Of a DNA stretch of 64,000 bases, positions 1 through 64,000 are shown piece by piece. This stretch comes from Marivirga harenae (GTDB lineage: Bacteria; Bacteroidota; Bacteroidia; Cytophagales; Cyclobacteriaceae). The position numbers were made by a program, and so were the translations under genes. Under the pieces are notes generated by a model, which saw nothing but the letters and a program-made list of their open reading frames with translations, made no database searches and was not told the origin of the DNA. Location: NCBI RefSeq assembly GCF_030534335.1, contig NZ_CP130565.1, positions 579,501 to 643,500 of the forward strand. Direction: 5' to 3'. Every line of letters begins with the position of its first letter. The first letter of the stretch is position 1.

Positions 1-870
1 AATCGAATAGCTTCCCAGTCCTTTAAATATTTGTAGTACTTCTCCTGGTGTATCCGCCATTTTAGCAATTACCCCCGCTAACAAGGCAAACACAAAGAAG
101 GGTGCCGCTTTCATAATGATATCTACCATTTTAAGAATAACCTCATTGGCACCGTTTACAAAACTAATTACCCCTGCTACTTTACTGCTTGGTAGCATTG
201 CTAAACAAATCCCGAAGAACAAAGCAAAGAAAATAACTTGAAGCATATTGGCATTACTGTGAAAGGCGCCAAAAACGTTTTCGGGAACCATATCCACAAA
301 AAACTTTAGCGGTCCTTGACTACTTGTTTCATCTGCAGATTCTGCCAACTGATCAACTCTGGCGTTAGAAGCTTCCGCTACATTTTTCAAGGAATCCATG
401 GCGGACTCATTCATTGTTGAACTCACTAAATCTTGATATTGCTGCTCCTGCAAAAAGGACCGACCATCTTTAGGCTGTGGAACATCAGGGTTTTCACTAA
501 CCCATAATTCATATTTGATTCGGTTTTTTACTCGTTGTTCCTCATTGACAAATTTTCCGGGTTTAACTAAATTGACCAAAGTCAATCCAATTCCTACTGC
601 CAAAACAGTTGACATCAAATAGAATACTATAGTTTTCAGCCCTAGTTTCCCTAATTTATTGATGTCGGTCAAACTGGAAACCCCACTTATAATAGAGAGC
701 AGTACCAGAGGAACTGCAATTGCTTTCAACACTCTTATAAATATAGTTCCAAAGGGATCAATCCAATCAATAGTGAATTGGTTCCAGCCTAAGTAGCTAG
801 ATATAAAGGCCCAGGCAATTCCTAGTACCAGACCAATTATAATTTTTATATGTAGTGGTAATTTTTTCAT
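1..870 (-). CDS. Dicarboxylate/sodium (proton) symporter, DAACS family, C-terminus cut by window edge
   Basis: The frame reads leftward from an ATG at 868-870 and is open to base 1, giving 290 N-terminal residues. The start ([20 protein letters not shown]), the second helix rich in small residues (AVPLVLLSIISGVSSL) and the later MLQVIFFALFFGICLAML segment are typical of DAACS glutamate/C4-dicarboxylate:cation symporters of the inner membrane. A hydrophilic insert of about 80 residues lies between early helices, longer than in GltP. The ATG overlaps the aroC stop codon by one base, so translation is probably coupled to aroC. The substrate cannot be told from this part. Confidence 0.85.
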   Translation of the reverse strand, partial: MKKLPLHIKIIIGLVLGIAWAFISSYLGWNQFTIDWIDPFGTIFIRVLKAIAVPLVLLSIISGVSSLTDINKLGKLGLKTIVFYLMSTVLAVGIGLTLVNLVKPGKFVNEEQRVKNRIKYELWVSENPDVPQPKDGRSFLQEQQYQDLVSSTMNESAMDSLKNVAEASNARVDQLAESADETSSQGPLKFFVDMVPENVFGAFHSNANMLQVIFFALFFGICLAMLPSSKVAGVISFVNGANEVILKMVDIIMKAAPFFVFALLAGVIAKMADTPGEVLQIFKGLGSYSI

Positions 871-1946
871 CAAATTTTATTCGTTTTAGCCCTTAATAAA
901 AAGTCCGCAATCGTAATGGCGGCCATTGCTTCTACAATAGGCACTGCTCTTGGTACCACGCAAGGGTCGTGTCTTCCTTTGCCTTTCACAGTGACTTTAT
1001 TTCCATCTTTATCTATACTCTCTTGATCACTCATGATCGTGGCAATAGGTTTGAAAGCCACATTAAAATAAATATCTTGCCCATTTGAAATTCCACCTTG
1101 AATTCCACCTGAATGATTGGTAGTTGTTTTGACTATTCCATCTTCTGTTTCGAAGCGATCGTTGTGTTCCGAACCGTACATTTTCACTCCTTCAAACCCA
1201 CTACCGTATTCGAAACCCTTTACTGCGTTAATACTTAACATGGCTTGACCAAGCACTGCATGTAATTTATCAAATACTGGCTCTCCAAGACCTACTGGAG
1301 TTCCCTGGATTACACAACTTACGATTCCTCCAATGGTATCTTTATTTTTTCTCGTTTCATCTATATGCTGAATCATTCTTTCAGCCATTTCAGGATCAGG
1401 GCAACGAACAATATTTTCTTCCGCTTTACTTAAATTCATTTCCTTATAAGCCCTCTGAAGCCTTAAACCACCCACTTGTGATACAAATGCTTGAACCACA
1501 ACTCCAATTTGCCTTAAAAACATTTTAGCAATTGCCCCAGCGGCTACTCTGGCGGCAGTTTCTCGGGCTGAGCTTCTTCCCCCTCCTCTATAATCACGTA
1601 CACCATATTTTTCCTGATAAGTGAAATCAGCATGTGACGGACGAAAACTATCCTTGATATGAGAGTAATCTTTGCTTTTCTGATTAGTATTACGAATGCT
1701 AAGTGCAATTGGCGTTCCTGTTGTTACTCCCTCAAATATTCCAGATAGAACCTCTACCTCATCTTCTTCTTTCCGCTGCGTGGTGATTTTAGACTGACCA
1801 GGTTTTCTTCTTTGCATTTCAGATTGAAGAAATGTCTCATCAACCTTCACACCCGCAGGACAACCATCGATGATAACACCGATTCCTACGCCATGAGATT
1901 CACCGTAAGTAGTAATTTTGAAGATTTTACCGAAACTATTGCTCAT
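870..1946 (-). CDS. aroC: Chorismate synthase
   Basis: Chorismate synthase makes chorismate from 5-enolpyruvylshikimate-3-phosphate with reduced FMN, the last common step to the aromatic amino acids. The 358-residue protein is full length. It starts with the family signature [14 protein letters not shown], carries the [20 protein letters not shown] block near residues 120-140 and a C-terminal [20 protein letters not shown] block, all diagnostic. It lies 23 bases downstream of batD and overlaps the following symporter start by one base, so the three minus-strand genes are probably one transcript, although their functions are unrelated. Confidence 0.97.
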
Positions 1947-1969
1947 TTATACAAAAATTGATGCGCAAT

Positions 1970-3460
1970 TTAGGATTTTTTCAGCAAGATGAACAAAGAA
2001 ACAGAAAAAGCCACTATAAGAAATATGTTAAACACCCATTTCCAGATTTCAGTGGCTTGATGAGATTGTAATTTATTGGACATTTCATCGATTCGATCAT
2101 AGAATAACCCATCAGAAGAAGCTTGTTCAATATTAACGTTAGCCATGCTTTCTCCCGTAATTTTAATTTGATAATTTGGCTTTAGTGTATCGTATTTTTC
2201 TGTGCGTGTATTGAAAAATATGAATTGGAAATAGTCAGACAAATCATATTCTCCTGGTTCTTTAGGAATCATATAATACCGAAAGGCTTTAGAACCCCTC
2301 ACTGATACACCACTTCGAGTAATGTTCTCACTTATATTAGGTGAGTATATTTCTAGCTCTTTTTTATCTTTAAGCTGAGGTTCAGCAATTCCTGAAATAT
2401 TCCCAGTCCCCCTCACGTCAAATTCATATTGAAAACTTTCGCCAGTATTTAGCTCAGTAGAGTTTATATCTTCAGACAATTTATAATCACCAACCGAAAC
2501 CTGATCCTTTAATGGATGATCTGGCAAAGGGTTTACCTTTACCGTTTTAGGTTTAGAATAGAATTTCTTAAAACTCTCTTTTCTGTTTTGCCCGAAAAAG
2601 CTTCTGCTTTTTGCTACTTGATACTTAATCATTTCCAGACCAACTGTTGGAAATTTGATATCCTCTTCTCCTAAAGGGAAAAAAGTAGCTTGATATATTT
2701 TATAAACAGTATATCTCTTCCCCCCTAAATTAACTGGCTCTCCAGCAATATTCTCAATATTAAAATTTTCCTCCCAGACATTATTTGGTCTTACTTCTTT
2801 TAGAATTTTAGTTAGTTGGTTTGTCAAATCATGAAACTGCAAAGGAGCCCTATTTTCGTTTGAAACATAAAAAGCCAAAGTCGTATTCACTCCTTCACCA
2901 ACATATATTTCTTCTTTATCAGTAGTCAACGCAAAAAATGCATCTTCTTTGAGGTCAACAAACTCCTCGGGCTCGTCTCTTCTTCCAAAGAAATCTTCAA
3001 AAGGATCACTCCCAAAAGGGTCATATCGCCTGTTTTGGTTCTGTTGTTTTGCAGGCCCAACCTCTACAGTCTTACCGGCTGAACTTACCACTTTGCCGTT
3101 GACATTAATACTAAAAGCAGGGATATTGATCGTTCCCTCCCTCTCTGGAACATAGCTTTGGGTAATACTTTGACTTCTGGTCACCTGACCATTAAAGATA
3201 TTAGTAGAGGAACTACTGGAAGTACCTCTCTTCACTAATCCGTTAATATCTGGGAATTTATCATAAGATTTTAAGGTCTCACCTTCTACTTTAACCGTAA
3301 TCGTAAAAACTTGATTCAAAGCAATTCTGTCAGGTCCTAATTCTATAGATATGTCCTGTGCCTTTAAGCCCACGACACTGCCGGAAAATACTGAAAATAT
3401 AATTAAAATTTTTACTAACCTTATTATCATTTTATTCGTATTTTGATTCAAATACTTCAA
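1970..3460 (-). CDS. batD: BatD family protein
   Basis: A 496-residue envelope protein. An N-terminal hydrophobic segment ending at AQD is a likely signal peptide, beta-sandwich repeats follow, and one transmembrane helix (WKWVFNIFLIVAFSVSLFIL) closes the C-terminus, which matches BatD (the 'oxygen tolerance' family). The opening IELGPDRIALNQVFTITVKVEG and the T(S/T)xSxSxxIFNG-like strand region are typical of the family. The first ATG gives ten polar residues before a second Met (MIIRLVKILIIF), and the second is the more natural signal-peptide start. The other bat genes are not adjacent, so this is a detached batD. Its biochemical role is unknown, and family work links it to envelope stress and MoxR AAA+ partners. 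Confidence 0.85.
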   Translation of the reverse strand: MKYLNQNTNKMIIRLVKILIIFSVFSGSVVGLKAQDISIELGPDRIALNQVFTITVKVEGETLKSYDKFPDINGLVKRGTSSSSSTNIFNGQVTRSQSITQSYVPEREGTINIPAFSINVNGKVVSSAGKTVEVGPAKQQNQNRRYDPFGSDPFEDFFGRRDEPEEFVDLKEDAFFALTTDKEEIYVGEGVNTTLAFYVSNENRAPLQFHDLTNQLTKILKEVRPNNVWEENFNIENIAGEPVNLGGKRYTVYKIYQATFFPLGEEDIKFPTVGLEMIKYQVAKSRSFFGQNRKESFKKFYSKPKTVKVNPLPDHPLKDQVSVGDYKLSEDINSTELNTGESFQYEFDVRGTGNISGIAEPQLKDKKELEIYSPNISENITRSGVSVRGSKAFRYYMIPKEPGEYDLSDYFQFIFFNTRTEKYDTLKPNYQIKITGESMANVNIEQASSDGLFYDRIDEMSNKLQSHQATEIWKWVFNIFLIVAFSVSLFILLKKS

Positions 3461-3578
3461 GAAATCGAACGTTAAAATTAGTGTTTAATTTTCGATTTTA
3501 ATAAATTTTTGTTACTTTCAAGATACCATAAAAATTAAGTTCTTTAAAGTACTAACTACAACCCAAACCATAATAGCT

Positions 3579-3764
3579 ATGTTAGATTATGCAAAGTCAA
3601 TTCTTTCAAAGGTAAGCTTCGACAGACGTTTATTTGAAAAAGAATTGAGAAAAGCTATTGCTCTGTTGGTAGAACATGAGCTGAATTTGTTGAAGGAATG
3701 GTGCTATAGAAATTTTAGTTCTAAGTACCGTGATGTGTTAAACAAACATTTCCAAACCACTTAA
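3579..3764 (+). CDS. Small conserved Bacteroidota protein, 61 aa
   Basis: An ORF with its own intergenic space, followed seven bases later by a strong intrinsic terminator, which supports it as a separate small gene. The product has no signal peptide and looks helical and amphipathic. The MLDYAKSILSKVSFDRRLFEKELRKAI segment with a later LKEWCYRNF motif resembles short uncharacterised proteins I recall from Cytophagales and Flavobacteria. No function can be assigned. The alternative is a spurious ORF, but the terminator and lack of competing frames argue against that. Confidence 0.65.
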   Translation: MLDYAKSILSKVSFDRRLFEKELRKAIALLVEHELNLLKEWCYRNFSSKYRDVLNKHFQTT

Positions 3765-3770
3765 TATTAG

Positions 3771-3795
3771 AAGCCACTTTTTAAGTGGCTTTTTT
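3771..3795 (+). terminator. Intrinsic terminator after the 61-aa gene
   Basis: A perfect 9-bp stem, AAGCCACTT / AAGTGGCTT, with a three-base loop is followed by a T run. It begins seven bases after the TAA of the small gene. Confidence 0.85.
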
Positions 3796-3875
3796 GTTAG
3801 TAATAATTCTAAATATCCTACCTCATATTCGCAATTCACTTGCATTTAATGTAATTTCGCATCAAATTTAATCCC

Positions 3876-4913
3876 ATGAACAATAGAACGAAGAATTCAA
3901 TCTATTCTTTAATTTTAGTGGCCATTGTGGCTATAGTTTGGTTTTACCGAGACAGCCAAAATCCGAAAACGGATATACTACCTTATATTTTTATTTCAGG
4001 AGAAGCGCAAGGTACAACCTATAATATCACTTATTCTGATGTGGAAAACAGAAACTTTAAAAATGAAATAGATTCTCTTTTAAGAAAATTTGACCTAAGT
4101 TTATCAACATACCTTCAGAACTCAGAAATCGTTCAGTTTAATAAGTCAGACAGCCTTCAATTCCAATCCCCTTATTTTTATCCCGTTTTAAGAAAATCAA
4201 AGGAAATATATGAAGCATCTGGTGGTGCATTTGACCCTACTGTTTATCCCTTTATTGAAGCTTGGGGGTTTGGTCCAGAAAAAGTAGATTTTCCAGACAG
4301 TAGCCGAATTGAAGAAATAAAGAAATACGTAGGCTTTAGCTACATTCTCTTCGATAAGAAAAAAGTAAAAAAAGAAAAAGAAAAAGTATCTCTTGATTTT
4401 AATGCAATTGCACAAGGATATTCTATAGATGTACTTTATGATTTTCTGGATTCAAAAGGAATCAAAAATATGATGGTTGAATTAGGTGGAGAGCTAAGAG
4501 TAAAAGGCGAAAATGAAAATGGGGATTTTTGGGCTATCGGAATCGATGACCCTCAGCAGGAAGTTGGACAACAGCCCGAGAGAGTAGCGATAATCCATTT
4601 AGATAATGAAGCTATCTCCACATCAGGTAATTATAGAAAATTTTTCGTTTACGAGGGAAAAAAATACGGACATAGCATCAATCCTAAAACAGGCTATCCT
4701 ATTCAAAGAGATATTATAAGTGCTACAGTTGTTGCCCCAAGCTGCATGGAAGCCGATGCCTGGTCCACTGCCTTCATGGTAACTGGATTAGAAGAAGCGA
4801 AGAAAATCCTTTCTTCTCAAGATCATCTGGAAGCTTTTTTTATCTATGAAGATGAAAATGGAGACTTACAACACTACAATACTGACAACCTAAACGGAAA
4901 AATCATATTGTGA
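3876..4913 (+). CDS. apbE: FAD:protein FMN transferase (ApbE family)
   Basis: ApbE proteins use FAD to attach FMN covalently to threonine or serine of target proteins such as Nqr/Rnf subunits, acting outside the inner membrane. The 345-residue protein starts with a signal anchor (IYSLILVAIVAIVWFY), then GEAQGTTYNITY, GGAFDPTVYPFIEAWGFG, LDFNAIAQGYSIDVL, MMVELGGELRVKG and the C-terminal HSINPKTGYPI and SCMEADAWSTAFMVTG motifs, with the metal-binding D near the end. No flavoprotein target gene is adjacent. It is the first gene of a tight three-gene operon with a methyltransferase and a ZIP transporter. Confidence 0.95.
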   Translation: MNNRTKNSIYSLILVAIVAIVWFYRDSQNPKTDILPYIFISGEAQGTTYNITYSDVENRNFKNEIDSLLRKFDLSLSTYLQNSEIVQFNKSDSLQFQSPYFYPVLRKSKEIYEASGGAFDPTVYPFIEAWGFGPEKVDFPDSSRIEEIKKYVGFSYILFDKKKVKKEKEKVSLDFNAIAQGYSIDVLYDFLDSKGIKNMMVELGGELRVKGENENGDFWAIGIDDPQQEVGQQPERVAIIHLDNEAISTSGNYRKFFVYEGKKYGHSINPKTGYPIQRDIISATVVAPSCMEADAWSTAFMVTGLEEAKKILSSQDHLEAFFIYEDENGDLQHYNTDNLNGKIIL

Positions 4914-4915
4914 TC

Positions 4916-5656
4916 ATGTCAGAAGCTAAAAAAGAGTGGTTCAATGAATGGTTTGGTTCTCCTTTTTATCATATTCTCTATAAAAATAGAGATGAAAAAG
5001 AAGCACAGTTCTTTCTGTCCAAACTATTATCATTTTTAAATATCCCTAAAGATGCGAAATTGCTAGATGTAGCCTGTGGCAGTGGTAGACACTCCATCTT
5101 CCTAAATAAGCAAGATTTCGAGGTCGATGGAATAGATATTTCAGAAAGAAATATTGAACTGGCCAAGTCTTATGAGAATGAGAAACTGCACTTTCACGTT
5201 CAAGATATGCGTGAAAGCATCAAAGAAAATTATTTTAACTACGCCTTTAATCTTTTTACAAGTTTTGGCTTTTTCAAATCTGAAGATGAAAATCAAAAAT
5301 GTATTAACTCTATTTCAGATTCGCTACAATCTGGAGGCATATTTACATTAGACTTCCTGAATCCTTATAGAGTGATTCATAATCTAGTGAAAGAGGAAAT
5401 AAAAACAATTGATGGTATCGATTTTCATTTGAAAAGAAATTTTGATGGCGAAAGTATCATTAAAGAAATTGATTTCCACGCAAATGGGGAAAACTATCAT
5501 TTTGAAGAAAGAGTAAAAGCTATCAGACGTTTATCATTTTTAGAATATTTCCGTAACGCTAATTTTATGCTGGTGCAAACCTTTGGAGATTATGAGCTAA
5601 ATGAATACGTACCCGAAACCTCTGAACGCATGATATTTATAGTGAAAAAATTATGA
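4916..5656 (+). CDS. Class I SAM-dependent methyltransferase
   Basis: A small cytosolic methyltransferase. LLDVACGSGRHSIFLNKQDFEV is SAM motif I with the GxGxG-like loop, GIDISERNIELA is motif II, and a Phe-rich segment (FNLFTSFGFF) replaces the usual motif IV acidic patch. I chose the ATG at 4916. A GTG at 4910 would overlap the apbE stop by four bases and add two residues, and cannot be excluded. The gene sits between apbE and the ZIP transporter with overlapping ends, so it is co-translated. The substrate is unknown. Confidence 0.85.
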   Translation: MSEAKKEWFNEWFGSPFYHILYKNRDEKEAQFFLSKLLSFLNIPKDAKLLDVACGSGRHSIFLNKQDFEVDGIDISERNIELAKSYENEKLHFHVQDMRESIKENYFNYAFNLFTSFGFFKSEDENQKCINSISDSLQSGGIFTLDFLNPYRVIHNLVKEEIKTIDGIDFHLKRNFDGESIIKEIDFHANGENYHFEERVKAIRRLSFLEYFRNANFMLVQTFGDYELNEYVPETSERMIFIVKKL

Positions 5657-6396
5657 TCATCAATTCAATCATATTATTTGTACTTACCTTTGGTGCAGGT
5701 TATTTAGTCTTCTTTCTGCCAAACGTTAATAATCATTTTTTCAAATTCGCTTTGGTTTTTGCCGGGGCTTATCTGTTTTCGGTAACCGTCATCCATATTT
5801 TACCTGAAATTTTTTCTCAAGGGGAAAGTGTCTCGCATATAAGTCTATATGTGCTGGCTGGTTTTTTTATCCAAGTGATATTAGAGTATTTTTCCGAAGG
5901 AGTAGAGCACGGACATTTACATACTGTTCATGAAAATCATCAGCATGGACAAAATAAATGGTTGGGATTGTTAATTGCACTTTCCATACACGCCTTTTTG
6001 GAAGGCACGCTTTTGGCACATCCTGATACTATCCATTCTCACGACAACTCAAACTCAGTCTTTTTTGGAATTCTGATGCACAAAATGCCCGCTGCTTTTG
6101 CACTAATGTCAGTCATGATTTGTCACCTGCATACTAAATGGAAAACAATATTGATTCTAGTTATTTTTAGTTTGGCTAGCCCAGCAGGTCTAGGATTGAG
6201 CCATATTTTGCACGATGCTGAAATTTTTTCAGATAAAGTGTTCTTAATTCTATTTGCATTGGTGTCGGGGAACTTCTTACACATATCAACCACTATCTTT
6301 TTTGAAAGCAGCCCCGATCATAGCTTTAATTTCAAGAAGTTATTTATTTCTCTTTTAGGGGCACTGGTTGCCGTATTGGCTGAGTTTTCTTTTTAA
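5653..6396 (+). CDS. ZIP family divalent-metal transporter
   Basis: A 247-residue multi-pass protein with a His-rich cytosolic loop (VEHGHLHTVHENHQHGQ) between the third and fourth helices, followed by IALSIHAFLEGTLL, where His and Glu fall at the metal-site positions of ZIP helix IV, and HKMPAAFALM for helix V. This matches ZIP zinc/iron permeases. Its ATG overlaps the methyltransferase stop (ATGA). The 3' end overlaps the converging gene at 6344 by 53 bases. Confidence 0.88.
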   Translation: MIINSIILFVLTFGAGYLVFFLPNVNNHFFKFALVFAGAYLFSVTVIHILPEIFSQGESVSHISLYVLAGFFIQVILEYFSEGVEHGHLHTVHENHQHGQNKWLGLLIALSIHAFLEGTLLAHPDTIHSHDNSNSVFFGILMHKMPAAFALMSVMICHLHTKWKTILILVIFSLASPAGLGLSHILHDAEIFSDKVFLILFALVSGNFLHISTTIFFESSPDHSFNFKKLFISLLGALVAVLAEFSF

Positions 6397-7039
6397 GAAT
6401 AGCTATTTGCACTATGGTAGTGTAGAGTAAATAGTAACAAGGTAATAAAAGCAAATGACTAATCACATTCTGGTCCATCCATTTATTGAAATTGAGCCCA
6501 AAACTGTGAATCATGGCAGGTCCTGCAAATAGAAGGATAGCCAAGGGAATTTTTAAATAAGTTTTATCTCTCGATTCAAAATATTTGTAAATGTGAATGC
6601 ATGATACAAAGCCAATTAATCCCACAATAGAATTCACCTTTACCACATCAAAATGCTGAACCGAATAAATCTGAGCTACAAATATTCCGAAAAAAGCGAA
6701 TATCAAAGCCCTCAAAAAGAATTTTATTTTAGAAGATTGGATTAACTTCAAACTTGCCAGTTGAAAAAATAGGATAGAAACGCCTTGCAATGTCCAAGCA
6801 ACTAAATGTGGCGTTTTTCCCAAATACAAATCCAATAAATGAGAAGTACCCCCAAGAAAGGCCGACACTCCCAAAAACAAGAAAAAATAGGCTGATAGCT
6901 TTGCGTATTTAGATTTAAAATCGTGGAATAGTCTGTGGCCCAAAAAAGCACAGACCGTAGCCATCATAATATCGGAAATGAAAGTTAAGGGATCGGCTAG
7001 TTCCAATCCCAAAAATTCTATGTAGGTATGTTCAATCAA
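6344..7039 (-). CDS. Multi-pass membrane protein of unknown function (DUF6962-like?)
   Basis: A 231-residue protein with about seven hydrophobic helices, a GHRLFHDF motif near residue 35, a short GGTSHLLDLYLG segment and a His-containing helix (AMIHSFGLNFN). The helix and His pattern recalls DUF6962-type membrane proteins, but I am not certain of that assignment. The C-terminal tail is basic and Pro-rich. It runs against the ZIP gene, with overlapping coding ends. No functional inference is safe. Confidence 0.75.
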   Translation of the reverse strand: MIEHTYIEFLGLELADPLTFISDIMMATVCAFLGHRLFHDFKSKYAKLSAYFFLFLGVSAFLGGTSHLLDLYLGKTPHLVAWTLQGVSILFFQLASLKLIQSSKIKFFLRALIFAFFGIFVAQIYSVQHFDVVKVNSIVGLIGFVSCIHIYKYFESRDKTYLKIPLAILLFAGPAMIHSFGLNFNKWMDQNVISHLLLLPCYYLLYTTIVQIAILKKKTQPIRQPVPLKEK

Positions 7040-7139
7040 TTTAAAAGAAATTCAAAAACCAAAAATAAATAGAGAATTGACTCCAAATAGATCAACTTTC
7101 TATTCAGCAAAAATTAAACTGATGAACAATATATTAATT

Positions 7140-8885
7140 TTATTTTATACTCAAGTGTAATTCTTTTAATTGTTCTGCAGAAATGGTTGCTGGTGAATCA
7201 ATCATCACATCTCTTCCTGCATTGTTTTTAGGGAATGCAATGTAATCTCGGATTGAATCAGAGCCACCAAACATAGCACACAATCTATCAAAACCAAAAG
7301 CAATTCCACCATGAGGCGGAGCTCCATATTCAAATGCCTCCATTAAGAATCCGAATTGCTTTTGCGCCTCCTCTTCAGTAAAACCTAATGCCTTGAACAT
7401 TTTCTGTTGCAATGATTTATCATGAATCCTTATACTTCCACCTCCTATTTCCACTCCATTAATCACCATATCATAAGCATTCGCTCTTATTCTTCCTGGG
7501 TCAGATTCAATGAACTGCATATCTTCTAACTTAGGACTTGTAAATGGATGGTGCATAGCATGGAATCTCTTAGTATCTTCATCCCATTCTAAAAGAGGAA
7601 AATCCAATACCCAAAGTGGTTTAAAAACATTTCGATCTCTTAAACCTAATTCAGAACCCATTTTTAAGCGTAGTTCATTCATCGCTTTACGGGTATGGTC
7701 AACATCTCCACTTAAAACCAAAATCAAATCTCCTGCTTTGGCATCAGTTGCTTGTGCCCATACTTTTAAATCTTCTTGACTATAAAATTTATCCACAGAC
7801 GACTTGAAGCTTCCATCTTTATTGCATTTCACATAAACTAAACCTTTGGCTCCGATCTGCGGGCGCTTTACATATTCGGTCAAAGCATCCAATTGTTTAC
7901 GAGTATAATCTCCAGCACCCGAAACATTGATACTCACCACTAATTCGGCCTGATCGAAGACATTAAATCCTTTGCCTTGAGCATATTGATTTAATTCTAC
8001 GAAAGGCATTCCAAATCTGATATCAGGCTTATCCGATCCATACAATTTCATAGCCTGATCATAGGTCATTCTTTCGAAATCCTCTATTTCAACTCCTTTC
8101 ACTTCCTTAAAAAGGTATTTTACCATCTCCTCAAAAGTGTTAAGGATGTCTTCCTGCTCTACAAATGACATTTCGCAGTCGATTTGAGTAAATTCAGGTT
8201 GACGATCTGCTCTTAAGTCTTCATCACGGAAACATTTCACTATCTGGAAATATTTATCAAAGCCGGACACCATCAATAATTGCTTGAAAGTTTGCGGGGA
8301 TTGCGGCAAGGCATAAAATTCGCCTTCATGAACTCTTGAAGGCACTACGAAATCACGGGCACCTTCTGGTGTGGATTTTATCAGAACAGGAGTTTCAACT
8401 TCTAAAAAACCTGCGCCATCCATAAACCTTCTTGTAGCTTGCATCAATTGATGACGCAATTTTAATTTCTCTCTAACTGCAGGCCTCCTTAAATCCAAAT
8501 AGCGATATTGCATTCTTAATTCTTCTCCGCCATCTGTATCATCTTCTATGGTAAATGGAGGGGTTTTAGCAGCATTTAAGATATTCAATTCTTCAACAAA
8601 AATCTCGATATCACCCGTAGGCATTTTATCATTTTTGGAGAATCGCTCTACCACCTCACCTTTTGCTTGAAGCACAAATTCACGCCCCACTTTTCTCGCT
8701 GTTTTCAGGATATCTTCATTGGTTTTTCCTTCTTCACATAAAAGTTGTGTGATTCCGTATCGGTCACGCAAATCGATCCAAAGCAATCCGCCTTTATTTC
8801 TAACTCGCTGTACCCAGCCGCTCAATACTACTTGCTGACTTTTATTTTCTATTCTTAACTCTCCGCAGTGATGTGTCCTATGCAT
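7140..8885 (-). CDS. aspS: Aspartate--tRNA ligase
   Basis: A class II aminoacyl-tRNA synthetase of 581 residues, the size expected for a bacterial AspRS. The N-terminal OB-fold anticodon domain ([23 protein letters not shown]) precedes the catalytic core: motif 2 [18 protein letters not shown], the bacterial GAD-like insertion around residues 300-420, and motif 3 GIAFGFDRL near residue 530. A TAnnTTTG -10-like element (TACCTTTG) lies on the minus strand at 8912-8919, 26 bases before the ATG, although I see no clear -33 element. Confidence 0.97.
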
Positions 8886-8984
8886 GATAAAATCTTAATT
8901 CAAATTTTGGGCAAAGGTAAGCAATTAGCCGAATTGATGAAGTGGTTTTCAGGATTGAATTAACTGAATGAGCAAATATTGAAG

Positions 8985-9024
8985 AAAAAAGGGGTGATTT
9001 CACTTCCTCTTGTGAATCCACCCC
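8985..9024 (-). terminator. Intrinsic terminator after the DsbA-family gene
   Basis: Read on the minus strand, GGGGTGgATTCAC and GTGAAaTCACCCC form a long, nearly perfect stem followed by TTTTTT. Confidence 0.85.
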
Positions 9025-9045
9025 AGACAATCTTATTAACTAATT

Positions 9046-9696
9046 TTATTTGGAAGAAGCGGTTTCTTTAGCTAAAATCTCCTCAATCACCGCTTTCATT
9101 TCATTTTCAGGTCTATAACCTCTGGCTATCAAATATCCTTGCTTACCAATACTTAAAACCACAGATGGAAATCCATTTATCCCCATTTGCTGACCGATCT
9201 GAAACTCTTGATATGTTTTTTCTTTATAAACTGGATCTTCCAATTTACCTTTAAAAACTTCCCAAGGCAGGTCAAAATCTTCTACCAACTTTTTATAGTT
9301 TTCAATTTCATTTAGATTGACACCCTTTTCATACAAAGTGGATTGTAAAGCTGATGCAAACTCTATATTGGATTTTTTACTCATTGATTTGAAAACTGTC
9401 ATTGCTATGCAAGGCAATTCAGAATTGAGCATTAAGCTTCCTTCATCCAAAAGTTCTAAATAGGGCTGACCAAATTTAACCCCCGTCATTTCTTCTAAGC
9501 GTGGCATGGCTTCTTTAAGGTAATCTTTCATCTCACTTAAAGGCTTTACTCTTTCGCCCAATACCATTCCGCCACTAATGGCTTCAAATTCAATTTGCTC
9601 CTTGAACTCTTGCTCCAATTTCTTGATTACTGGACTAAACCCGAAGCACCACCCGCATAAAGGATCGTAAAAGTATAATAATCTTGCTTTTTCCAT
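9046..9696 (-). CDS. DsbA family thiol oxidoreductase (FrnE-like)
   Basis: A 216-residue protein with thioredoxin-fold features: strand RLLYFYDPLCGWCFGF with a CGWC active site (Cys14, Cys17), a long helical insertion, and a cis-Pro region at GINGFPSVVLS. There is no signal peptide, so it is predicted to be cytosolic like FrnE-type DsbA homologues rather than a periplasmic disulfide former. It has its own terminator. The client is unknown. Confidence 0.88.
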   Translation of the reverse strand: MEKARLLYFYDPLCGWCFGFSPVIKKLEQEFKEQIEFEAISGGMVLGERVKPLSEMKDYLKEAMPRLEEMTGVKFGQPYLELLDEGSLMLNSELPCIAMTVFKSMSKKSNIEFASALQSTLYEKGVNLNEIENYKKLVEDFDLPWEVFKGKLEDPVYKEKTYQEFQIGQQMGINGFPSVVLSIGKQGYLIARGYRPENEMKAVIEEILAKETASSK

Positions 9697-9746
9697 GTAG
9701 GTACATACGTTAATGACACTGTCAAGTTCTAGGTTTTTTAAGAACT

Positions 9747-10880
9747 CTATTTAAACTCTCCTGAAAGTTGATACCCAAAAGATGAGGCATTATCATCAGG
9801 ACTTAATGCCAACAAATACATTCTAGTTCTTGGTGGCACTGTGAATTTATATGGTAAGTTTTTAGTGCTGATAAAATTCTTCAGTTGTAGTTTTAAAACT
9901 CCATTCATTTCCGCATTCATGCCATTATCTACATATATCAATACATAATCACCATACTCTTTCGTATCAAATTCAATTTTGCCTTTGAGACTGGAGGGCT
10001 CCATCTTTCCTTCAAATGCTGCCTCTTGAAATTCATCTTCAACTTCAAAATCCGGTTTTCCTGGATGGAAAGCATAGTAACTTTTAGATTCAATCGGAAT
10101 AAAAAGCTCATCCTCATAATTTAGAAACTTAATCGGTAAGGTGAAATTTTGAAAATCCCTGTTCTGTGTTACCATAAAATGTAAATGAGGGCCAGAACTC
10201 CAGCCGGTATTTCCGCTAATTCCAATCAATTGGCCTTCAATGATTTGGTCTCCCTTTTTGACCAAGCTCCCATTTTTGACTAAATGAACATAACTTCCCA
10301 GCGTTCCATCATCATGATAAACCTTTATAAAATTCCCGTACGGTTCATATTTTGGGGCATTCCCCCCTATGTCTGAATCTTGTTTGACTTCAGTCACTAA
10401 TCCGGCTCTAGCAGCGTAAATACTGTCACCGACTTCAAGATTAAAATCAATGGCATTGATTCCTTTATGGGTTCCAGCACCATTGTTTCCTTGCCCAACC
10501 CTGACTCTCTTCCCGTGCTTATAAGGCAACAAATAAGGATAGTTTTCATCTACTATTAATGAAGCATCACCAATTGTAAACAGGAAATTAAAATCAAAGG
10601 AGGTACCCTTTTCTTCTTTAATCCTTCTCATCTCGAGCACTTTTACTGAAGAGCTTTGGGCGGGAATCGTACGGATAAAGCTTTTCTCTCCCGAATCACT
10701 TGATAAATTCTCTAACTGCTGAAAATTGATCTTAACAGTATACGGAACCTGTTCCTTATTGCTCGCAAAAAAGTCAAAACCATCATTTGATTTTTCATAA
10801 TAGATATTGATAGGTTTTTGTTGAGCCAGCCCAAGGGAGTTTAAGATAATAAACAGAACTAGGAATAAAATATTTTTCAT
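9747..10880 (-). CDS. M23 family metallopeptidase (LytM-type), exported
   Basis: A 377-residue protein with a signal peptide (ILFLVLFIILNSLGLAQQ), an N-terminal beta domain, and a Peptidase_M23 domain around residues 140-240: THKGINAIDF carries the first zinc His and Asp (HxxxxxxD), then YVHL and GPHLHFMV supply the HxH motif. All expected metal ligands appear present. About 130 further residues form a C-terminal beta domain. M23 enzymes cut peptidoglycan cross-bridges or other peptides outside the cell. Neighbouring genes do not narrow its target. Confidence 0.9.
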   Translation of the reverse strand: MKNILFLVLFIILNSLGLAQQKPINIYYEKSNDGFDFFASNKEQVPYTVKINFQQLENLSSDSGEKSFIRTIPAQSSSVKVLEMRRIKEEKGTSFDFNFLFTIGDASLIVDENYPYLLPYKHGKRVRVGQGNNGAGTHKGINAIDFNLEVGDSIYAARAGLVTEVKQDSDIGGNAPKYEPYGNFIKVYHDDGTLGSYVHLVKNGSLVKKGDQIIEGQLIGISGNTGWSSGPHLHFMVTQNRDFQNFTLPIKFLNYEDELFIPIESKSYYAFHPGKPDFEVEDEFQEAAFEGKMEPSSLKGKIEFDTKEYGDYVLIYVDNGMNAEMNGVLKLQLKNFISTKNLPYKFTVPPRTRMYLLALSPDDNASSFGYQLSGEFK

Positions 10881-10980
10881 AATGGGGAGTAAATTAAATC
10901 TTCTATGTACACTTCAAAATCACTTAAAATGTTGTCTGGATATTAATATTTAAAATATAAACTTAAAATAGATGCTGTCG

Positions 10981-11658
10981 TTAATTTTTCCGCAAAGGAA
11001 AAAGTAAGCTTATACGAGCTGAAGGAACTTGATTGGTGGAAACTACAGGATTTACCCTAATAAAGTGATTAACAGGCAGAATATTAGCGAAACCAGACTG
11101 AAAACCACCTTCTAATTGCAAAATAAAGCTTGAAAAGTTATAGGAAACTCCTGCGCCAACATGCAAGCCAAAGTCACCTCTGTTGTCGTTTTCGATTGAA
11201 TAGGTAATTTGGTTTTCACTTAAATCTTGATTATTAGTAATGGTTTGTGAAGAACTTAATGCCCAAGCAACATAGACCCCTGCATCTAAAAAGAACTTAA
11301 AGTTCTCCGTACCAAACATTTGCCAATGGAAGTAAAAAGGTAACTCTAAATAATTAATTCTTGTAATAAAGGTATTAGTGAACTCAAAAGTATTTTGGCC
11401 CCAGCCCTTAGTACTATAATTCAAATCAAACTGCACCCCAATTTTATCGTTCTGCATATAACGATAGGTTAGGCCAAAAGTAGGTCCCACAAAAAATTCA
11501 CTTCTTATTCTGGTAGTAATGGGGACGTTTGTAAAATCAGAGAAGTTTACAAAAGGTATGTTCACACCTCCCTTAGTGCCAATAAAAGATTGACTTTTGA
11601 GTTCGGCACTTAATAAAAAGCATAAAAAAAGTATGAAAACTTTAAAAATATTTTTCAT
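10981..11658 (-). CDS. Outer-membrane beta-barrel protein (PorT-type porin family)
   Basis: The 225-residue protein has a signal peptide (IFKVFILFLCFLLSAELKSQ), then GTKGGVNIPFV and alternating aromatic amphipathic strands (IGVQFDLNYSTKGWG, FILQLEGGFQSGFAN) and ends with RISLLFPLRKN, as in eight-stranded outer-membrane barrels. Such proteins are numerous in Bacteroidota, and the PorT resemblance is a family-level one, not evidence of a T9SS role. Confidence 0.85.
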   Translation of the reverse strand: MKNIFKVFILFLCFLLSAELKSQSFIGTKGGVNIPFVNFSDFTNVPITTRIRSEFFVGPTFGLTYRYMQNDKIGVQFDLNYSTKGWGQNTFEFTNTFITRINYLELPFYFHWQMFGTENFKFFLDAGVYVAWALSSSQTITNNQDLSENQITYSIENDNRGDFGLHVGAGVSYNFSSFILQLEGGFQSGFANILPVNHFIRVNPVVSTNQVPSARISLLFPLRKN

Positions 11659-11685
11659 ACTACTTCAATTTAAAAGCTATCAAAA

Positions 11686-11817
11686 TTAGGATTCTGATTC
11701 TTCTTTATCAGTATTTCTTTTATCAATAAATGCAATTGCATTCACTAAGCCTACTAAGGTTACTACTATCCAAAAAAATGTATTAGCCCCTTCTGTTACC
11801 GGAATATCGTAAAACAT
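11686..11817 (-). CDS. Possible 43-aa single-pass membrane protein
   Basis: A short ORF lies between hemA and the barrel gene on their strand, starting at an ATG at 11815-11817. The product begins MFYDIPVTEGANTFFW, has one strongly hydrophobic helix (FFWIVVTLVGLVNAIAFI) and an acidic-basic tail ending in EESES. Codon usage and the clean membrane topology (N-out polar head, positive KR after the helix) suggest a real gene, but with no homologue recalled this is tentative. Confidence 0.45.
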   Translation of the reverse strand: MFYDIPVTEGANTFFWIVVTLVGLVNAIAFIDKRNTDKEESES

Positions 11818-11885
11818 ACTTTATTATTTTAAAATTTGAGTGACAAAAATAGTGGATATGGTAATATCCTACAAGCAATTGTGAT

Positions 11886-13154
11886 TTACTTTTTTAAAGT
11901 ATCTCTTTCAAGATTAAACAAATCATTTAAGACTCCAATTAAATTCTCCTCCTCACCTCTTTTGCAAGCCGCTTTCAATTGTAAAACCGGCAGCTTCAAT
12001 ATTTTTTGCATCATACTTTTAGTTACCTTATCAACAATCTTACAGTCTTCGCCTTCAATTTCTTTCAAATACCGAGCCAACTCTTCTTGTCTAATTTGCT
12101 CCAAAGCATTTTTAAGGCTATTGATTGTAGGAGAAACAGCCATTTCCTTAGACCAATCATTAAATTCTTCAATTGACTCTTCAATGATTATTTCTACTTG
12201 TGGAATCGCTTTAATTCTTTTTTCTAAAGCCTCATCCGCCTTACTTTTAACACTATCAACATTAAAAACCAAAGCTGCAGGATTTTCCTCTACTTCATTA
12301 CTAACTGAGCGAGGAACAGATAAATCGATAAAATACTTAAAACTCAATATATTGAGCGCATCTACTTTATCTTTGGTGAATATTGGCTCAGAAGCACCAA
12401 CTGATGAAATCACCACATCCGCTTCGTTTACCCCGTCCCATAATTCGGAATAAGGATGCACCGCAAAATTACATTCTGCTGCAAGTTCTACCGCTTTTTC
12501 AGCCGTTCTATTAGTTATTTTAACTGATAGTCTGTTATCGCCTACTAAATTCCTGCAAACATCCTCTCCTATTTCTCCAACACCAACCACTAAAACTCTT
12601 GGGTTTTTAATATCCGAAGTTAAGGTTTTCACTAATTCAGTAGCAGCATATGAAACTGAAGCAGCTCCATCTCTGAAAGGAGTTTCTTGAACTACTCTTT
12701 TATTAGTAAAGAAAATCGTGTGCATCAGTCGGTGCAAAAAGGGACCTGCCAATTGCAAATCGGCTGATTGTTGGTATGCTCTTTTTACTTGGTTTGAGAT
12801 TTGAATATCTCCTACGACTTGTGCTTCAAGGCCCATTGCCACCCTAAATAGTCTTTGGACGGCTTCTATATGGTCATTGATGATTTCAAAATAAGGTTTA
12901 AAGGAAGCAAAATCGCTAATCCCTTTTTCAATCCCAATCAGTTTAATAATATCTTCGGAAAGCTCTTCTTCATTGAAATAATATACCTCTGTCCTGTTGC
13001 AAGTGGAAAGTACCAAAACATCGGAAACAGAAGTAAACTCTTTGAAATAGTTCAATAACCTACCAATAGCCTCATCATTAAGTGAGACCTGCTCCCTAAT
13101 TTCTATGGGGGCATTTTTGAATGATAAACTTATTGCTTTGAAATTCTCTTTCAT
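11886..13154 (-). CDS. hemA: Glutamyl-tRNA reductase
   Basis: The enzyme reduces Glu-tRNA(Glu) to glutamate-1-semialdehyde with NADPH, the first committed step of C5-pathway haem synthesis. The 422-residue protein contains the nucleophilic Cys52 in LSTCNRTEVYY, an ETPFRDGAASVSYAA motif, the Rossmann GVGEIGEDVCRNL block and a C-terminal dimerisation helix. A TAnnTTTG-type element (TATTTTTG) is present on the minus strand at 13172-13179, 17 bases upstream of the ATG, although the -33 element is not clear. No other hem genes are adjacent. Confidence 0.96.
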   Translation of the reverse strand: MKENFKAISLSFKNAPIEIREQVSLNDEAIGRLLNYFKEFTSVSDVLVLSTCNRTEVYYFNEEELSEDIIKLIGIEKGISDFASFKPYFEIINDHIEAVQRLFRVAMGLEAQVVGDIQISNQVKRAYQQSADLQLAGPFLHRLMHTIFFTNKRVVQETPFRDGAASVSYAATELVKTLTSDIKNPRVLVVGVGEIGEDVCRNLVGDNRLSVKITNRTAEKAVELAAECNFAVHPYSELWDGVNEADVVISSVGASEPIFTKDKVDALNILSFKYFIDLSVPRSVSNEVEENPAALVFNVDSVKSKADEALEKRIKAIPQVEIIIEESIEEFNDWSKEMAVSPTINSLKNALEQIRQEELARYLKEIEGEDCKIVDKVTKSMMQKILKLPVLQLKAACKRGEEENLIGVLNDLFNLERDTLKK

Positions 13155-13345
13155 AGTGCTAATCGAATATGCAAAAATAACTTTAAAGTCACAGGAAATA
13201 AAATAGATGTAAGTAGTTATGCTTATTTATCATTTTTCTAAATAAGCTATTCCTGATTATAGCCTGTCAACACATAATTCTGTCAATTCATTCCAATTAT
13301 TTTTTTAGCAAAATAAAATAACGAAATTCGTGCAAAATTTTACCT

Positions 13346-14299
13346 ATGGAAACGAATACGATACTAGTTATAGGAGCAAATGGACAACTTGGCACTGAGC
13401 TCACAGCCGAGTTAAGAGCAATTTATGGTAGCACCAATGTGATTGCATCTGACATTCGAAATCCTCACAAAGATCCTCTTCCTAATGAGCCCTTTGAGCA
13501 ATTAGATGTTATGGATGCAGAAAGGTTAACGGCATTAGTAGAGCAATACAAAATAACAGAAATCTACATGTTAGCTGCTATTTTATCAGCTAAGGGAGAG
13601 CAAAACCCAATTTTCGCATGGGATCTTAATATGCAAAGCCTACTCAATGTTTTAGAAGTTGCTAGAGAAAAGAAGCTATCTAAGGTATATTGGCCCAGTT
13701 CTATCGCTGTTTTCGGACCAAAGTCTCCGGTAGACAAGACCCCACAGGATTGCATAATGGATCCCAATACTGTTTATGGCATCAGTAAATTGGCTGGTGA
13801 AAGATGGTGTGCTTACTACCATGAAAAATATGGAGTGGATGTTAGAAGTCTGAGGTACCCAGGTTTGATTGGTTATAAGTCTTTACCTGGCGGTGGAACG
13901 ACAGATTATGCTGTTGATATTTTCCATAAAGCATTAAATGGTGAAGATTTTGAATGCTACTTGAGAGAAGATTCCTATTTACCAATGATGTATATGCCAG
14001 ATGCAATCAAAGCTACTATCGACTTAATGCAAGCACCAGCAGAAAAAATCACCGTAAGATCAAGTTATAACTTAGGCGCTTTAAGTTTTAATCCTGAAGA
14101 TATCTATCAGGTCATTAAAAAACAGCATCCCGATTTCAAGATTTCCTACAAGGTAGATTACAGACAGAAAATTGCCGATACCTGGCCTAATAGCATCGAT
14201 GATAGTCAAGCACAGCAAGACTGGAATTGGAGTCCACAGTACAGCTTGGAAGATATGGTGAAGGATATATTGGAGAAATTACCTGAATTTGAGTTCTAA
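13346..14299 (+). CDS. L-threonine 3-dehydrogenase, SDR (epimerase-like) type
   Basis: An extended short-chain dehydrogenase of 317 residues. It has the NAD-binding VIGANGQLGTEL glycine motif, Asp at the end of beta-2 for NAD preference, catalytic Ser-Ser-x in WPSSIAVFGP and YGISK (YxxxK). The GYKSLPGGGTTDYAVDIFHKAL segment matches the threonine dehydrogenases of the UDP-glucose-epimerase fold described from psychrophilic Cytophaga/Flavobacterium. These convert L-threonine to 2-amino-3-ketobutyrate. The expected partner, 2-amino-3-ketobutyrate CoA ligase, is not next to it. It is monocistronic, with a terminator after it. Confidence 0.9.
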   Translation: METNTILVIGANGQLGTELTAELRAIYGSTNVIASDIRNPHKDPLPNEPFEQLDVMDAERLTALVEQYKITEIYMLAAILSAKGEQNPIFAWDLNMQSLLNVLEVAREKKLSKVYWPSSIAVFGPKSPVDKTPQDCIMDPNTVYGISKLAGERWCAYYHEKYGVDVRSLRYPGLIGYKSLPGGGTTDYAVDIFHKALNGEDFECYLREDSYLPMMYMPDAIKATIDLMQAPAEKITVRSSYNLGALSFNPEDIYQVIKKQHPDFKISYKVDYRQKIADTWPNSIDDSQAQQDWNWSPQYSLEDMVKDILEKLPEFEF

Positions 14300-14320
14300 T
14301 TTCTCAAATCAGGAATCATA

Positions 14321-14355
14321 AGGGCTGTTTTCATTATTCTAAAAACAGCCCTTTC
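14321..14355 (+). terminator. Intrinsic terminator after threonine dehydrogenase
   Basis: AGGGCTGTTTT pairs with AAAACAGCCCT over an 11-bp stem with a ten-base loop, followed by CTTTCT. The converging M14 gene ends at 14365, so the hairpin may serve both. Confidence 0.75.
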
Positions 14356-14364
14356 TACTACTCA

Positions 14365-16860
14365 TCAATCGCTTCCAACCATAAAGACGGCATTGGAAAA
14401 CAACATTTTCCCTTGATGCCAAAAAGCCCTAAACAACGGGTCATCTTGAAGATAGACAAGCTCTCCCCTCCCAAAAGATTCCACTCCAAACACCATACTG
14501 TTTTGTTGTTGTTTTTTGGCTTTATAACCAGCAAAACCAGCTATATGGTCATTATCAGATTTTATTACACCTACATTCCAGCCATTTGGTAAATATTCGT
14601 ATGCACTTCCCGAAGTTTTCAAACTGAAATATTGATTCCCTAAACCAAAAGCTAGAGGATGAGAAGTATCTAATTCAACATCATAAATAGCTCCAAAAAT
14701 ACTACTAGACAATCTTTTTCTTTCTGCATTTTCGTATACAGCTAAAGATTCATCTCCTTTATCAGCTTTTTTAGCTTTTAATTGACCATTTTCCAAGTCA
14801 GCAAATTTTGATATTGCCGACCCCATCACTATCAGCTTTCCCCCAGATTTCGCAAAATCAAGCAGTTTCGTTTTACCCTCTTCTGTCAATTCACTGTAAC
14901 TGCCTGAAGGCATTATTAGCTGATCGTAATCAGAAATATTGATCCGGTTCAAATTATTCAATCGTAAACTAGTGATAGGATAGTCTAATGACTGTTCAAA
15001 GAAATGCCATATTTCCCCATATGCTAATGAAGAAACTCCATCATCCATCAACACTGCTATTTTAGGCGCTTTCAAATATTGGATTTCGGAAGAACCAATA
15101 TCATAAATTTGATCAGCAAAGCCTGAAGTAATCGGAAATATTTGTACGTCAAATTGATTTGATAATTGTGATAATGCCAAATTCAAATCTTTCACCTGAT
15201 CATTATTAGTCTGTGTAATAATCAAACTTCCTTTATTGAAAAGCTGATTATCGAATTTTAAGTTTTTGTAAGCAATTCTAATTTTAATTCCTTGTCTTAG
15301 GGCCTCCGCCAAAAATTTGGCTGAGTTAAAAGAATTCCATCTAACTGCATAAGCATAAGTAGAATTACTAGTAAGGCTCTCCTCAAAATTTATATCTTCC
15401 AAAGAAGTACCATTGACTTTATTTTTTAGACCGTAGGTCTCGAGGCCATAGGCATAAGGAATTGCCCAGGCGGTAATGTCATAGGTTAATGAATCACTAT
15501 ATTTTGGCTTAGGATCAAATAATGCCTGAATTAATGTTGATTTTGGTTGATAGGCACTGATTACTAAATCATTCTTATCGGAAGAAAAATTAGATTCCTT
15601 TCTTTTAAAATAGCTGTAGCCACTTAACTTTTGTTGCTTTCCGATCTGTTGAACCTCAATCTTTTGATCTTCCAAAAAGGCTAGTAAAGCAGAAATATCA
15701 TACTTTTTATTTTCATCCCATTTAATAATATAGGACTTAAACTGGTCTGTAGGATTATTGACATTTTGAGAGAAATACTTTCTGAATTCTGTATTTAGTT
15801 TGACAGCATTTTTAGACGCGATTTCAATCGTACTCATCCCAGTAGTGAAATGATGTTCTAATCTTTCTTTTAGTGTCAAAGTATCTCCCAAGTTTGTTAA
15901 AGCACCCAATCCTGCTCTACCATTACCAGCCTGTTCATAGGTCATCCCTATCGCACCATTGAAAGTTGGATAAGTATCTCCATAACTAGGATAAAATAAA
16001 TCAAACCGCTCCCTTGTAAAATATAGCCAATTATTTTTATCAAAATATTTAGCATGATTTTGACCTATTTGAATTTGAAAATCCTTTTGCCAATCTGTAA
16101 TCACTTCATGCAATGGCTCTGCAGCAGGAGCAAAGTAATAGGGACTATTAATGGATTGCTCATGGAAATCAACATGAATATGGGGCATCCATTCATGGTA
16201 AACTTTCATTCTAGCTTTCGATTCAATTTGTGTTTGCCATGCCCAGTCTCTATTCAAATCAAATAAATAATGATTAGGACGTCCGCCTGGCCATGGCTCA
16301 TCATGCTCCACAGCCTCCAAATTAGGGTTAAATTCTTTTGCACCGTATCTCCTGTAGAAATTAGCATAGCGATCTCTTCCGTCTGGATTCACGCAAGGAT
16401 CCATAATTACCACTGTATTTTCCAACCATTCCTGGCCGTCCATCCCTCCTGAAAGCAACTCATATGCAGTTTTCATTGCTGCCTCAGTGGATGAAGCTTC
16501 ATTTCCATGGATATTGTAACTTAGCCACACAATGGCCTTTTCATTCCCCGCCCTCAATGCACCATTCAATCCGGTTTGAGAAATATTACTTGCTTTAATT
16601 TCTTCTAGTTTTTGCATATTCTCTTCAGAAGAAATCACTGCATAATAAAGTGGCCTTCCTTCATAGGTTTCCCCGTATTTAAGCAAGATCATTTGATCTG
16701 AATTTTCAGATAGGTACTTAAAGTAATCAACTACCTGATGGTGAAATGTGAATTTATCACCTAATGCATACCCCAGTTTTTCCTCGGGGCTTTGAAGGTT
16801 TTGGGCTAAAAGTAAGTTGGTAAAAAGACAGGTTAATATGGTAGTAAATACTTTCTTCAT
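14365..16860 (-). CDS. Exported M14 family zinc carboxypeptidase-like protein
   Basis: An 831-residue protein with a signal peptide (VFTTILTCLFTNLLLAQ). The N-terminal third is an M14 peptidase domain: the zinc ligands are in NIHGNEASST (HxxE) and HVDFHEQ (His), with NPDGRDRY supplying the substrate-binding Asn/Arg region. The catalytic Glu is probably in MTYEQAGNGRAG. The C-terminal half includes a GATase-like fold around residues 600-700 (VLMDDGVSSLAYGE, MPSGSYSELTEEG). This matches the large M14 proteins common in Bacteroidota. Its substrate is probably external protein. Confidence 0.9.
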   Translation of the reverse strand: MKKVFTTILTCLFTNLLLAQNLQSPEEKLGYALGDKFTFHHQVVDYFKYLSENSDQMILLKYGETYEGRPLYYAVISSEENMQKLEEIKASNISQTGLNGALRAGNEKAIVWLSYNIHGNEASSTEAAMKTAYELLSGGMDGQEWLENTVVIMDPCVNPDGRDRYANFYRRYGAKEFNPNLEAVEHDEPWPGGRPNHYLFDLNRDWAWQTQIESKARMKVYHEWMPHIHVDFHEQSINSPYYFAPAAEPLHEVITDWQKDFQIQIGQNHAKYFDKNNWLYFTRERFDLFYPSYGDTYPTFNGAIGMTYEQAGNGRAGLGALTNLGDTLTLKERLEHHFTTGMSTIEIASKNAVKLNTEFRKYFSQNVNNPTDQFKSYIIKWDENKKYDISALLAFLEDQKIEVQQIGKQQKLSGYSYFKRKESNFSSDKNDLVISAYQPKSTLIQALFDPKPKYSDSLTYDITAWAIPYAYGLETYGLKNKVNGTSLEDINFEESLTSNSTYAYAVRWNSFNSAKFLAEALRQGIKIRIAYKNLKFDNQLFNKGSLIITQTNNDQVKDLNLALSQLSNQFDVQIFPITSGFADQIYDIGSSEIQYLKAPKIAVLMDDGVSSLAYGEIWHFFEQSLDYPITSLRLNNLNRINISDYDQLIMPSGSYSELTEEGKTKLLDFAKSGGKLIVMGSAISKFADLENGQLKAKKADKGDESLAVYENAERKRLSSSIFGAIYDVELDTSHPLAFGLGNQYFSLKTSGSAYEYLPNGWNVGVIKSDNDHIAGFAGYKAKKQQQNSMVFGVESFGRGELVYLQDDPLFRAFWHQGKMLFSNAVFMVGSD

Positions 16861-17086
16861 TTGTTTTATTTTAGGAGAATAGAACTGTGACTAAATTGAT
16901 TGACAATTTACATTGGATTTTTTATAAAAACCACTTATCAATTAGCAGAAGCCTGAATTCCTAAATAATTTTTTTATTCATTTCATCCCAATCAATTTTT
17001 AATATTTTAGATAAATGAATCTTGATTTTTACCATCAGTTTCATTGAATTCCATTATTTTAGCCAAAATTTCAAAAAAGTAATGTA

Positions 17087-18151
17087 ATGAGTGGGAAAAT
17101 AATTAGCGGAATTCAGCAAATTGGAATTGGGGTATCCGATGTTCAGGCGGCCTTCAAATGGTACAGGCAAAACTTCGGAATGAGTGTTCCCGTCTTTGAA
17201 GAGGCCGCAGAGGCTGCTCTAATGCTTCCTTATACGGGTGGAGAGCCTAGAAGCAGGCATGCTATATTAGCCATTAATATGCAAGGTGGTGGCGGTTTTG
17301 AAATTTGGCAATACACTTCCAGAAAGCCAGAAGCTCCAAAATTTCAACCTCTATTGGGAGATTTAGGTATCAATATCGCTAAAATGAAAAGTAAGGATGT
17401 TGCTACTACTTATGAACTTTTTAACAGGCGAGGTCTAAACGTATTAGGAGAGTTACAAAATGACCCTTATGGAAAACCCACATTTTTTGTAAAAGATCCC
17501 TGGGATAATATATTTCAGATTGTAACATCTAATTCGTGGTTCCAACAACGCAAAACTGACCTACCAGGAGGCCCTAATGGTGCCATTATTGGAGTTACTG
17601 ACATAGAGAAAGCCAAAACCCTTTACTCTGAAATACTTGGTTACGACACTATCATTTATGATGAAGAAGGCGTTTTTGATGATCTAGTTGCAATTCCTGG
17701 TGGTGATAAGAAAGTTAGGCGTGTGCTTCTTCGCCACAGTAAACCTAGAGAAGGAGCCTTTAGCCCACTTTTAGGTGCATCTGAAATCGAATTGGTAGTA
17801 GCAATAAATCGTAAGCCGAAAAAAATATTTGAGAATAGATTCTGGGGTGATTTAGGTTATATCCACCTTTGCTATGATATAAATGGTATGGAAGCCCTCA
17901 AAGCGGAATGTGAAGCAAAAGGTTTTCCCTTCACTGTAGATTCAGCCAATAGTTTTGACATGGGAGAAGCTGCAGGACATTTTACCTACGTAGAAGATCC
18001 GGATGGTGCTCTAATTGAATTTGTGGAAACCCATAAAGTGCCGATTATGAAAAAAATTGGTTGGTACTTAAATTTGCAAAAAAGAGATCCGAAGAAGCCT
18101 TTGCCAAGGTTTATGTTGAAAGCGATGGGCTTAAGCGAAGTTAAGGATTAG
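17087..18151 (+). CDS. Two-domain VOC (glyoxalase-fold) protein
   Basis: A 354-residue cytosolic protein with two vicinal-oxygen-chelate halves. The first begins IQQIGIGVSDVQAAFKWY and the second GAIIGVTDIEKAKTLYSEIL, with a closing YVEDPDGALIEFVETH strand that carries the usual C-terminal Glu ligand. Possible metal ligands are HAILAINMQ in the first half and GYIHLCYDI in the second. Members include dioxygenases, glyoxalases and resistance proteins, and nothing in the neighbourhood indicates which. It ends before a strong terminator shared with converging ettA. Confidence 0.82.
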   Translation: MSGKIISGIQQIGIGVSDVQAAFKWYRQNFGMSVPVFEEAAEAALMLPYTGGEPRSRHAILAINMQGGGGFEIWQYTSRKPEAPKFQPLLGDLGINIAKMKSKDVATTYELFNRRGLNVLGELQNDPYGKPTFFVKDPWDNIFQIVTSNSWFQQRKTDLPGGPNGAIIGVTDIEKAKTLYSEILGYDTIIYDEEGVFDDLVAIPGGDKKVRRVLLRHSKPREGAFSPLLGASEIELVVAINRKPKKIFENRFWGDLGYIHLCYDINGMEALKAECEAKGFPFTVDSANSFDMGEAAGHFTYVEDPDGALIEFVETHKVPIMKKIGWYLNLQKRDPKKPLPRFMLKAMGLSEVKD

Positions 18152-18452
18152 TTATTAGTTGGAAGGCAAAAGTTCGAAATTGGCAAGATAATGTCAGTAC
18201 TGAAGGTCGGACATTCTGCGAAGGAAGATGGAAGCTGGGACTCTTTTAAAGAAATTGTCCTCCAGCCCACATTCTTCGAGCAAGCTATATTTGGCTAGCA
18301 AAATTTCAAGCATTTATCAAGAGCACCTTATTTGATCAACTGAAAGTTGGGTTAGCGATCTTGGAAATTTTTCGAATAAATATTTAATTATTGAGTAGAG
18401 ACCTGTCAGGTTTTGAGAACCTGACAGGTCTTTTAACAAAGTAATCAGTTTA
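18152..18452. other. Intergenic stretch between VOC gene and ettA
   Basis: I see no ORF with coding character. The left 200 bases contain imperfect inverted segments (GAAGctGGG and gCCCacatTCTTC around 18230-18290) that look like a decayed intergenic repeat. The right end holds the terminator described separately. Confidence 0.5.
18399..18434 (+). terminator. Strong terminator between converging VOC gene and ettA
   Basis: A perfect 14-bp stem, AGACCTGTCAGGTT / AACCTGACAGGTCT, around a five-base loop is followed by TTT. The same CCTGTCAGG core recurs in the terminator at 40834-40870. Confidence 0.85.
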
Positions 18453-20138
18453 TTACCTTGTTAATTTTTTATATTTGATCCTTTTAGGAATAGCATCATC
18501 TCCTAGTCTTTTCTTACGGTTTTCTTCATAATCAGAGAAGTTTCCTTCAAACCAATATACTTGAGAATCACCTTCGAAAGCAAGAATATGCGTGCAAATT
18601 CTATCTAGAAACCATCTGTCGTGGCTAATAATTACCGCACAGCCTGCAAAATTCTCCAAACCTTCTTCTAAAGCTCGAAGTGTATTTACATCCAAATCGT
18701 TGGTCGGCTCATCTAATAAAAGCAAATTGGCTTCCTGCTTGATAGACATAGCCAAATGAACTCTATTTCGCTCACCACCAGATAAAACACCAACCTTCTT
18801 TTCCTGATCAGCTCCAGCGAAATTGAATTTACTGACATATGCCCTGGAATTGATTTTACTATTTCCTAGCTGAATCCATTCATTGCCTCCAGAAATATTC
18901 TCCCAGACTGATTTATTTGGATCCAAATTATCATGCGCTTGATCTACATAGGAAAGTTGTACCGTTTCTCCAACCTCAAAATTTCCAGCATCCGGTTCTT
19001 CCTGACCCGTAATTAATTTGAATAAGGTAGTTTTACCAGCTCCGTTTGGCCCAATGATCCCAACTATTCCCCCTTGTGGTAATGAAAAGTTTAAATTTTC
19101 ATACAATAACTTATCACCATAGGCTTTGGAAACCCCGTTGGCCTCAATCACTTTGCTGCCTAAACGTGGACCAGGTGGAATAAATAGCTCTAATTTTTGT
19201 TCTTTTTCTTTGCCCTCTTCGCCTAACATTTTCTCATAAGAACTTAAACGAGCTTTAGATTTGGCTTGTCTGGCCTTAGGTGCCATTCGTGACCATTCCA
19301 ATTCCCTTTGCAGAGTTTTTTGACGTTTAGATTCAGTTTTCTCTTCTTGTGCTAGCCTCTTCTGTTTTTGGTCTAACCAACTCGAATAATTGCCTTTCCA
19401 AGGGATTCCTTCTCCCCTGTCCAACTCTAAAATCCAACCCGCCACATTATCTAAGAAATAACGATCGTGCGTTACGGCAATTACAGTTCCTTTATATTGC
19501 TGTAAATGATGCTCAAGCCAGTGAACCGACTCGGCATCCAAATGGTTGGTAGGCTCATCAAGTAGCAATACATCTGGTTCTTGAAGAAGCAATCTACATA
19601 ATGCTATTCTCCTCTTTTCACCACCTGAAAGATTTTTGACTGGTGAATCTGCCGGTGGAGTCCTAAGTGCATCCATAGCCTGCTCCAATCTGCTATCTAA
19701 CTCCCAGGCATTAGCATGATCCAACTTTTCTTGAACTTTGGCTTGTTGTTCAATTAGGTCATTCATTTTATCAGGATTGTCCAGCACTTCAGGATCAGCA
19801 AATTTTTCATTAATCTCCTCAAATTCCTTTAGAAGATTTACAGTTTCTGCTACCCCTTCTTCTACAACTTCCTTCACTGTTTTGTTGGGATCCAATTCTG
19901 GTTCCTGTTCTAACATGCCCACTGAGTATTCTTTGGAAGCCACGACTTCTCCTTGATAATCATTGTCAATTCCGGCAATTATTTTCAACAAAGAAGATTT
20001 ACCCGAACCATTAAGTCCTAAAACACCAATTTTAGCACCATAATAAAAGGAAAGGTATATATCTTTTAATACTGTCTTTTTGGGAGGATAAATCTTGGAT
20101 ACCCCCGCCATTGAAAAAATTATTTTTTCGTCACTCAT
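18453..20138 (-). CDS. ettA: Energy-dependent translational throttle protein EttA (ABC-F)
   Basis: A 561-residue ABC-F ATPase that binds the ribosomal E site and senses ATP/ADP. It has two ATP-binding domains without membrane segments: Walker [10 protein letters not shown] and GPNGAGKTT, signatures [14 protein letters not shown] and [13 protein letters not shown], and Walker [14 protein letters not shown] and [13 protein letters not shown]. The inter-domain linker around residues 240-310 (basic, [28 protein letters not shown]) and the C-terminal [18 protein letters not shown] tail match EttA. Confidence 0.95.
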
Positions 20139-20286
20139 ATCTGTTTTTTTGCTAAAATTTTTCTTTTATCTTCAATAGAAATTCAAATTACGTGATATCA
20201 TCAGTAATAACATAAGAGCCTTATGGCTTTATTGCAAATTAAATTTAATTTTGCATCAAATTTTACAAAAACCAAATTATAACATT

Positions 20287-21531
20287 TTGACTGATTTACA
20301 GCAAGAATTGGCTTTCATTGAAGGCGGCAAAGTGATTTTAAAGGAACAAGAAGGATTTCCGCAGAGAGAAATTGGAGAAGTAAAGGACGATGAGACAACG
20401 GCACTGCAGTTTTTTCAAGACCGATTTGAACATCTTAAAGAAAAAGTAGACAAAGTTCAGCTTCAGATTGAAACCGAGGATAACAAAGGATCCTTTCTTA
20501 TGAAAGTGCTTAATTTAAAAGAGTCTCTTTCAAATTATGATGGAATAGGTGACTTTACTGCACTAAAGGATCGTCTTGAAATGTTGGAAAAAATGCTGGA
20601 AGACTACATCAGTCAAAATAGAAGACGTAATCTGGAAGTAAAATCTACCTTAATCGAAGAAGCTAAAAGCTACGCTAGTAATCCTGATTGGAGAGAAGCT
20701 ACTGAAAAACTTAAGGAGCTGCGTCAAAGGTGGATTAGAGTAGGTGCCGTTGAAGAGGACAAAAAAGAGGAGATAGAAAATTCATTTCAAGCCATTTATG
20801 ATGGGTTTTATGAAAAGAAAAAAGCTTTTCATGAGGCTAAAAAAGAAATGATGGCAACAAGGGAAAAGCAATATGAAGCCTTAATTGCCAAAGCTAAAAA
20901 ACTGCAAGAAAGTAAAGGAGATGATTTAGCTCAAAAAAGCAATGCCCTGATTGAGGAATGGAAAGAATTAGAAAATATTCCCAAAGAAAAATATGCTACT
21001 CTTCTAAAAGAATTTAAAAAATATACTCAAACAGGAAAGAATGCTGGTACGAAAAAGCCCCATGGGCCCAATGGCAAAGCCGGCAATGATGAAACAAAGC
21101 TTTCCTTAATTCAAGAGTTAAAAGAAGCTAAAAAATTAGATTCCTCTGCCGCAGTAGAAAGAGCCAAAAGCATTCAACAAAAATGGAAGGACTCGGGCAA
21201 GACATTCAATAAGGATTTGAATGAAGAATATTTCACCTTAAATGATTACATCTTTGAGAAAAGCTTTATTGACAACTTATTTGAAAGAAAAGCCAAAAAA
21301 GGACTAGAGGGCAAAGAGGCCGTAAAATTAAAAATGAGTTTGTTGAGAGATCTGATTTCAAGAGATCAAAGGGAGCTTAATGTGTTTGAAGAAAATCTAG
21401 ATAAGTTTAATTTAGGCACTCAGCAGTTGGATAAAATGGTAGGCTTTAAACATGAAAAACAAAAAAGAAAGCTTGCCGTAAAGCAACAAATCATGGAAGA
21501 ACTGCGTGATTTGAACAAAAATTTAAAATAA
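20287..21531 (+). CDS. DUF349 domain-containing coiled-coil protein
   Basis: A highly charged protein of about 414 residues, with DUF349 repeats: the segments WREATEKLKELRQRWIRVGAV, LAQKSNALIEEWKELENIP and AVERAKSIQQKWKDSGKTF share the family's W-x-x-x-G/IP helix pattern, spaced 70-80 residues apart. No signal peptide or membrane helix is present. There is no ATG near the 5' end. I prefer the TTG at 20287. A TTG at 20251 would give 12 more residues, but overlaps a TAATTTTG promoter-like element at 20246-20253. The cellular role is unknown. Confidence 0.85.
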   Translation: MTDLQQELAFIEGGKVILKEQEGFPQREIGEVKDDETTALQFFQDRFEHLKEKVDKVQLQIETEDNKGSFLMKVLNLKESLSNYDGIGDFTALKDRLEMLEKMLEDYISQNRRRNLEVKSTLIEEAKSYASNPDWREATEKLKELRQRWIRVGAVEEDKKEEIENSFQAIYDGFYEKKKAFHEAKKEMMATREKQYEALIAKAKKLQESKGDDLAQKSNALIEEWKELENIPKEKYATLLKEFKKYTQTGKNAGTKKPHGPNGKAGNDETKLSLIQELKEAKKLDSSAAVERAKSIQQKWKDSGKTFNKDLNEEYFTLNDYIFEKSFIDNLFERKAKKGLEGKEAVKLKMSLLRDLISRDQRELNVFEENLDKFNLGTQQLDKMVGFKHEKQKRKLAVKQQIMEELRDLNKNLK

Positions 21532-21587
21532 TTTGAACTTTGCGTATAATATTTTAGTATGCAAGTAAAGTCAAATGCAATTAAAGC

Positions 21588-21617
21588 TTTGATTTATAAA
21601 TTTTTATCATACTTTTG
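21588..21617 (+). promoter_or_regulatory. Bacteroidota consensus promoter for the DUF2795 gene
   Basis: TTTG (21588-21591), an 18-base spacer and TACTTTTG (21610-21617) fit the phylum's TTTG-N(17-23)-TAnnTTTG consensus exactly, 24 bases before the ATG. Confidence 0.72.
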
Positions 21618-21641
21618 CGCATCAAAAAAATACGGTAGAAT

Positions 21642-21863
21642 ATGTATTGGACATTAGAATTAGCTTCATACTTAGAAGATGCTCCGTGGCCAGCCACGAA
21701 AGACGAATTAATCGATTTTGGAATTCGTTCTGGAGCGCCATTGGAGGTAGTAGAAAATTTACAAGAATTAGAAGATGATGGTCAACCTTATGAAAATATT
21801 GAAGAAATTTGGCCTGATTATCCATCAAAAGAAGACTTCTTCTTTAATGAAGATGAATATTAG
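21642..21863 (+). CDS. DUF2795 family small acidic protein
   Basis: A 73-residue acidic protein, beginning MYWTLELASYLEDAPWPATK and ending in an acidic FFFNEDEY tail. This is a strongly conserved short protein in Bacteroidota assigned to DUF2795, an all-helical fold of unknown function. It has a textbook promoter in front and a bidirectional terminator behind, so it is a monocistronic, probably well-expressed gene. Confidence 0.88.
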   Translation: MYWTLELASYLEDAPWPATKDELIDFGIRSGAPLEVVENLQELEDDGQPYENIEEIWPDYPSKEDFFFNEDEY

Positions 21864-21894
21864 CAAGGTAAGCTCATAAGCTTATCTTGCTTTT
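21863..21894. terminator. Bidirectional terminator overlapping the ispD stop codon
   Basis: GCAAGGTAAGCT and AGCTTATCTTGC pair over 12 bp (one G-U) around CATA, followed by TTTT on the plus strand. The DUF2795 stop (TAG 21861-21863) abuts it, and the ispD stop (21882-21884) lies inside the right arm. Confidence 0.8.
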
Positions 21895-22550
21895 AATAAA
21901 GCTTCTGCAATTATTAAATCCTCAGGAGTAGTTATTTTAATATTTTGATAATCTCCATCTATTAAGGTGATTTCATGTCCACTAGCTTCCACAACAGAGG
22001 CATCATCGGTGAAAGAGGGATTAAATGTGACTTTATAGGCGGCCTTCAAGAGCTTTGCATCAAAAGTCTGCGGAGTTTGTACCATCCTCAATGAACTCCT
22101 GTCAATGTTTTTATTTTTACCGTTAGCATTAACTTGACGCACTGAATCTTTCATTAATACAGCGGCAACCACTGCTTTCTTATCCTTTGCCAATTCAAAT
22201 GATTGATTCAACGTATTTGTAGAAACAAAAGGTCTCACACCATCATGAACTGCTACCAGGCCATCTTGTACATGCTCTAGAGCATTTTTAACAGAATGAA
22301 ATCTTGTTTCCCCACCTTCTACGACTTTATGCTCTATATAATTCTGATGCCAAATATTCAATTCATCCCAAAACTGTATTTCCTCTTGAGGGAGCGTAAT
22401 AATGAGTTCAATTTCTGGGTCAGCTGAATAAAAAGCTTGTAAAGTATGAATCAAAATTGGGGTACCGCCTAACTTAAGAAACTGCTTAGGCAGACTTTCC
22501 CCCATTCTTTTTCCTGTTCCCCCTGCTACTATGATTGCATACTTCTTCAT
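21882..22550 (-). CDS. ispD: 2-C-methyl-D-erythritol 4-phosphate cytidylyltransferase
   Basis: The enzyme transfers CMP from CTP to MEP in the non-mevalonate isoprenoid pathway. The 222-residue protein has the nucleotide-binding VAGGTGKRMGESLPKQFL loop, AVHDGVRPFV (metal Asp), and the RSSLRMVQTPQTFD and SFTDDASVVEASGH motifs. All catalytic blocks are present at normal length. It follows the PorE-like gene on the same strand, but a terminator lies between them, so it is probably separately transcribed. Confidence 0.96.
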   Translation of the reverse strand: MKKYAIIVAGGTGKRMGESLPKQFLKLGGTPILIHTLQAFYSADPEIELIITLPQEEIQFWDELNIWHQNYIEHKVVEGGETRFHSVKNALEHVQDGLVAVHDGVRPFVSTNTLNQSFELAKDKKAVVAAVLMKDSVRQVNANGKNKNIDRSSLRMVQTPQTFDAKLLKAAYKVTFNPSFTDDASVVEASGHEITLIDGDYQNIKITTPEDLIIAEALLKAR

Positions 22551-22580
22551 TTCAATCTAGATATATAAATGTTTAGAAAT

Positions 22581-22604
22581 AAAAAAGGGATGAATAACAT
22601 CCCT
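22581..22604 (-). terminator. Intrinsic terminator after the PorE-like gene
   Basis: On the minus strand AGGGATG-TTATT-CATCCCT is followed by a T run: a perfect 7-bp stem located 26 bases past the stop codon. Confidence 0.8.
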
Positions 22605-22629
22605 AAGTTAACTGGTATATGTAATCTTT

Positions 22630-24717
22630 TTATTCTTTCACAATAAACTCAACCCTTCTGTTTATTTCTCTACCCATCACCTCATCGTCATTGCTCACAA
22701 TTGGTCTTTCTTCTCCATAACCTACTGCATTTAACCTTCTCCTATCTATACCTTTTCCTGTTAGATATTCAACTACCTTATTGGCTCTTAATTGAGATAA
22801 TTTCTTATTGACAGCATCCGAGCCGATATTATCAGTATGCCCAGCTATCTCCACATTTACACCAGAGTTCGCTTCCATAAAGCTGACCATTTTATTCAGT
22901 TCCTCATAAGACGCAGAAGTAAAAGTCGCTTTTCCGAATTCAAAGAATATATTTCTCAGCGTCTTGGATGTACCAACTTCCGGCTTACTTAAACTTAAGG
23001 TTTGTCTGATGGTTTGCTCTTCACCACTTGAGGCAGGAATTGTAATTCTTTTATTAGCGAAAATATAACCCGGCATTTCAGCTGACAGCATAAACTCTGT
23101 AGCTTGCTCTCTTATCACAACATAGGTGGAAACACCATTTTCTTTGCTATCAGTAGGTACATTTATATTATCTACCTGCCCTTTTAATTTAACAGTAGCA
23201 TCTATCACTTTTTTAGTTTTAGCATCCACGACCCTCACTAACAATTTAACTGGAGCACCCGTATCACTTTTCTCATCCTCTTTAGATTCTACCACGTTAA
23301 CATTCTCCAGCTCTCTCTTTGATTCATCTTCTCCTTCATCCACATTAGCCTCTTTACTCGCTATTTTCTTATTTGTGTTATCTTCACTTCCTCCAATCGT
23401 TACTTTATATATATCATTGTAGCCCATTCCTTCTTCACGAACTGTAGCATAATAGCCAGTTTTACCATCTTTAGTCATGACAAAATAAATATCATCATCA
23501 GGTGAGTTAAGAGGGTATCCCATATTTTCAGGAATGCTCCATTCATTACTTGCACTGTCATACTCTGACTTGAAAATATCGAATCCACCCATTCCATTGT
23601 GTGCAGTAGAACTAAAATACAAAGTCTTCCCATCAAACTGAATAAACGGTCCATCTTCATCCCCTTCCGTATTGATTACCTTTCCTAAATTCTTTGAAGC
23701 TCCCCATTCCCCTTTCCTGTTTTTTGTAGAGAAGTAAATATCAAATCCCCCAAATCCTCCAGGACGATTACTAGCAAAGAATAAAGTATTCCCATCTGCC
23801 GATTGAGAAACAGATTTCTCATTATATCCACTTGAATTAATATTATCGCTTAAAGAAACAGGTTCAGACCAGGTATCCTCAGACAGATTATTGGTAAAAT
23901 ATATGTCTCCATTGCCTTCATCACTATAAATATAAAGTGTTTTACCATCAGGTGAAAAACCCAAGTTTGAGTCATGGTATTTTGTATTGACTACTGGCCC
24001 TATGTTTTCAGCAGCTTGCCATTTACCACCTGATTTCTTAGAAATAAATATATCCTCATAGAAGAAGTTATCCTCGAAAACATTTTCGTTTAAGTTTCCT
24101 TCATTTGGACCTCTTCTTGAAGTGAAAATCATCACTGTCTCATCGGCATTAACCACAGGGGCATAGTCCCATAATTCAGAATTAATTGCAGTGCCAACAT
24201 TAGTAATTGAATAATTAACAGGATCCTCCATCAAATTCTTTCCCGTAATACACTCTTCTATTCTTCTTTCAACAAATGACATTGGGGTTTTATCTGATCC
24301 ACTGTAGCCTGTGTTGCTTTCAAGCTTCTGCTTATATTTTCGGTAATACTCAATCGCATTATCAAACTCGTAACCGTACTGATATGCTTGACCAATTTTG
24401 TATAGCATATCAAACTTATAATCTGAGTCTAGTTGATATGCACGCAACAAATATTGCGTTGCCTTTGCTTTATCTGTAATTTGCAAGTAAGTTACTCCAG
24501 CTTGGTAATTTGCCACAATACTATTAGGATCTGTTTCAGCTGCTAGTTTATACATTTCTACAGCTTGATTTAAAGCTTTTGTTTCCTTTAAAATCTCAAC
24601 AGCTGTTTCCAAATAAGTTTGAGCTAATTCTTCAGGACTAGGTTGTTGCGCTCTAACTTGGCTTACAAGCAAAATAGAAATTAAAATGACAGCAAAGAAT
24701 CTAAATTTATATATCAT
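22630..24717 (-). CDS. PorE-like envelope protein: TPR, PD40 propeller, CRD and OmpA domains
   Basis: A 695-residue exported protein. After a signal peptide (FRFFAVILISILLVSQVRAQ) come TPR-like helices (about residues 25-130), a six-bladed PD40/WD40-like propeller (NADETVMIFTSRRGPNEG, FSPDGKTLYIYSDEGNGD, ADGNTLFFASNRPGGFGG, FDGKTLYFSSTAHNGMGG), a carboxypeptidase-regulatory-like beta domain (LVRVVDAKTKKVIDATVKLKG) and an OmpA_C peptidoglycan-binding domain (VEIAGHTDNIGSD, LSQLRANKVVEYL). This order matches PorE of the T9SS, but Bacteroidota carry many paralogues of the same layout, so a secretion role is only plausible. Confidence 0.9.
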   Translation of the reverse strand: MIYKFRFFAVILISILLVSQVRAQQPSPEELAQTYLETAVEILKETKALNQAVEMYKLAAETDPNSIVANYQAGVTYLQITDKAKATQYLLRAYQLDSDYKFDMLYKIGQAYQYGYEFDNAIEYYRKYKQKLESNTGYSGSDKTPMSFVERRIEECITGKNLMEDPVNYSITNVGTAINSELWDYAPVVNADETVMIFTSRRGPNEGNLNENVFEDNFFYEDIFISKKSGGKWQAAENIGPVVNTKYHDSNLGFSPDGKTLYIYSDEGNGDIYFTNNLSEDTWSEPVSLSDNINSSGYNEKSVSQSADGNTLFFASNRPGGFGGFDIYFSTKNRKGEWGASKNLGKVINTEGDEDGPFIQFDGKTLYFSSTAHNGMGGFDIFKSEYDSASNEWSIPENMGYPLNSPDDDIYFVMTKDGKTGYYATVREEGMGYNDIYKVTIGGSEDNTNKKIASKEANVDEGEDESKRELENVNVVESKEDEKSDTGAPVKLLVRVVDAKTKKVIDATVKLKGQVDNINVPTDSKENGVSTYVVIREQATEFMLSAEMPGYIFANKRITIPASSGEEQTIRQTLSLSKPEVGTSKTLRNIFFEFGKATFTSASYEELNKMVSFMEANSGVNVEIAGHTDNIGSDAVNKKLSQLRANKVVEYLTGKGIDRRRLNAVGYGEERPIVSNDDEVMGREINRRVEFIVKE

Positions 24718-25039
24718 CGTATTCTTTAATTCGGTAAATTATAGCGAGTTAGGTCGCTTCACTAAAATAATCACTTAAATTAAGCTACTTTTTATGTTAT
24801 ATCAAAAAAAGTTGGCTAAACTTCCTGTTTTTATTCAATATTTTTGCGAGATGGAAGGATAAATATAAAAATGTTATCCCGACTTTATCAAATTTAAACA
24901 CTTTTTATAGAAAATATTCAAGCCCTTAATAATGAATAAGGCATGATTAAGGCCTTAAAAAGGCACTAAATTATCATAAATCTAATAATTCTTTACCAAA
25001 GTTCGGCCCGATGCAATAGAAAGCCTTTATATTTGCAAA
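24718..25039. other. Divergent intergenic region between the PorE-like gene and engB
   Basis: The region is AT-rich with no ORF. It must hold both divergent promoters. A TATATTTG element at 25028-25035 precedes engB. A short inverted segment (TTAAGGCCTTAA) lies near 24950, and I see no perfect -33/-7 pair for the minus-strand gene. Confidence 0.5.
25028..25035 (+). promoter_or_regulatory. TAnnTTTG element four bases before the engB ATG
   Basis: TATATTTG matches the Bacteroidota -7 consensus, but no good -33 TTTG lies 17-20 bases upstream. If used, the transcript would begin at or next to the ATG. Confidence 0.4.
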
Positions 25040-25657
25040 ATGAAGCGGATCAAAAATGCGGAATTTATTATAAGTAATACGGATTACAGAAAAAGCCCTG
25101 AAACCGGCCTACCTGAGTATGCATTTATTGGTCGTTCAAATGTAGGCAAGTCATCTTTGATCAATATGCTTACAGATAGAAAAAGCTTGGCAAAAACTTC
25201 GGCTAAACCTGGTAAAACGCAACTAATCAACCATTTTTTAATGGATGATAAATGGTATTTAGTGGATTTACCTGGATATGGTTATGCTAAAGTGAGCAAA
25301 AAAACCAATGAAAATTGGGGTAAAATGATCAGCGATTATCTGATCAACAGAGAAAATCTTGTTTGTATTTTTGTTTTGATCGATTCGCGTCTTCCTCCCC
25401 AAAAAGCAGATGTAGAATTTTTGGATTTCATCGGAAAAAATGGACTACCCTTATCACTCATATTTACCAAAGCAGACAAGCAATCCTTCAATAAAACCCA
25501 GCAAAACATATCAGTATTCAAGAAGAAAATGCTAGGCTCTTGGGAAGATTTCCCTCCATATTTTGTGAGCTCTGCTCAAAAACAAACAGGAAAAGAAGAG
25601 ATTTTAGGAATTATCGATCAAATGAACCAGGCCTGGGAAGAGCAGAAAGCAAACTAA
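25040..25657 (+). CDS. engB: Ribosome biogenesis GTP-binding protein EngB (YsxC/YihA)
   Basis: A 205-residue TRAFAC GTPase needed for 50S assembly. G1 is GRSNVGKSS, G3 is DLPGYG, G4 is TKAD and G5 is in SSAQKQTGKEE. The KTSAKPGKTQLINHF switch region is typical of EngB. No downstream Met precedes the G1 motif, so the annotated ATG is the likely start even though a promoter-like TAnnTTTG lies just four bases before it. Confidence 0.96.
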   Translation: MKRIKNAEFIISNTDYRKSPETGLPEYAFIGRSNVGKSSLINMLTDRKSLAKTSAKPGKTQLINHFLMDDKWYLVDLPGYGYAKVSKKTNENWGKMISDYLINRENLVCIFVLIDSRLPPQKADVEFLDFIGKNGLPLSLIFTKADKQSFNKTQQNISVFKKKMLGSWEDFPPYFVSSAQKQTGKEEILGIIDQMNQAWEEQKAN

Positions 25658-25744
25658 GCGCTCTAATCCACAACAAGCTTGAAGTAGCTACCAATTAATT
25701 TAGGATTTAAGGGCTTTATTTTTAAATTTCAAAAAAAATAAATT

Positions 25745-26896
25745 ATGTCCAGTACCATCCAATCAAAACTCCCAAATGTGGGGACTACAATTTTCACCGT
25801 CATGTCTCAAATGGCAATGGAGCACAGTGCCATTAATTTGTCTCAAGGATTCCCCGATTTTCCCGTATCAGAAAAATTAATTGATTTAGTTTACCAAAAC
25901 ATGCAAATTGGGCATAATCAATACGCCCCGATGCCAGGACTTCCTCAACTACGTGAAGCCATTGCAAATAAAATTAAAAACACTGGTGGGATTTCTGTTA
26001 ATCAAGATTCTGAAATCACGGTTACAGCCGGAGCAACTGAAGCCATATTTTCCAGCGTACTCGCAACAGTAAATCAAGGTGATGAGGTGGTCGTCTTAGA
26101 ACCAGCATACGATTGCTACATTCCAGCTATAGAAGTAGCTGGTGGGAAAGCCGTTCCAGTTGGGCTAAAATTACCTGACTTTTCTCCTGATTGGCAAAAG
26201 GTGAAAGACAGTATCACTGATAAAACCCGTATGATTATGATGAACTTTCCTCATAATCCTTCGGGAGCTATTTTAACTGAAAATGATATCTCAGCCCTAA
26301 AAGAAATCTTAGAGGAAAACCCTCGACTGCTGGTTTTAAGCGATGAGGTCTATGAACATATCATATTTGATGGCAAGACAAATTTAGGGGTACTAAAAGA
26401 TGAATTTTTGGCCAGTAGAAGTATAGCTGTTTCTTCTTTTGGAAAGACTTTTCATGCAACTGGCTGGAAAATAGGCTACATGGTGGCCCCAGAAGCAATT
26501 ATGAAAGAAATTAGAAAAGTACATCAATACAATGTCTTCTCCGTTCATACCCCAAGTCAGTACGCAATGGCTGAATTTTTACAGGATGAGCAAAACTATC
26601 TGGGTGTGAGCTCCATGTATGAAAAGAAACGAGAATTCTTTCAAAAAGCGATGCAAGACTCTAAATTCAAGGTGATTCCTTCCTACGGAACCTATTTCCA
26701 GGTTTTAGATTTTAGTGAAGTATCCGATATGGGAGACATGGAATTTGCTCAATATCTCATTAAAGAGAAGGGAGTGGCCTCTATTCCTGTGTCTGCCTTT
26801 TATTCTGATAAACAAGACCATCATTTACTTCGATTTTGTTTTGCCAAAGGCGAGGAAACATTACAAAAAGCATCAGAAATATTATGCAAGATTTAA
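25745..26896 (+). CDS. PLP-dependent aminotransferase, methionine aminotransferase-like
   Basis: A fold-type I aminotransferase of 383 residues. MNFPHNPSGAIL supplies the Asn/Pro motif, SDEVYEHIIFDG the PLP-pyridine Asp and Tyr, and SSFGKTFHATGWKIGY the Schiff-base Lys. INLSQGFPDFP at the N-terminus and the overall length match YbdL/kynurenine aminotransferase-type enzymes with preference for methionine or glutamine. Its 3' end overlaps the omega-amidase gene by 13 bases, which fits coupled transamination with glutamine as donor. Confidence 0.93.
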   Translation: MSSTIQSKLPNVGTTIFTVMSQMAMEHSAINLSQGFPDFPVSEKLIDLVYQNMQIGHNQYAPMPGLPQLREAIANKIKNTGGISVNQDSEITVTAGATEAIFSSVLATVNQGDEVVVLEPAYDCYIPAIEVAGGKAVPVGLKLPDFSPDWQKVKDSITDKTRMIMMNFPHNPSGAILTENDISALKEILEENPRLLVLSDEVYEHIIFDGKTNLGVLKDEFLASRSIAVSSFGKTFHATGWKIGYMVAPEAIMKEIRKVHQYNVFSVHTPSQYAMAEFLQDEQNYLGVSSMYEKKREFFQKAMQDSKFKVIPSYGTYFQVLDFSEVSDMGDMEFAQYLIKEKGVASIPVSAFYSDKQDHHLLRFCFAKGEETLQKASEILCKI

Positions 26897-27678
26897 AAAT
26901 AACGCTTATTCAAACGCCTTTGCACTGGCAAGATAAACAAGCTAATATCTCCATGTTGGAAGAAAAAATTTGGGAGATTGAGGAAGAAACGGACTTGATC
27001 GTTTTGCCGGAAATGTTCAATACAGGCTTTAGTATGGAAGCGGAAAAGATGGCTGAACCTATGAACTTGCACACATTTAAATGGATGAAGCAGATGGCCG
27101 CCCAAAAAAAGGCAGTGGTGACAGGCTCTTATATCGTAAATGATAATGGAAACTTCTATAATCGTCTTCTTTGGATGCAAGCTAATGGTGAGTATCAAAT
27201 TTATGATAAAAGACATTTGTTTCGCATGGCCAATGAAGATGAACACTACTCAGCAGGACAAAAAGAATTAGTAGTAGAATTAAAAGGATGGAAGATCAAG
27301 CCGTTGGTTTGCTATGATTTAAGATTTCCTGTTTGGTGCAGGAATAAATCCAATGAGCAAAATGAACTGGAATACGATTTGATTCTTTTTGTTGCCAATT
27401 GGCCTGCTGTTCGTGTAAACGCTTGGGACACTTTACTGCAAGCCCGCGCTATAGAAAATGTGAGCTATAGTTTGGGACTTAATAGAATTGGTAACGATGG
27501 AAATGGAATCCCACATAATGGGCACTCTGCTCTTTACGGGCCGAAAGGAAACGCTTTATATTTCGCTGATGATAGAGAGGAGATTAAAACAGTAAGTTTA
27601 TCAGCAAAAGAATTAATTGAGTTTAGAGAGAAGTTCCCCGCCCAATTGGATGCTGATGGGTTTGAAATTAATAATTAA
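26884..27678 (+). CDS. Omega-amidase (YafV/Nit2-like nitrilase family)
   Basis: A carbon-nitrogen hydrolase of about 264 residues. The catalytic triad is visible as Glu43 (LPEMFNTGF), Lys109 (YDKRHLF) and Cys143 (LVCYDLRFPVWCRN). I chose the ATG at 26884 (MQDLKITLIQ). The frame extends upstream, but that part lies within the aminotransferase gene and lacks the family's start. The family hydrolyses 2-oxoglutaramate to 2-oxoglutarate and ammonia. The overlapping upstream glutamine/methionine aminotransferase gene would make that substrate, so together they resemble the known ybdL-yafV-type methionine salvage pair. Confidence 0.92.
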   Translation: MQDLKITLIQTPLHWQDKQANISMLEEKIWEIEEETDLIVLPEMFNTGFSMEAEKMAEPMNLHTFKWMKQMAAQKKAVVTGSYIVNDNGNFYNRLLWMQANGEYQIYDKRHLFRMANEDEHYSAGQKELVVELKGWKIKPLVCYDLRFPVWCRNKSNEQNELEYDLILFVANWPAVRVNAWDTLLQARAIENVSYSLGLNRIGNDGNGIPHNGHSALYGPKGNALYFADDREEIKTVSLSAKELIEFREKFPAQLDADGFEINN

Positions 27679-27697
27679 TACTTGGATGATTCGTAAT

Positions 27698-29878
27698 TTA
27701 ATACAAAACCACTTTTCTACTCACTCGCTCTCCATTCTCAAAAACAGCACTTACAATATAAATACCGCCTTCTAAGTCTGAAACGTCAATAGCTTGATTG
27801 GAAAAAGCTTGGTAGGATTGTGCTGTTAATACCTTTTGACCGTTTAAAGTGGCAATGGAAATTGAAATATTTTGATTGGTTCTAATAAACAGTTTTCCGC
27901 TTTGATTAGGATTGGGATATAGCTGAAAAACCAATTCCTCTCCACTTTGAACAGGAAATTCCTCAGTATTTCTAAAAATCCTGATTCCTCCTGATACTGT
28001 ACCTAAAACTAATGCAGGATAATCATCATTGAAAAGCGGAGCAAAAACCAAATTATTTCTCTTCCCAAAATATGTGTCTTCAAAACTCTGCTCAAGAGAA
28101 TTATAGATACTTAAAGAATCAAATGCTCCATCATTAGTTGCTAAATCAGAAAACACCCTAATATTTCCACTTAAATCGGATGTCACTAAGTCCGCTTGAC
28201 TATCACTATCAACATCTGCCACATGAACTCGCAGTGCGGAACGAAAGAAATCATCTCCTATACCTAAAAATCCATCATCTTTCATTTGAAATTGCGGATT
28301 TCTCCCCTCTCCCGTATTTTCATACAATATTAATCCTCCAGAAGATTTTCCTACCAGCAAATCAGGATGATCGTCACCCACTATATTGGCAAAATGCACA
28401 GAAAAACCGAATCCAATAAATACATCGTTCACAGAAATAGTAGAATTTAAATCCATACCGGATGCTTCTTGAAAAATGATGCGTAATTGATTATTGTTTT
28501 GAAGAGTTGCTTGCAATATCAAATCCTTTCTGCCATCTAAATCCACGTCTGTCCATTGAATAAACATATTAGCTAAACCTTCTTGAGACAAACCGAGATA
28601 ATCATCTTTAATCAATTCAAAAACAGGATTTTGTGAAGTTCCAGTATTTTCATATAATGCAATAGCACTGAATAATTCCTTATTCGCACTTAAATCAGTA
28701 TATGACAAAAACAAATCTAAATCGCCATCCTGATCATAATCGTAGAGTGCAGGGCTAGCCTGAGCTCCCCAGTCAATCATATCTTCTTGTAAAAATTCTT
28801 TTGTAAGCAATTCATATTCACTTCCTGATTTTTGATAGAGCCAATTTGAAGAAGAAAAATCTACTGGGCTTCCCAAATTTGCTTCAATATTCGGACTAAT
28901 GATTAATTCTTCCTGAACACCGTCCAGAAGATCCATGACCATGGTATTCGGATAGAAGTTGAACTGCGCAGGATCATCTTGATTTGGAAAATCAGCTGTA
29001 AAACTATCAAAATTCGGTTCTTGATTAGCTGAAGCCTCGTTATTGAAGTAATAAAGTTCACGACACTCTTCATGACTAGAAACTAATTCTAGCTTTCCAT
29101 CTTCCTTAAAATCAAAAACTACAAGGCTCTTCCCCCCTGCATGCCTAGCATTGCTCATCATCCTACCGAAAATATCCTCACAGTTTTCTCCATTGAATGC
29201 AAAAACACCGCAATCACAATCCTCCACGCTGCCCCAATAATTATCAACCAATTCAAATGGACCTAAGTCAGGGTTTCCACCATTATCAGCGCTTTTATTT
29301 TCATAAAAAATAATTCGGCTTTGAATGCCTGAAAAATTAAAGTTTAAAATGTCTATATCTCCATCCTTATCAATATCGCCTATATATGGATAATCATTAA
29401 AATTCACTTGAAGATTAACCTCATTTCCCGAAAGGCTTTCATAACTAATAAAATCAACAACTCTTTCCCATTGCAAAGAATTTCCGGAGCTCACATTTCG
29501 ATAGGCCGTAATCCCTAAATTTCCAGCCGTGAAAAGGTCGTTTTTTCCATCTCCATCGTAATCATTCAAGATAAAGAAGTTTTGAATTTCAGATGGAAAA
29601 AACTTCTCATATTGCGGAGCATATTCATATTCGTTTCCACTTTTGAGAAAGCAGACAATTCTTCCAGAACTCCTGTCAAATCCAACGACATCAATAACAT
29701 TATCATTATTTAAATCAATTTTCCCGTATTGTACACCATTAAGACCACCAGCCCACGGGAAAGTCTTTACAGTTTCATTAGGATGGCCTATAGGAATATC
29801 CTGATAGGGTACAAATCGATACTGAGCATAACCCATATATGATAAAAAGAAAAGAAAAATAAACAGCCAATTACGCAT
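27698..29878 (-). CDS. T9SS-secreted FG-GAP/VCBS repeat protein
   Basis: A 726-residue protein with a signal peptide (WLFIFLFFLSYMGYAQ), then a series of FG-GAP-like beta-propeller repeats with calcium-binding D-x-D-x-D-G loops (NDYDGDGKNDLFTAG, DIDKDGDIDILNF, DYDQDGDLDLFLS, DVDLDGRKDLILQ, DVDSDSQADLVTS). The last 75 residues (LYPNPNQSGKLFIRTN, DVSDLEGGIYIVSAVFENG, KVVLY) are a type A T9SS C-terminal sorting domain. A TAAATTTG element on the minus strand at 29883-29890 lies four bases before the ATG. It is probably a surface adhesin or structural protein of unknown ligand. Confidence 0.9.
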   Translation of the reverse strand: MRNWLFIFLFFLSYMGYAQYRFVPYQDIPIGHPNETVKTFPWAGGLNGVQYGKIDLNNDNVIDVVGFDRSSGRIVCFLKSGNEYEYAPQYEKFFPSEIQNFFILNDYDGDGKNDLFTAGNLGITAYRNVSSGNSLQWERVVDFISYESLSGNEVNLQVNFNDYPYIGDIDKDGDIDILNFNFSGIQSRIIFYENKSADNGGNPDLGPFELVDNYWGSVEDCDCGVFAFNGENCEDIFGRMMSNARHAGGKSLVVFDFKEDGKLELVSSHEECRELYYFNNEASANQEPNFDSFTADFPNQDDPAQFNFYPNTMVMDLLDGVQEELIISPNIEANLGSPVDFSSSNWLYQKSGSEYELLTKEFLQEDMIDWGAQASPALYDYDQDGDLDLFLSYTDLSANKELFSAIALYENTGTSQNPVFELIKDDYLGLSQEGLANMFIQWTDVDLDGRKDLILQATLQNNNQLRIIFQEASGMDLNSTISVNDVFIGFGFSVHFANIVGDDHPDLLVGKSSGGLILYENTGEGRNPQFQMKDDGFLGIGDDFFRSALRVHVADVDSDSQADLVTSDLSGNIRVFSDLATNDGAFDSLSIYNSLEQSFEDTYFGKRNNLVFAPLFNDDYPALVLGTVSGGIRIFRNTEEFPVQSGEELVFQLYPNPNQSGKLFIRTNQNISISIATLNGQKVLTAQSYQAFSNQAIDVSDLEGGIYIVSAVFENGERVSRKVVLY

Positions 29879-29922
29879 CTCACAAATTTAACGTACTTTA
29901 TATTTTTTCTATTATAAAACAA

Positions 29923-29951
29923 TTAGAAGCTTTTACAATTTTATAGATTTG
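29923..29951 (+). promoter_or_regulatory. Probable murF promoter
   Basis: TTAG (one mismatch to TTTG) at 29923-29926 and TAGATTTG at 29944-29951 have a 17-base spacer, ending 14 bases before the first murF ATG. Confidence 0.45.
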
Positions 29952-29965
29952 TGTAAACCTATTGA

Positions 29966-31279
29966 ATGATGACTCAAATAGAAAAGCTATACGAAATATT
30001 CTTAAAAAGCACTGGCATTTGCACAGACACCCGTGAGCTAGAGGAAGGAAATCTTTTCTTTGCCTTGAAAGGACCCAATTTCAATGGAAATAAGTTCGCC
30101 CAAAAAGCACTTGATGAAGGCGCTTTAGCCGTAGTGGTAGATGAAAATGAATTCCACACTGCTGATGAGAATAATATTTTGGTGGACGATACTTTAAAAA
30201 CATTACAGCTTGTGGCAACTCATCACCGTGAGCAACTGACCATTCCTATTATTGGCATTACGGGCTCAAACGGAAAAACGACATCCAAAGAATTGATTCT
30301 TGCGGTTTTAGAAAAAAAATTTAAGGTTTTTGCAACTGAAGGGAATTTAAACAATCACATCGGAGTGCCATTAAGCTTGCTAGCAGTAAACAAAACACAT
30401 GAAATAGCTATTATTGAAATGGGGGCTAATCACGTAGGTGAAATTGCTTCCTATTGTAAAATGGCCCAACCGACTCACGGTTTAATTACAAATATTGGGA
30501 AAGCACATATAGGAGAATTCGGAGGTTTTGAAAACATCATAATCGGGAAAAGTGAACTATTTGATTTCCTTAAAAAAAATGATGGGGTGCCATTTATCAA
30601 TACCCAAGATGCTGTATTGAAGAATATGAAAAAACGCTTTTCTAATGCGTTTACTTTTCCAAATGAAGGTGATGATCTAGAACTACGTCCTGAAAAAGGC
30701 ACTGCATTTTTAAGATACTCTACAGAAGGATTTAGCCATATTGATACTCATTTAGTGGGTCAATTCAATTATCTTAATGTTGCTGCGGCATTATGCGTGG
30801 GGAAATATTTCGAAGTTTCTATGGAAAAAGCCATTGAGGCTACCCAAGGGTACATGCCTGAAAATATGCGTTCACAGATGATAAAAACAAATAATTACAC
30901 CATTCTCTTGGATGCTTATAATGCTAATCCTGATTCTATGGAATTATCCATCAAAAGCTTGAGCGCTATAGAAAATACAGAATCAGTGGTTATTTTGGGA
31001 GATATGTTTGAATTAGGTGAATCTTCCGAATTAGAGCATGAAAAACTAGGTGAATTGACTGTTGATTTAGGCATTAGTAAAAGATATTATTGCGGAAAGC
31101 TTATAAAATCAGCGTCCAAGCTAGATACTTTTGGAAAGTATTTTGAAACCAAAGATGAGTTGATTGAGCATTTAAAGAACAAACCCTTAAAAAAAGGAAG
31201 TACAATTCTCATTAAAGGATCAAGAAAAAATGCTTTAGAGGAAATTGTCCCATTCCTAGTGAAGTTTGATGGGAAGTAG
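29966..31279 (+). CDS. murF: UDP-N-acetylmuramoyl-tripeptide--D-alanyl-D-alanine ligase
   Basis: Mur ligase of 437 residues that adds D-Ala-D-Ala to UDP-MurNAc-tripeptide. The N-terminal domain (GICTDTRELEEGNLFFALKG) is the MurF-specific UDP-binding part, the ATP loop is GITGSNGKTTSK, and the C-terminal domain holds LDAYNANPDSM. Two adjacent ATGs (29966, 29969) are both possible. No other mur or cell-division gene is nearby, so it is outside a dcw cluster. Confidence 0.96.
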   Translation: MMTQIEKLYEIFLKSTGICTDTRELEEGNLFFALKGPNFNGNKFAQKALDEGALAVVVDENEFHTADENNILVDDTLKTLQLVATHHREQLTIPIIGITGSNGKTTSKELILAVLEKKFKVFATEGNLNNHIGVPLSLLAVNKTHEIAIIEMGANHVGEIASYCKMAQPTHGLITNIGKAHIGEFGGFENIIIGKSELFDFLKKNDGVPFINTQDAVLKNMKKRFSNAFTFPNEGDDLELRPEKGTAFLRYSTEGFSHIDTHLVGQFNYLNVAAALCVGKYFEVSMEKAIEATQGYMPENMRSQMIKTNNYTILLDAYNANPDSMELSIKSLSAIENTESVVILGDMFELGESSELEHEKLGELTVDLGISKRYYCGKLIKSASKLDTFGKYFETKDELIEHLKNKPLKKGSTILIKGSRKNALEEIVPFLVKFDGK

Positions 31280-31484
31280 GGTAATGAAACGGGGTTTCAA
31301 TACCAATGGATACCTGTCTCCCGACTAAAGTGCAGGACAGGTTACGCAGGTATGACGCACTGGACAAGGCGATGAGCAAGTAAATACTAGAATAAAGCAC
31401 GAAATTAGATTAAAACGCCACCCCTGTGAAGAAAGGGGTCTATAAAATTTAATCTTTGATTAAAATTCTGTAACCGCTAAAAAC
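31280..31484. repeat. Intergenic inverted-repeat segment after murF
   Basis: ATACCTG and CAGGTAT (about 31309-31353) form an outer stem, with CCTGTC and GACAGG nested inside. This looks like a Bacteroidota intergenic palindrome and could act as the transcription terminator. No ORF is seen. Confidence 0.5.
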
Positions 31485-32546
31485 CTACTCCAATTTCACC
31501 TTCCACATTTTTCCATCTCTGCCGGCCATCAGGGCCGTTCGACTATCAATAAAAGTAGCCGTCCAAATATCTTCTTCACTTAAAATTTGCCACTTCTCTT
31601 GATCTCCTAACCAGATTTCAGCTCCATTTGGACCACACAGCAATACGTATTCATTATCTAAATAATTAGTGACCGCCATACCGTAGAACGAACCTAGTGT
31701 TTGATGTGAAGGAAGAGCCTTCCAGTTCCCTCCATTATCATCCGAAAAATAAACATTCTCCAAAACGCTATCGGAAATTCCTAAATCACCACCTGTAATC
31801 CATAATTTACCTTTCGATTTCTTGATAGCCGTTAAGCCTGCAAACTCACCAGTGGTCATGGGCGTATTTTTCACCTCCCAGCTTCTACCATAATCAGCTG
31901 TATAAAAAACTCTAGCACTTCCGTTTGCGCCCGTGGCAATCCAAGCTTTCCCCTCTTCACCCATTAAGATATTACTGCCGCTCGAAGCAAATCCCCCTTC
32001 ACCTTCATTAGCGAGTGGTGCTGTAGGAATTCTGTTCCAGCTCCTGCCGAAATCAGTGGTTTTGAGAATATATGCCAATGAATCAATCGCATCACCATAT
32101 ACCAATCCTTGTCCATTTTCCCAAAATTGAACCGCATCAATGAAACCCAACTCATGATTCATCTGAAAAACCCTTCCCCATCCTGATTCTTCATGGAAAT
32201 AAAATACTTGGCTTAACTTGCCCTCGCCAGCGCTCAACACAATAGCTTCTTTATCACTAATCGGATGAACATCTCTAAACTGTAAGCTGTCCACCGCAGG
32301 ATAAGTAAATATCTCCCAATCTGCTCCAGCATTAGTACTTTTCATGAGAGTGGAATAGGTTCCACTTGCCCACACAATCGAGTCATTAAAAGACTGCAAA
32401 CCAATAATCAAAGCATCGGTTTTCGGATCTACTGTTGCAACTTTAGGAATGACTGCTTTCTTCCCGCATGACACCACTAAAAACAATCCAAGGATCAACA
32501 CACTATTGTTGAAAAATTTTCTACCAATCAAAGTATTCCTCTTCAT
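31485..32546 (-). CDS. Ycf48/BNR-like propeller lipoprotein
   Basis: A 353-residue protein with a lipobox (SVLILGLFLVVSCG; Cys27) and a beta-propeller of BNR-like repeats, with S-x-D-x-G-x-x-W signatures such as KTTDFGRSWNRI, YTADYGRSWEV and SDDNGGNWKAL. This matches Ycf48/photosystem-II-stability-factor-like proteins, which in non-phototrophs are propellers of unknown role. Its start overlaps the end of the AsmA-like gene by 26 bases, so it is translated from the same minus-strand message. Confidence 0.85.
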   Translation of the reverse strand: MKRNTLIGRKFFNNSVLILGLFLVVSCGKKAVIPKVATVDPKTDALIIGLQSFNDSIVWASGTYSTLMKSTNAGADWEIFTYPAVDSLQFRDVHPISDKEAIVLSAGEGKLSQVFYFHEESGWGRVFQMNHELGFIDAVQFWENGQGLVYGDAIDSLAYILKTTDFGRSWNRIPTAPLANEGEGGFASSGSNILMGEEGKAWIATGANGSARVFYTADYGRSWEVKNTPMTTGEFAGLTAIKKSKGKLWITGGDLGISDSVLENVYFSDDNGGNWKALPSHQTLGSFYGMAVTNYLDNEYVLLCGPNGAEIWLGDQEKWQILSEEDIWTATFIDSRTALMAGRDGKMWKVKLE

Positions 32547-35010
32547 TTAATTCTGCTTCTTTTTTATCTTTATCGGGGAGTTTTTCTCCCTTAATAATTT
32601 TCTTTAAGGTTTGACCTTCTTCTCTTATTCTCTCTGCTACTGACTGTAAAGAGCGCTTTTTATCCCAACTTACCTCAAAATCGTCAGTTGTGCCAATTAT
32701 CTTCAAATATAGGTTCGAATACTCTCCACTGTCTTCAATGGCACCAAAAGCTGCATCACTATCTTCTTTTTTATAATTCTTTAAAGGTACTAATAATCTA
32801 TAATTAATTTCCTGATTAAAAGTATGGGTACCTTGCAGGAGAATATTAGACACATTGGATTGAATAGACATTTCAGGCAAGTAAATCACCTTGTTTCTAA
32901 TTTGGATCGTGTTACTCAATTCACCAAAGTTCAAATGAGTCAGCTCGTCTTCCTTAACATAATCCGACAAGCTCAACATAGGTTCGAAATCATTTAATTC
33001 CCCATTTTCTATTTTGGCATCTATAGTAGCGGTAAAAGCATCAGATTGGAAATTCAATCCCTCATCCAATAATATAAAAGCATCCACATCAGCATCTATT
33101 TTTCCCTTTAGGTGTTGGTCTGTAAGGAAATCCTGCTGAAAATTTTCAAAAGTGTAAAAAATGCTATCAATATTTAATCCTTTGAAAGTTGCTTGTGTAT
33201 TTATCCGTATTTCCCTTTCTTTTTTAGCATTTACACTTCCTCTTAAGGTCATTTTCCCACCCCCACTTTCTAAACCCAATTGAGGTGCTTCCAAAATTTG
33301 ATTAGCCAATTTAATCTTACCCGAAATATTTCTGGCTTGAAAGCGCTTAAACTCCAATTTTGAGATATGAGATGTCAAATCCAATTTTAACTTTGGACTT
33401 AAAGCAAATTTGAATGATTCTTCCTGCTTCTCAATGGTATTTTCTGCATTTGATAAACCTGAAAGCAATTCATTTAGGTTGATATTTTCACTTACAGTCT
33501 CAGCCTCAATCAATAAGGACTGATTATCTTTCAGCAAATAGGGAATAATATTCAGAAAAAAACCACTCAATTCCATATCAGAGTCTCCAATACTACCTTG
33601 CAAATGGTTGATAGCCACATCATTTCTATTAAACATCAATTGGCCATTGACACCTTTGATTGGTAAAGGATAATCAGCATAAACTCCTGCCAGATTTGTC
33701 AAGATTATTTCTCCAGAATTATTGATACGAGAAGCAGTAGAAGCTTGCTTGAAGTCATCTAAATAGCCAGCCAAACTAATATCGAAATCAATCAATCCCT
33801 CCAATTTTGAATATTTTTCATGATTGGGAAAGAAAGTGAATAAATCTTGAGTGGAAATTTGACCTTCAGTAGCTAAGCTAATAAGGTAATTTTCAAAATC
33901 TTTTATGCTTAAATCAGCTGTGAAGGCTTTGTTTTTCAAACTTCCTTTTACATCATTTAAAACCAATTGAGAAGTTCTTAAACTTTGGCTGGATCCATTA
34001 CTGAAATTCCCCTGAAAGCTTAAATTTTCAAATCTAGTATTGTATTCTGGTTGAAATAGAGACGCATTTTCCACTCCAAAATTGAAAACAATTTTAGGAC
34101 TTTCTTTAGCAGTTAATTTACCGATTAAAGTACCCTCAAATTTAGCCTTTCCTGTACTTTCATATTCCGCCAGTTGCTTTCGATAATTTTCGGGCAACAG
34201 AGAAATTAAGGTCGTGAAATCAGATTCAACCCCCTGAACTTGAATGTCCATATAGCTATCCAGAATCTCATAATCTCCTGCAATTTGAAATTCATTTCCA
34301 GCCAATAATAGTTGAGAAGGCATAATCTCTACCGTTTCGGCACCTTGTCTATAGTTCAGTTCAGTCTTAATATTCAAGTTTTTATTCTCGAAATAACTAT
34401 ATTCCCCAATTTTGATGGCTTTAGAATTGAGCTTTCCCGATGCATTGATATGATATGCATCTCCTTTCTTAATTAAACTAGCTTTTAGCTCCTCTGCATA
34501 TTGCAAATAGGATTGTTCAAGGGCTTCATCTACATAATTAACCTGCACCGATTGAATCTGTATGTTTTTCAGATTGAAATTGACATCTTGACCTGAGCTG
34601 CTCTCAGTAGTTTTAATAATGTCATAATTTCTTTCTCCAGCACGGGTGGTTCTTATTGTGACCTCCCCTCTTTTTAAGATGATCTTTTCAAAAGAATAGT
34701 CTCCTTTTAAGAAATCCAATGTATTAAAGGATAAAGCTAGTTCCTCCAGCTTAGCTAAGGGCAAGCTACTCCTTTCTATGGATTCTTCTATAAAAACATC
34801 TTGAAAGCGCAATGAGATATTAGGAAAATCAGTCCACCAATTGATATCGATTTTTCCCACTTCCACCGGAGTCTGGACTGATTTATTGATTTCGGATAAG
34901 ATTTTATCGATTAATTGGTCTTGATTATAATACAAATAAGCAGAGCCCCCAGCAAAGAGCAGAATAAAAAATAGAAAAAGGTAAAGAATAAACTTTCTGA
35001 TACGCTTCAA
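32521..35010 (-). CDS. AsmA-like envelope protein
   Basis: An 829-residue protein with an N-terminal signal anchor (FILYLFLFFILLFAGGSAYLYY) and a long beta-rich body: an AsmA N-terminal-like section (INWWTDFPNISLRFQDVFI, LPLAKLEELALSFNTL), repeats, and an AsmA_2-like C-terminal segment (DIDFDISLAGYLD, VPLKNYKKED). The bridge-like repeat pattern suggests lipid movement between the membranes, but this is family inference. The end is acidic (ELNEEEYFDW). It overlaps the downstream Ycf48-like gene by 26 bases. Confidence 0.86.
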   Translation of the reverse strand: MKRIRKFILYLFLFFILLFAGGSAYLYYNQDQLIDKILSEINKSVQTPVEVGKIDINWWTDFPNISLRFQDVFIEESIERSSLPLAKLEELALSFNTLDFLKGDYSFEKIILKRGEVTIRTTRAGERNYDIIKTTESSSGQDVNFNLKNIQIQSVQVNYVDEALEQSYLQYAEELKASLIKKGDAYHINASGKLNSKAIKIGEYSYFENKNLNIKTELNYRQGAETVEIMPSQLLLAGNEFQIAGDYEILDSYMDIQVQGVESDFTTLISLLPENYRKQLAEYESTGKAKFEGTLIGKLTAKESPKIVFNFGVENASLFQPEYNTRFENLSFQGNFSNGSSQSLRTSQLVLNDVKGSLKNKAFTADLSIKDFENYLISLATEGQISTQDLFTFFPNHEKYSKLEGLIDFDISLAGYLDDFKQASTASRINNSGEIILTNLAGVYADYPLPIKGVNGQLMFNRNDVAINHLQGSIGDSDMELSGFFLNIIPYLLKDNQSLLIEAETVSENINLNELLSGLSNAENTIEKQEESFKFALSPKLKLDLTSHISKLEFKRFQARNISGKIKLANQILEAPQLGLESGGGKMTLRGSVNAKKEREIRINTQATFKGLNIDSIFYTFENFQQDFLTDQHLKGKIDADVDAFILLDEGLNFQSDAFTATIDAKIENGELNDFEPMLSLSDYVKEDELTHLNFGELSNTIQIRNKVIYLPEMSIQSNVSNILLQGTHTFNQEINYRLLVPLKNYKKEDSDAAFGAIEDSGEYSNLYLKIIGTTDDFEVSWDKKRSLQSVAERIREEGQTLKKIIKGEKLPDKDKKEAELNEEEYFDW

Positions 35011-35149
35011 AGTATTGCTTTTGTTTGTTGAACGAAAATTGTGAATAAGCGGTATAAATCCAAATTAAATTTTTTAAACATATAACCATTTGATTTTCAG
35101 AAATATAAATCTCCTATTGAAAAAAAGTTGAATTATTTTACAAAATCAA

Positions 35150-35180
35150 TTTGTAAATATAAAAAGCCGTACTACATTTG
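35150..35180 (+). promoter_or_regulatory. Consensus promoter for the tRNA-Val pair
   Basis: TTTG (35150-35153), a 19-base spacer and TACATTTG (35173-35180) fit the Bacteroidota consensus exactly. Transcription would start about 50 bases before the first tRNA-like sequence. Confidence 0.72.
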
Positions 35181-35236
35181 CATTCCCAAAACACAACAAA
35201 AGGTTGTGAATTATTACAAAAGAAATAAAATTTAAT

Positions 35237-35314
35237 GGGGATATAGCTCAGTTGGTTTAGAGCATCCCGACTCACAAAGTCGGGAGGGTCGCAGGTTCGA
35301 ATCCGAACTATCAA
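35237..35314 (+). pseudogene. Degenerate tRNA-Val copy
   Basis: The first 31 bases or so, including acceptor 5' strand and D arm, are identical to the intact tRNA-Val 96 bases later. The anticodon stem is extended to 7 bp (TCCCGAC / GTCGGGA) around a TCACAAA loop, which puts C rather than T at position 33 in a normal register. The T stem does not pair (GCAGG against CCGAA) and the acceptor 3' strand (TATCAA) fails to match GGGG. A functional tRNA is therefore unlikely. I infer a duplicated, decayed valine tRNA, possibly once CAC. Confidence 0.7.
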
Positions 35315-35332
35315 CTGATTTTTGATATAAAT

Positions 35333-35410
35333 GGGGATATAGCTCAGTTGGTTTAGAGCACCTGCCTTACAAGCAGGGGGTCGTAGGTTCGAATCCTACT
35401 ATCCCCACCA
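35333..35410 (+). tRNA. tRNA-Val (anticodon TAC)
   Basis: A complete cloverleaf. Acceptor GGGGATA/TATCCCC, D arm GCTC-AGTTGGTTTA-GAGC, anticodon stem CCTGC/GCAGG with loop CTTACAA (TAC), T arm GTAGG-TTCGAAT-CCTAC, discriminator A and encoded CCA (35408-35410). All stems pair fully. Confidence 0.95.
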
Positions 35411-35413
35411 CTA

Positions 35414-35723
<310 letters not shown>

Positions 35724-35732
35724 ATTGCATAC

Positions 35733-37010
35733 TTAGCCCAACAAAAACCCCTTAAACCCATCATAATCAACCTCCATTTTCACACTTTTCTTCTCTTTCT
35801 GTATTAACTCTTTAGCTCCTGCAGGATAGATATCTTCACTTACTATTTTGCTGACCACATGCATAAATTTGCAAGGGTGCGCTGTTTCTAATACAATACT
35901 TTTTCCTTTTGATGCCTTCAAATATTCTTTTAAAGCCAAATATCCCACTGCTCCATGAGGATCTAATAAATAGTCATGTTCTCGATAAACAGTTTTCATC
36001 GCTTTCAGTGTTACTTCATCTGAAAAAGCAAAACCCTTGATCTCTTCTCTTATTTCCTCCTCGGGGAATAAATCAATCATCCGCTGAAAATTACTGGGGT
36101 TCCCTACGTCCATTGCATTGGAAATCGTTTGAACTGTAGGTCTAGGGTCGTAATACCCATCTCGTAAAAACCGTGGGACTACATCATTACTATTGGCTCC
36201 TGCCACAAATTGCCTGACAGGCAAACCCATTTTCTGCGCAATCAGACCAGCAGTAAGGTTCCCGTAGTTCCCACTAGGGACAGCAAAATTCAAAGGTGCA
36301 TTTCCGAATTCTATAAATGGAACAAAATAATAGACCATTTGAGGTAGAAAGCGGCCCACATTGATGGAATTGGCAGAACTGATATTGAGTTTTCTCCTTA
36401 AATCACTATCCAAAAAAGCTTGCTTCACTAATTGCTGGCAATCATCAAAATCCCCTTCCACTTCTAATGCTTTCACATTTTTATCGAATGTGGTTAGTTG
36501 CTTTTCCTGCAAATCGCTCACCTTTCCAGAAGGGTATAAAATCACCACTTCAATATTTTTCACTTTAGAAAAAGCAGAAGCCACTGCGCCTCCTGTATCA
36601 CCAGAGGTTGCCACCAAAATAGTGCACTTCTCTTCTGCTACTTTGTAAAACTCCTCTAAGCACAAAGCTAAAAAAGTGGCACCTACATCTTTAAAAGCAT
36701 AACTTGGCCCATGAAATAATTCAAGCGCATAGTTATTCTCCTCAATTTTTTTCACCGGAAAATCAAAGGAAAAGGTCTTATGGATGATATTTTTCAATTG
36801 ATCATCTTTCAAATCCTCCCTCACAAATGGTTTTAAAACATCAAAAGCGATTTCAAGAATGTTTTTTTCCTGAATATTATCGAAATAATCTTTCGATAAT
36901 TGGGGGATAAACTCAGGCATGTATAGACCATTATCAGCTGGTAAACCTTCCATTAAAGCTTCCCGGAAGCTTTTCCGCAAGGTTTTATTTTTAGTGCTAT
37001 AATATTTCAT
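35733..37010 (-). CDS. thrC: Threonine synthase
   Basis: A PLP enzyme of 425 residues converting O-phosphohomoserine to threonine. It carries the PLP Lys in GPSYAFKDVGATFLA, VATSGDTGGAVASAF, the SANSINVGRFLPQMVYY region, and VPSGNYGNLTAGLIA. The start ATG overlaps the thrB stop by four bases, so it is translated with thrB. It is the last gene of the thrABC operon. Confidence 0.97.
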   Translation of the reverse strand: MKYYSTKNKTLRKSFREALMEGLPADNGLYMPEFIPQLSKDYFDNIQEKNILEIAFDVLKPFVREDLKDDQLKNIIHKTFSFDFPVKKIEENNYALELFHGPSYAFKDVGATFLALCLEEFYKVAEEKCTILVATSGDTGGAVASAFSKVKNIEVVILYPSGKVSDLQEKQLTTFDKNVKALEVEGDFDDCQQLVKQAFLDSDLRRKLNISSANSINVGRFLPQMVYYFVPFIEFGNAPLNFAVPSGNYGNLTAGLIAQKMGLPVRQFVAGANSNDVVPRFLRDGYYDPRPTVQTISNAMDVGNPSNFQRMIDLFPEEEIREEIKGFAFSDEVTLKAMKTVYREHDYLLDPHGAVGYLALKEYLKASKGKSIVLETAHPCKFMHVVSKIVSEDIYPAGAKELIQKEKKSVKMEVDYDGFKGFLLG

Positions 37011-37951
37011 TCTGATACGACTTTAAATGTTCCTCTTGGATTTATTTTGGATAAATAGATTTTGGAATCAATTTCCAAATCCGCATAAAATTGCTTCCAA
37101 GCATCCCCAATTTCTTTAGCTTGATGCTCATTTTCACAAAAAGCAAAAATAGAGGGGCCTGAACCGGATATACTGCAACCTAAGGCACCAGCCTCAATCG
37201 CCAGCGATTTGGCTTGCGCAAATCCTGGGATAAGGTAGGAGCGAATTGGTTCGGCTATTAAATCATGCATTCCGGACTTTATCCAGTCGTAATTAGAAGT
37301 TGTCATACCAGCAATCAAAGCGGCAATATTCCCCATTTGAGTAATTACATCCGGCAGCGCCATCTCCTTTTTCAAAATTTTCTTAGAATCAGCCGTTTTT
37401 ACTTCAATCTGCGGATGAGCCACTACTATTTGTAAATCTTTTGGAAAAGGGATACTTAATATTTCCAGTGGGTTGTAACTTTTGATGATACAAAAGCCAC
37501 CCATTAAAGCTGCTGCAACATTATCTGCATGGGCTTTACCGGAAGTTGCTTTCTCTCCTATCATGGCAAACGCTACCAGTTCCAAAGTAGAAAAAGGGTT
37601 GTCCATTAATTCATTAACGGCAAATGCAGTAGCAGCAGCTGTACAGCCACTGGAGCCCAATCCGCTCCCCTGCTTCACTTCCTTTTCAATTCTAATACTC
37701 AAACCAAGTTTTACTTCTAATTGATTGAGCATAGCTTTCGCCACTATGCCCGCAATATTCTCTTCAGGGCTTAAAGGTAAATCGGGATAATTGGGAATTG
37801 GATGAATTATAATTTCATCAGAATCCAGCAGCTCCATTTCTAGATATTCTCCCACACCTTCCAATGCTAATCCTATGATATCATAACCAGGACCAACATT
37901 GGCGATAGTAGCAGGAGCAAATACTTTTATTTTTTTCATCTTGTTCGACAT
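37007..37951 (-). CDS. thrB: Homoserine kinase
   Basis: A GHMP-superfamily kinase of 314 residues phosphorylating homoserine. The ATP motif is GSGLGSSGCTAAATAFA, with KVFAPATIANVGPGYDIIGLAL at the N-terminus and ALGCSISGSGPSIFAF as the GHMP C-terminal motif. A second Met at residue 5 (MKKIKVFAP) is the better start by family alignment. It lies 21 bases after thrA. Confidence 0.96.
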   Translation of the reverse strand: MSNKMKKIKVFAPATIANVGPGYDIIGLALEGVGEYLEMELLDSDEIIIHPIPNYPDLPLSPEENIAGIVAKAMLNQLEVKLGLSIRIEKEVKQGSGLGSSGCTAAATAFAVNELMDNPFSTLELVAFAMIGEKATSGKAHADNVAAALMGGFCIIKSYNPLEILSIPFPKDLQIVVAHPQIEVKTADSKKILKKEMALPDVITQMGNIAALIAGMTTSNYDWIKSGMHDLIAEPIRSYLIPGFAQAKSLAIEAGALGCSISGSGPSIFAFCENEHQAKEIGDAWKQFYADLEIDSKIYLSKINPRGTFKVVSE

Positions 37952-37972
37952 TTTGGTTTATTTTCAGTCTGA

Positions 37973-40456
37973 CTATCGTCTGACCGCATGAGAATAGCAC
38001 CTTAATTCATTCGCTATCCGAATAATATCTCCAAAAATACCAGAAGCAGTTACAGCTGCACCCGCACCAGCCCCTTTAATTACCAAGGGTTGTTCAGGAT
38101 ATCGTTTCGTATGGAAGAGCACTATATTATCTTTCCCTTCCAGATTGAATAAAGGGCTATCAGAGGCCACCTTCTCCAAACCTGTATTAGCTTTTCCATT
38201 CTCAAAAGTGGCAACGTATTTCAGCTTCTTACCTTCTTCATTTGCTTCCTCTACCAATTTTTTGAAATGCGCTTCTTCCTGAGCGATAGCATCAAAGAAA
38301 CTTTCAACATTTTCGGCTTGCATGCTCTTTTCAGGAATAAAAGGAATGGTATCAATATCTTCCAGTTCCATTTCAAAACCACTTTCTCTCAACAAGATTA
38401 AAATCTTTCGTTTTACATCAACTCCACTCAGATCTATCCTCGGATCAGGCTCTGTAAAACCCTGTTCTTGCGCTTCTTTTACTACATCAGCAAAGGAATC
38501 ACCCTCCCCTGTATAATTATTAAAAATGAAGTTCAGACTTCCAGATAAAACAGCCTGAATCCCCAACACTTCATCCCCACTTTTCATCAAATCACTTAAA
38601 GTGTTGATCACTGGTAGCCCTGCCCCAACATTGGTTTCAAATCGAAAATGACTTCTAAATCTTAACGCTAAGTTTTTCAGATTTTTATACTCTTGATACT
38701 TCCCAGTACATGCAATTTTATTGGGAGTCACCACAGAAATGCTACTTTCCAAAATACCTCCATAGGTATTAGCCACTCCTTCATGTGCTGTATTATCAAT
38801 GAAAATGCTATTCCTCAAGTTTAGCTCCTTCATCTCGTTTAGAAAATGATCCAAATTCATCTCCTTGCCCTTTTCCATTAGGGTATCCACTGCATTTTCA
38901 AAAGAGATCCCATTGAGGTCAAAAAGCATCTTACGAGAGTTTGCAATACCACTGATTCTTAAGTCGATTTGATTGTGCTCCTGCAAATATTCAGCCTGCT
39001 GATTTAATTGATCAATCAAGGTTTTACCAACATTTCCAGTCCCTACGATAAACAAATTAATTCTTTTGAGATCAGACAAAAAGAAACTTTCATGTAAAGT
39101 ATTAAGGGCTTTTTTGATCTGCTTCTTTTCTATAACAGCAGAAATATTCTTCTCTGAAGACCCTTGTGCTATGGCTTTTATATTAATTCCATTTTGCCCT
39201 AGTACACTAAACATTTTGCCGCTCAGCCCTATGTGATTTTTCATTTGCGAGCTTACTAAAGCCACTATAGCCAAATCAGTTTCAACGTGAAGCGGATTCA
39301 GCATTTCCTGTTTAAATTCTAAAGAAAAAGCTTTTTCTATAGCAGTTTTCGTTTTCTCTACGTCTTCCAAATCTATAGCCACACAAATACTATGCTCTGA
39401 CGAAGCCTGAGTGATAAGGATCACACTGACTCTAGCTTGAGCCAAAGCTTCAAACAAGCGGTGTGAAAAATACGGGATTCCAACCATACTGCTTCCAGAC
39501 AAATTGAAGAGCGCAATATTTTCAATACAGGAAATCCCTTTAATTGACTGAGCATCTGGTTCAGGGAAATAATGAATTTTAGTACCTTCTGCATTTGGAT
39601 CAAATGTATTTTTTATGAAAATCGGAATCCCTTTTTTATAGACTGGATGAACAGAAGGCGGATAAAGCACTTTGGCACCGAAATGAGTCAATTCCATTGC
39701 CTCCTCATAATCTATCTGAGGAATCGCAAAGGCCTGCTTTACATATTTTGGATTGGCCGTCATCATCCCGCTTACATCTGTCCAGATTTCTAACTCAGGT
39801 GCATCCATAGCTGCCGCTATTAAAGCTGCAGTATAATCTGAGCCACCTCTCCCTAAAGTGGTGCTATTGCCATATAAGTCTTTACTTACAAAACCGGGAC
39901 AAACCAAAACATTAGCTTTTTGATCTGTTAAATAAGTTTTTACCTTCTCTTCTGTAACGGACATATCAACATTTGCCTTGCCAAATTCACTATCGGTCAC
40001 AATAAATTCTTGTGGATTGATCAAGTTGCTTTTCATTCCTTCCTGAAAGAAAAATTCATTGAGTATCAGTGCAGACAAAACCTCTCCGGAGCCGAGCACT
40101 CTATCTAAAGTTTTGCTGGACAACTCTTGAATTAAGAAAACGCCTTTGAGAATATCTTCTATTTCATTAAGGACCAACCTCACTTTAGCCATAATTCCGC
40201 TTTGCGCTTTAGCGCCTAATAAATCTTGAACTGCTTCGAGGTGGCGATTAATTAATGCATCGAGTTGAGCTTTATAGCTTTCGTCTCCTTTTTCGGCCAT
40301 TTGGCTGCATTCATGTAGCTGATTAGTGACCCCACTAAAAGCAGAGAGGACTATGATCAATTGGTCATTTTGAGATTTACTAGCCACTATGGCTTTTACT
40401 TTCTTTATTTTTTCAGGGCTTCCCAGGGAAGTACCTCCGAATTTTAATATTTTCAT
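37973..40456 (-). CDS. thrA: Bifunctional aspartokinase/homoserine dehydrogenase I
   Basis: An 827-residue fusion. The N-terminal aspartokinase begins MKILKFGGTSLGSPEKIKKV and has the TLGRGGSDYTAALIA motif. Two ACT-like regulatory segments follow (about residues 310-460, including SSMVGIPYFSHRLFEALAQA). The homoserine dehydrogenase has the Rossmann GTGNVGKTLIDQLN, GGILESSISVVTPNK and GAGLPVINTLSDLMKSGDEV motifs. It controls entry into threonine synthesis, and a Thr/Ile-rich leader peptide precedes it. The stop codon lies in a hairpin motif repeated in the leader. Confidence 0.97.
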   Translation of the reverse strand: MKILKFGGTSLGSPEKIKKVKAIVASKSQNDQLIIVLSAFSGVTNQLHECSQMAEKGDESYKAQLDALINRHLEAVQDLLGAKAQSGIMAKVRLVLNEIEDILKGVFLIQELSSKTLDRVLGSGEVLSALILNEFFFQEGMKSNLINPQEFIVTDSEFGKANVDMSVTEEKVKTYLTDQKANVLVCPGFVSKDLYGNSTTLGRGGSDYTAALIAAAMDAPELEIWTDVSGMMTANPKYVKQAFAIPQIDYEEAMELTHFGAKVLYPPSVHPVYKKGIPIFIKNTFDPNAEGTKIHYFPEPDAQSIKGISCIENIALFNLSGSSMVGIPYFSHRLFEALAQARVSVILITQASSEHSICVAIDLEDVEKTKTAIEKAFSLEFKQEMLNPLHVETDLAIVALVSSQMKNHIGLSGKMFSVLGQNGINIKAIAQGSSEKNISAVIEKKQIKKALNTLHESFFLSDLKRINLFIVGTGNVGKTLIDQLNQQAEYLQEHNQIDLRISGIANSRKMLFDLNGISFENAVDTLMEKGKEMNLDHFLNEMKELNLRNSIFIDNTAHEGVANTYGGILESSISVVTPNKIACTGKYQEYKNLKNLALRFRSHFRFETNVGAGLPVINTLSDLMKSGDEVLGIQAVLSGSLNFIFNNYTGEGDSFADVVKEAQEQGFTEPDPRIDLSGVDVKRKILILLRESGFEMELEDIDTIPFIPEKSMQAENVESFFDAIAQEEAHFKKLVEEANEEGKKLKYVATFENGKANTGLEKVASDSPLFNLEGKDNIVLFHTKRYPEQPLVIKGAGAGAAVTASGIFGDIIRIANELRCYSHAVRR

Positions 40457-40645
40457 TTTTATTAGTTTTGATTAATGATTTGGTAGAATCAATTGTCCCA
40501 AATTGCTCTGCGGTTTGACGGTTAAAACCATCTAAACGCTATTCTCCGATAATGCCAGTCCATTATCGGTCTGACTTTCGTCTGACCTACTGCATCAATT
40601 GATTGGAAATTACGGCAAAACATGCCTTATGGCGATATGATATTC

Positions 40646-40705
40646 TTAACCCCGCAATGGGGTTGTAATTGTAGTGGTAGTAAAAATAAATGAAGTCATA
40701 ATCAT
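40646..40705 (-). CDS. Thr operon leader peptide (19 aa, Thr/Ile-rich)
   Basis: Read on the minus strand from the ATG at 40705 the ORF is MIMTSFIFTTTTITTPLRG then TAA. Seven of 19 codons are Thr, including four in a row and two more after an Ile. The second ATG gives a 17-residue version. A short Thr/Ile-rich leader upstream of thrABC is the hallmark of transcription attenuation in thr operons. Codons were read directly from the sequence. Confidence 0.72.
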   Translation of the reverse strand: MIMTSFIFTTTTITTPLRG

Positions 40706-40833
40706 TCCATTATACAATTGGGCAATTGCATCTTCTTGGAACTGATATGTTTGATTTATCGACTTCATTTTGACTTTGATAAAACAAGCATATTGATTTA
40801 AAATGAAGAATCAAAATTTGTTAGTCAAAATTC

Positions 40834-40870
40834 ATAAAAAAACCCTGACAAGCAATGCCTGTCAGGGTTT
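40834..40870 (-). terminator. Terminator of the 49595-40892 operon
   Basis: On the minus strand AAACCCTGACA and TGTCAGGGTTT form a perfect 11-bp stem around a nine-base loop, then TTTTTT. It sits 22 bases after the lipocalin-like gene's stop. Confidence 0.85.
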
Positions 40871-40891
40871 GAAATAAAAATACTATGTTTA

Positions 40892-41317
40892 TCAATTTCC
40901 AGATCCAGAGTAATCTCCTTCACCTTCATTATCCAAAAGATATCTGATCTCAACATCTCCCAAAATAGGGCTGCTTAAATTCTGGACAAAGTGGCCCTTT
41001 GAATAAGTAAGTGTTACAATATTTAAAACTATTGCTTCACCCTCTGCAGGAGTTAAAGTCAAAGCCGAATTGTCAGCTGACCAGGTTCCTACTGTTAAAA
41101 CCCCATTTCCATCTTCTAGGATGAATTTACCATCGCGCTCGATAATCAAATGTTCGATTAGGTCACCTTCATTAAAATCTTGGCCTTGAACGTAGTATTC
41201 CACTACCGACCAGTTTCCAATTACTTTCTGACCAGCAGATGGCTCTTCCGGTTCAGCACAGGAGATAGCCAAACTGGCTATCCCTATGAACATCATATAA
41301 TTTAATAATCTTTTCAT
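40892..41317 (-). CDS. Lipocalin-like lipoprotein, 141 aa
   Basis: A 141-residue protein with a lipobox (IGIASLAISCAE; Cys20). The body is an eight-stranded lipocalin-like barrel pattern, beginning VIGNWSVVEYYVQG and with YSKGHFVQNLS and VEIRYLLD strands, ending in a Gly/Ser tail (GDYSGSGN). It follows the 2521-residue protein by five bases and is the last gene of that operon. Its function is not known. Confidence 0.85.
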   Translation of the reverse strand: MKRLLNYMMFIGIASLAISCAEPEEPSAGQKVIGNWSVVEYYVQGQDFNEGDLIEHLIIERDGKFILEDGNGVLTVGTWSADNSALTLTPAEGEAIVLNIVTLTYSKGHFVQNLSSPILGDVEIRYLLDNEGEGDYSGSGN

Positions 41318-41322
41318 GATTC

Positions 41323-44300
41323 TTATTTTTTAATGATTCTTACATTTTGAGTTAAACCGTCATGACGGATCTGAACATTGTAAATTCCTTCTTCAAGGTT
41401 CGCAACATCCATAGCGTGTTCAGCCTCAAAGCTTGATTTCTCAAAGCTAGACTGCATCATTACCTGACCTGTCATTGAAGTGATGATTACTTCATGTCTA
41501 CCCATATACTGGCTATTTACATTTAAAGTAACATCTGCTTGTGCAGGGTTAGGATAAGATACCACTTTCATGGCCATCGCATCATTATTGCCCAATACTT
41601 TACCAGCAATATCTGCAGAGCTGGCAGAGATAATACATCCGTCATTATACTCCACTTCTACTACATATTCTGCTGCATCAGAAATAGTTATTTCTGAATC
41701 ATCTGCATTGGTTAACAATACACCGTCTCTCAACCATCTAATATCACTAACTCCTCCAGTAGGATATTCCGCAGAAAGCAACGCTCCTTGAACTTCCAAG
41801 GTAATTGTTCTGACAGTAGCATCTGTAGTGATTGCTGGATCAACAAACGAACATCCAGTTCCATCTGCATACATTACTTCAACATAGAATGGAATACCAT
41901 CTTCTGTTAACACATCCGTAAAGATTGACCCTGATTGACCAGACTGAACTGTAACAGGATTACCTGAAGCCTCTCCAGTTTCACCATTATACAATTGATA
42001 GATCATTGCCGAACCACCATTATTATTGTTAGTGATATTAAATTCGGCAGCGCCTTCTCCACAAGTAGTGTTTACTTGGAAAAATCCATTAGGAAGATTC
42101 GGCTCAGCAATCACATTAACTGCAATCGCATTTGACTCTGGTGACCAACAACCAGCTGCATTTCCTACTTCAACTGTATAAGTACCTCCAGTAGAAACTT
42201 CTAACGCATTAGAATTTGTTTGACCTTGGTTTGAATTAGTGATTGTACCACCGTTTCTTCTCCATCTGTAGTATTCAAAGCCTTCAGCAGCAGTTAAAAC
42301 TACTGTTCCTTGACCTTCACAGAAAGTCAAATCTCCAGTCGCTGTCAGTGCTGGTGAAGCAGTTGGAGCTTCAACGATTGTTACCACAAATTCATTCGAA
42401 GTTGCAGAACATTCTGTAACATTGATAGCATCAAAATTCCAAACCAAAGAGTAAGTACCTGACTCATCAATAGTGAATTCAGAAGTTCCTGCTTCTACTA
42501 CAGCATAATCTGCACCATCCCTCAGGATCTGTACCACACCAGAATTACTTTGATTTCCATCTTCTAATAATTCTATATCAAAATCTTCACAAACCAAAAT
42601 CTCCTCTCCAGCACCAATTATTTCATTAGTATCTTCATTTCTTACTGAGAATTCTGGAACCTCGTAACGATCAACATCTACTGCTGATGAAGAAGGACTT
42701 GTACATCCTATTCCAAACGGCAAGTTAGAAACTTGTACAGAGTAAGAACCTTGATCCTCAACTGAAATTGATCTAGACGTTTTACCGTTACTCCATAGGT
42801 AGTATTCAAATCCTTCAGGCGCTTCTAATACTACAGGATCTGCAGATGTACAAGCAGCTAAATCACCACTTACAACCGTCACTGTTGGTTGATCAGGAGT
42901 TGGCTCTAAATTAATTTGGATTCTCTCCGTTGTATAAACACAAGTTCCTGTTGTTACTCTGGCGAAATACTCACCTGACATTTCCATGTCTGAGTCATCA
43001 ATTGAACCGTTGGTAGAAACCAAGTTATTCAAGTTATCTCTGAACCATTCAACTAATGTAGTACCGCCAGCAGTTGTGCTTCCATTTTCTAATAATCTTC
43101 TTACACTTAACTGAATTTCACCAGCTGCATTACAAGAATTTAAACTAGCACCAGTTTCTACTAATTTCCAGTTCTGGTCTGGATTTGCGTAAGAATACAA
43201 TTCGAAATTCTGTAAGACCTCAACTGTTTCTTCATCAGTAATCAATGTATTACAAACCGTTCCAGCTGAAGACATAGCAGTCACTCGTAGCTCCAAGTCA
43301 GTTGTTGCAGTGATTTGACCAATATTGATCATGTTCTCCGGCATTTCAGGATCTCTTGTCAAGCTACCCAAAACAGTACCATCAGCTGCATCAAGAATCT
43401 CGTACATGAAATAATCCTGTAAATCAGCATTATCCAATTCTACCATCGTATCCTCAGTTTCACATGCCAATGGATCATTGACTGTAAATGATGCTTCCGT
43501 ATTTAGAGGAGCGACAATTTCTGTAGATTCCTCAGTTTCCGTACCATTTATTTGAATGAATGATCCAGCATTCTGAGTTTCTACATTCCCTTCAAGTTCA
43601 AACTTAAGCATTTGATTGTTTACACCAGCATTCACAGCATCTGAAGGAAGTTCAAATACAAAATCGCCTGTTGTTCCATCAGCCATAAATTCAGGTGAAA
43701 GTTCATTAGATGAACCGAATGCATCTGAATATGAAATTTTGATGAAATCATTCTCACCTAATCTACCTCTGATCTCATACGAAACTGTAATCTCATCAGA
43801 GATACATGCTTCAGATGGGATAGAAGTTATTAAGAAAGCTTGCTGATTGATAAACTCGCTAGCGTTGATATAATCAAATGGAATTGTTTCACCAAACAAG
43901 AATGATAAGTTGTCTAAAGTGACATTTCCTTTATTTTCTTCTTGTCTCCATCTGAATTTAACACCGTTCTCTTTCATATCAGTTGAAACTGCATATAAGA
44001 AACGTTCACCTACTAGCGTCATGTCAGCATCCATTTCAGGATATTGCTGCATTTCAGTATAGGTAGCACCGCCATCAGTAGAATACTCAAAGATCACATA
44101 TTGATCAGCTGTCAAATCTCCAGGCAATTGATCAAAACTTAAATCAAAACCGAATGAAGTCGTATTCTCCAATTCTTCCACTGTAAAAGTTCTAGTGGTC
44201 ACTAGTCTTCTCCCAGAAGTGTTATCAAAATCAATATCTGATTTTGTAGCGTTTCCAATAGTGAAATTAGCTGGATATACCTCTAGATTAGTATCATCAA

Positions 44301-47300
44301 AAGACTGACCAGAAAAGTTAATATCAAGATCATCCACATTAAACTCTCCTTCTGGAGATTCCTGAATCCATCTTAAAATGAAACCATTCTGTTCCATTAC
44401 ATTTTGAACGCCTACGGACAATAATCCACCGTAAACCTCATTATAAAAACCATCACTATAGTTATTGTTTTCTAAGGTACTCCAGCTTTCTCCATCGTCA
44501 ATAGAGTACTGAAATTTCACATTGGTAGTTCCAGTTATATTAGAAAAATTGTAATCCCATTCAATATCCCATATGTCGCTGAACTCTTCCTTACTGAACT
44601 TACGAGTTTGCACCATTTGGGCATTTCCATTCATCTCTGCTTCTACATAATCAGAAAACAATTCTGAAGTGAAGTTATTAACATTAGCCTCTAAATTCTC
44701 TAATTCAGAATCGTTAATGATCGTACCCACATCACCCACTGCTTCGTTTTCTGTTAGCTGAAGCTTAAAGTTTGCATTACCATTAAACCAAGTAGGTAAA
44801 GTTGCCATAATGTTGCCTAAACCTTGCTGAGCTGCTAGTAAGTAATCTCCTTCATTAGTTTCTAACAATAAATTAGCGAATAGATCAGCAGTTGGTGCAT
44901 TATTTGTTTCATCGTTCTCAAGTTGAATAGCAAATTCTACATCTTGTCCAGCATAGATATTTGCATTTTCATCTCCTTGATAAACCAATTTAGCTGCTCT
45001 CAAGAACACATCTAAATCTCCAACATCAGTACCTGTCTCTTCATCTCCATAGAAATAATAATCTTCAGGACCATTTTCGCCTTCGATTTCAATTGATGCA
45101 GCCAATCTTACGTTATAGTTTCCATTCACTACAAAGAATGGTACTTCAGCTTCGAATGTTCCTAAAGAAGTTGTGCTACCTAAAACATAAGGCATTCCAG
45201 TATCTGGATTTATTACGTAATCGCCACTTTCCTCTAAGTAGAAGGTGAAACTAGTTCCAGCAGGGAATGCATCTACATCAGAAGCATTAAATCCTTCTGC
45301 TAAATCCCATGAATAATCAAATGTTTCACCGTTGAAAACAGCATCATCCAAATCAGCTTGCATCCAATCATAATTATTTAAGCTTGGATCAGTGATTGTA
45401 ATTGGATTTAAAGGATTATTCCCGTTGATATTATCATCAAATTGATAATCAGGCAATCTGTTATCGTCATTTAAGGTCAATGAAATATTTGCAACGCTCC
45501 AACGATTAGCATTTTCACCTAAATTTAAAGGTTGAGAAAATCTAAAATGCGTAGCCTCTGTAAAAGCTGCTGCAGGCAAATCCACGCTGTAGCCTTGTTG
45601 TAGATACAATAAACCATCATCATAAATTTGCTCTTCACCTTCTTCCAATTCGTAAACAGGTATTAGCTGAAAAGTAGCTCCACCATCAGTAGATATCTCC
45701 AATCGCGGCACCGTATTTTTATTTGCATTAACATCAATAGTACCATATCCGAAGGTATTATTGAAATTAAAATTTAAGGTTGCCGAAGAAGTACCAGACA
45801 AATCATACGCTTTAGTTAGCAATTCTCTATCTCCTATTTGATCAAAATCAAAAATAGAATAACTACTAGCCCAACCTGGATCTTGTCCACTAATGACTAA
45901 AAAGTCTTCTTCATTGTCAATTTGTACAGTCTCCCCTTGTTTGTAATCTCCTCCTGCTGTAGCGGGTTCGAAAGGCACAACGGTTAACAAATAATTATTC
46001 CCTGAATTTTGGAAAGCTATTGGCATTATGGCAGTAATGCTGCTAGCATCTTCAGCTGGAGAAGTTCCTGCTACATAAAACTCACCAGCTTGTTCGATCA
46101 CTGCCGCATATTCAGTACTTGCAGGGAATCCAACTGCATTATAGTTAATGCTAACTTCCTCACCCATTACAAAGGCAGTTTTGTCATAATCACTAACTGC
46201 TAGTGATGGACGGATCAAGCTAAATGGCGCATCATCCTGTACTACTTCCAAGAAAGTTGGTCTATTAATACTAGCATTGTAAAATTTCACTACATTTTCA
46301 CCTGCTGCGAATGCTTCATCTTCATTATAAATAATCCTAAATTGGAAAGTTTCTGACCATAATTCATTAGGAATATTCAAATTAAACGTTCGAGTTTGAA
46401 ATATACTAGTAAAAGTAACTTCATCTAAATCCTCCCAAGTACTTCCATCAATAGAACCTTGAATCTTCACATCAAAATTACCAGTGAAATTCGCTGAAGT
46501 ATACAAATCAAAATTATTTAGCGAACCACCATAGGTGAAATCAAAAGGCACCGATGTTGCTGATCTTACACTAGAACTTGCAAATTCATCAGGTCTAACA
46601 TCATCACTAGTTCCTTGAGTAGACTCAATTAGTTCAGTAGAGAATGGGGCATTATAGAAGTACTCATTAAATATGTTTTCAGAAAAATCCTCTGTATAAA
46701 CCCCTCCGCTACCTAAACTTACTCTGACATTAGGACTCACATTGTAATTAATACCCAATGGTAAAGTAGCCGTGATAGCACCATCTAAAGTGGTAGTTGA
46801 TCCAATCATCACCCAATCATTAACATCGGGATTATTGTCGAAAACACTCATCATCAATTCTGCACCTGCACCTGGTGTACCTTGGATTGTATAATTGGCA
46901 GTAATTGCTGAACCTGCATAAGTGAATTCATCTCCAGCCACTAAAACAGGATCGCTATAAGTAACCTCGCTTATTTCTAAACCAATATCATACACCGCTA
47001 GATTTGGAGTTCCATACTGTTGCTCATTAAGTGTCCGGAAATAGATGTTGTAATCACCCGCTTCAATAGGTGGAACGGTAAAATCAATTGATTCACCATT
47101 TACATTAGTAGTTTCACCTATAATGATATCCGGTTGCCCTGTTCGTTGTAAATAAGCAGTAGCGGGAGTATTATTCGGGAAAGTTCCATTATCAATGGAA
47201 TACGTAATTTCATAGTCTTCCATAGGGAAAGCCTGTCCGTCTCCACCAACATTGATATTGTCAACAGAAATAAAAGGAGAAAATACACTTACTGCTTCTG

Positions 47301-48888
47301 TAGCGGAGGCTCTACCGATTAAACTTTCACTTACCAAATTCGAATTACTCTGAATTTCTAAATCTTCGATTTTATATACATCTAGCTCTTCTCCATTATT
47401 GCCTTCCTGTCTGAATCTAAATTGAGTAGAACTTGAAACTACACCCGCTGGCCACGCATCCAAAGTATCTTTAGTACCTGAAGTAGAAAGTGAATTTAGT
47501 GCTATACTCGTAAGTTCTGTATAGTTTTCTCCATCAGTTGAATACTCAACAATGATGTCTGTTCCTACTGGACTTAATACATTATCTACTCTTGCGATAG
47601 TAAAGATTAAAAGACCATCCGTATTGGTAATAGCATAAGGTGTTGTAGTAAGACTTCGTTCTCCTGCATCTTCAAAAGTCAACCCATCACCATCTTGAAA
47701 ACCACCTATTTGCTCAAAATCAACTGGCAATCCGGCAGTAAAATCATAAAACTCAGAAACACCGAAAAGAATTTCTGATCCTTCGTAAGCATAAATATCA
47801 AGGTCCCAAGTATTGAAATTATCGTAAATAATATCAGTTGGAACATCACCCACGATTTCAATTTCTTTGGTACCATTATCCACTGTTACATTTTGATTCT
47901 CTAACAAGTAAACTTGTCCATCATTATTAGTTATGGTAGCAGCAAATTCTAATCCAGTTAAATCAGCATTTTGTAATTGCGCTTCAATGGTTACATCTTC
48001 TCCAGGATAAATATTACCAAAACTTACATTATCGGTATTGAAAATATCAGTGATATCCAATTGAGGAGTTAGAATAGTTGTAAACTGATTTACACCCACT
48101 CCAGGAGGATTTTCCAAAGTATAGGTTTCTCCAATTTCGATATTAGCAAAATTTACTTCCCAAGCTTTTCCTTGACCATAATCAACAGTTCCTTTTTGTT
48201 GTATTCTGAAACTTGTGTTGGGACTTTTCGCACCACTTGGTAGTGTAAAAGTATAGGTCCCTCCAAAATCAAATTCTTCAACTCCCGAACCGTCCTCAGT
48301 TAGAGCTGTTCCTGCTGTGGCAAATCCATCAGTAGAAAATAAAACTTCCAAAGGATTATCTACATCTAATCCGAAGTCATCTACATCAATAGTCAAAACC
48401 ACTGGATCTGAACTATCTACATCATAAGCAGTGGTAGTTAATGATCTGGCACTAGCTCTATCAAAGTCAAAAGGGAAAAAATTATCATTTGTACCCACAA
48501 ATGTCACATCTCCATTGTCGATAGGAATAATTTCTCCTTGCACAGCATCTCCACTAAATCCACCTAATTTTAGCCTTACAGCATTGTCAGGCCAAACAAA
48601 GTCAATATCAGTTGCTGCCCCTTGAGCAGTTGCAGTTCCAAATATTGTCTCATCTGGATCAATAATATCATTATTGATAGCATCGTCCCATAAAATAAAG
48701 GTAGTCCCTGCCGGAAAGGTAGAGGCTTCATAAGTTACAGTTGCCTCTTGATTGGCGTACTGTGGTGATGGGGGTACGGTTGTAGCATCCCATGTTTGCG
48801 CACTAGCCCCAAACGCAAAAAAGCCTACGAGCATCGTAAGCATCAGTGCTTTGAGGTAGCGTGTTTTTTGTAGTATTATATTTTCCAT
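41323..48888 (-). CDS. Giant T9SS-secreted surface protein (2521 aa)
   Basis: A 2521-residue exported protein. An N-terminal signal peptide (KALMLTMLVGFFAFGASAQ) precedes repeated Ig-like/beta-sandwich modules. Many contain a YSTDG or SIDG loop and an FRWRQE or FRFRQEG strand, for example EYSTDGENYTEL, QYSIDDGESWSTLE, FEYSTDGGATYTEM and IQGSIDGSTWEDL, pointing to tandem duplication. The C-terminal third holds Ig-like domains with paired Cys (SRSISVEDQGSYSVQVSNLP, EYYRWRRNGGTI). The last 80 residues (VVSYPNPAQADVTLNV, VANLEEGIYNVQI, RIIKK) are a type A T9SS sorting domain. It is 20 bases after the barrel gene. It is probably an adhesin; ligand unknown. Confidence 0.9.
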   Translation of the reverse strand: MENIILQKTRYLKALMLTMLVGFFAFGASAQTWDATTVPPSPQYANQEATVTYEASTFPAGTTFILWDDAINNDIIDPDETIFGTATAQGAATDIDFVWPDNAVRLKLGGFSGDAVQGEIIPIDNGDVTFVGTNDNFFPFDFDRASARSLTTTAYDVDSSDPVVLTIDVDDFGLDVDNPLEVLFSTDGFATAGTALTEDGSGVEEFDFGGTYTFTLPSGAKSPNTSFRIQQKGTVDYGQGKAWEVNFANIEIGETYTLENPPGVGVNQFTTILTPQLDITDIFNTDNVSFGNIYPGEDVTIEAQLQNADLTGLEFAATITNNDGQVYLLENQNVTVDNGTKEIEIVGDVPTDIIYDNFNTWDLDIYAYEGSEILFGVSEFYDFTAGLPVDFEQIGGFQDGDGLTFEDAGERSLTTTPYAITNTDGLLIFTIARVDNVLSPVGTDIIVEYSTDGENYTELTSIALNSLSTSGTKDTLDAWPAGVVSSSTQFRFRQEGNNGEELDVYKIEDLEIQSNSNLVSESLIGRASATEAVSVFSPFISVDNINVGGDGQAFPMEDYEITYSIDNGTFPNNTPATAYLQRTGQPDIIIGETTNVNGESIDFTVPPIEAGDYNIYFRTLNEQQYGTPNLAVYDIGLEISEVTYSDPVLVAGDEFTYAGSAITANYTIQGTPGAGAELMMSVFDNNPDVNDWVMIGSTTTLDGAITATLPLGINYNVSPNVRVSLGSGGVYTEDFSENIFNEYFYNAPFSTELIESTQGTSDDVRPDEFASSSVRSATSVPFDFTYGGSLNNFDLYTSANFTGNFDVKIQGSIDGSTWEDLDEVTFTSIFQTRTFNLNIPNELWSETFQFRIIYNEDEAFAAGENVVKFYNASINRPTFLEVVQDDAPFSLIRPSLAVSDYDKTAFVMGEEVSINYNAVGFPASTEYAAVIEQAGEFYVAGTSPAEDASSITAIMPIAFQNSGNNYLLTVVPFEPATAGGDYKQGETVQIDNEEDFLVISGQDPGWASSYSIFDFDQIGDRELLTKAYDLSGTSSATLNFNFNNTFGYGTIDVNANKNTVPRLEISTDGGATFQLIPVYELEEGEEQIYDDGLLYLQQGYSVDLPAAAFTEATHFRFSQPLNLGENANRWSVANISLTLNDDNRLPDYQFDDNINGNNPLNPITITDPSLNNYDWMQADLDDAVFNGETFDYSWDLAEGFNASDVDAFPAGTSFTFYLEESGDYVINPDTGMPYVLGSTTSLGTFEAEVPFFVVNGNYNVRLAASIEIEGENGPEDYYFYGDEETGTDVGDLDVFLRAAKLVYQGDENANIYAGQDVEFAIQLENDETNNAPTADLFANLLLETNEGDYLLAAQQGLGNIMATLPTWFNGNANFKLQLTENEAVGDVGTIINDSELENLEANVNNFTSELFSDYVEAEMNGNAQMVQTRKFSKEEFSDIWDIEWDYNFSNITGTTNVKFQYSIDDGESWSTLENNNYSDGFYNEVYGGLLSVGVQNVMEQNGFILRWIQESPEGEFNVDDLDINFSGQSFDDTNLEVYPANFTIGNATKSDIDFDNTSGRRLVTTRTFTVEELENTTSFGFDLSFDQLPGDLTADQYVIFEYSTDGGATYTEMQQYPEMDADMTLVGERFLYAVSTDMKENGVKFRWRQEENKGNVTLDNLSFLFGETIPFDYINASEFINQQAFLITSIPSEACISDEITVSYEIRGRLGENDFIKISYSDAFGSSNELSPEFMADGTTGDFVFELPSDAVNAGVNNQMLKFELEGNVETQNAGSFIQINGTETEESTEIVAPLNTEASFTVNDPLACETEDTMVELDNADLQDYFMYEILDAADGTVLGSLTRDPEMPENMINIGQITATTDLELRVTAMSSAGTVCNTLITDEETVEVLQNFELYSYANPDQNWKLVETGASLNSCNAAGEIQLSVRRLLENGSTTAGGTTLVEWFRDNLNNLVSTNGSIDDSDMEMSGEYFARVTTGTCVYTTERIQINLEPTPDQPTVTVVSGDLAACTSADPVVLEAPEGFEYYLWSNGKTSRSISVEDQGSYSVQVSNLPFGIGCTSPSSSAVDVDRYEVPEFSVRNEDTNEIIGAGEEILVCEDFDIELLEDGNQSNSGVVQILRDGADYAVVEAGTSEFTIDESGTYSLVWNFDAINVTECSATSNEFVVTIVEAPTASPALTATGDLTFCEGQGTVVLTAAEGFEYYRWRRNGGTITNSNQGQTNSNALEVSTGGTYTVEVGNAAGCWSPESNAIAVNVIAEPNLPNGFFQVNTTCGEGAAEFNITNNNNGGSAMIYQLYNGETGEASGNPVTVQSGQSGSIFTDVLTEDGIPFYVEVMYADGTGCSFVDPAITTDATVRTITLEVQGALLSAEYPTGGVSDIRWLRDGVLLTNADDSEITISDAAEYVVEVEYNDGCIISASSADIAGKVLGNNDAMAMKVVSYPNPAQADVTLNVNSQYMGRHEVIITSMTGQVMMQSSFEKSSFEAEHAMDVANLEEGIYNVQIRHDGLTQNVRIIKK

Positions 48889-48908
48889 TGTATTTATCTA
48901 TTTTAGTT

Positions 48909-49595
48909 TTAAAATGTTAAAAATCTAAATCCAATTTTAAGCACATTCGTAGTGTTTAAATAGCCAAAGCTAGTAGAGGTTGGTGCTTGAAAGCTTTCTC
49001 CATCCACTAATACCTCTTTATTATTTCTGCGAACATATTGAAAGCCTATTTCGCCTCCAACATAAAAGCGCTCACCAAAGAAATATTCTGCTCCTATTGA
49101 GACTCTAGCACCAAATTGGGTGTAGCCTCGACCTCCTACAAATGAAGCCGGATTATTGGGTAATGATGTAGCGCCCAGTACCGTTGGCCCAGTACTTGAT
49201 TTTCGACTTGCAATTCGCTGACCAATCATTAAATCACCAGCCGCATATGAGCGAAATGAGCCTTCATTTATAAAATGATATTCAAAACCTGGCATTAGGT
49301 TCCACTCGCTATCATTGATCACTACATCAGGTGTTTGCTGATTATTGTTCAAATCCATATCCATTCCTAAGCGAACCGCCATTTCTTCTGTAATAAAATA
49401 GCGTGCCCTAAACTCAGAAAAGTTCAATAAGCTACTCCCGTCAAAGGGAGTTCCGGTCACCTCAAAGAGGAGATCTCCTGCCCCAGCCATTCCTCCCGAA
49501 CTACCTTCTTCCTCAGAACTTTCATCCTGAGCGAAAATAGGACATGAAAGCAATAGCAATGCAGATAAAAGCATCAATTGTTTTCTCATAGTCAT
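48909..49595 (-). CDS. Outer-membrane beta-barrel protein, first gene of the giant-protein operon
   Basis: A 228-residue protein with a signal peptide (LMLLSALLLLSCPIFAQ), an acidic/Gly linker (DESSEEEGSSGG) and then amphipathic strands: FRARYFITEEMAVRLGMDMDL, FEYHFINEGSFRSYAAGDL, GARVSIGAEYFFGERFYVGGEIGFQYV, ending VLKIGFRFLTF with a terminal Phe. It fits a small OM barrel. It lies 20 bases upstream of the 2521-residue protein and may help anchor or assemble it, which is an inference from position. Confidence 0.85.
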   Translation of the reverse strand: MTMRKQLMLLSALLLLSCPIFAQDESSEEEGSSGGMAGAGDLLFEVTGTPFDGSSLLNFSEFRARYFITEEMAVRLGMDMDLNNNQQTPDVVINDSEWNLMPGFEYHFINEGSFRSYAAGDLMIGQRIASRKSSTGPTVLGATSLPNNPASFVGGRGYTQFGARVSIGAEYFFGERFYVGGEIGFQYVRRNNKEVLVDGESFQAPTSTSFGYLNTTNVLKIGFRFLTF

Positions 49596-50227
49596 TGTTT
49601 TAATTTAATTAAACATTTATTTTTATTATTATTTTTGAATGATTTTGCACTAAATTAATAAATATTTCAACTAACACAATTTTTTTTGTCGAAAATAGTT
49701 GCAAATACCTATATATAGGTACATCAATATTACATTTCCTTATCCTATACTTTTGTATATCAGCAAATTACAATGTTTACCACCCTTATTGTTAATAAAT
49801 TATTACCTAGAACTGAGCTGATATTGGAATTATACTATTTTATATAGGAAGATAGTACCAAATAAATCCAATGTTTAATGATTTTCAAATTAAACTTGAG
49901 TAAATGACCTTAAACACCCCCCCACTTTGATTTCCAAAATTCTATCTCAATTTTCCCAATGTCACTTTCACTCAAAAAAAAAGGGACTGGCAATATTATT
50001 AAGGTCGAAAACAAACCTAATGAGACCTAAAGAATTATGCTTTTAAGTATTTCCGAATACCGAAAAAACACATCTAATAAGGAATAGGGAAGCCTGATAC
50101 TTTTAATGTTTAAAAAGCATAGAGCCTGGAAATTCCACAAACTTTTAGCGGGAGAAAAGAAGAAAAAAAATTGAGGGCGAACACCACACCCTCGATTGCA
50201 CCTGCCTTCGAAGAGAGACTCAAAGGC

Positions 50228-50383
50228 AGGGCAGAAGGGCAGCTATTTGTGGAGACATGTTTGAACAGAGAAGGAAAAAAACGAGCAGAAGGGGGCTGTT
50301 TTGTAGGAACCTGCCCGCTCAGACAGATACTATTGCTAGCAACTAGTCTGCCCACGATTGTGTCTCCACAATCGTTACCCAAA
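50228..50383. repeat. Direct repeat, left copy (flanks RAYT)
   Basis: Bases 50228-50289 are identical to 51423-51484 over 62 bases. Similarity continues at lower level to about 50383 and ends in an inverted REP palindrome in both copies. It includes a GAGCAGA ... GCTC hairpin-forming stretch. Confidence 0.85.
50354..50375. repeat. REP-like palindrome, inverted orientation
   Basis: Perfect 9-bp arms ACGATTGTG / CACAATCGT around TCTC. Confidence 0.8.
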
Positions 50384-50451
50384 ACAGCATGTTGCATAAC
50401 TGGATAGAACAAATGATATTATCGGCTTAACTGTAATGGATTCTCTGCAAT

Positions 50452-50473
50452 GCATTTGTGGAGACACAAATGC
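50452..50473. repeat. REP-like palindrome, forward orientation
   Basis: Perfect 9-bp arms GCATTTGTG / CACAAATGC around GAGA. The core TTGTGGAGACA is shared with the other copies. Confidence 0.8.
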
Positions 50474-50500
50474 GAGCAGAAGAGGGCTGTTTTGTTGAGC

Positions 50501-50518
50501 CCTGCCTGCGCAGGCAGG
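50501..50518. repeat. GC-rich palindrome upstream of RAYT
   Basis: CCTGCCTGCGCAGGCAGG is a perfect 18-base palindrome, of a type scattered through Bacteroidota intergenic DNA. Confidence 0.7.
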
Positions 50519-50601
50519 CACAAATGTGGGCAGAGTGGTACTGTTTTTTTAAATAAAAGCATTTTTATTAGTTTTATTTACAGTTTAAAAGTAAAGCCCT
50601 C

Positions 50602-51123
50602 ATGAAACTCAACAACCTATATTTCTTCACAGCAACAATAAAAAATTGGCTTCCCATTTTACAAAATGACCAGCTAAAGGATGTCATTATTAATAGTCTT
50701 AGGTATTTGAAAAATAATGATAAAATTAAAATTTATGGCTTTGTAATTATGCCAAATCACATTCATTTAATATGGGAATTAATCGATATGAATGGTAATG
50801 AAATGCCGCATAGTAGTTTTATGAAGTTTACTGGACATAAAATTATAAGATATCTACAAATTGATAAGTCCGACTATTTAGATAAAATCAAAGTTAATTT
50901 TAATGACAGGAATTACAATTTATGGAAAGAAAAACCAATGGCAATAGAACTTTATAGTCCAAATGTAATATACCAGAAACTTGACTATATTCATAATAAC
51001 CCTGTAAAAGGCAAATGGATGTTAGCAGAAAGTCCTTTAGAATACAAATATACATCAGCTAGATTTTATGAGAATGGTATAGATGAATTTAATGTTTTGA
51101 ACCATATTGGTGACGTCATTTAA
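50602..51123 (+). mobile_element. REP-associated tyrosine transposase (RAYT, Y1_Tnp)
   Basis: A 173-residue protein of the Y1/HUH superfamily. It has MPNHIHLIWEL, with the HIH pair at residues 53-55, and candidate nucleophiles Tyr124 and Tyr129 in VIYQKLDYIHNNPVKGKW. The length fits RAYTs, single-copy domesticated relatives of IS200/IS605 that nick REP palindromes, rather than full IS elements. It is AT-rich, complete, and has no partner gene. Related palindromes lie on both sides, several with a TTGTGGAGACA core, which supports the RAYT assignment. Confidence 0.88.
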
Positions 51124-51186
51124 CTAATGAAATCAATTCAGTACCTTTATTATACATTATAAATTATAATTAACTTTTGTTTGCAA

Positions 51187-51210
51187 TGCATTTGTGAGTA
51201 CACAAATGCA
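51187..51210. repeat. REP-like palindrome, forward orientation
   Basis: Perfect 10-bp arms TGCATTTGTG / CACAAATGCA around AGTA, i.e. the same arm as the copy at 50452 with a changed loop. Confidence 0.8.
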
Positions 51211-51232
51211 GGGGGAGAGACTATAAAAGCCC

Positions 51233-51254
51233 ACGATTGTGTCTCCACAATCGT
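51233..51254. repeat. REP-like palindrome, inverted orientation
   Basis: Perfect 9-bp arms ACGATTGTG / CACAATCGT around TCTC, identical to the copy at 50354. With the forward copy at 51187 it forms an inverted pair about 22 bases apart, as in a REPIN. Confidence 0.8.
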
Positions 51255-51400
51255 TACTGAGGGTGGCTCAATAAAGAAATAATTTGCATAGGTACCAATG
51301 CCAGCTTTCCTACGACTTAGTTTATGCCTATTTAAGCAAGTAGGAATTTCCCTGCGTGATAAAATAAAAAATATCAACTTGATTTTTAATTCCTTATTAT

Positions 51401-51421
51401 GCATTTGTGGAGACACAAATG
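51401..51421. repeat. REP-like palindrome, forward orientation
   Basis: CATTTGTG / CACAAATG arms around GAGA (51402-51421). The flanking C of the full 9-bp arm is lost on the right. Confidence 0.75.
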
Positions 51422-51422
51422 G

Positions 51423-51578
51423 AGGGCAGAAGGGCAGCTATTTGTGGAGACATGTTTGAACAGAGAAGGAAAAAAACGAGCAGACGAGGACAGTTTTGTA
51501 GAGATCTGTCTGCTCAGACAAATACAAACGCAAGCACCCAGTGTGCCCACGATCGTGTCTCCACCATTGTTACCGAAG
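51423..51578. repeat. Direct repeat, right copy (flanks RAYT)
   Basis: The counterpart of 50228-50383, identical over 62 bases and then diverged. It ends in a degenerate inverted REP (51549-51570, arms ACGATCGTG / CACCATTGT around TCTC). Confidence 0.85.
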
Positions 51579-51645
51579 ATAGAAGGATATAACTGAATAG
51601 TATTGAAAGCATCCTCAGCTTTACTGCTACGAATTCTCTGTATTT

Positions 51646-51683
51646 CATTTGTGTGGACTTGCCTGAGCAAGCCGGTACAAATG
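51646..51683. repeat. Longer palindrome at the right edge of the REP island
   Basis: Outer arms CATTTGT / ACAAATG with an inner CTTGC / GCAAG stem. It is related to the REP arm but with a different centre. Confidence 0.6.
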
Positions 51684-51866
51684 CGGGCGGAAGGATCTAT
51701 TATGAAGATTCATCTAATTAGTTAAGGACAATTCAAGAACATAGAAACTTGACAAAGCAAGGAGAATTTGAAATTTTAATAAATTCCACCTATCGCTACC
51801 ATTCATAAAAATATTTTCGGATTTAGATTAAAGCATTGGTATATTCCAACATAAAATCAAAATACT

Positions 51867-54800
51867 ATGAAAAGACTATATTATCTTATCTTAGCTATTT
51901 TCTTGACGCTTCCATATGGCATGGAAGCTCAAAAAAGAAAAGCTCAGGACACAAAATCTTATGACGAAAAGCTTTATGACGCTTTAGAATGGCGAGGTAT
52001 CGGCCCATTTAGAGGGGGTAGGTCTGCCGCTGTAACTGGTGTAGCAGATCAGCCTAATTTATTCTATATGGGTGCAACTGGTGGCGGGGTTTGGCGCACT
52101 AAAGATGGTGGAAGTACTTGGGAAAGTATATCTGACGGTCATTTTGGAGGATCAATTGGAGCTGTTGCAGTAGCAGAAAGTGATCCAAATGTGATTTATG
52201 TTGGCGGTGGTGAAAAAACTCTACGTGGAAATATGTCTTATGGCTACGGAATGTATAAATCAGTTGATGCTGGTAAAAACTGGGAGCATATTGGCCTTGA
52301 TAACAGTCGTCACATAAGCAGAATTAGAATTCACCCTCAAAATCCTGATATATTATATGTGGCCGTAATGGGTGATATTTTTAAGGATTCAGAAGAAAGA
52401 GGGGTTTATAAGTCAACCGATGGGGGCAAAACCTGGCAAAGAAAATTATTCGCCAATAAAAGAGCCGGAGCAGTCGATCTTATTCTAGACCCTAACAATC
52501 CTAGAATTATGTACGCCTCCACTTGGAATGTTCGTAGAAGCCCATCTAATTTCTCCAGTGGCGGACCTGGATCAGATATATGGAAATCTACTGATAGTGG
52601 GGAAAATTGGGTAAAATTATCAGTGAATAAGGGATTACCAAAAGGTGTTTGGGGAATTTCAGGCATTACAGTTTCTCCCAAAAACTCTAATCGATTATGG
52701 GCAATAATTGAAAATGAAAACGGTGGGGTGTTCCGATCCGATGATGCAGGTGAAACTTGGCAAAAAACTAATGATGACAGATCACTAAGGCAAAGGGCTT
52801 GGTATTACACTAGAATTTATGCTGATAGTCAAGATGAAGACATGGTATATGTAGTTAATGTAAGTTATCATCAATCAAAAGATGGAGGGAAAACTTTTAC
52901 TTCACATCGCGCCCCACATGGAGATCATCATGATTTATGGATAGATCCAAATGACAATCAAAGGATGATCATGGCGGATGATGGGGGTGCTCAAGTGAGT
53001 TTTGACGGTGGAGAAAACTGGAGCACCTATATGAACCAAAACACAGCCCAATTTTACCGAGTAACTACTGATAATCATTTCCCTTTCAGAATATATGGAG
53101 CTCAGCAAGATAATTCTACGGTAAGAATAGCGCATAGAACTACGGGCTCTGTAATTGGGGAGCAAGATTGGGAATCGACAGCTGGTGGTGAAAGTGCCCA
53201 TTTGGCGATTGATGAAAAAAATAATGATATTGTTTATGGCGGGAGCTATGATGGTTTTTTAACTCGATACAATCATAACTCAGAGGAAATCAGAGCCATT
53301 AACGTTTGGCCTGATAATCCGATGGGGCATGGTGCAGAAGAAATGAAATATCGTTTTCAATGGAATTTCCCGATTTTTACTTCTCCCCATGATCCCAATA
53401 AATTATATACTGCTTCCAACCATTTGCATGTTACCACCAATGAAGGTCATCAGTGGGAAACCATCAGTCCGGATTTAACAAGAAATGACCCAAGCAAATT
53501 AGGTCCCTCTGGTGGACCTATCACAAAAGATAATACCAGTGTTGAATATTACTGCACTATATTCGCAGCCATTGAATCTCCTTATGAGGAAGGTCTTTTA
53601 TGGACAGGATCTGATGATGGCTTAGTTCATGTCAGCAAAGATGGGGGTGAGAATTGGGAAAATGTTACACCTAAAAATATGCCTGAGTGGATTATGATCA
53701 ATAGCATTGAAGCAGATCCATTCACCAATGGTGGGGCCTATATTGCCGCAACTTCCTACAAAAACGGAGATTACCAACCTTATTTGTATAAAACCAAAGA
53801 TTATGGGAAAAGCTGGACAAAAATTGTAAACGGGATCCAAAATGACCATTTCACAAGGGTGGTTCGTGCAGATCCTGAGAAAAAAGGCTTGCTTTACGCG
53901 GGAACAGAAACCAAAATGTATATTTCATTTGATGATGGGGCTAGTTGGAAAGATTTCCAATTAAACTTACCAATTGTACCAATCACTGATTTAACTATTA
54001 AAGACAATCATTTAATTGCCGCCACTCAAGGTAGGGGGTTTTGGTTAATTGATGACTTGACAGTCATGCATCAATTAAGTGATGAGGTAAAACAAAATGA
54101 TTTTTACTTATTCCAACCCAAGAAAACATACCGGATTGGAGGAAGAAGTTATGAATCTAAAACTGCAGGTAAAAATATGCCTTCAGGAGTGATTACCTAT
54201 TTCCATTTAAACGACACGAGTGCAGCAGACACTGTGAAAATTCATTTCAAAGAGAAATCAGGAAAAGTGATTTCCACCTTTAGTACTCATCCTGATAAGA
54301 AAGCCAAAGAAGAAAAACTAACAGTTGAACCAGGTAGCAATCAATTGATCTGGAACATGCGATATCCTGATGCCGAAGATTTCGATGGGATGATCTTGTG
54401 GTGGTCATCAACTAGCGGACCAACAGCCTTGCCAGGGAAATACGATGTAGAACTTTCTTTGAATGGAGAAATACAGACCCAAGAATTTGAAATCGTGAAA
54501 GACCCTAGATCAAGTGCTACTCTAGATGATCTAAAAGCCCAGTTTGATTTCCAAACTGAAGTGATCACAAAACTTTCAGAAACGAACTTAGCCATAAAAG
54601 ATATCCGAAAAGCAAGAACTCAAATTGAGGATGTGATTAAGAAAGCCGAAGCCGATACCATTAAAAATATGGGGAAAAGCATTTTGGACGAAATGAAGGA
54701 AATAGAAGAGTCTTTGTATCAAACTAAAAACAGAAGCGGGCAGGATCCATTAAATTACCCAATCAGACTAAATAACAAATTGGGACACTTAAATAGTTTA

Positions 54801-54971
54801 ATGGGAATGGGCGATAATAGACCAACAGAATCAGCTATCGAATTTAGTAAAGAGGTCACAGCCAGAATTGACAAGCACTTGGAGGCCTTAAAGGTAATAT
54901 TAGATAAAGACGTCTCAGCATTTAATGATTTGGTGCAAGCCAATCAAGTTAAAGCTGTGAAGTTAGATTGA
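51867..54971 (+). CDS. Exported BNR/VPS10-like propeller protein (sialidase fold), 1034 aa
   Basis: A 1034-residue protein with a signal peptide (LYYLILAIFLTLPYGMEAQ) and two propellers built of BNR/Asp-box repeats (TKDGGSTWESI, SVDAGKNWEHI, STDGGKTWQRKL, STDSGENWVKL, SDDAGETWQKT, SKDGGENWENV). This matches the WD40/YVTN/BNR-like glycosyl-hydrolase-related proteins of Bacteroidota, and I see no catalytic sialidase residues I can be sure of. The C-terminal 200 residues form a beta domain then a charged helical region (MDEMKEIEESLYQTKN). There is no T9SS tail. It has its own downstream terminator. Confidence 0.88.
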   Translation: MKRLYYLILAIFLTLPYGMEAQKRKAQDTKSYDEKLYDALEWRGIGPFRGGRSAAVTGVADQPNLFYMGATGGGVWRTKDGGSTWESISDGHFGGSIGAVAVAESDPNVIYVGGGEKTLRGNMSYGYGMYKSVDAGKNWEHIGLDNSRHISRIRIHPQNPDILYVAVMGDIFKDSEERGVYKSTDGGKTWQRKLFANKRAGAVDLILDPNNPRIMYASTWNVRRSPSNFSSGGPGSDIWKSTDSGENWVKLSVNKGLPKGVWGISGITVSPKNSNRLWAIIENENGGVFRSDDAGETWQKTNDDRSLRQRAWYYTRIYADSQDEDMVYVVNVSYHQSKDGGKTFTSHRAPHGDHHDLWIDPNDNQRMIMADDGGAQVSFDGGENWSTYMNQNTAQFYRVTTDNHFPFRIYGAQQDNSTVRIAHRTTGSVIGEQDWESTAGGESAHLAIDEKNNDIVYGGSYDGFLTRYNHNSEEIRAINVWPDNPMGHGAEEMKYRFQWNFPIFTSPHDPNKLYTASNHLHVTTNEGHQWETISPDLTRNDPSKLGPSGGPITKDNTSVEYYCTIFAAIESPYEEGLLWTGSDDGLVHVSKDGGENWENVTPKNMPEWIMINSIEADPFTNGGAYIAATSYKNGDYQPYLYKTKDYGKSWTKIVNGIQNDHFTRVVRADPEKKGLLYAGTETKMYISFDDGASWKDFQLNLPIVPITDLTIKDNHLIAATQGRGFWLIDDLTVMHQLSDEVKQNDFYLFQPKKTYRIGGRSYESKTAGKNMPSGVITYFHLNDTSAADTVKIHFKEKSGKVISTFSTHPDKKAKEEKLTVEPGSNQLIWNMRYPDAEDFDGMILWWSSTSGPTALPGKYDVELSLNGEIQTQEFEIVKDPRSSATLDDLKAQFDFQTEVITKLSETNLAIKDIRKARTQIEDVIKKAEADTIKNMGKSILDEMKEIEESLYQTKNRSGQDPLNYPIRLNNKLGHLNSLMGMGDNRPTESAIEFSKEVTARIDKHLEALKVILDKDVSAFNDLVQANQVKAVKLD

Positions 54972-54994
54972 CAAAAAAGATATTTACAATTTAA

Positions 54995-55025
54995 AAATGC
55001 CAGTTGAAATGCTGGCATTTTTTTT
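54995..55025 (+). terminator. Intrinsic terminator after the BNR-propeller gene
   Basis: Arms AAATGCCAG / CTGGCATTT form a perfect 9-bp stem with an eight-base loop, followed by TTTTT. Confidence 0.85.
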
Positions 55026-55089
55026 ATGCTTTAAATTCAGATGAATAATAAGAATATAACTTTCCAGAAATTTGCCGTTTATTTCTGAT

Positions 55090-56547
55090 ATGAAATTTCA
55101 ACTCATTCTTATTTCATTGATTTTTGGATGGTATTATTCATTTTCTCAAATCCAAAACCAATCACATGCTGAGGAATTATATTCCAAAAGCCTTTTGCAT
55201 ATCAATAAAGGGCTTGCATATTTGAAAGCCGCGCAACAAAAAGAAAATGACTCTATTTTTAAATTTAAAGGAGAATGGGAAAGCCAGATGAGCATGAATT
55301 TTTGGTTTCCATTACTAGGAGGAGAAAATAGTTATTATGACTCTAATTGCTTTTCGGTTTCCACCATTCATAATATTCTGGCTAACATTTATTTAGAATA
55401 TCCTGAGTACAGCGAAATGCTGCCGATGCTTGATTTGGCCTTCGATAGGATTATGGAGTACCAATCAGACGGAACTTTTAATTTCTGGAACTTATTACCT
55501 CCAACCAAGCCCCATCGATGGTTTGAAAAAGATACAGATCAACTGGTAAGAAGACCTAACAACTTTCCCCTTAAGACTAAATTTATGCTCAAAGCTGCCA
55601 ATGTAACCAATGATGCGGACGACACGGCTGCTGGTTTAATGGCCATTAATTTAAGGAACAAAATAAAAAACAATCAAATCCCAGATAGCTTAAATAACAT
55701 CCATAAAATATTTGATGGCTACACTGATTCCGACCGGAGGAACAGATTATGGTATAATTTCTGGCAAGGTCAAGGCCCTGAAAGCGGTGCTTATCTTACT
55801 TGGTTTGGAGACGAATTTGAATCTGCAAACAGATGGAATCTCGTTCAGGAATTCTTTCATCTTTCGACATTCTTCCTTCCATTTAGTAAAATGTTTCCAC
55901 ACGCCTATCAAGCTTACATACCTTACGGAAGCAATGACTTAGACCCAGTGGTAAATGCTAATGTGCTAAGTGTTTTTAGTGTTTATAATAATCAAAAAAG
56001 TAAAGCGCAAGAAGAAGCTATTGATTTTATTGAAGGGGATATTAAAGATAGAAATTATAATTATGCCGCTACCTATTATCCTAATCGATACCACATTCCA
56101 TATTATGTGTCTAAAGCTTATAAAAATGGGGTTGGTGAATTACATAAGAGCTGTGAATTAATTGAGTCTTTTGTTCTAAATAAATACTTTGAAGAAAATA
56201 AATGGGTGTCACGAGATATCATTAATAAAGAAGATCAACTACACTCCACTATTTTAGCCGTAAATAGCCTTTTGAATATTTCTGGTATCGAATCTGAAAA
56301 ATCAGAAGAAGCTATTATTTCTGGTATTGAATATATTTTCTCAAATGCCATAGAAAATGAAAATGAAGTGTTTTGGGAAGGAGGAGTGTTCTTCTCAGGT
56401 GGAACTTTAGTCAGGCATGTACTGCACTGGAAGTCGGATGCTGTCACCACTTCTTTAGTTCTGGAAGCTTTAGTCAATTTCAGGAGTCAGCTAGAATCTA
56501 AATATCCAGAACTTAATAGCTTCAAATCAGCAGATATTCAAAAATAA
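55090..56547 (+). CDS. Exported alpha-toroid-like protein with a DxDDTA motif (485 aa)
   Basis: I did not recognise this as a named family. The ATG at 55090 begins a signal peptide (KFQLILISLIFGWYYSFSQ); an upstream TTG frame adds only six residues. The body is helical with Trp- and Gly-rich loops. At residues 175-180 it has DADDTA in NVTNDADDTAAGLMAINL, exactly the DxDD(T/S)A protonation motif of class II terpene cyclases. Later repeats (EDQLHSTILAVNSLLNI, SDAVTTSLVLEALVNF) look like the paired helices of prenyltransferase/squalene-oxidase toroids. The QW motifs are not clear, and the protein is exported, which is odd for a cyclase. A polysaccharide lyase- or glycosidase-like alpha/alpha toroid is an alternative. 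Confidence 0.75.
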   Translation: MKFQLILISLIFGWYYSFSQIQNQSHAEELYSKSLLHINKGLAYLKAAQQKENDSIFKFKGEWESQMSMNFWFPLLGGENSYYDSNCFSVSTIHNILANIYLEYPEYSEMLPMLDLAFDRIMEYQSDGTFNFWNLLPPTKPHRWFEKDTDQLVRRPNNFPLKTKFMLKAANVTNDADDTAAGLMAINLRNKIKNNQIPDSLNNIHKIFDGYTDSDRRNRLWYNFWQGQGPESGAYLTWFGDEFESANRWNLVQEFFHLSTFFLPFSKMFPHAYQAYIPYGSNDLDPVVNANVLSVFSVYNNQKSKAQEEAIDFIEGDIKDRNYNYAATYYPNRYHIPYYVSKAYKNGVGELHKSCELIESFVLNKYFEENKWVSRDIINKEDQLHSTILAVNSLLNISGIESEKSEEAIISGIEYIFSNAIENENEVFWEGGVFFSGGTLVRHVLHWKSDAVTTSLVLEALVNFRSQLESKYPELNSFKSADIQK

Positions 56548-56550
56548 AAA

Positions 56551-56580
56551 TGCAACACAGATCCCTACCATGTTGCACTT
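56551..56580. terminator. Terminator between converging genes
   Basis: Arms TGCAACA / TGTTGCA with a 13-base loop, then CTTT. It is the only inverted repeat between the two convergent stop codons. Confidence 0.5.
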
Positions 56581-56590
56581 TCATTTAATT

Positions 56591-57385
56591 TTAATTTCCT
56601 GATCTTGAATTAGAAGAATTTCTGCTGCTCGAATTTCTGCTTGAACTATTCTCTCTGTTAGAATTACTCCTAACTGAACTGCTTGGTTTTCTGGTATTAT
56701 TATCAACTCGCGAATTAGAGTTTCCTCTGCTTGATCTCTCAATCACGCTGGCATTGGAATTTTCTCTCTTCCAACCATTATTTATTCTTGGACTAGAACT
56801 CCTGTTTACAGTATTTCTATTAGCAGAATTTCTAGAATTAGAACTTCTAATCACTTCTTTCCTGGAATTATTATAAGCATAATTAGCTCTTACATTTCTA
56901 TTGCCTGCACTATTTTTAGCCGCATATGTATTATAATTTCTTCCACTTCTATAGGCAATATGGTTATGCCCATTATGCCGTGCATGGCCGTGGCTTCTAT
57001 GATTACAAACTACCTGATGAGTTCTGTAAAAGTTTCCATGATATCCACAATGCGCACTACAAATATGCTGAGCAAGTGGGTAATTATGATAATAATTGAT
57101 ATCCAAGATCATGGCATATCTGCCAAAATACAATTCTACGAACTGACCTCTCCTTTCCAATAATACATTGTAGAAAAGGTTTCTTCCTCTTCTCTCCCGA
57201 TTGATGTGTACAATCTGATGAAAAGGATAGTAATAATCAATTTCATAAAGTACTGCATTTGGAACTGCCCAATTGTGTGCTGTACCAAAAGAAGCCACTA
57301 TTTGAAAATTTTGAGATTTTGCTGAATTAGCGAAAAATAAGAATCCCAATACTAAAACAAACGGAAGTAAAATGTGCTTCTTCAT
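56591..57385 (-). CDS. Secreted basic protein with Ser/Asn/Arg low-complexity tail, 264 aa
   Basis: A signal peptide (ILLPFVLVLGFLFFANSAKSQ) is followed by a structured domain of about 100 residues rich in Tyr and His (FGRYAMILDINYYHNYPLAQ, CGYHGNFYRTHQVVCNHRSHGHARHNGHNH). The last 115 residues are almost wholly Ser, Asn and Arg, in short repeats such as SSRNSSSRNSS. There is no sorting domain. No homologue is recalled. The composition suggests a disordered, positively charged tail that could bind polyanions such as DNA or lipopolysaccharide. That is an inference. Cys pairs in the His-rich part hint at a metal site. Confidence 0.7.
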   Translation of the reverse strand: MKKHILLPFVLVLGFLFFANSAKSQNFQIVASFGTAHNWAVPNAVLYEIDYYYPFHQIVHINRERRGRNLFYNVLLERRGQFVELYFGRYAMILDINYYHNYPLAQHICSAHCGYHGNFYRTHQVVCNHRSHGHARHNGHNHIAYRSGRNYNTYAAKNSAGNRNVRANYAYNNSRKEVIRSSNSRNSANRNTVNRSSSPRINNGWKRENSNASVIERSSRGNSNSRVDNNTRKPSSSVRSNSNRENSSSRNSSSRNSSNSRSGN

Positions 57386-57556
57386 AACATTAATTGTTTG
57401 GTGTTATGATCATATTACCAAGTATTATGCCAGAACCGACAAAATATTATTAAGTAACTGATTATCTGATAGATGACAGAAAAGAATTTACCAGTCTTAG
57501 TTTCTTAAAATAGAGGCTATTTACTTTTTTGTTCGTTAAGTGCTAAGGAATGACTG

Positions 57557-58165
57557 CTATTCATAAGCAGTCCTGCTTACAATACTTCTGCCCAAAGTAA
57601 TTTCATCGGCATATTCTAATTCACCACCAATAGGAATTCCCCTGGCGATTGTACTAGTTTTAATCCCGAAGGGCTTTACTTTTTTACTAATGTAAAAAGC
57701 AGTGGTATCTCCTTCCATCGTGGGTGAAAGTCCGAAAATTATTTCTTTTACCTCTGAATTCGAGGCTGAAACCCTTTCCATCAAACTGTCGATGGTCAAA
57801 TCCTCGGGTCCAATCCCCTCGATTGGAGAGATAATACCTCCCAAAACATGATAGAGCCCGTTATATTGAGATGTATTTTCGATAGCCAGCACATCACGAG
57901 TATCTTCTACCAGGCAAATGATTGAAGCATCTCGCTTGTGACTTTTACAAATATTGCAAAGCTCTTCATCTGAAATATTATGGCATTTTTTACAATATTT
58001 GATGTTTTGACGCATCTCTACAAGGGATTGCGCAATATCTGTTGTGAAGTCTTTTTCTTGCTTTAGTAAATGAAGGACTAATCTTAGTGCAGTTTTCTTT
58101 CCAATACCAGGAAGTTTGGAAAATTCATTAACCGCTGACTCAATTAATTTTGAGGAAAACTCCAT
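57557..58165 (-). CDS. recR: Recombination protein RecR
   Basis: A 202-residue RecR of the RecFOR pathway, which loads RecA on gapped DNA. The N-terminal helix-hairpin-helix ([17 protein letters not shown]), a four-Cys zinc finger ([16 protein letters not shown]), the Toprim domain ([38 protein letters not shown]) and the C-terminal [20 protein letters not shown] motif are all present. Its ATG is one base after the clpS stop, so it is co-transcribed with clpS. Confidence 0.96.
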
Positions 58166-58166
58166 A

Positions 58167-58463
58167 TTATTCTATCTCCGCATTAATGCCTGCATCGACA
58201 ATACCTTGCCTGTAGGGTATTAAGTCGACAAATGAACCTTTTTTCACCGCACATTTCCCTTTGTAATGCACTAATAATGTACATTGTTCGGCTTGCTCAG
58301 GAGAGTGCTTACAAACTTTTATCAAGGTGTTAATTACATGGTCAAAGGTATTGATATCGTCATTATAAACAATCAAATCATTGACCTCCTCATCAGAGAC
58401 AGATTCTAGGATCTCCTCTCTAGTATCTTCTTGATATTGATAAAAAATATTAAAGTTGTTCAT
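58167..58463 (-). CDS. clpS: ATP-dependent Clp protease adaptor ClpS
   Basis: ClpS delivers N-end-rule substrates to ClpAP. The 98-residue protein has [31 protein letters not shown], the conserved VYNDDxNTxxHV motif that binds the N-degron pocket, followed by [15 protein letters not shown]. The acidic N-terminal linker and overall length are normal for Bacteroidota ClpS. It precedes recR with a single-base gap. clpA is not in the window. Confidence 0.93.
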
Positions 58464-58656
58464 TACAGTCTCAATAACTTTTAAGATAGCCTAATGTTAC
58501 AAATAAGCAATTTTCTCATGCAAATTTACGAAAAAATCAGCAACTTGGAATTTCTTGTAAAAAGCAATTGCGGAAAAAGCATAATAGCTCATTTAACTTT
58601 AATAAATTTACTCATTGAAGTAGTTCTTCTTCCTAATCAGATCATAAAATCAATAT

Positions 58657-60093
58657 ATGAGTCCAATACTTGTTATTAGTGTCATATCCATCTATTTTAT
58701 CGTTTTAATGGGTATTTCCTATTTTACATCTCGGGAAAATGACAATCTAACTTTCTTTACGGCCAACAGGCAGTCACCATGGTATTTGGTGGCTTTTGGA
58801 ATGATAGGTGCCTCGCTTTCCGGAGTTACTTTTATTAGTGTTCCTGGTGAAGTTGGAAATACGGCTTTCGCATATTTTCAAGTTGTCTTAGGTTATTTAG
58901 TGGGCTATTTGGTGATTGCTACAGTGTTGCTTCCCCTCTATTATCGCTTAAATCTTATTAGCATTTATACTTATTTAGAACAGCGATTCGGTACGTATTC
59001 CTATAAAAGTGGTGCATTTTTCTTTTTACTTTCACGAATTGTAGGCTCCTCCTTTAGACTCTTTCTCGTGGCGGGTGTTTTACAAATAGCTATTTTCGAT
59101 GCATATGGATGGCCTTTTTCAGTCACAGTAGCTATTACCATTGCTTTAATTTGGTTATATACTTTCCGAGGGGGCATAAAAACAATTGTTTGGACAGATA
59201 CTTTACAGACTCTTTTTATGATTTCTGCAGTAGCAATCAGCATATATTTAATGAAAGATGCATTGGATATGACCTGGCTGCAGCTAACTGAAAAAGTTTC
59301 ATCATCAGGCTATTCCGAAATATTTGTTTGGGACTGGCAAAGTGGTCAGAACTTCTTTAAGCAATTTATCAGTGGGGCTTTTATCGCGATTGTAATGACC
59401 GGTTTAGATCAGGATATGATGCAAAAAAACTTGACCTGTCGTTCTTTAAAAGATGCTCAAAAGAATATGTTTTGGTTTTGCATAGTGCTCGTCATCGTTA
59501 ATTTCATGTTTTTAAGCATGGGTGCTCTGCTTTACATTTATGCCGGAGAAATGAATATTGCCATTCCTGCAAGAACTGATGATTTATATCCGATGCTTGC
59601 TTTGGAACATTTTCCATTAATAGCAGGGGTAGTTTTTCTACTGGGAATAATTGCTGCTGCCTATTCGAGTGCCGATTCAGCACTAACTGCTTTAACCACC
59701 TCCTTCTGTGTTGATTTTCTTGGTCTAGGCCAAGAGGACAAGCCTATTTCCAAGAAAATCAGAATAAGAGTGCACTTAGTTTTCTCAGCGATTCTGTTTC
59801 TGGTTATCATAGCATTCAAAGCTATCAACGACCAAAGTGTGATAACAGCTGTTTTCAAAGCAGCAGGTTATACCTACGGCCCGATTCTAGGCTTATTCAC
59901 CTTCGGGCTGATCACCAAATATCAGTTAAAGGACAAATGGGTTCCCATTGTAGCAATCCTTTCCCCCTTGGTATCATATATCATCAATGACAATTCTGAA
60001 GCATGGTTCTTTGGCTACCGATTTGGATTTGAGATATTGGTAGTCAATGGATTACTGACTTTTCTAGGCTTGTTTTTAATCAAAAAAGAGTAA
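58657..60093 (+). CDS. Sodium:solute symporter (SSS family)
   Basis: A 478-residue inner-membrane protein with about 13 hydrophobic helices. It carries the early RQSPWYLVAFGMIGASLSGVTFISVPGEVG sequence typical of SSS TM1-2, the FRGGIKTIVWTDTLQTL loop, and VVFLLGIIAAAYSSADSALTALTTSFCVDF, which includes the Na2-site serines. The substrate is not deducible. It ends with KKE and precedes the toxin-antitoxin pair on the same strand, but with a separate promoter between. Confidence 0.92.
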   Translation: MSPILVISVISIYFIVLMGISYFTSRENDNLTFFTANRQSPWYLVAFGMIGASLSGVTFISVPGEVGNTAFAYFQVVLGYLVGYLVIATVLLPLYYRLNLISIYTYLEQRFGTYSYKSGAFFFLLSRIVGSSFRLFLVAGVLQIAIFDAYGWPFSVTVAITIALIWLYTFRGGIKTIVWTDTLQTLFMISAVAISIYLMKDALDMTWLQLTEKVSSSGYSEIFVWDWQSGQNFFKQFISGAFIAIVMTGLDQDMMQKNLTCRSLKDAQKNMFWFCIVLVIVNFMFLSMGALLYIYAGEMNIAIPARTDDLYPMLALEHFPLIAGVVFLLGIIAAAYSSADSALTALTTSFCVDFLGLGQEDKPISKKIRIRVHLVFSAILFLVIIAFKAINDQSVITAVFKAAGYTYGPILGLFTFGLITKYQLKDKWVPIVAILSPLVSYIINDNSEAWFFGYRFGFEILVVNGLLTFLGLFLIKKE

Positions 60094-60099
60094 GAATTT

Positions 60100-60137
60100 T
60101 TTGAAAATTCGACATCATGGTATTACATTTGTAATAC
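60100..60137 (+). promoter_or_regulatory. Promoter and palindromic operator of the toxin-antitoxin pair
   Basis: TTTG (60100-60103), a 20-base spacer and TACATTTG (60124-60131) form a Bacteroidota promoter. A perfect 7-bp inverted repeat GTATTAC-ATTT-GTAATAC (60120-60137) overlaps the -7 element and is 15 bases before the antitoxin ATG: a likely binding site for the ribbon-helix-helix antitoxin. Confidence 0.75.
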
Positions 60138-60152
60138 TAAAAAGAATGAGCG

Positions 60153-60398
60153 ATGCTTACAACAAGGTTAACAACATCCGAAGAAAAAAAATTGACAGAA
60201 TATTGCTTACAACATGGGCTTTCTAAATCTCAGGTTGTGAAAGAAGCCCTTGCCCAATACTTGACTAAAAATTCAGATGTCTCTGCCTATGAATCTGGTC
60301 AAGATTTATTTGGTTCGGCATCAAGCAATGATACTGATCGCTCTACAACTTATAAAGAACGCTTAAAAAAGATGCTGAATGAAAAACATTCTCATTGA
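60153..60398 (+). CDS. Ribbon-helix-helix antitoxin (VapB-like)
   Basis: An 81-residue protein. The N-terminal part, MLTTRLTTSEEKKLTEYCLQ followed by HGLSKSQVVKEALAQYL, is an RHH DNA-binding motif: beta strand with alternating T/R, then two helices. The remaining 40 residues are polar and likely disordered, wrapping the toxin as VapB antitoxins do. Its end overlaps the toxin start by 20 bases. A palindrome covering its promoter supports autoregulation. Confidence 0.85.
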   Translation: MLTTRLTTSEEKKLTEYCLQHGLSKSQVVKEALAQYLTKNSDVSAYESGQDLFGSASSNDTDRSTTYKERLKKMLNEKHSH

Positions 60399-60789
60399 TG
60401 CAGGCCCGCTTATCGCACTTTTCGATAGAGGCGATAAATATCATCTAAAGGCTATTTCATTTCTAAAATCACTGGACAGGGGTCTCCTTACTACCTGGCC
60501 AGTGATTACGGAGACTTCTCATATGTTGAATTTTAGTACGAAAGCACAAGCCAATTTTCTTGAATGGATAGAAAGAGGTGGCCTGAAAATATTTGAAATG
60601 GAGCATGAGCATGTCAATCGACTTACTGAATTGACCAAAAAATATGATGATGTTCCGATGGATTTGGCTGATGCAAGTTTGATATTAGTATCAGAAGTTA
60701 AGGGCATTCATCAAATTGCAAGTATAGATTCAGACTTTTATATCTATCGAGATATTAGAAATAAATACCTAGATAATATTTTCCTCTAA
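60379..60789 (+). CDS. PIN-domain ribonuclease toxin (VapC-like)
   Basis: A 136-residue PIN protein. The acidic active-site residues are in place: Asp7 (NILIDAGPLIALFDRGD), Glu45 (PVITETSHML), Asp98 (MDLADASLILVSE) and Asp117/Asp119 (ASIDSDF). VapC toxins cut tRNA or rRNA in Mg2+-dependent fashion. Its start lies within the antitoxin gene, as in most vapBC operons. Target unknown. Confidence 0.9.
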   Translation: MKNILIDAGPLIALFDRGDKYHLKAISFLKSLDRGLLTTWPVITETSHMLNFSTKAQANFLEWIERGGLKIFEMEHEHVNRLTELTKKYDDVPMDLADASLILVSEVKGIHQIASIDSDFYIYRDIRNKYLDNIFL

Positions 60790-60817
60790 ACATATTCCAA
60801 ACTTATTTTCAACAAAA

Positions 60818-61153
60818 TCACAAATCCAACTCTTCCATTGGATTCCAAAAAACCTTTTTAAAATCTTGAATCTGATCTTTCTTAACTGTTATCCCTTCCC
60901 CTTCCAAGGAATTTTGCATAGCATCTGGAGTTTCAAAATGCATTTTACCACTTAGTAAACCATTTCGATTAACTACTCTATGAGCCGGAATATCTTCCAT
61001 TGAATGTGAAGCATTCATTGCATAACCCACTACTCTAGCACTTTTTGCGGCCCCAAGGTATTTAGCAATTGCACCATAGGAAGTTACCCTTCCTTTTGGG
61101 ATTAATCGGACAACTTGATACACCTGGTCGAAAAAATCATTCTTTTCTTTCAT
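60818..61153 (-). CDS. Alkyltransferase-like (ATL) DNA-repair protein
   Basis: A 111-residue protein related to the C-terminal domain of O6-alkylguanine-DNA alkyltransferases: VYQVVRLIPKGRVTSYGAIAKYLG, the Arg-finger SARVVGYAM and IPAHRVVNRNG. The active-site PCHR is replaced by PAHR (residues 56-59), so it cannot transfer the alkyl group. This marks ATL proteins, which flag lesions for nucleotide excision repair. The frame extends 24 residues upstream to 61225, but the ATG at 61153 (MKEKNDFFDQV) matches the usual domain start. Confidence 0.9.
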   Translation of the reverse strand: MKEKNDFFDQVYQVVRLIPKGRVTSYGAIAKYLGAAKSARVVGYAMNASHSMEDIPAHRVVNRNGLLSGKMHFETPDAMQNSLEGEGITVKKDQIQDFKKVFWNPMEELDL

Positions 61154-61228
61154 AAAATATGCAGACTGCTTTAACTTTTCTATTTTTGAAACTTGTTGAA
61201 ACGAAACTTTTGATCTAAAAATCATTTT

Positions 61229-61242
61229 TTAACTCTAGTTAA
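61229..61242. promoter_or_regulatory. Palindrome in the divergent ATL/WG-repeat promoter region
   Basis: TTAACTCTAGTTAA is a perfect 6-bp inverted repeat around CT, 42 bases before the WG-repeat ATG. It could be an operator, although chance is not excluded in AT-rich DNA. Confidence 0.35.
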
Positions 61243-61283
61243 AATGTTAGTGCAGGAGTCTCAAAAATTAAGTAGGTCATAGA

Positions 61284-63533
61284 ATGACAAAATTACTCTA
61301 TATTTTCTTAATCCCATGGTCTTTGTTTGCTTATGCCAGTCAGGCACAAGCTTATGCTAATTTTCCGCTAGATAGCACTTTGGAAGTATTTTCAAAAAAA
61401 GGTAAGAAAGGGGTGAAAAATCAAACAGGCAGTATCTTACTGGATCCAAAGTATCAGGACTTTGGTTGGTCTGATGGAAAAAAAAGAAATAGTACTGAGA
61501 TCATCGGTTATCGACAAAATGACTTATGGGGTCTGATGGCAAATGATTTTGAGGAGGTATCAAAACCAAAATACAATTCCATTGTGCCTTTTGGAAAAGA
61601 ATTGTTGATCATTTCCGAAAAGAGTAAATATTCAAAAGTACTATTTTACGGTCTGATAAGGTCAAATGGGAAAACTAAAATTAAATCTAAGTATAGAAAT
61701 CTTAATCCGGCAGGCGATTTTCTCATAACCGCTACAAAAAAAGAACAAGAGATATACTTCGGAATTATCAATTCCAACGATAAGTCTATTGTACCTTCTG
61801 AATATTTTCATATTAGTTACTTGGGATATAACAACTTCTCATTAACCCACGAAAATGGGGATAGGGAATTAATAAAATTGACTCCCAAACCAGAAAGCAT
61901 TTTAAAGAATATAGATAGTGTTTCCACTTTCCGGGATGGGGTTGCTATTGTATTCAAAAACGGAAAACAAGGGTTGATTCGTCAAGATGGAAAAATTTTG
62001 CTGCCTGTAGAATACAAAAAGATTGAATGGAATAATGGCAAACATATCTATGTTACACAATTAGATGAGTGGACCGTCCATGACACTAATGGGAAAGAAA
62101 TAAATACACATAGAGCAGATTCAGTCTTTTATCTTAATGACAGTTTAATTGTCAAAAACACCTCCTCCTTTGCGCAGGTCTATAACACTCAAAGCGAAAA
62201 AGATCTTCAGGGATTTCGAGCTGATATTAAAGATGTTTTCGGTGAAAATTACATTCTCCAAACGCCAACTCAAACGTTCATTGCAAAAGACAGCAACCAA
62301 CTGATTAGTCAGAAATTCACAGGAGATGTTCACTGGAATAAAAAATTCTTTGTGGCAAAAGAAAAGACTTTTAAGGGATTTGAAAACATAATCATTAATA
62401 GAAACGGCAAATCAATTGTAGCTCAATCATACAATTTTTCGGAAGAAATAATCGAATTAAAAATCAAATCTTTCTGGGGGATTTTCAATGAAGATCTAAA
62501 CGAAATCATTCCACCTATGTATGAATCCATCAAGAAAAATGGCGAACATTTCATTGTAAATTTCAAAGGACAATTCGGAGTAATAGATCAAGAAAATGAA
62601 TGGGTGATTCCTCCCCTATATTTGTCAATTGAAGCTATTGATGACTCCAACTATAAAATGGTGGACAAATACTTAAGAGAGTATATTTCTGATGGGATAG
62701 ATAGAAAAGAGGCTAAATTATACTATGACTTTTACGGTCAATTTGGAGTGGAACAAAATGTAAGCAACCAATTTAGATTAATTGATCAGACAGGCTCTGC
62801 CAAAACAGGCTTTCGGTCTGGTAGGTATAATGGCCATGGCGAAAATGGAATTCTTTTCAAGAATCAAAAACAACATATTCTTATAAATCAAGAAGGTAAA
62901 GAACTATTTAAAATTAATAATTATGACACCATTGTTTTTTCTAATGATGAATATTTAGCGATACAACGGAATGGTCAGTGGGGCTTTATCAATCAAGATG
63001 GAATTTTGAGGATTGCTAATCGATATGATACGGTTCGGCCATTTTTTAATGAACGCTCGGCAATTAAAATCAGGAATTCCTGGGGATTTATCAATCGACA
63101 AGAAGATTTGGTAATTCAACCCTATTTTTCAGAAGTCTCAGATTTCGAAAACAATACAGCTTTTGTAAAAATAAATAATAAATATGGTGTAATTGATTCT
63201 ACTGGACAGTTCATTATTGAGGCAGAATATGATGAAATCCTTAAGGAAAAAGGGTTCTATTTATTACGCAAAGCTACTAAATGGGGTGTTGCAAAGACTA
63301 ATGGAAAGATTATTACTTATCCTACCTATGATAGTATTAGAGTTGGAGAAAATTTTCTTACTGTCGAGAAATACGCTTCGTACAGAATAGTAACTGCAGG
63401 AGGAATTAATCTCATTAATAATCAATTCGACAAAATTTATTTTGATCAGCAGCAGAAAGTTTTTCTTGCAAAAAAAACTGCTAAAAGAGAACAAGTTTTT
63501 CTCACAGATATATTAAGTGGGAAATATCCATAA
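61284..63533 (+). CDS. Exported WG-repeat protein, 749 aa
   Basis: A 749-residue protein with a signal peptide (LLYIFLIPWSLFAYASQAQA) and at least eight WG beta-hairpin repeats, each of form x-W/F-G-x-x-x-x-G-x-x-x-x-P/A-x-Y: NDLWGLMANDFEEVSKPKY, KQGLIRQDGKILLPVEY, FWGIFNEDLNEIIPPMY, QFGVIDQENEWVIPPLY, QWGFINQDGILRIANRY, SWGFINRQEDLVIQPYF, KYGVIDSTGQFIIEAEY and KWGVAKTNGKIITYPTY. No catalytic domain or sorting tail is present. WG repeats are of unknown function, often extracellular or periplasmic. Confidence 0.85.
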   Translation: MTKLLYIFLIPWSLFAYASQAQAYANFPLDSTLEVFSKKGKKGVKNQTGSILLDPKYQDFGWSDGKKRNSTEIIGYRQNDLWGLMANDFEEVSKPKYNSIVPFGKELLIISEKSKYSKVLFYGLIRSNGKTKIKSKYRNLNPAGDFLITATKKEQEIYFGIINSNDKSIVPSEYFHISYLGYNNFSLTHENGDRELIKLTPKPESILKNIDSVSTFRDGVAIVFKNGKQGLIRQDGKILLPVEYKKIEWNNGKHIYVTQLDEWTVHDTNGKEINTHRADSVFYLNDSLIVKNTSSFAQVYNTQSEKDLQGFRADIKDVFGENYILQTPTQTFIAKDSNQLISQKFTGDVHWNKKFFVAKEKTFKGFENIIINRNGKSIVAQSYNFSEEIIELKIKSFWGIFNEDLNEIIPPMYESIKKNGEHFIVNFKGQFGVIDQENEWVIPPLYLSIEAIDDSNYKMVDKYLREYISDGIDRKEAKLYYDFYGQFGVEQNVSNQFRLIDQTGSAKTGFRSGRYNGHGENGILFKNQKQHILINQEGKELFKINNYDTIVFSNDEYLAIQRNGQWGFINQDGILRIANRYDTVRPFFNERSAIKIRNSWGFINRQEDLVIQPYFSEVSDFENNTAFVKINNKYGVIDSTGQFIIEAEYDEILKEKGFYLLRKATKWGVAKTNGKIITYPTYDSIRVGENFLTVEKYASYRIVTAGGINLINNQFDKIYFDQQQKVFLAKKTAKREQVFLTDILSGKYP

Positions 63534-63701
63534 ATAAACCCATCCCCTATCATTTTCAAAGAAATTGACTTCGAACTACTAAAACCTCCTCCTTAAAAAA
63601 AATATTCATCTCCATTTTTTTCGATAAGATGTGATTTTTAGCGTATATTTAAGTTGTTTTTAGGGACGAAACAAAATAATTTTAATTCCTTAGTGGTTTT
63701 T

Positions 63702-64000
63702 ATGGGTTACAAATTAGAACATACTGCTGAAATATCTTCCGAACTTCCAGGTGAACTTCTTTTAAAAATCATGACCGTAAGTTCCTTGGTGGAGGCCAAT
63801 GGTGTACCTATAAAAGCATTGAACAATATGCTAAACTTTATCACCCACGAGTTTGGTGCTGATGAACATTGGGTAGTTGAAGAAAGCAAAAAGGACAACT
63901 GTCTTAAATGGGATTTGGAAAATCCTCTAATAAAAGAAAGCATCCCATTTAATCATGAACTGAAGGACAATAGCCAGCATCCTTTTTTTACAGTAGAAAT
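63702..64000 (+). CDS. Start of a GAF-like signalling protein, cut by window edge
   Basis: An open frame from the ATG at 63702 runs off the end (99 residues seen). The sequence is soluble: MGYKLEHTAEISSELPGELL, then LLLKIMTVSSLVEANGVPIKALNNMLNFITHEFGADEHWVVE and a Trp/acidic segment. The middle helix followed by GADEHWVVEE strand resembles the first helix and strand of a GAF domain, as in many Bacteroidota sensor histidine kinases. The kinase part would be outside the window, so this is only a suggestion. Confidence 0.55.
   Translation, partial: MGYKLEHTAEISSELPGELLLKIMTVSSLVEANGVPIKALNNMLNFITHEFGADEHWVVEESKKDNCLKWDLENPLIKESIPFNHELKDNSQHPFFTVE

Follow-up and report, generated by a model that had tools for sequence, protein, structure and literature searches.

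A Bacteroidota RAYT gene and its clade-linked REP-like elements with a GCC foot

IS200 elements carry distinct left and right hairpins. REPINs, as Bertels and Rainey reportedly described them in 2011, are two inverted REPs that form a dispersed intergenic unit. Recognition of REPs has been dissected in vitro for three GTAG-type duos (PMC8266576), and in the E. coli enzyme the residues contacting the GTAG foot are W94, Q95, E100, H101, and R104 (PMC6006769). For Marinomonas, pairing of A3-G4 of GTAG with the CT at the cut site was proposed, and an altered foot shifted the cut; foot changes intended to shift the cut failed for the E. coli and Stenotrophomonas duos (PMC8266576). IS200 proteins are normally found as near-identical copies, with a mean of 4.8 copies at 99.4% identity (PMC6006769). 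For Bacteroidetes, Quentin et al. (2018) called the REPs of TnpA-Y1 subclass 2.6 atypical and located them by manual inspection (PMC6006769). A literature search for a Bacteroidetes REP consensus, whose scope lay outside Table S1 of Quentin 2018 and Bertels 2017, found none.

The window analyzed here, a 64-kb stretch of Marivirga harenae DNA, contains a RAYT (TnpA-REP) gene at 50602..51123 on the + strand. As the preliminary description had held, the gene is complete: it encodes 173 amino acids without an internal stop, and both the HuH motif and the tyrosine are present, placed in a Y1 fold by alignment and model. The HuH metal-binding motif MPNHIH (residues 50-55; 50749..50766, +) was located in an alignment of 42 rows, consisting of the window protein and 41 of 59 homologues (A2), in which N52 and H53 were invariant and H55 was kept in at least 90%. 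Y129, within LDYIHNNP (50986..50988, +), was likewise invariant (42/42), and from its role in the family we take it to be the catalytic tyrosine. A further alignment (A3) comprised 61 of 67 sequences together with the window protein. Scores against curated profiles were 77.2 bits for NCBIfam NF047646 (REP_Tyr_transpos; cut-off 80) and 20.6 bits for Pfam Y1_Tnp (cut-off 23). When solved proteins were searched by sequence, the sole plausible relative was E. coli TnpA-REP 4er8 (E 7.6e-5), two others lying near E 1, and the same structure was the top fold match of the predicted model (pLDDT 97.1; Z 13.8, 134 residues aligned, 2.7 Å). The E. coli guide-contact segment, W94-N105, corresponded in the alignment to residues 108-119 (WKEKPMAIELYS; 50923..50958, +), where the profile match scored low (10.2 bits). 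In this weak stretch, W94, Q95, E100, H101, and R104 fell opposite W, K, A, I, and Y of the window RAYT (E100, H101, and R104 opposite A114, I115, and Y118), and the consensus of its clade at these positions was W, Q, A, I, Y. The window protein has WKEK at the position of the clade-consensus WQRD.

Eight related hairpin elements, several of them degenerate, surround the gene and have a common TTGTG-CACAA core. The earlier count of at least seven palindromes is correct, since it is reached once the strong hairpins, the partial one, and the degenerate covariance-model copy are included. With at most one mismatch, TTGTGGAGACA occurred at 7 sites in the window (6 exact, 1 mismatched), all between 50247 and 51566 and on both strands, compared with 100 dinucleotide shuffles that averaged 1.17 and reached 3 at most. 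Upstream of the gene, REP F1 (50347..50380, +; foot TCTGCCC, hairpin 50354-50375, loop TCTC; 35.6 bits) is accompanied by its inverted partner R1 (50447..50480, -; hairpin 50451-50474, + strand loop GAGA; 32.5 bits) and by a partial R-type element (50503..50535, -) that consists of a small hairpin and then CACAAATGTGGGCAGA. Downstream lie R2 (51183..51216, -; hairpin 51187-51210, loop variant TACT, + strand AGTA; 29.6 bits); F2 (51226..51259, +; hairpin 51233-51254, loop TCTC; 34 bits), with a 29-nt core identical to that of F1; its inverted partner R3 (51396..51429, -; hairpin 51402-51421, + strand loop GAGA; 27.4 bits); the degenerate F3 (51542..51575, +; 13.5 bits by the covariance model; repeat family D5); and R4 (51646..51683, -). 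By a strict rule the order was F R gene R F R, and the element directly upstream of the gene was R, not F. Half-sites of TTGTGGAGACA without a full right arm were present at 50247..50257 and 51442..51452, both on the + strand.

The palindromes described initially are real, and part of their repetition is a composite of approximately 250 bp found on either side of the RAYT. The left copy (50215..50474, +) contains a half-site, F1, and R1, which sets its end, and the right copy (51410..51683, +) contains a half-site, F3, and R4, which sets its end; 50215-50460 and 51410-51653 were 79% identical. The TCTC-loop copies, taken in the preliminary description to be the inverted ones, are by foot orientation those that read foot-first on the + strand. 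In R4 and the partial element (51646-51683 and 50503-50535), the REP arms are intact and the loop is exchanged for a small GC-rich hairpin, resembling a palindrome grown inside a palindrome.

Oriented by its foot, the element has a GCC consensus foot, a 10-nt arm ending in GTG, the loop TCYY, CAC, and the returning arm. An alignment of 114 of 142 distinct windows from many genomes (A1; many of the 28 omitted were TTGT/TTTT-loop variants or near copies) gave the consensus nnnGCCnnGGTnnGTGTCnTCACnnACC. Elements were selected by stem and GTG tip rather than by foot, loop pyrimidine content serving only to choose the strand; the inner pairs of the stem are therefore no independent evidence, and the two outermost pairs, which selection did not force, were paired in 73/114 and 105/114. 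Of 146 elements, 114 had CC at -12/-11 and 83 had GCC at the foot, whereas each of five other offsets showed GCC in 1-2 elements. The mark of a canonical GTAG REP, GT[AG]G immediately 5' of the hairpin, was seen at the foot position in 1/146 elements and within a few bases in 3/146. Variant tips also occurred, among them GTC, GAG, and loops of 3 or 5 nt. The F and R elements of one locus have a common inner arm and different outer arms, with an outer-arm identity of 0.49 between F and R and 0.82 between same-orientation copies (26 loci with both comparisons, p=0.0003), and the unit thus has two distinguishable ends. A fixed GG or GC site or cut dinucleotide was sought near the elements and was not found. 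Two simpler search patterns were discarded. With 2 mismatches, ATTTGTGGAGACACAAAT returned 3 sites only, too narrow a pattern because the arms vary, and TTGTGTCTCCACAA returned 36 sites versus 23 for its reversed control, so that most of its weak matches are due to chance; an exact TTGTGTCTCCACAA match at 89350 lacked arms outside the core and was left uncounted.

Around RAYT genes, the feet of the elements pointed mostly outward, with 53 F and 14 R upstream and 59 R and 20 F downstream. The same arrangement was observed at 72 loci outside the training set (80 named loci minus 8 that duplicate training loci), where the nearest upstream element was F in 25 cases and R in 5, and the nearest downstream element was R in 21 and F in 2.

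To relate the elements to the RAYT beside them, perfect hairpins within 600 nt of a RAYT gene were surveyed for the share with a GTG[4]CAC tip. All five such hairpins at the locus itself had the tip, as did 77/87 hairpins (27/29 loci) beside the closest homologues, L090-L118; 64/118 (25/40 loci) in the next set, L119-L158; and 18/43 beside intermediate RAYTs. None of the 32 perfect hairpins within this distance of distant RAYTs, and none of the 11 beside six paralogues in the same genome, had it; other kinds of palindrome, often with 3-nt loops, were found there. Beyond 800 nt from the gene hairpins were few, and the tip was present in 1/2, 3/7, 1/7, and 0/2 in the four comparison sets. At the 72 fresh loci, it occurred in 91/190 hairpins within 600 nt versus 9/56 beyond 1,000 nt. 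At least one tipped hairpin lay within 600 nt of the gene at 31 of these loci and none at 41, and among the latter, 24 loci had a covariance-model match at some position (E<=0.05) and 17 had none.

The inner arm followed the RAYT phylogeny. When the inner-arm hexamer was mapped on the RAYT tree (113 of 116 rows, after removal of 3 that have internal stops; L034 and L035 had no tblastn match), 67 rows with 7 states required 11 changes, compared with a mean of 41 and a minimum of 36 in 300 shuffles. Arm types TTCGTG, TCTGTG, TGAGTG, and TTGGTG fell largely in separate RAYT clades, and the window RAYT, whose element has TTTGTG, was positioned near L091, L094, L096, and L098, likewise TTTGTG, in a tree of mixed support (49/110 inner branches under 80). 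RAYT columns 102 and 106 covaried with arm type and are common to sister clades, for which reason no recognition code is claimed for them. Overall, hairpins, tip survey, genome copies, and tree agree in giving this RAYT specific flanking REPs and in assigning the element to its clade.

The elements are not confined to the island, a possibility that would have counted against the initial reading. With 150 of 289 candidates scored, the covariance model gave approximately 13 copies at five loci of the genome, two further weak matches being excluded. Six lie in the RAYT island (weakest E 8.75) and the others at 451.9, 2060.6, 2221.5, and 3371.5 kb, four sites that are all intergenic between ORFs of at least 80 aa. 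F and R were both identified by the model at two of the dispersed sites, and at 2060.6 and 2221.5 kb the partner was recognized by eye only. Inverted pairs are thus dispersed in intergenic DNA in the manner of REPINs, at a copy number that is not high.

Across genomes, presence of the element tracks the RAYT clade, in support of the preliminary description's reading of a RAYT with its own REP/REPIN-like palindromes. Among 295 genomes of the family, at least one copy was found in 76/83 with a close RAYT (E <=1e-26) versus 80/212 without, a comparison that includes model-training genomes and counts copies beside the RAYT; in 7 of the 83 no element was detected. Genomes without a close RAYT were in part as rich, as had been considered at the outset, with at least 10 copies in 25/212, yet 45/83 of those with a close RAYT reached this number. 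Among 296 genomes sampled from the phylum, the element was present in 10/11 with a clade RAYT (E <=1e-50) and 7/285 without, in 6/7 and 4/281, respectively, outside the training family, and in 5/63 genomes with only distant RAYTs. Both clade thresholds, 1e-26 and 1e-50, were chosen after the results were seen, and high copy counts in the two surveys are lower bounds, as 23 candidates were scored per genome. Four elements at 127-bp spacing were noted at G097:C9:186848-187262, where the strongest RAYT match of the genome reached just E 4e-18, and RAYT matches stood side by side in one locus at G165:C9:511554-512429 and G269:C6:300719-302399.

Very probably the island represents a REPtron of Bacteroidota whose foot is not GTAG; recognition and mobilization are inferred. 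The RAYT is a HuH/tyrosine single-strand nuclease that, to go by its counterparts in E. coli, Stenotrophomonas, and Marinomonas, would bind only the folded, foot-first strand. It would read foot, inner arm, and loop, with the foot acting as a guide, and may cut and rejoin DNA near the element. The mobile unit, or REPIN, would be F plus R, inverted and with feet outward, and RAYT genes of the clade tend to sit between such outward-facing elements. In favor of this reading are the fold match, the tip and foot linked to the clade, the agreement of inner arm and RAYT tree, the orientation of the elements, their two ends, and the absence of both the island and the dispersed pair at 451.88 kb from the corresponding gap of three congeners each. 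Against it count the loci and genomes with a RAYT but no element, the element-rich genomes that lack a close RAYT, the variant tips, the tipped hairpins far from the gene, the failure to find a fixed GG or GC site, the low copy number, WKEK in place of WQRD, and the R element directly upstream of the gene.

The RAYT with its outward F and R ends might instead be an IS200/IS605-like element in itself, with the scattered pairs as its shortened relics, a reading that overlaps with the REPtron and that we regard as unlikely. The F-upstream, R-downstream order of nearest elements at most fresh loci would suit it, as would the syntenic gap of three congeners, which lacks the island. Blocks matching window positions 49802 and 51797, 2.0 kb apart in the window, are separated by only about 0.26 kb in G221 and 0.62 kb in G208, and in G246 both flanking genes are neighbors by contig coordinates with no RAYT between them. 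The remaining 6/9 congeners were uninformative, as the neighbor was missing from the stretch or the contig ended, and divergence of the intergenic DNA was too great for the exact island ends to be fixed. Across the nine congeners, the top RAYT match has 46% identity (E 2.0e-48), which also fits such an element. Against it, a 361-bp island-flank query matched only the island and short pieces in the genome, and the closest paralogue by tblastn, L041, is 32% identical, far from the near-identity normal for IS200 proteins; the genome yielded no set of near-identical copies of the gene with its ends. The equivalent gap of G246 (L305) holds other palindromes, each twice (CATCTGACGG..CCGTCTGATG and AGCGGACGCTTGCGCT), and for that reason the gap may attract palindromic repeats. 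In all, the M. harenae genome has 10 IS200-like (Y1) matches, one being the window RAYT and two overlapping. Six of them, L036-L041 (G000:C1 489393, 498705, 2065484, 2347782, 3010363, and 3509679), are read as other RAYTs, so that the single RAYT of the preliminary description is the sole one at the locus but not in the genome. Palindromes neighboring these six differ in sequence, and L037 and L038, near-identical to one another, have hairpins of the GTTCGACATT type. L034 and L035 (G000:C1:3323979 and 3431174) are two stronger IS200-like transposase matches, the latter with an internal stop.

A REPtron that has decayed and is inactive, its copies being relics that arose in some cases by segmental duplication, would be compatible with the family assignment. 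Degenerate elements, the two half-sites, the composite on both sides of the gene, the departure of the RAYT from the clade WQRD, and the low copy number are all in keeping with decay, which we nonetheless judge improbable: the ORF is open, HuH and Tyr are intact, and F1 and F2 have retained identical cores. In addition, three congeners (G055, G208, and G235) lack the F-R pair at 451.88 kb and have 3-24 bp there instead of 100-112. The right end of this pair lies near the GGGCA foot, and its simplest reading is a gain here, the alternative being loss elsewhere. Perfect hairpins in intergenic DNA would also agree with ordinary terminators of transcription, or with RNA elements that merely adjoin the gene, yet this reading is highly improbable given a fixed foot and loop, an orientation tied to the RAYT, and an inner arm that matches the RAYT clade; an Rfam scan of 49500-52000 gave nothing at gathering score, and the position table had no T-run 3' of the hairpin.

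For the REPtron with a GCC foot, the Marinomonas guide rule, if it also applies to a foot whose last bases are CC, would predict cutting at GG, or at GC by a second scheme, and not at CT. It is conceivable, though we put this forward only tentatively, that a large Bacteroidota RAYT clade has a guide code of its own, with a GCC foot, E/H/R replaced by A/I/Y, and inner hexamers particular to sub-clades (TTTGTG, TTCGTG, TCTGTG, TGAGTG, TTGGTG). With a searchable consensus, a non-GTAG foot, two ends, and a clade-wise arm match, recognition code and cut-site rule become directly testable, and the natural arm swaps between sub-clades are usable as controls.

Among described systems, REPINs share with the present elements the inverted pairing of REPs and the scatter through intergenic DNA; here copy number is low and the ends are unlike. 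The IS200/IS605 family has the same enzyme fold and likewise two distinct hairpin ends, and differs in the near-identical gene and end copies that this genome lacks. The E. coli REPtron (group 2; 4er8) resembles the present one in its HuH/Tyr fold, in a foot 5' of the hairpin, and in combining two REP types, y and z, comparable to the F and R ends; its foot is GTAG and its stem is bulged, whereas the elements here have a GCC foot and a perfect stem (PMC8266576). The Stenotrophomonas and Marinomonas REPtrons (group 3) have perfect short stems, as found here, and loop bases that matter, but they retain the GTAG foot in place of GCC (PMC8266576). TnpA-Y1 subclass 2.6 (Bertels group 5) is similar in length, in NH[LIV]H and YIH[QN]NP, in its Bacteroidota relatives, in flanking structures without GT[AG]G, and in copies elsewhere in the genome (PMC6006769). 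The window RAYT has NHIH, YIHNNP, 173 aa versus approximately 179, and named relatives in Bacteroidota; in place of the WQ of the subclass it has WK, the consensus of its clade being WQ. In the available part of its text, the description of the subclass (PMC6006769) gives no element consensus, whereas the element found here is defined by a GCC foot, a GTG-TCYY-CAC tip, two ends, and an arm that matches the RAYT clade.
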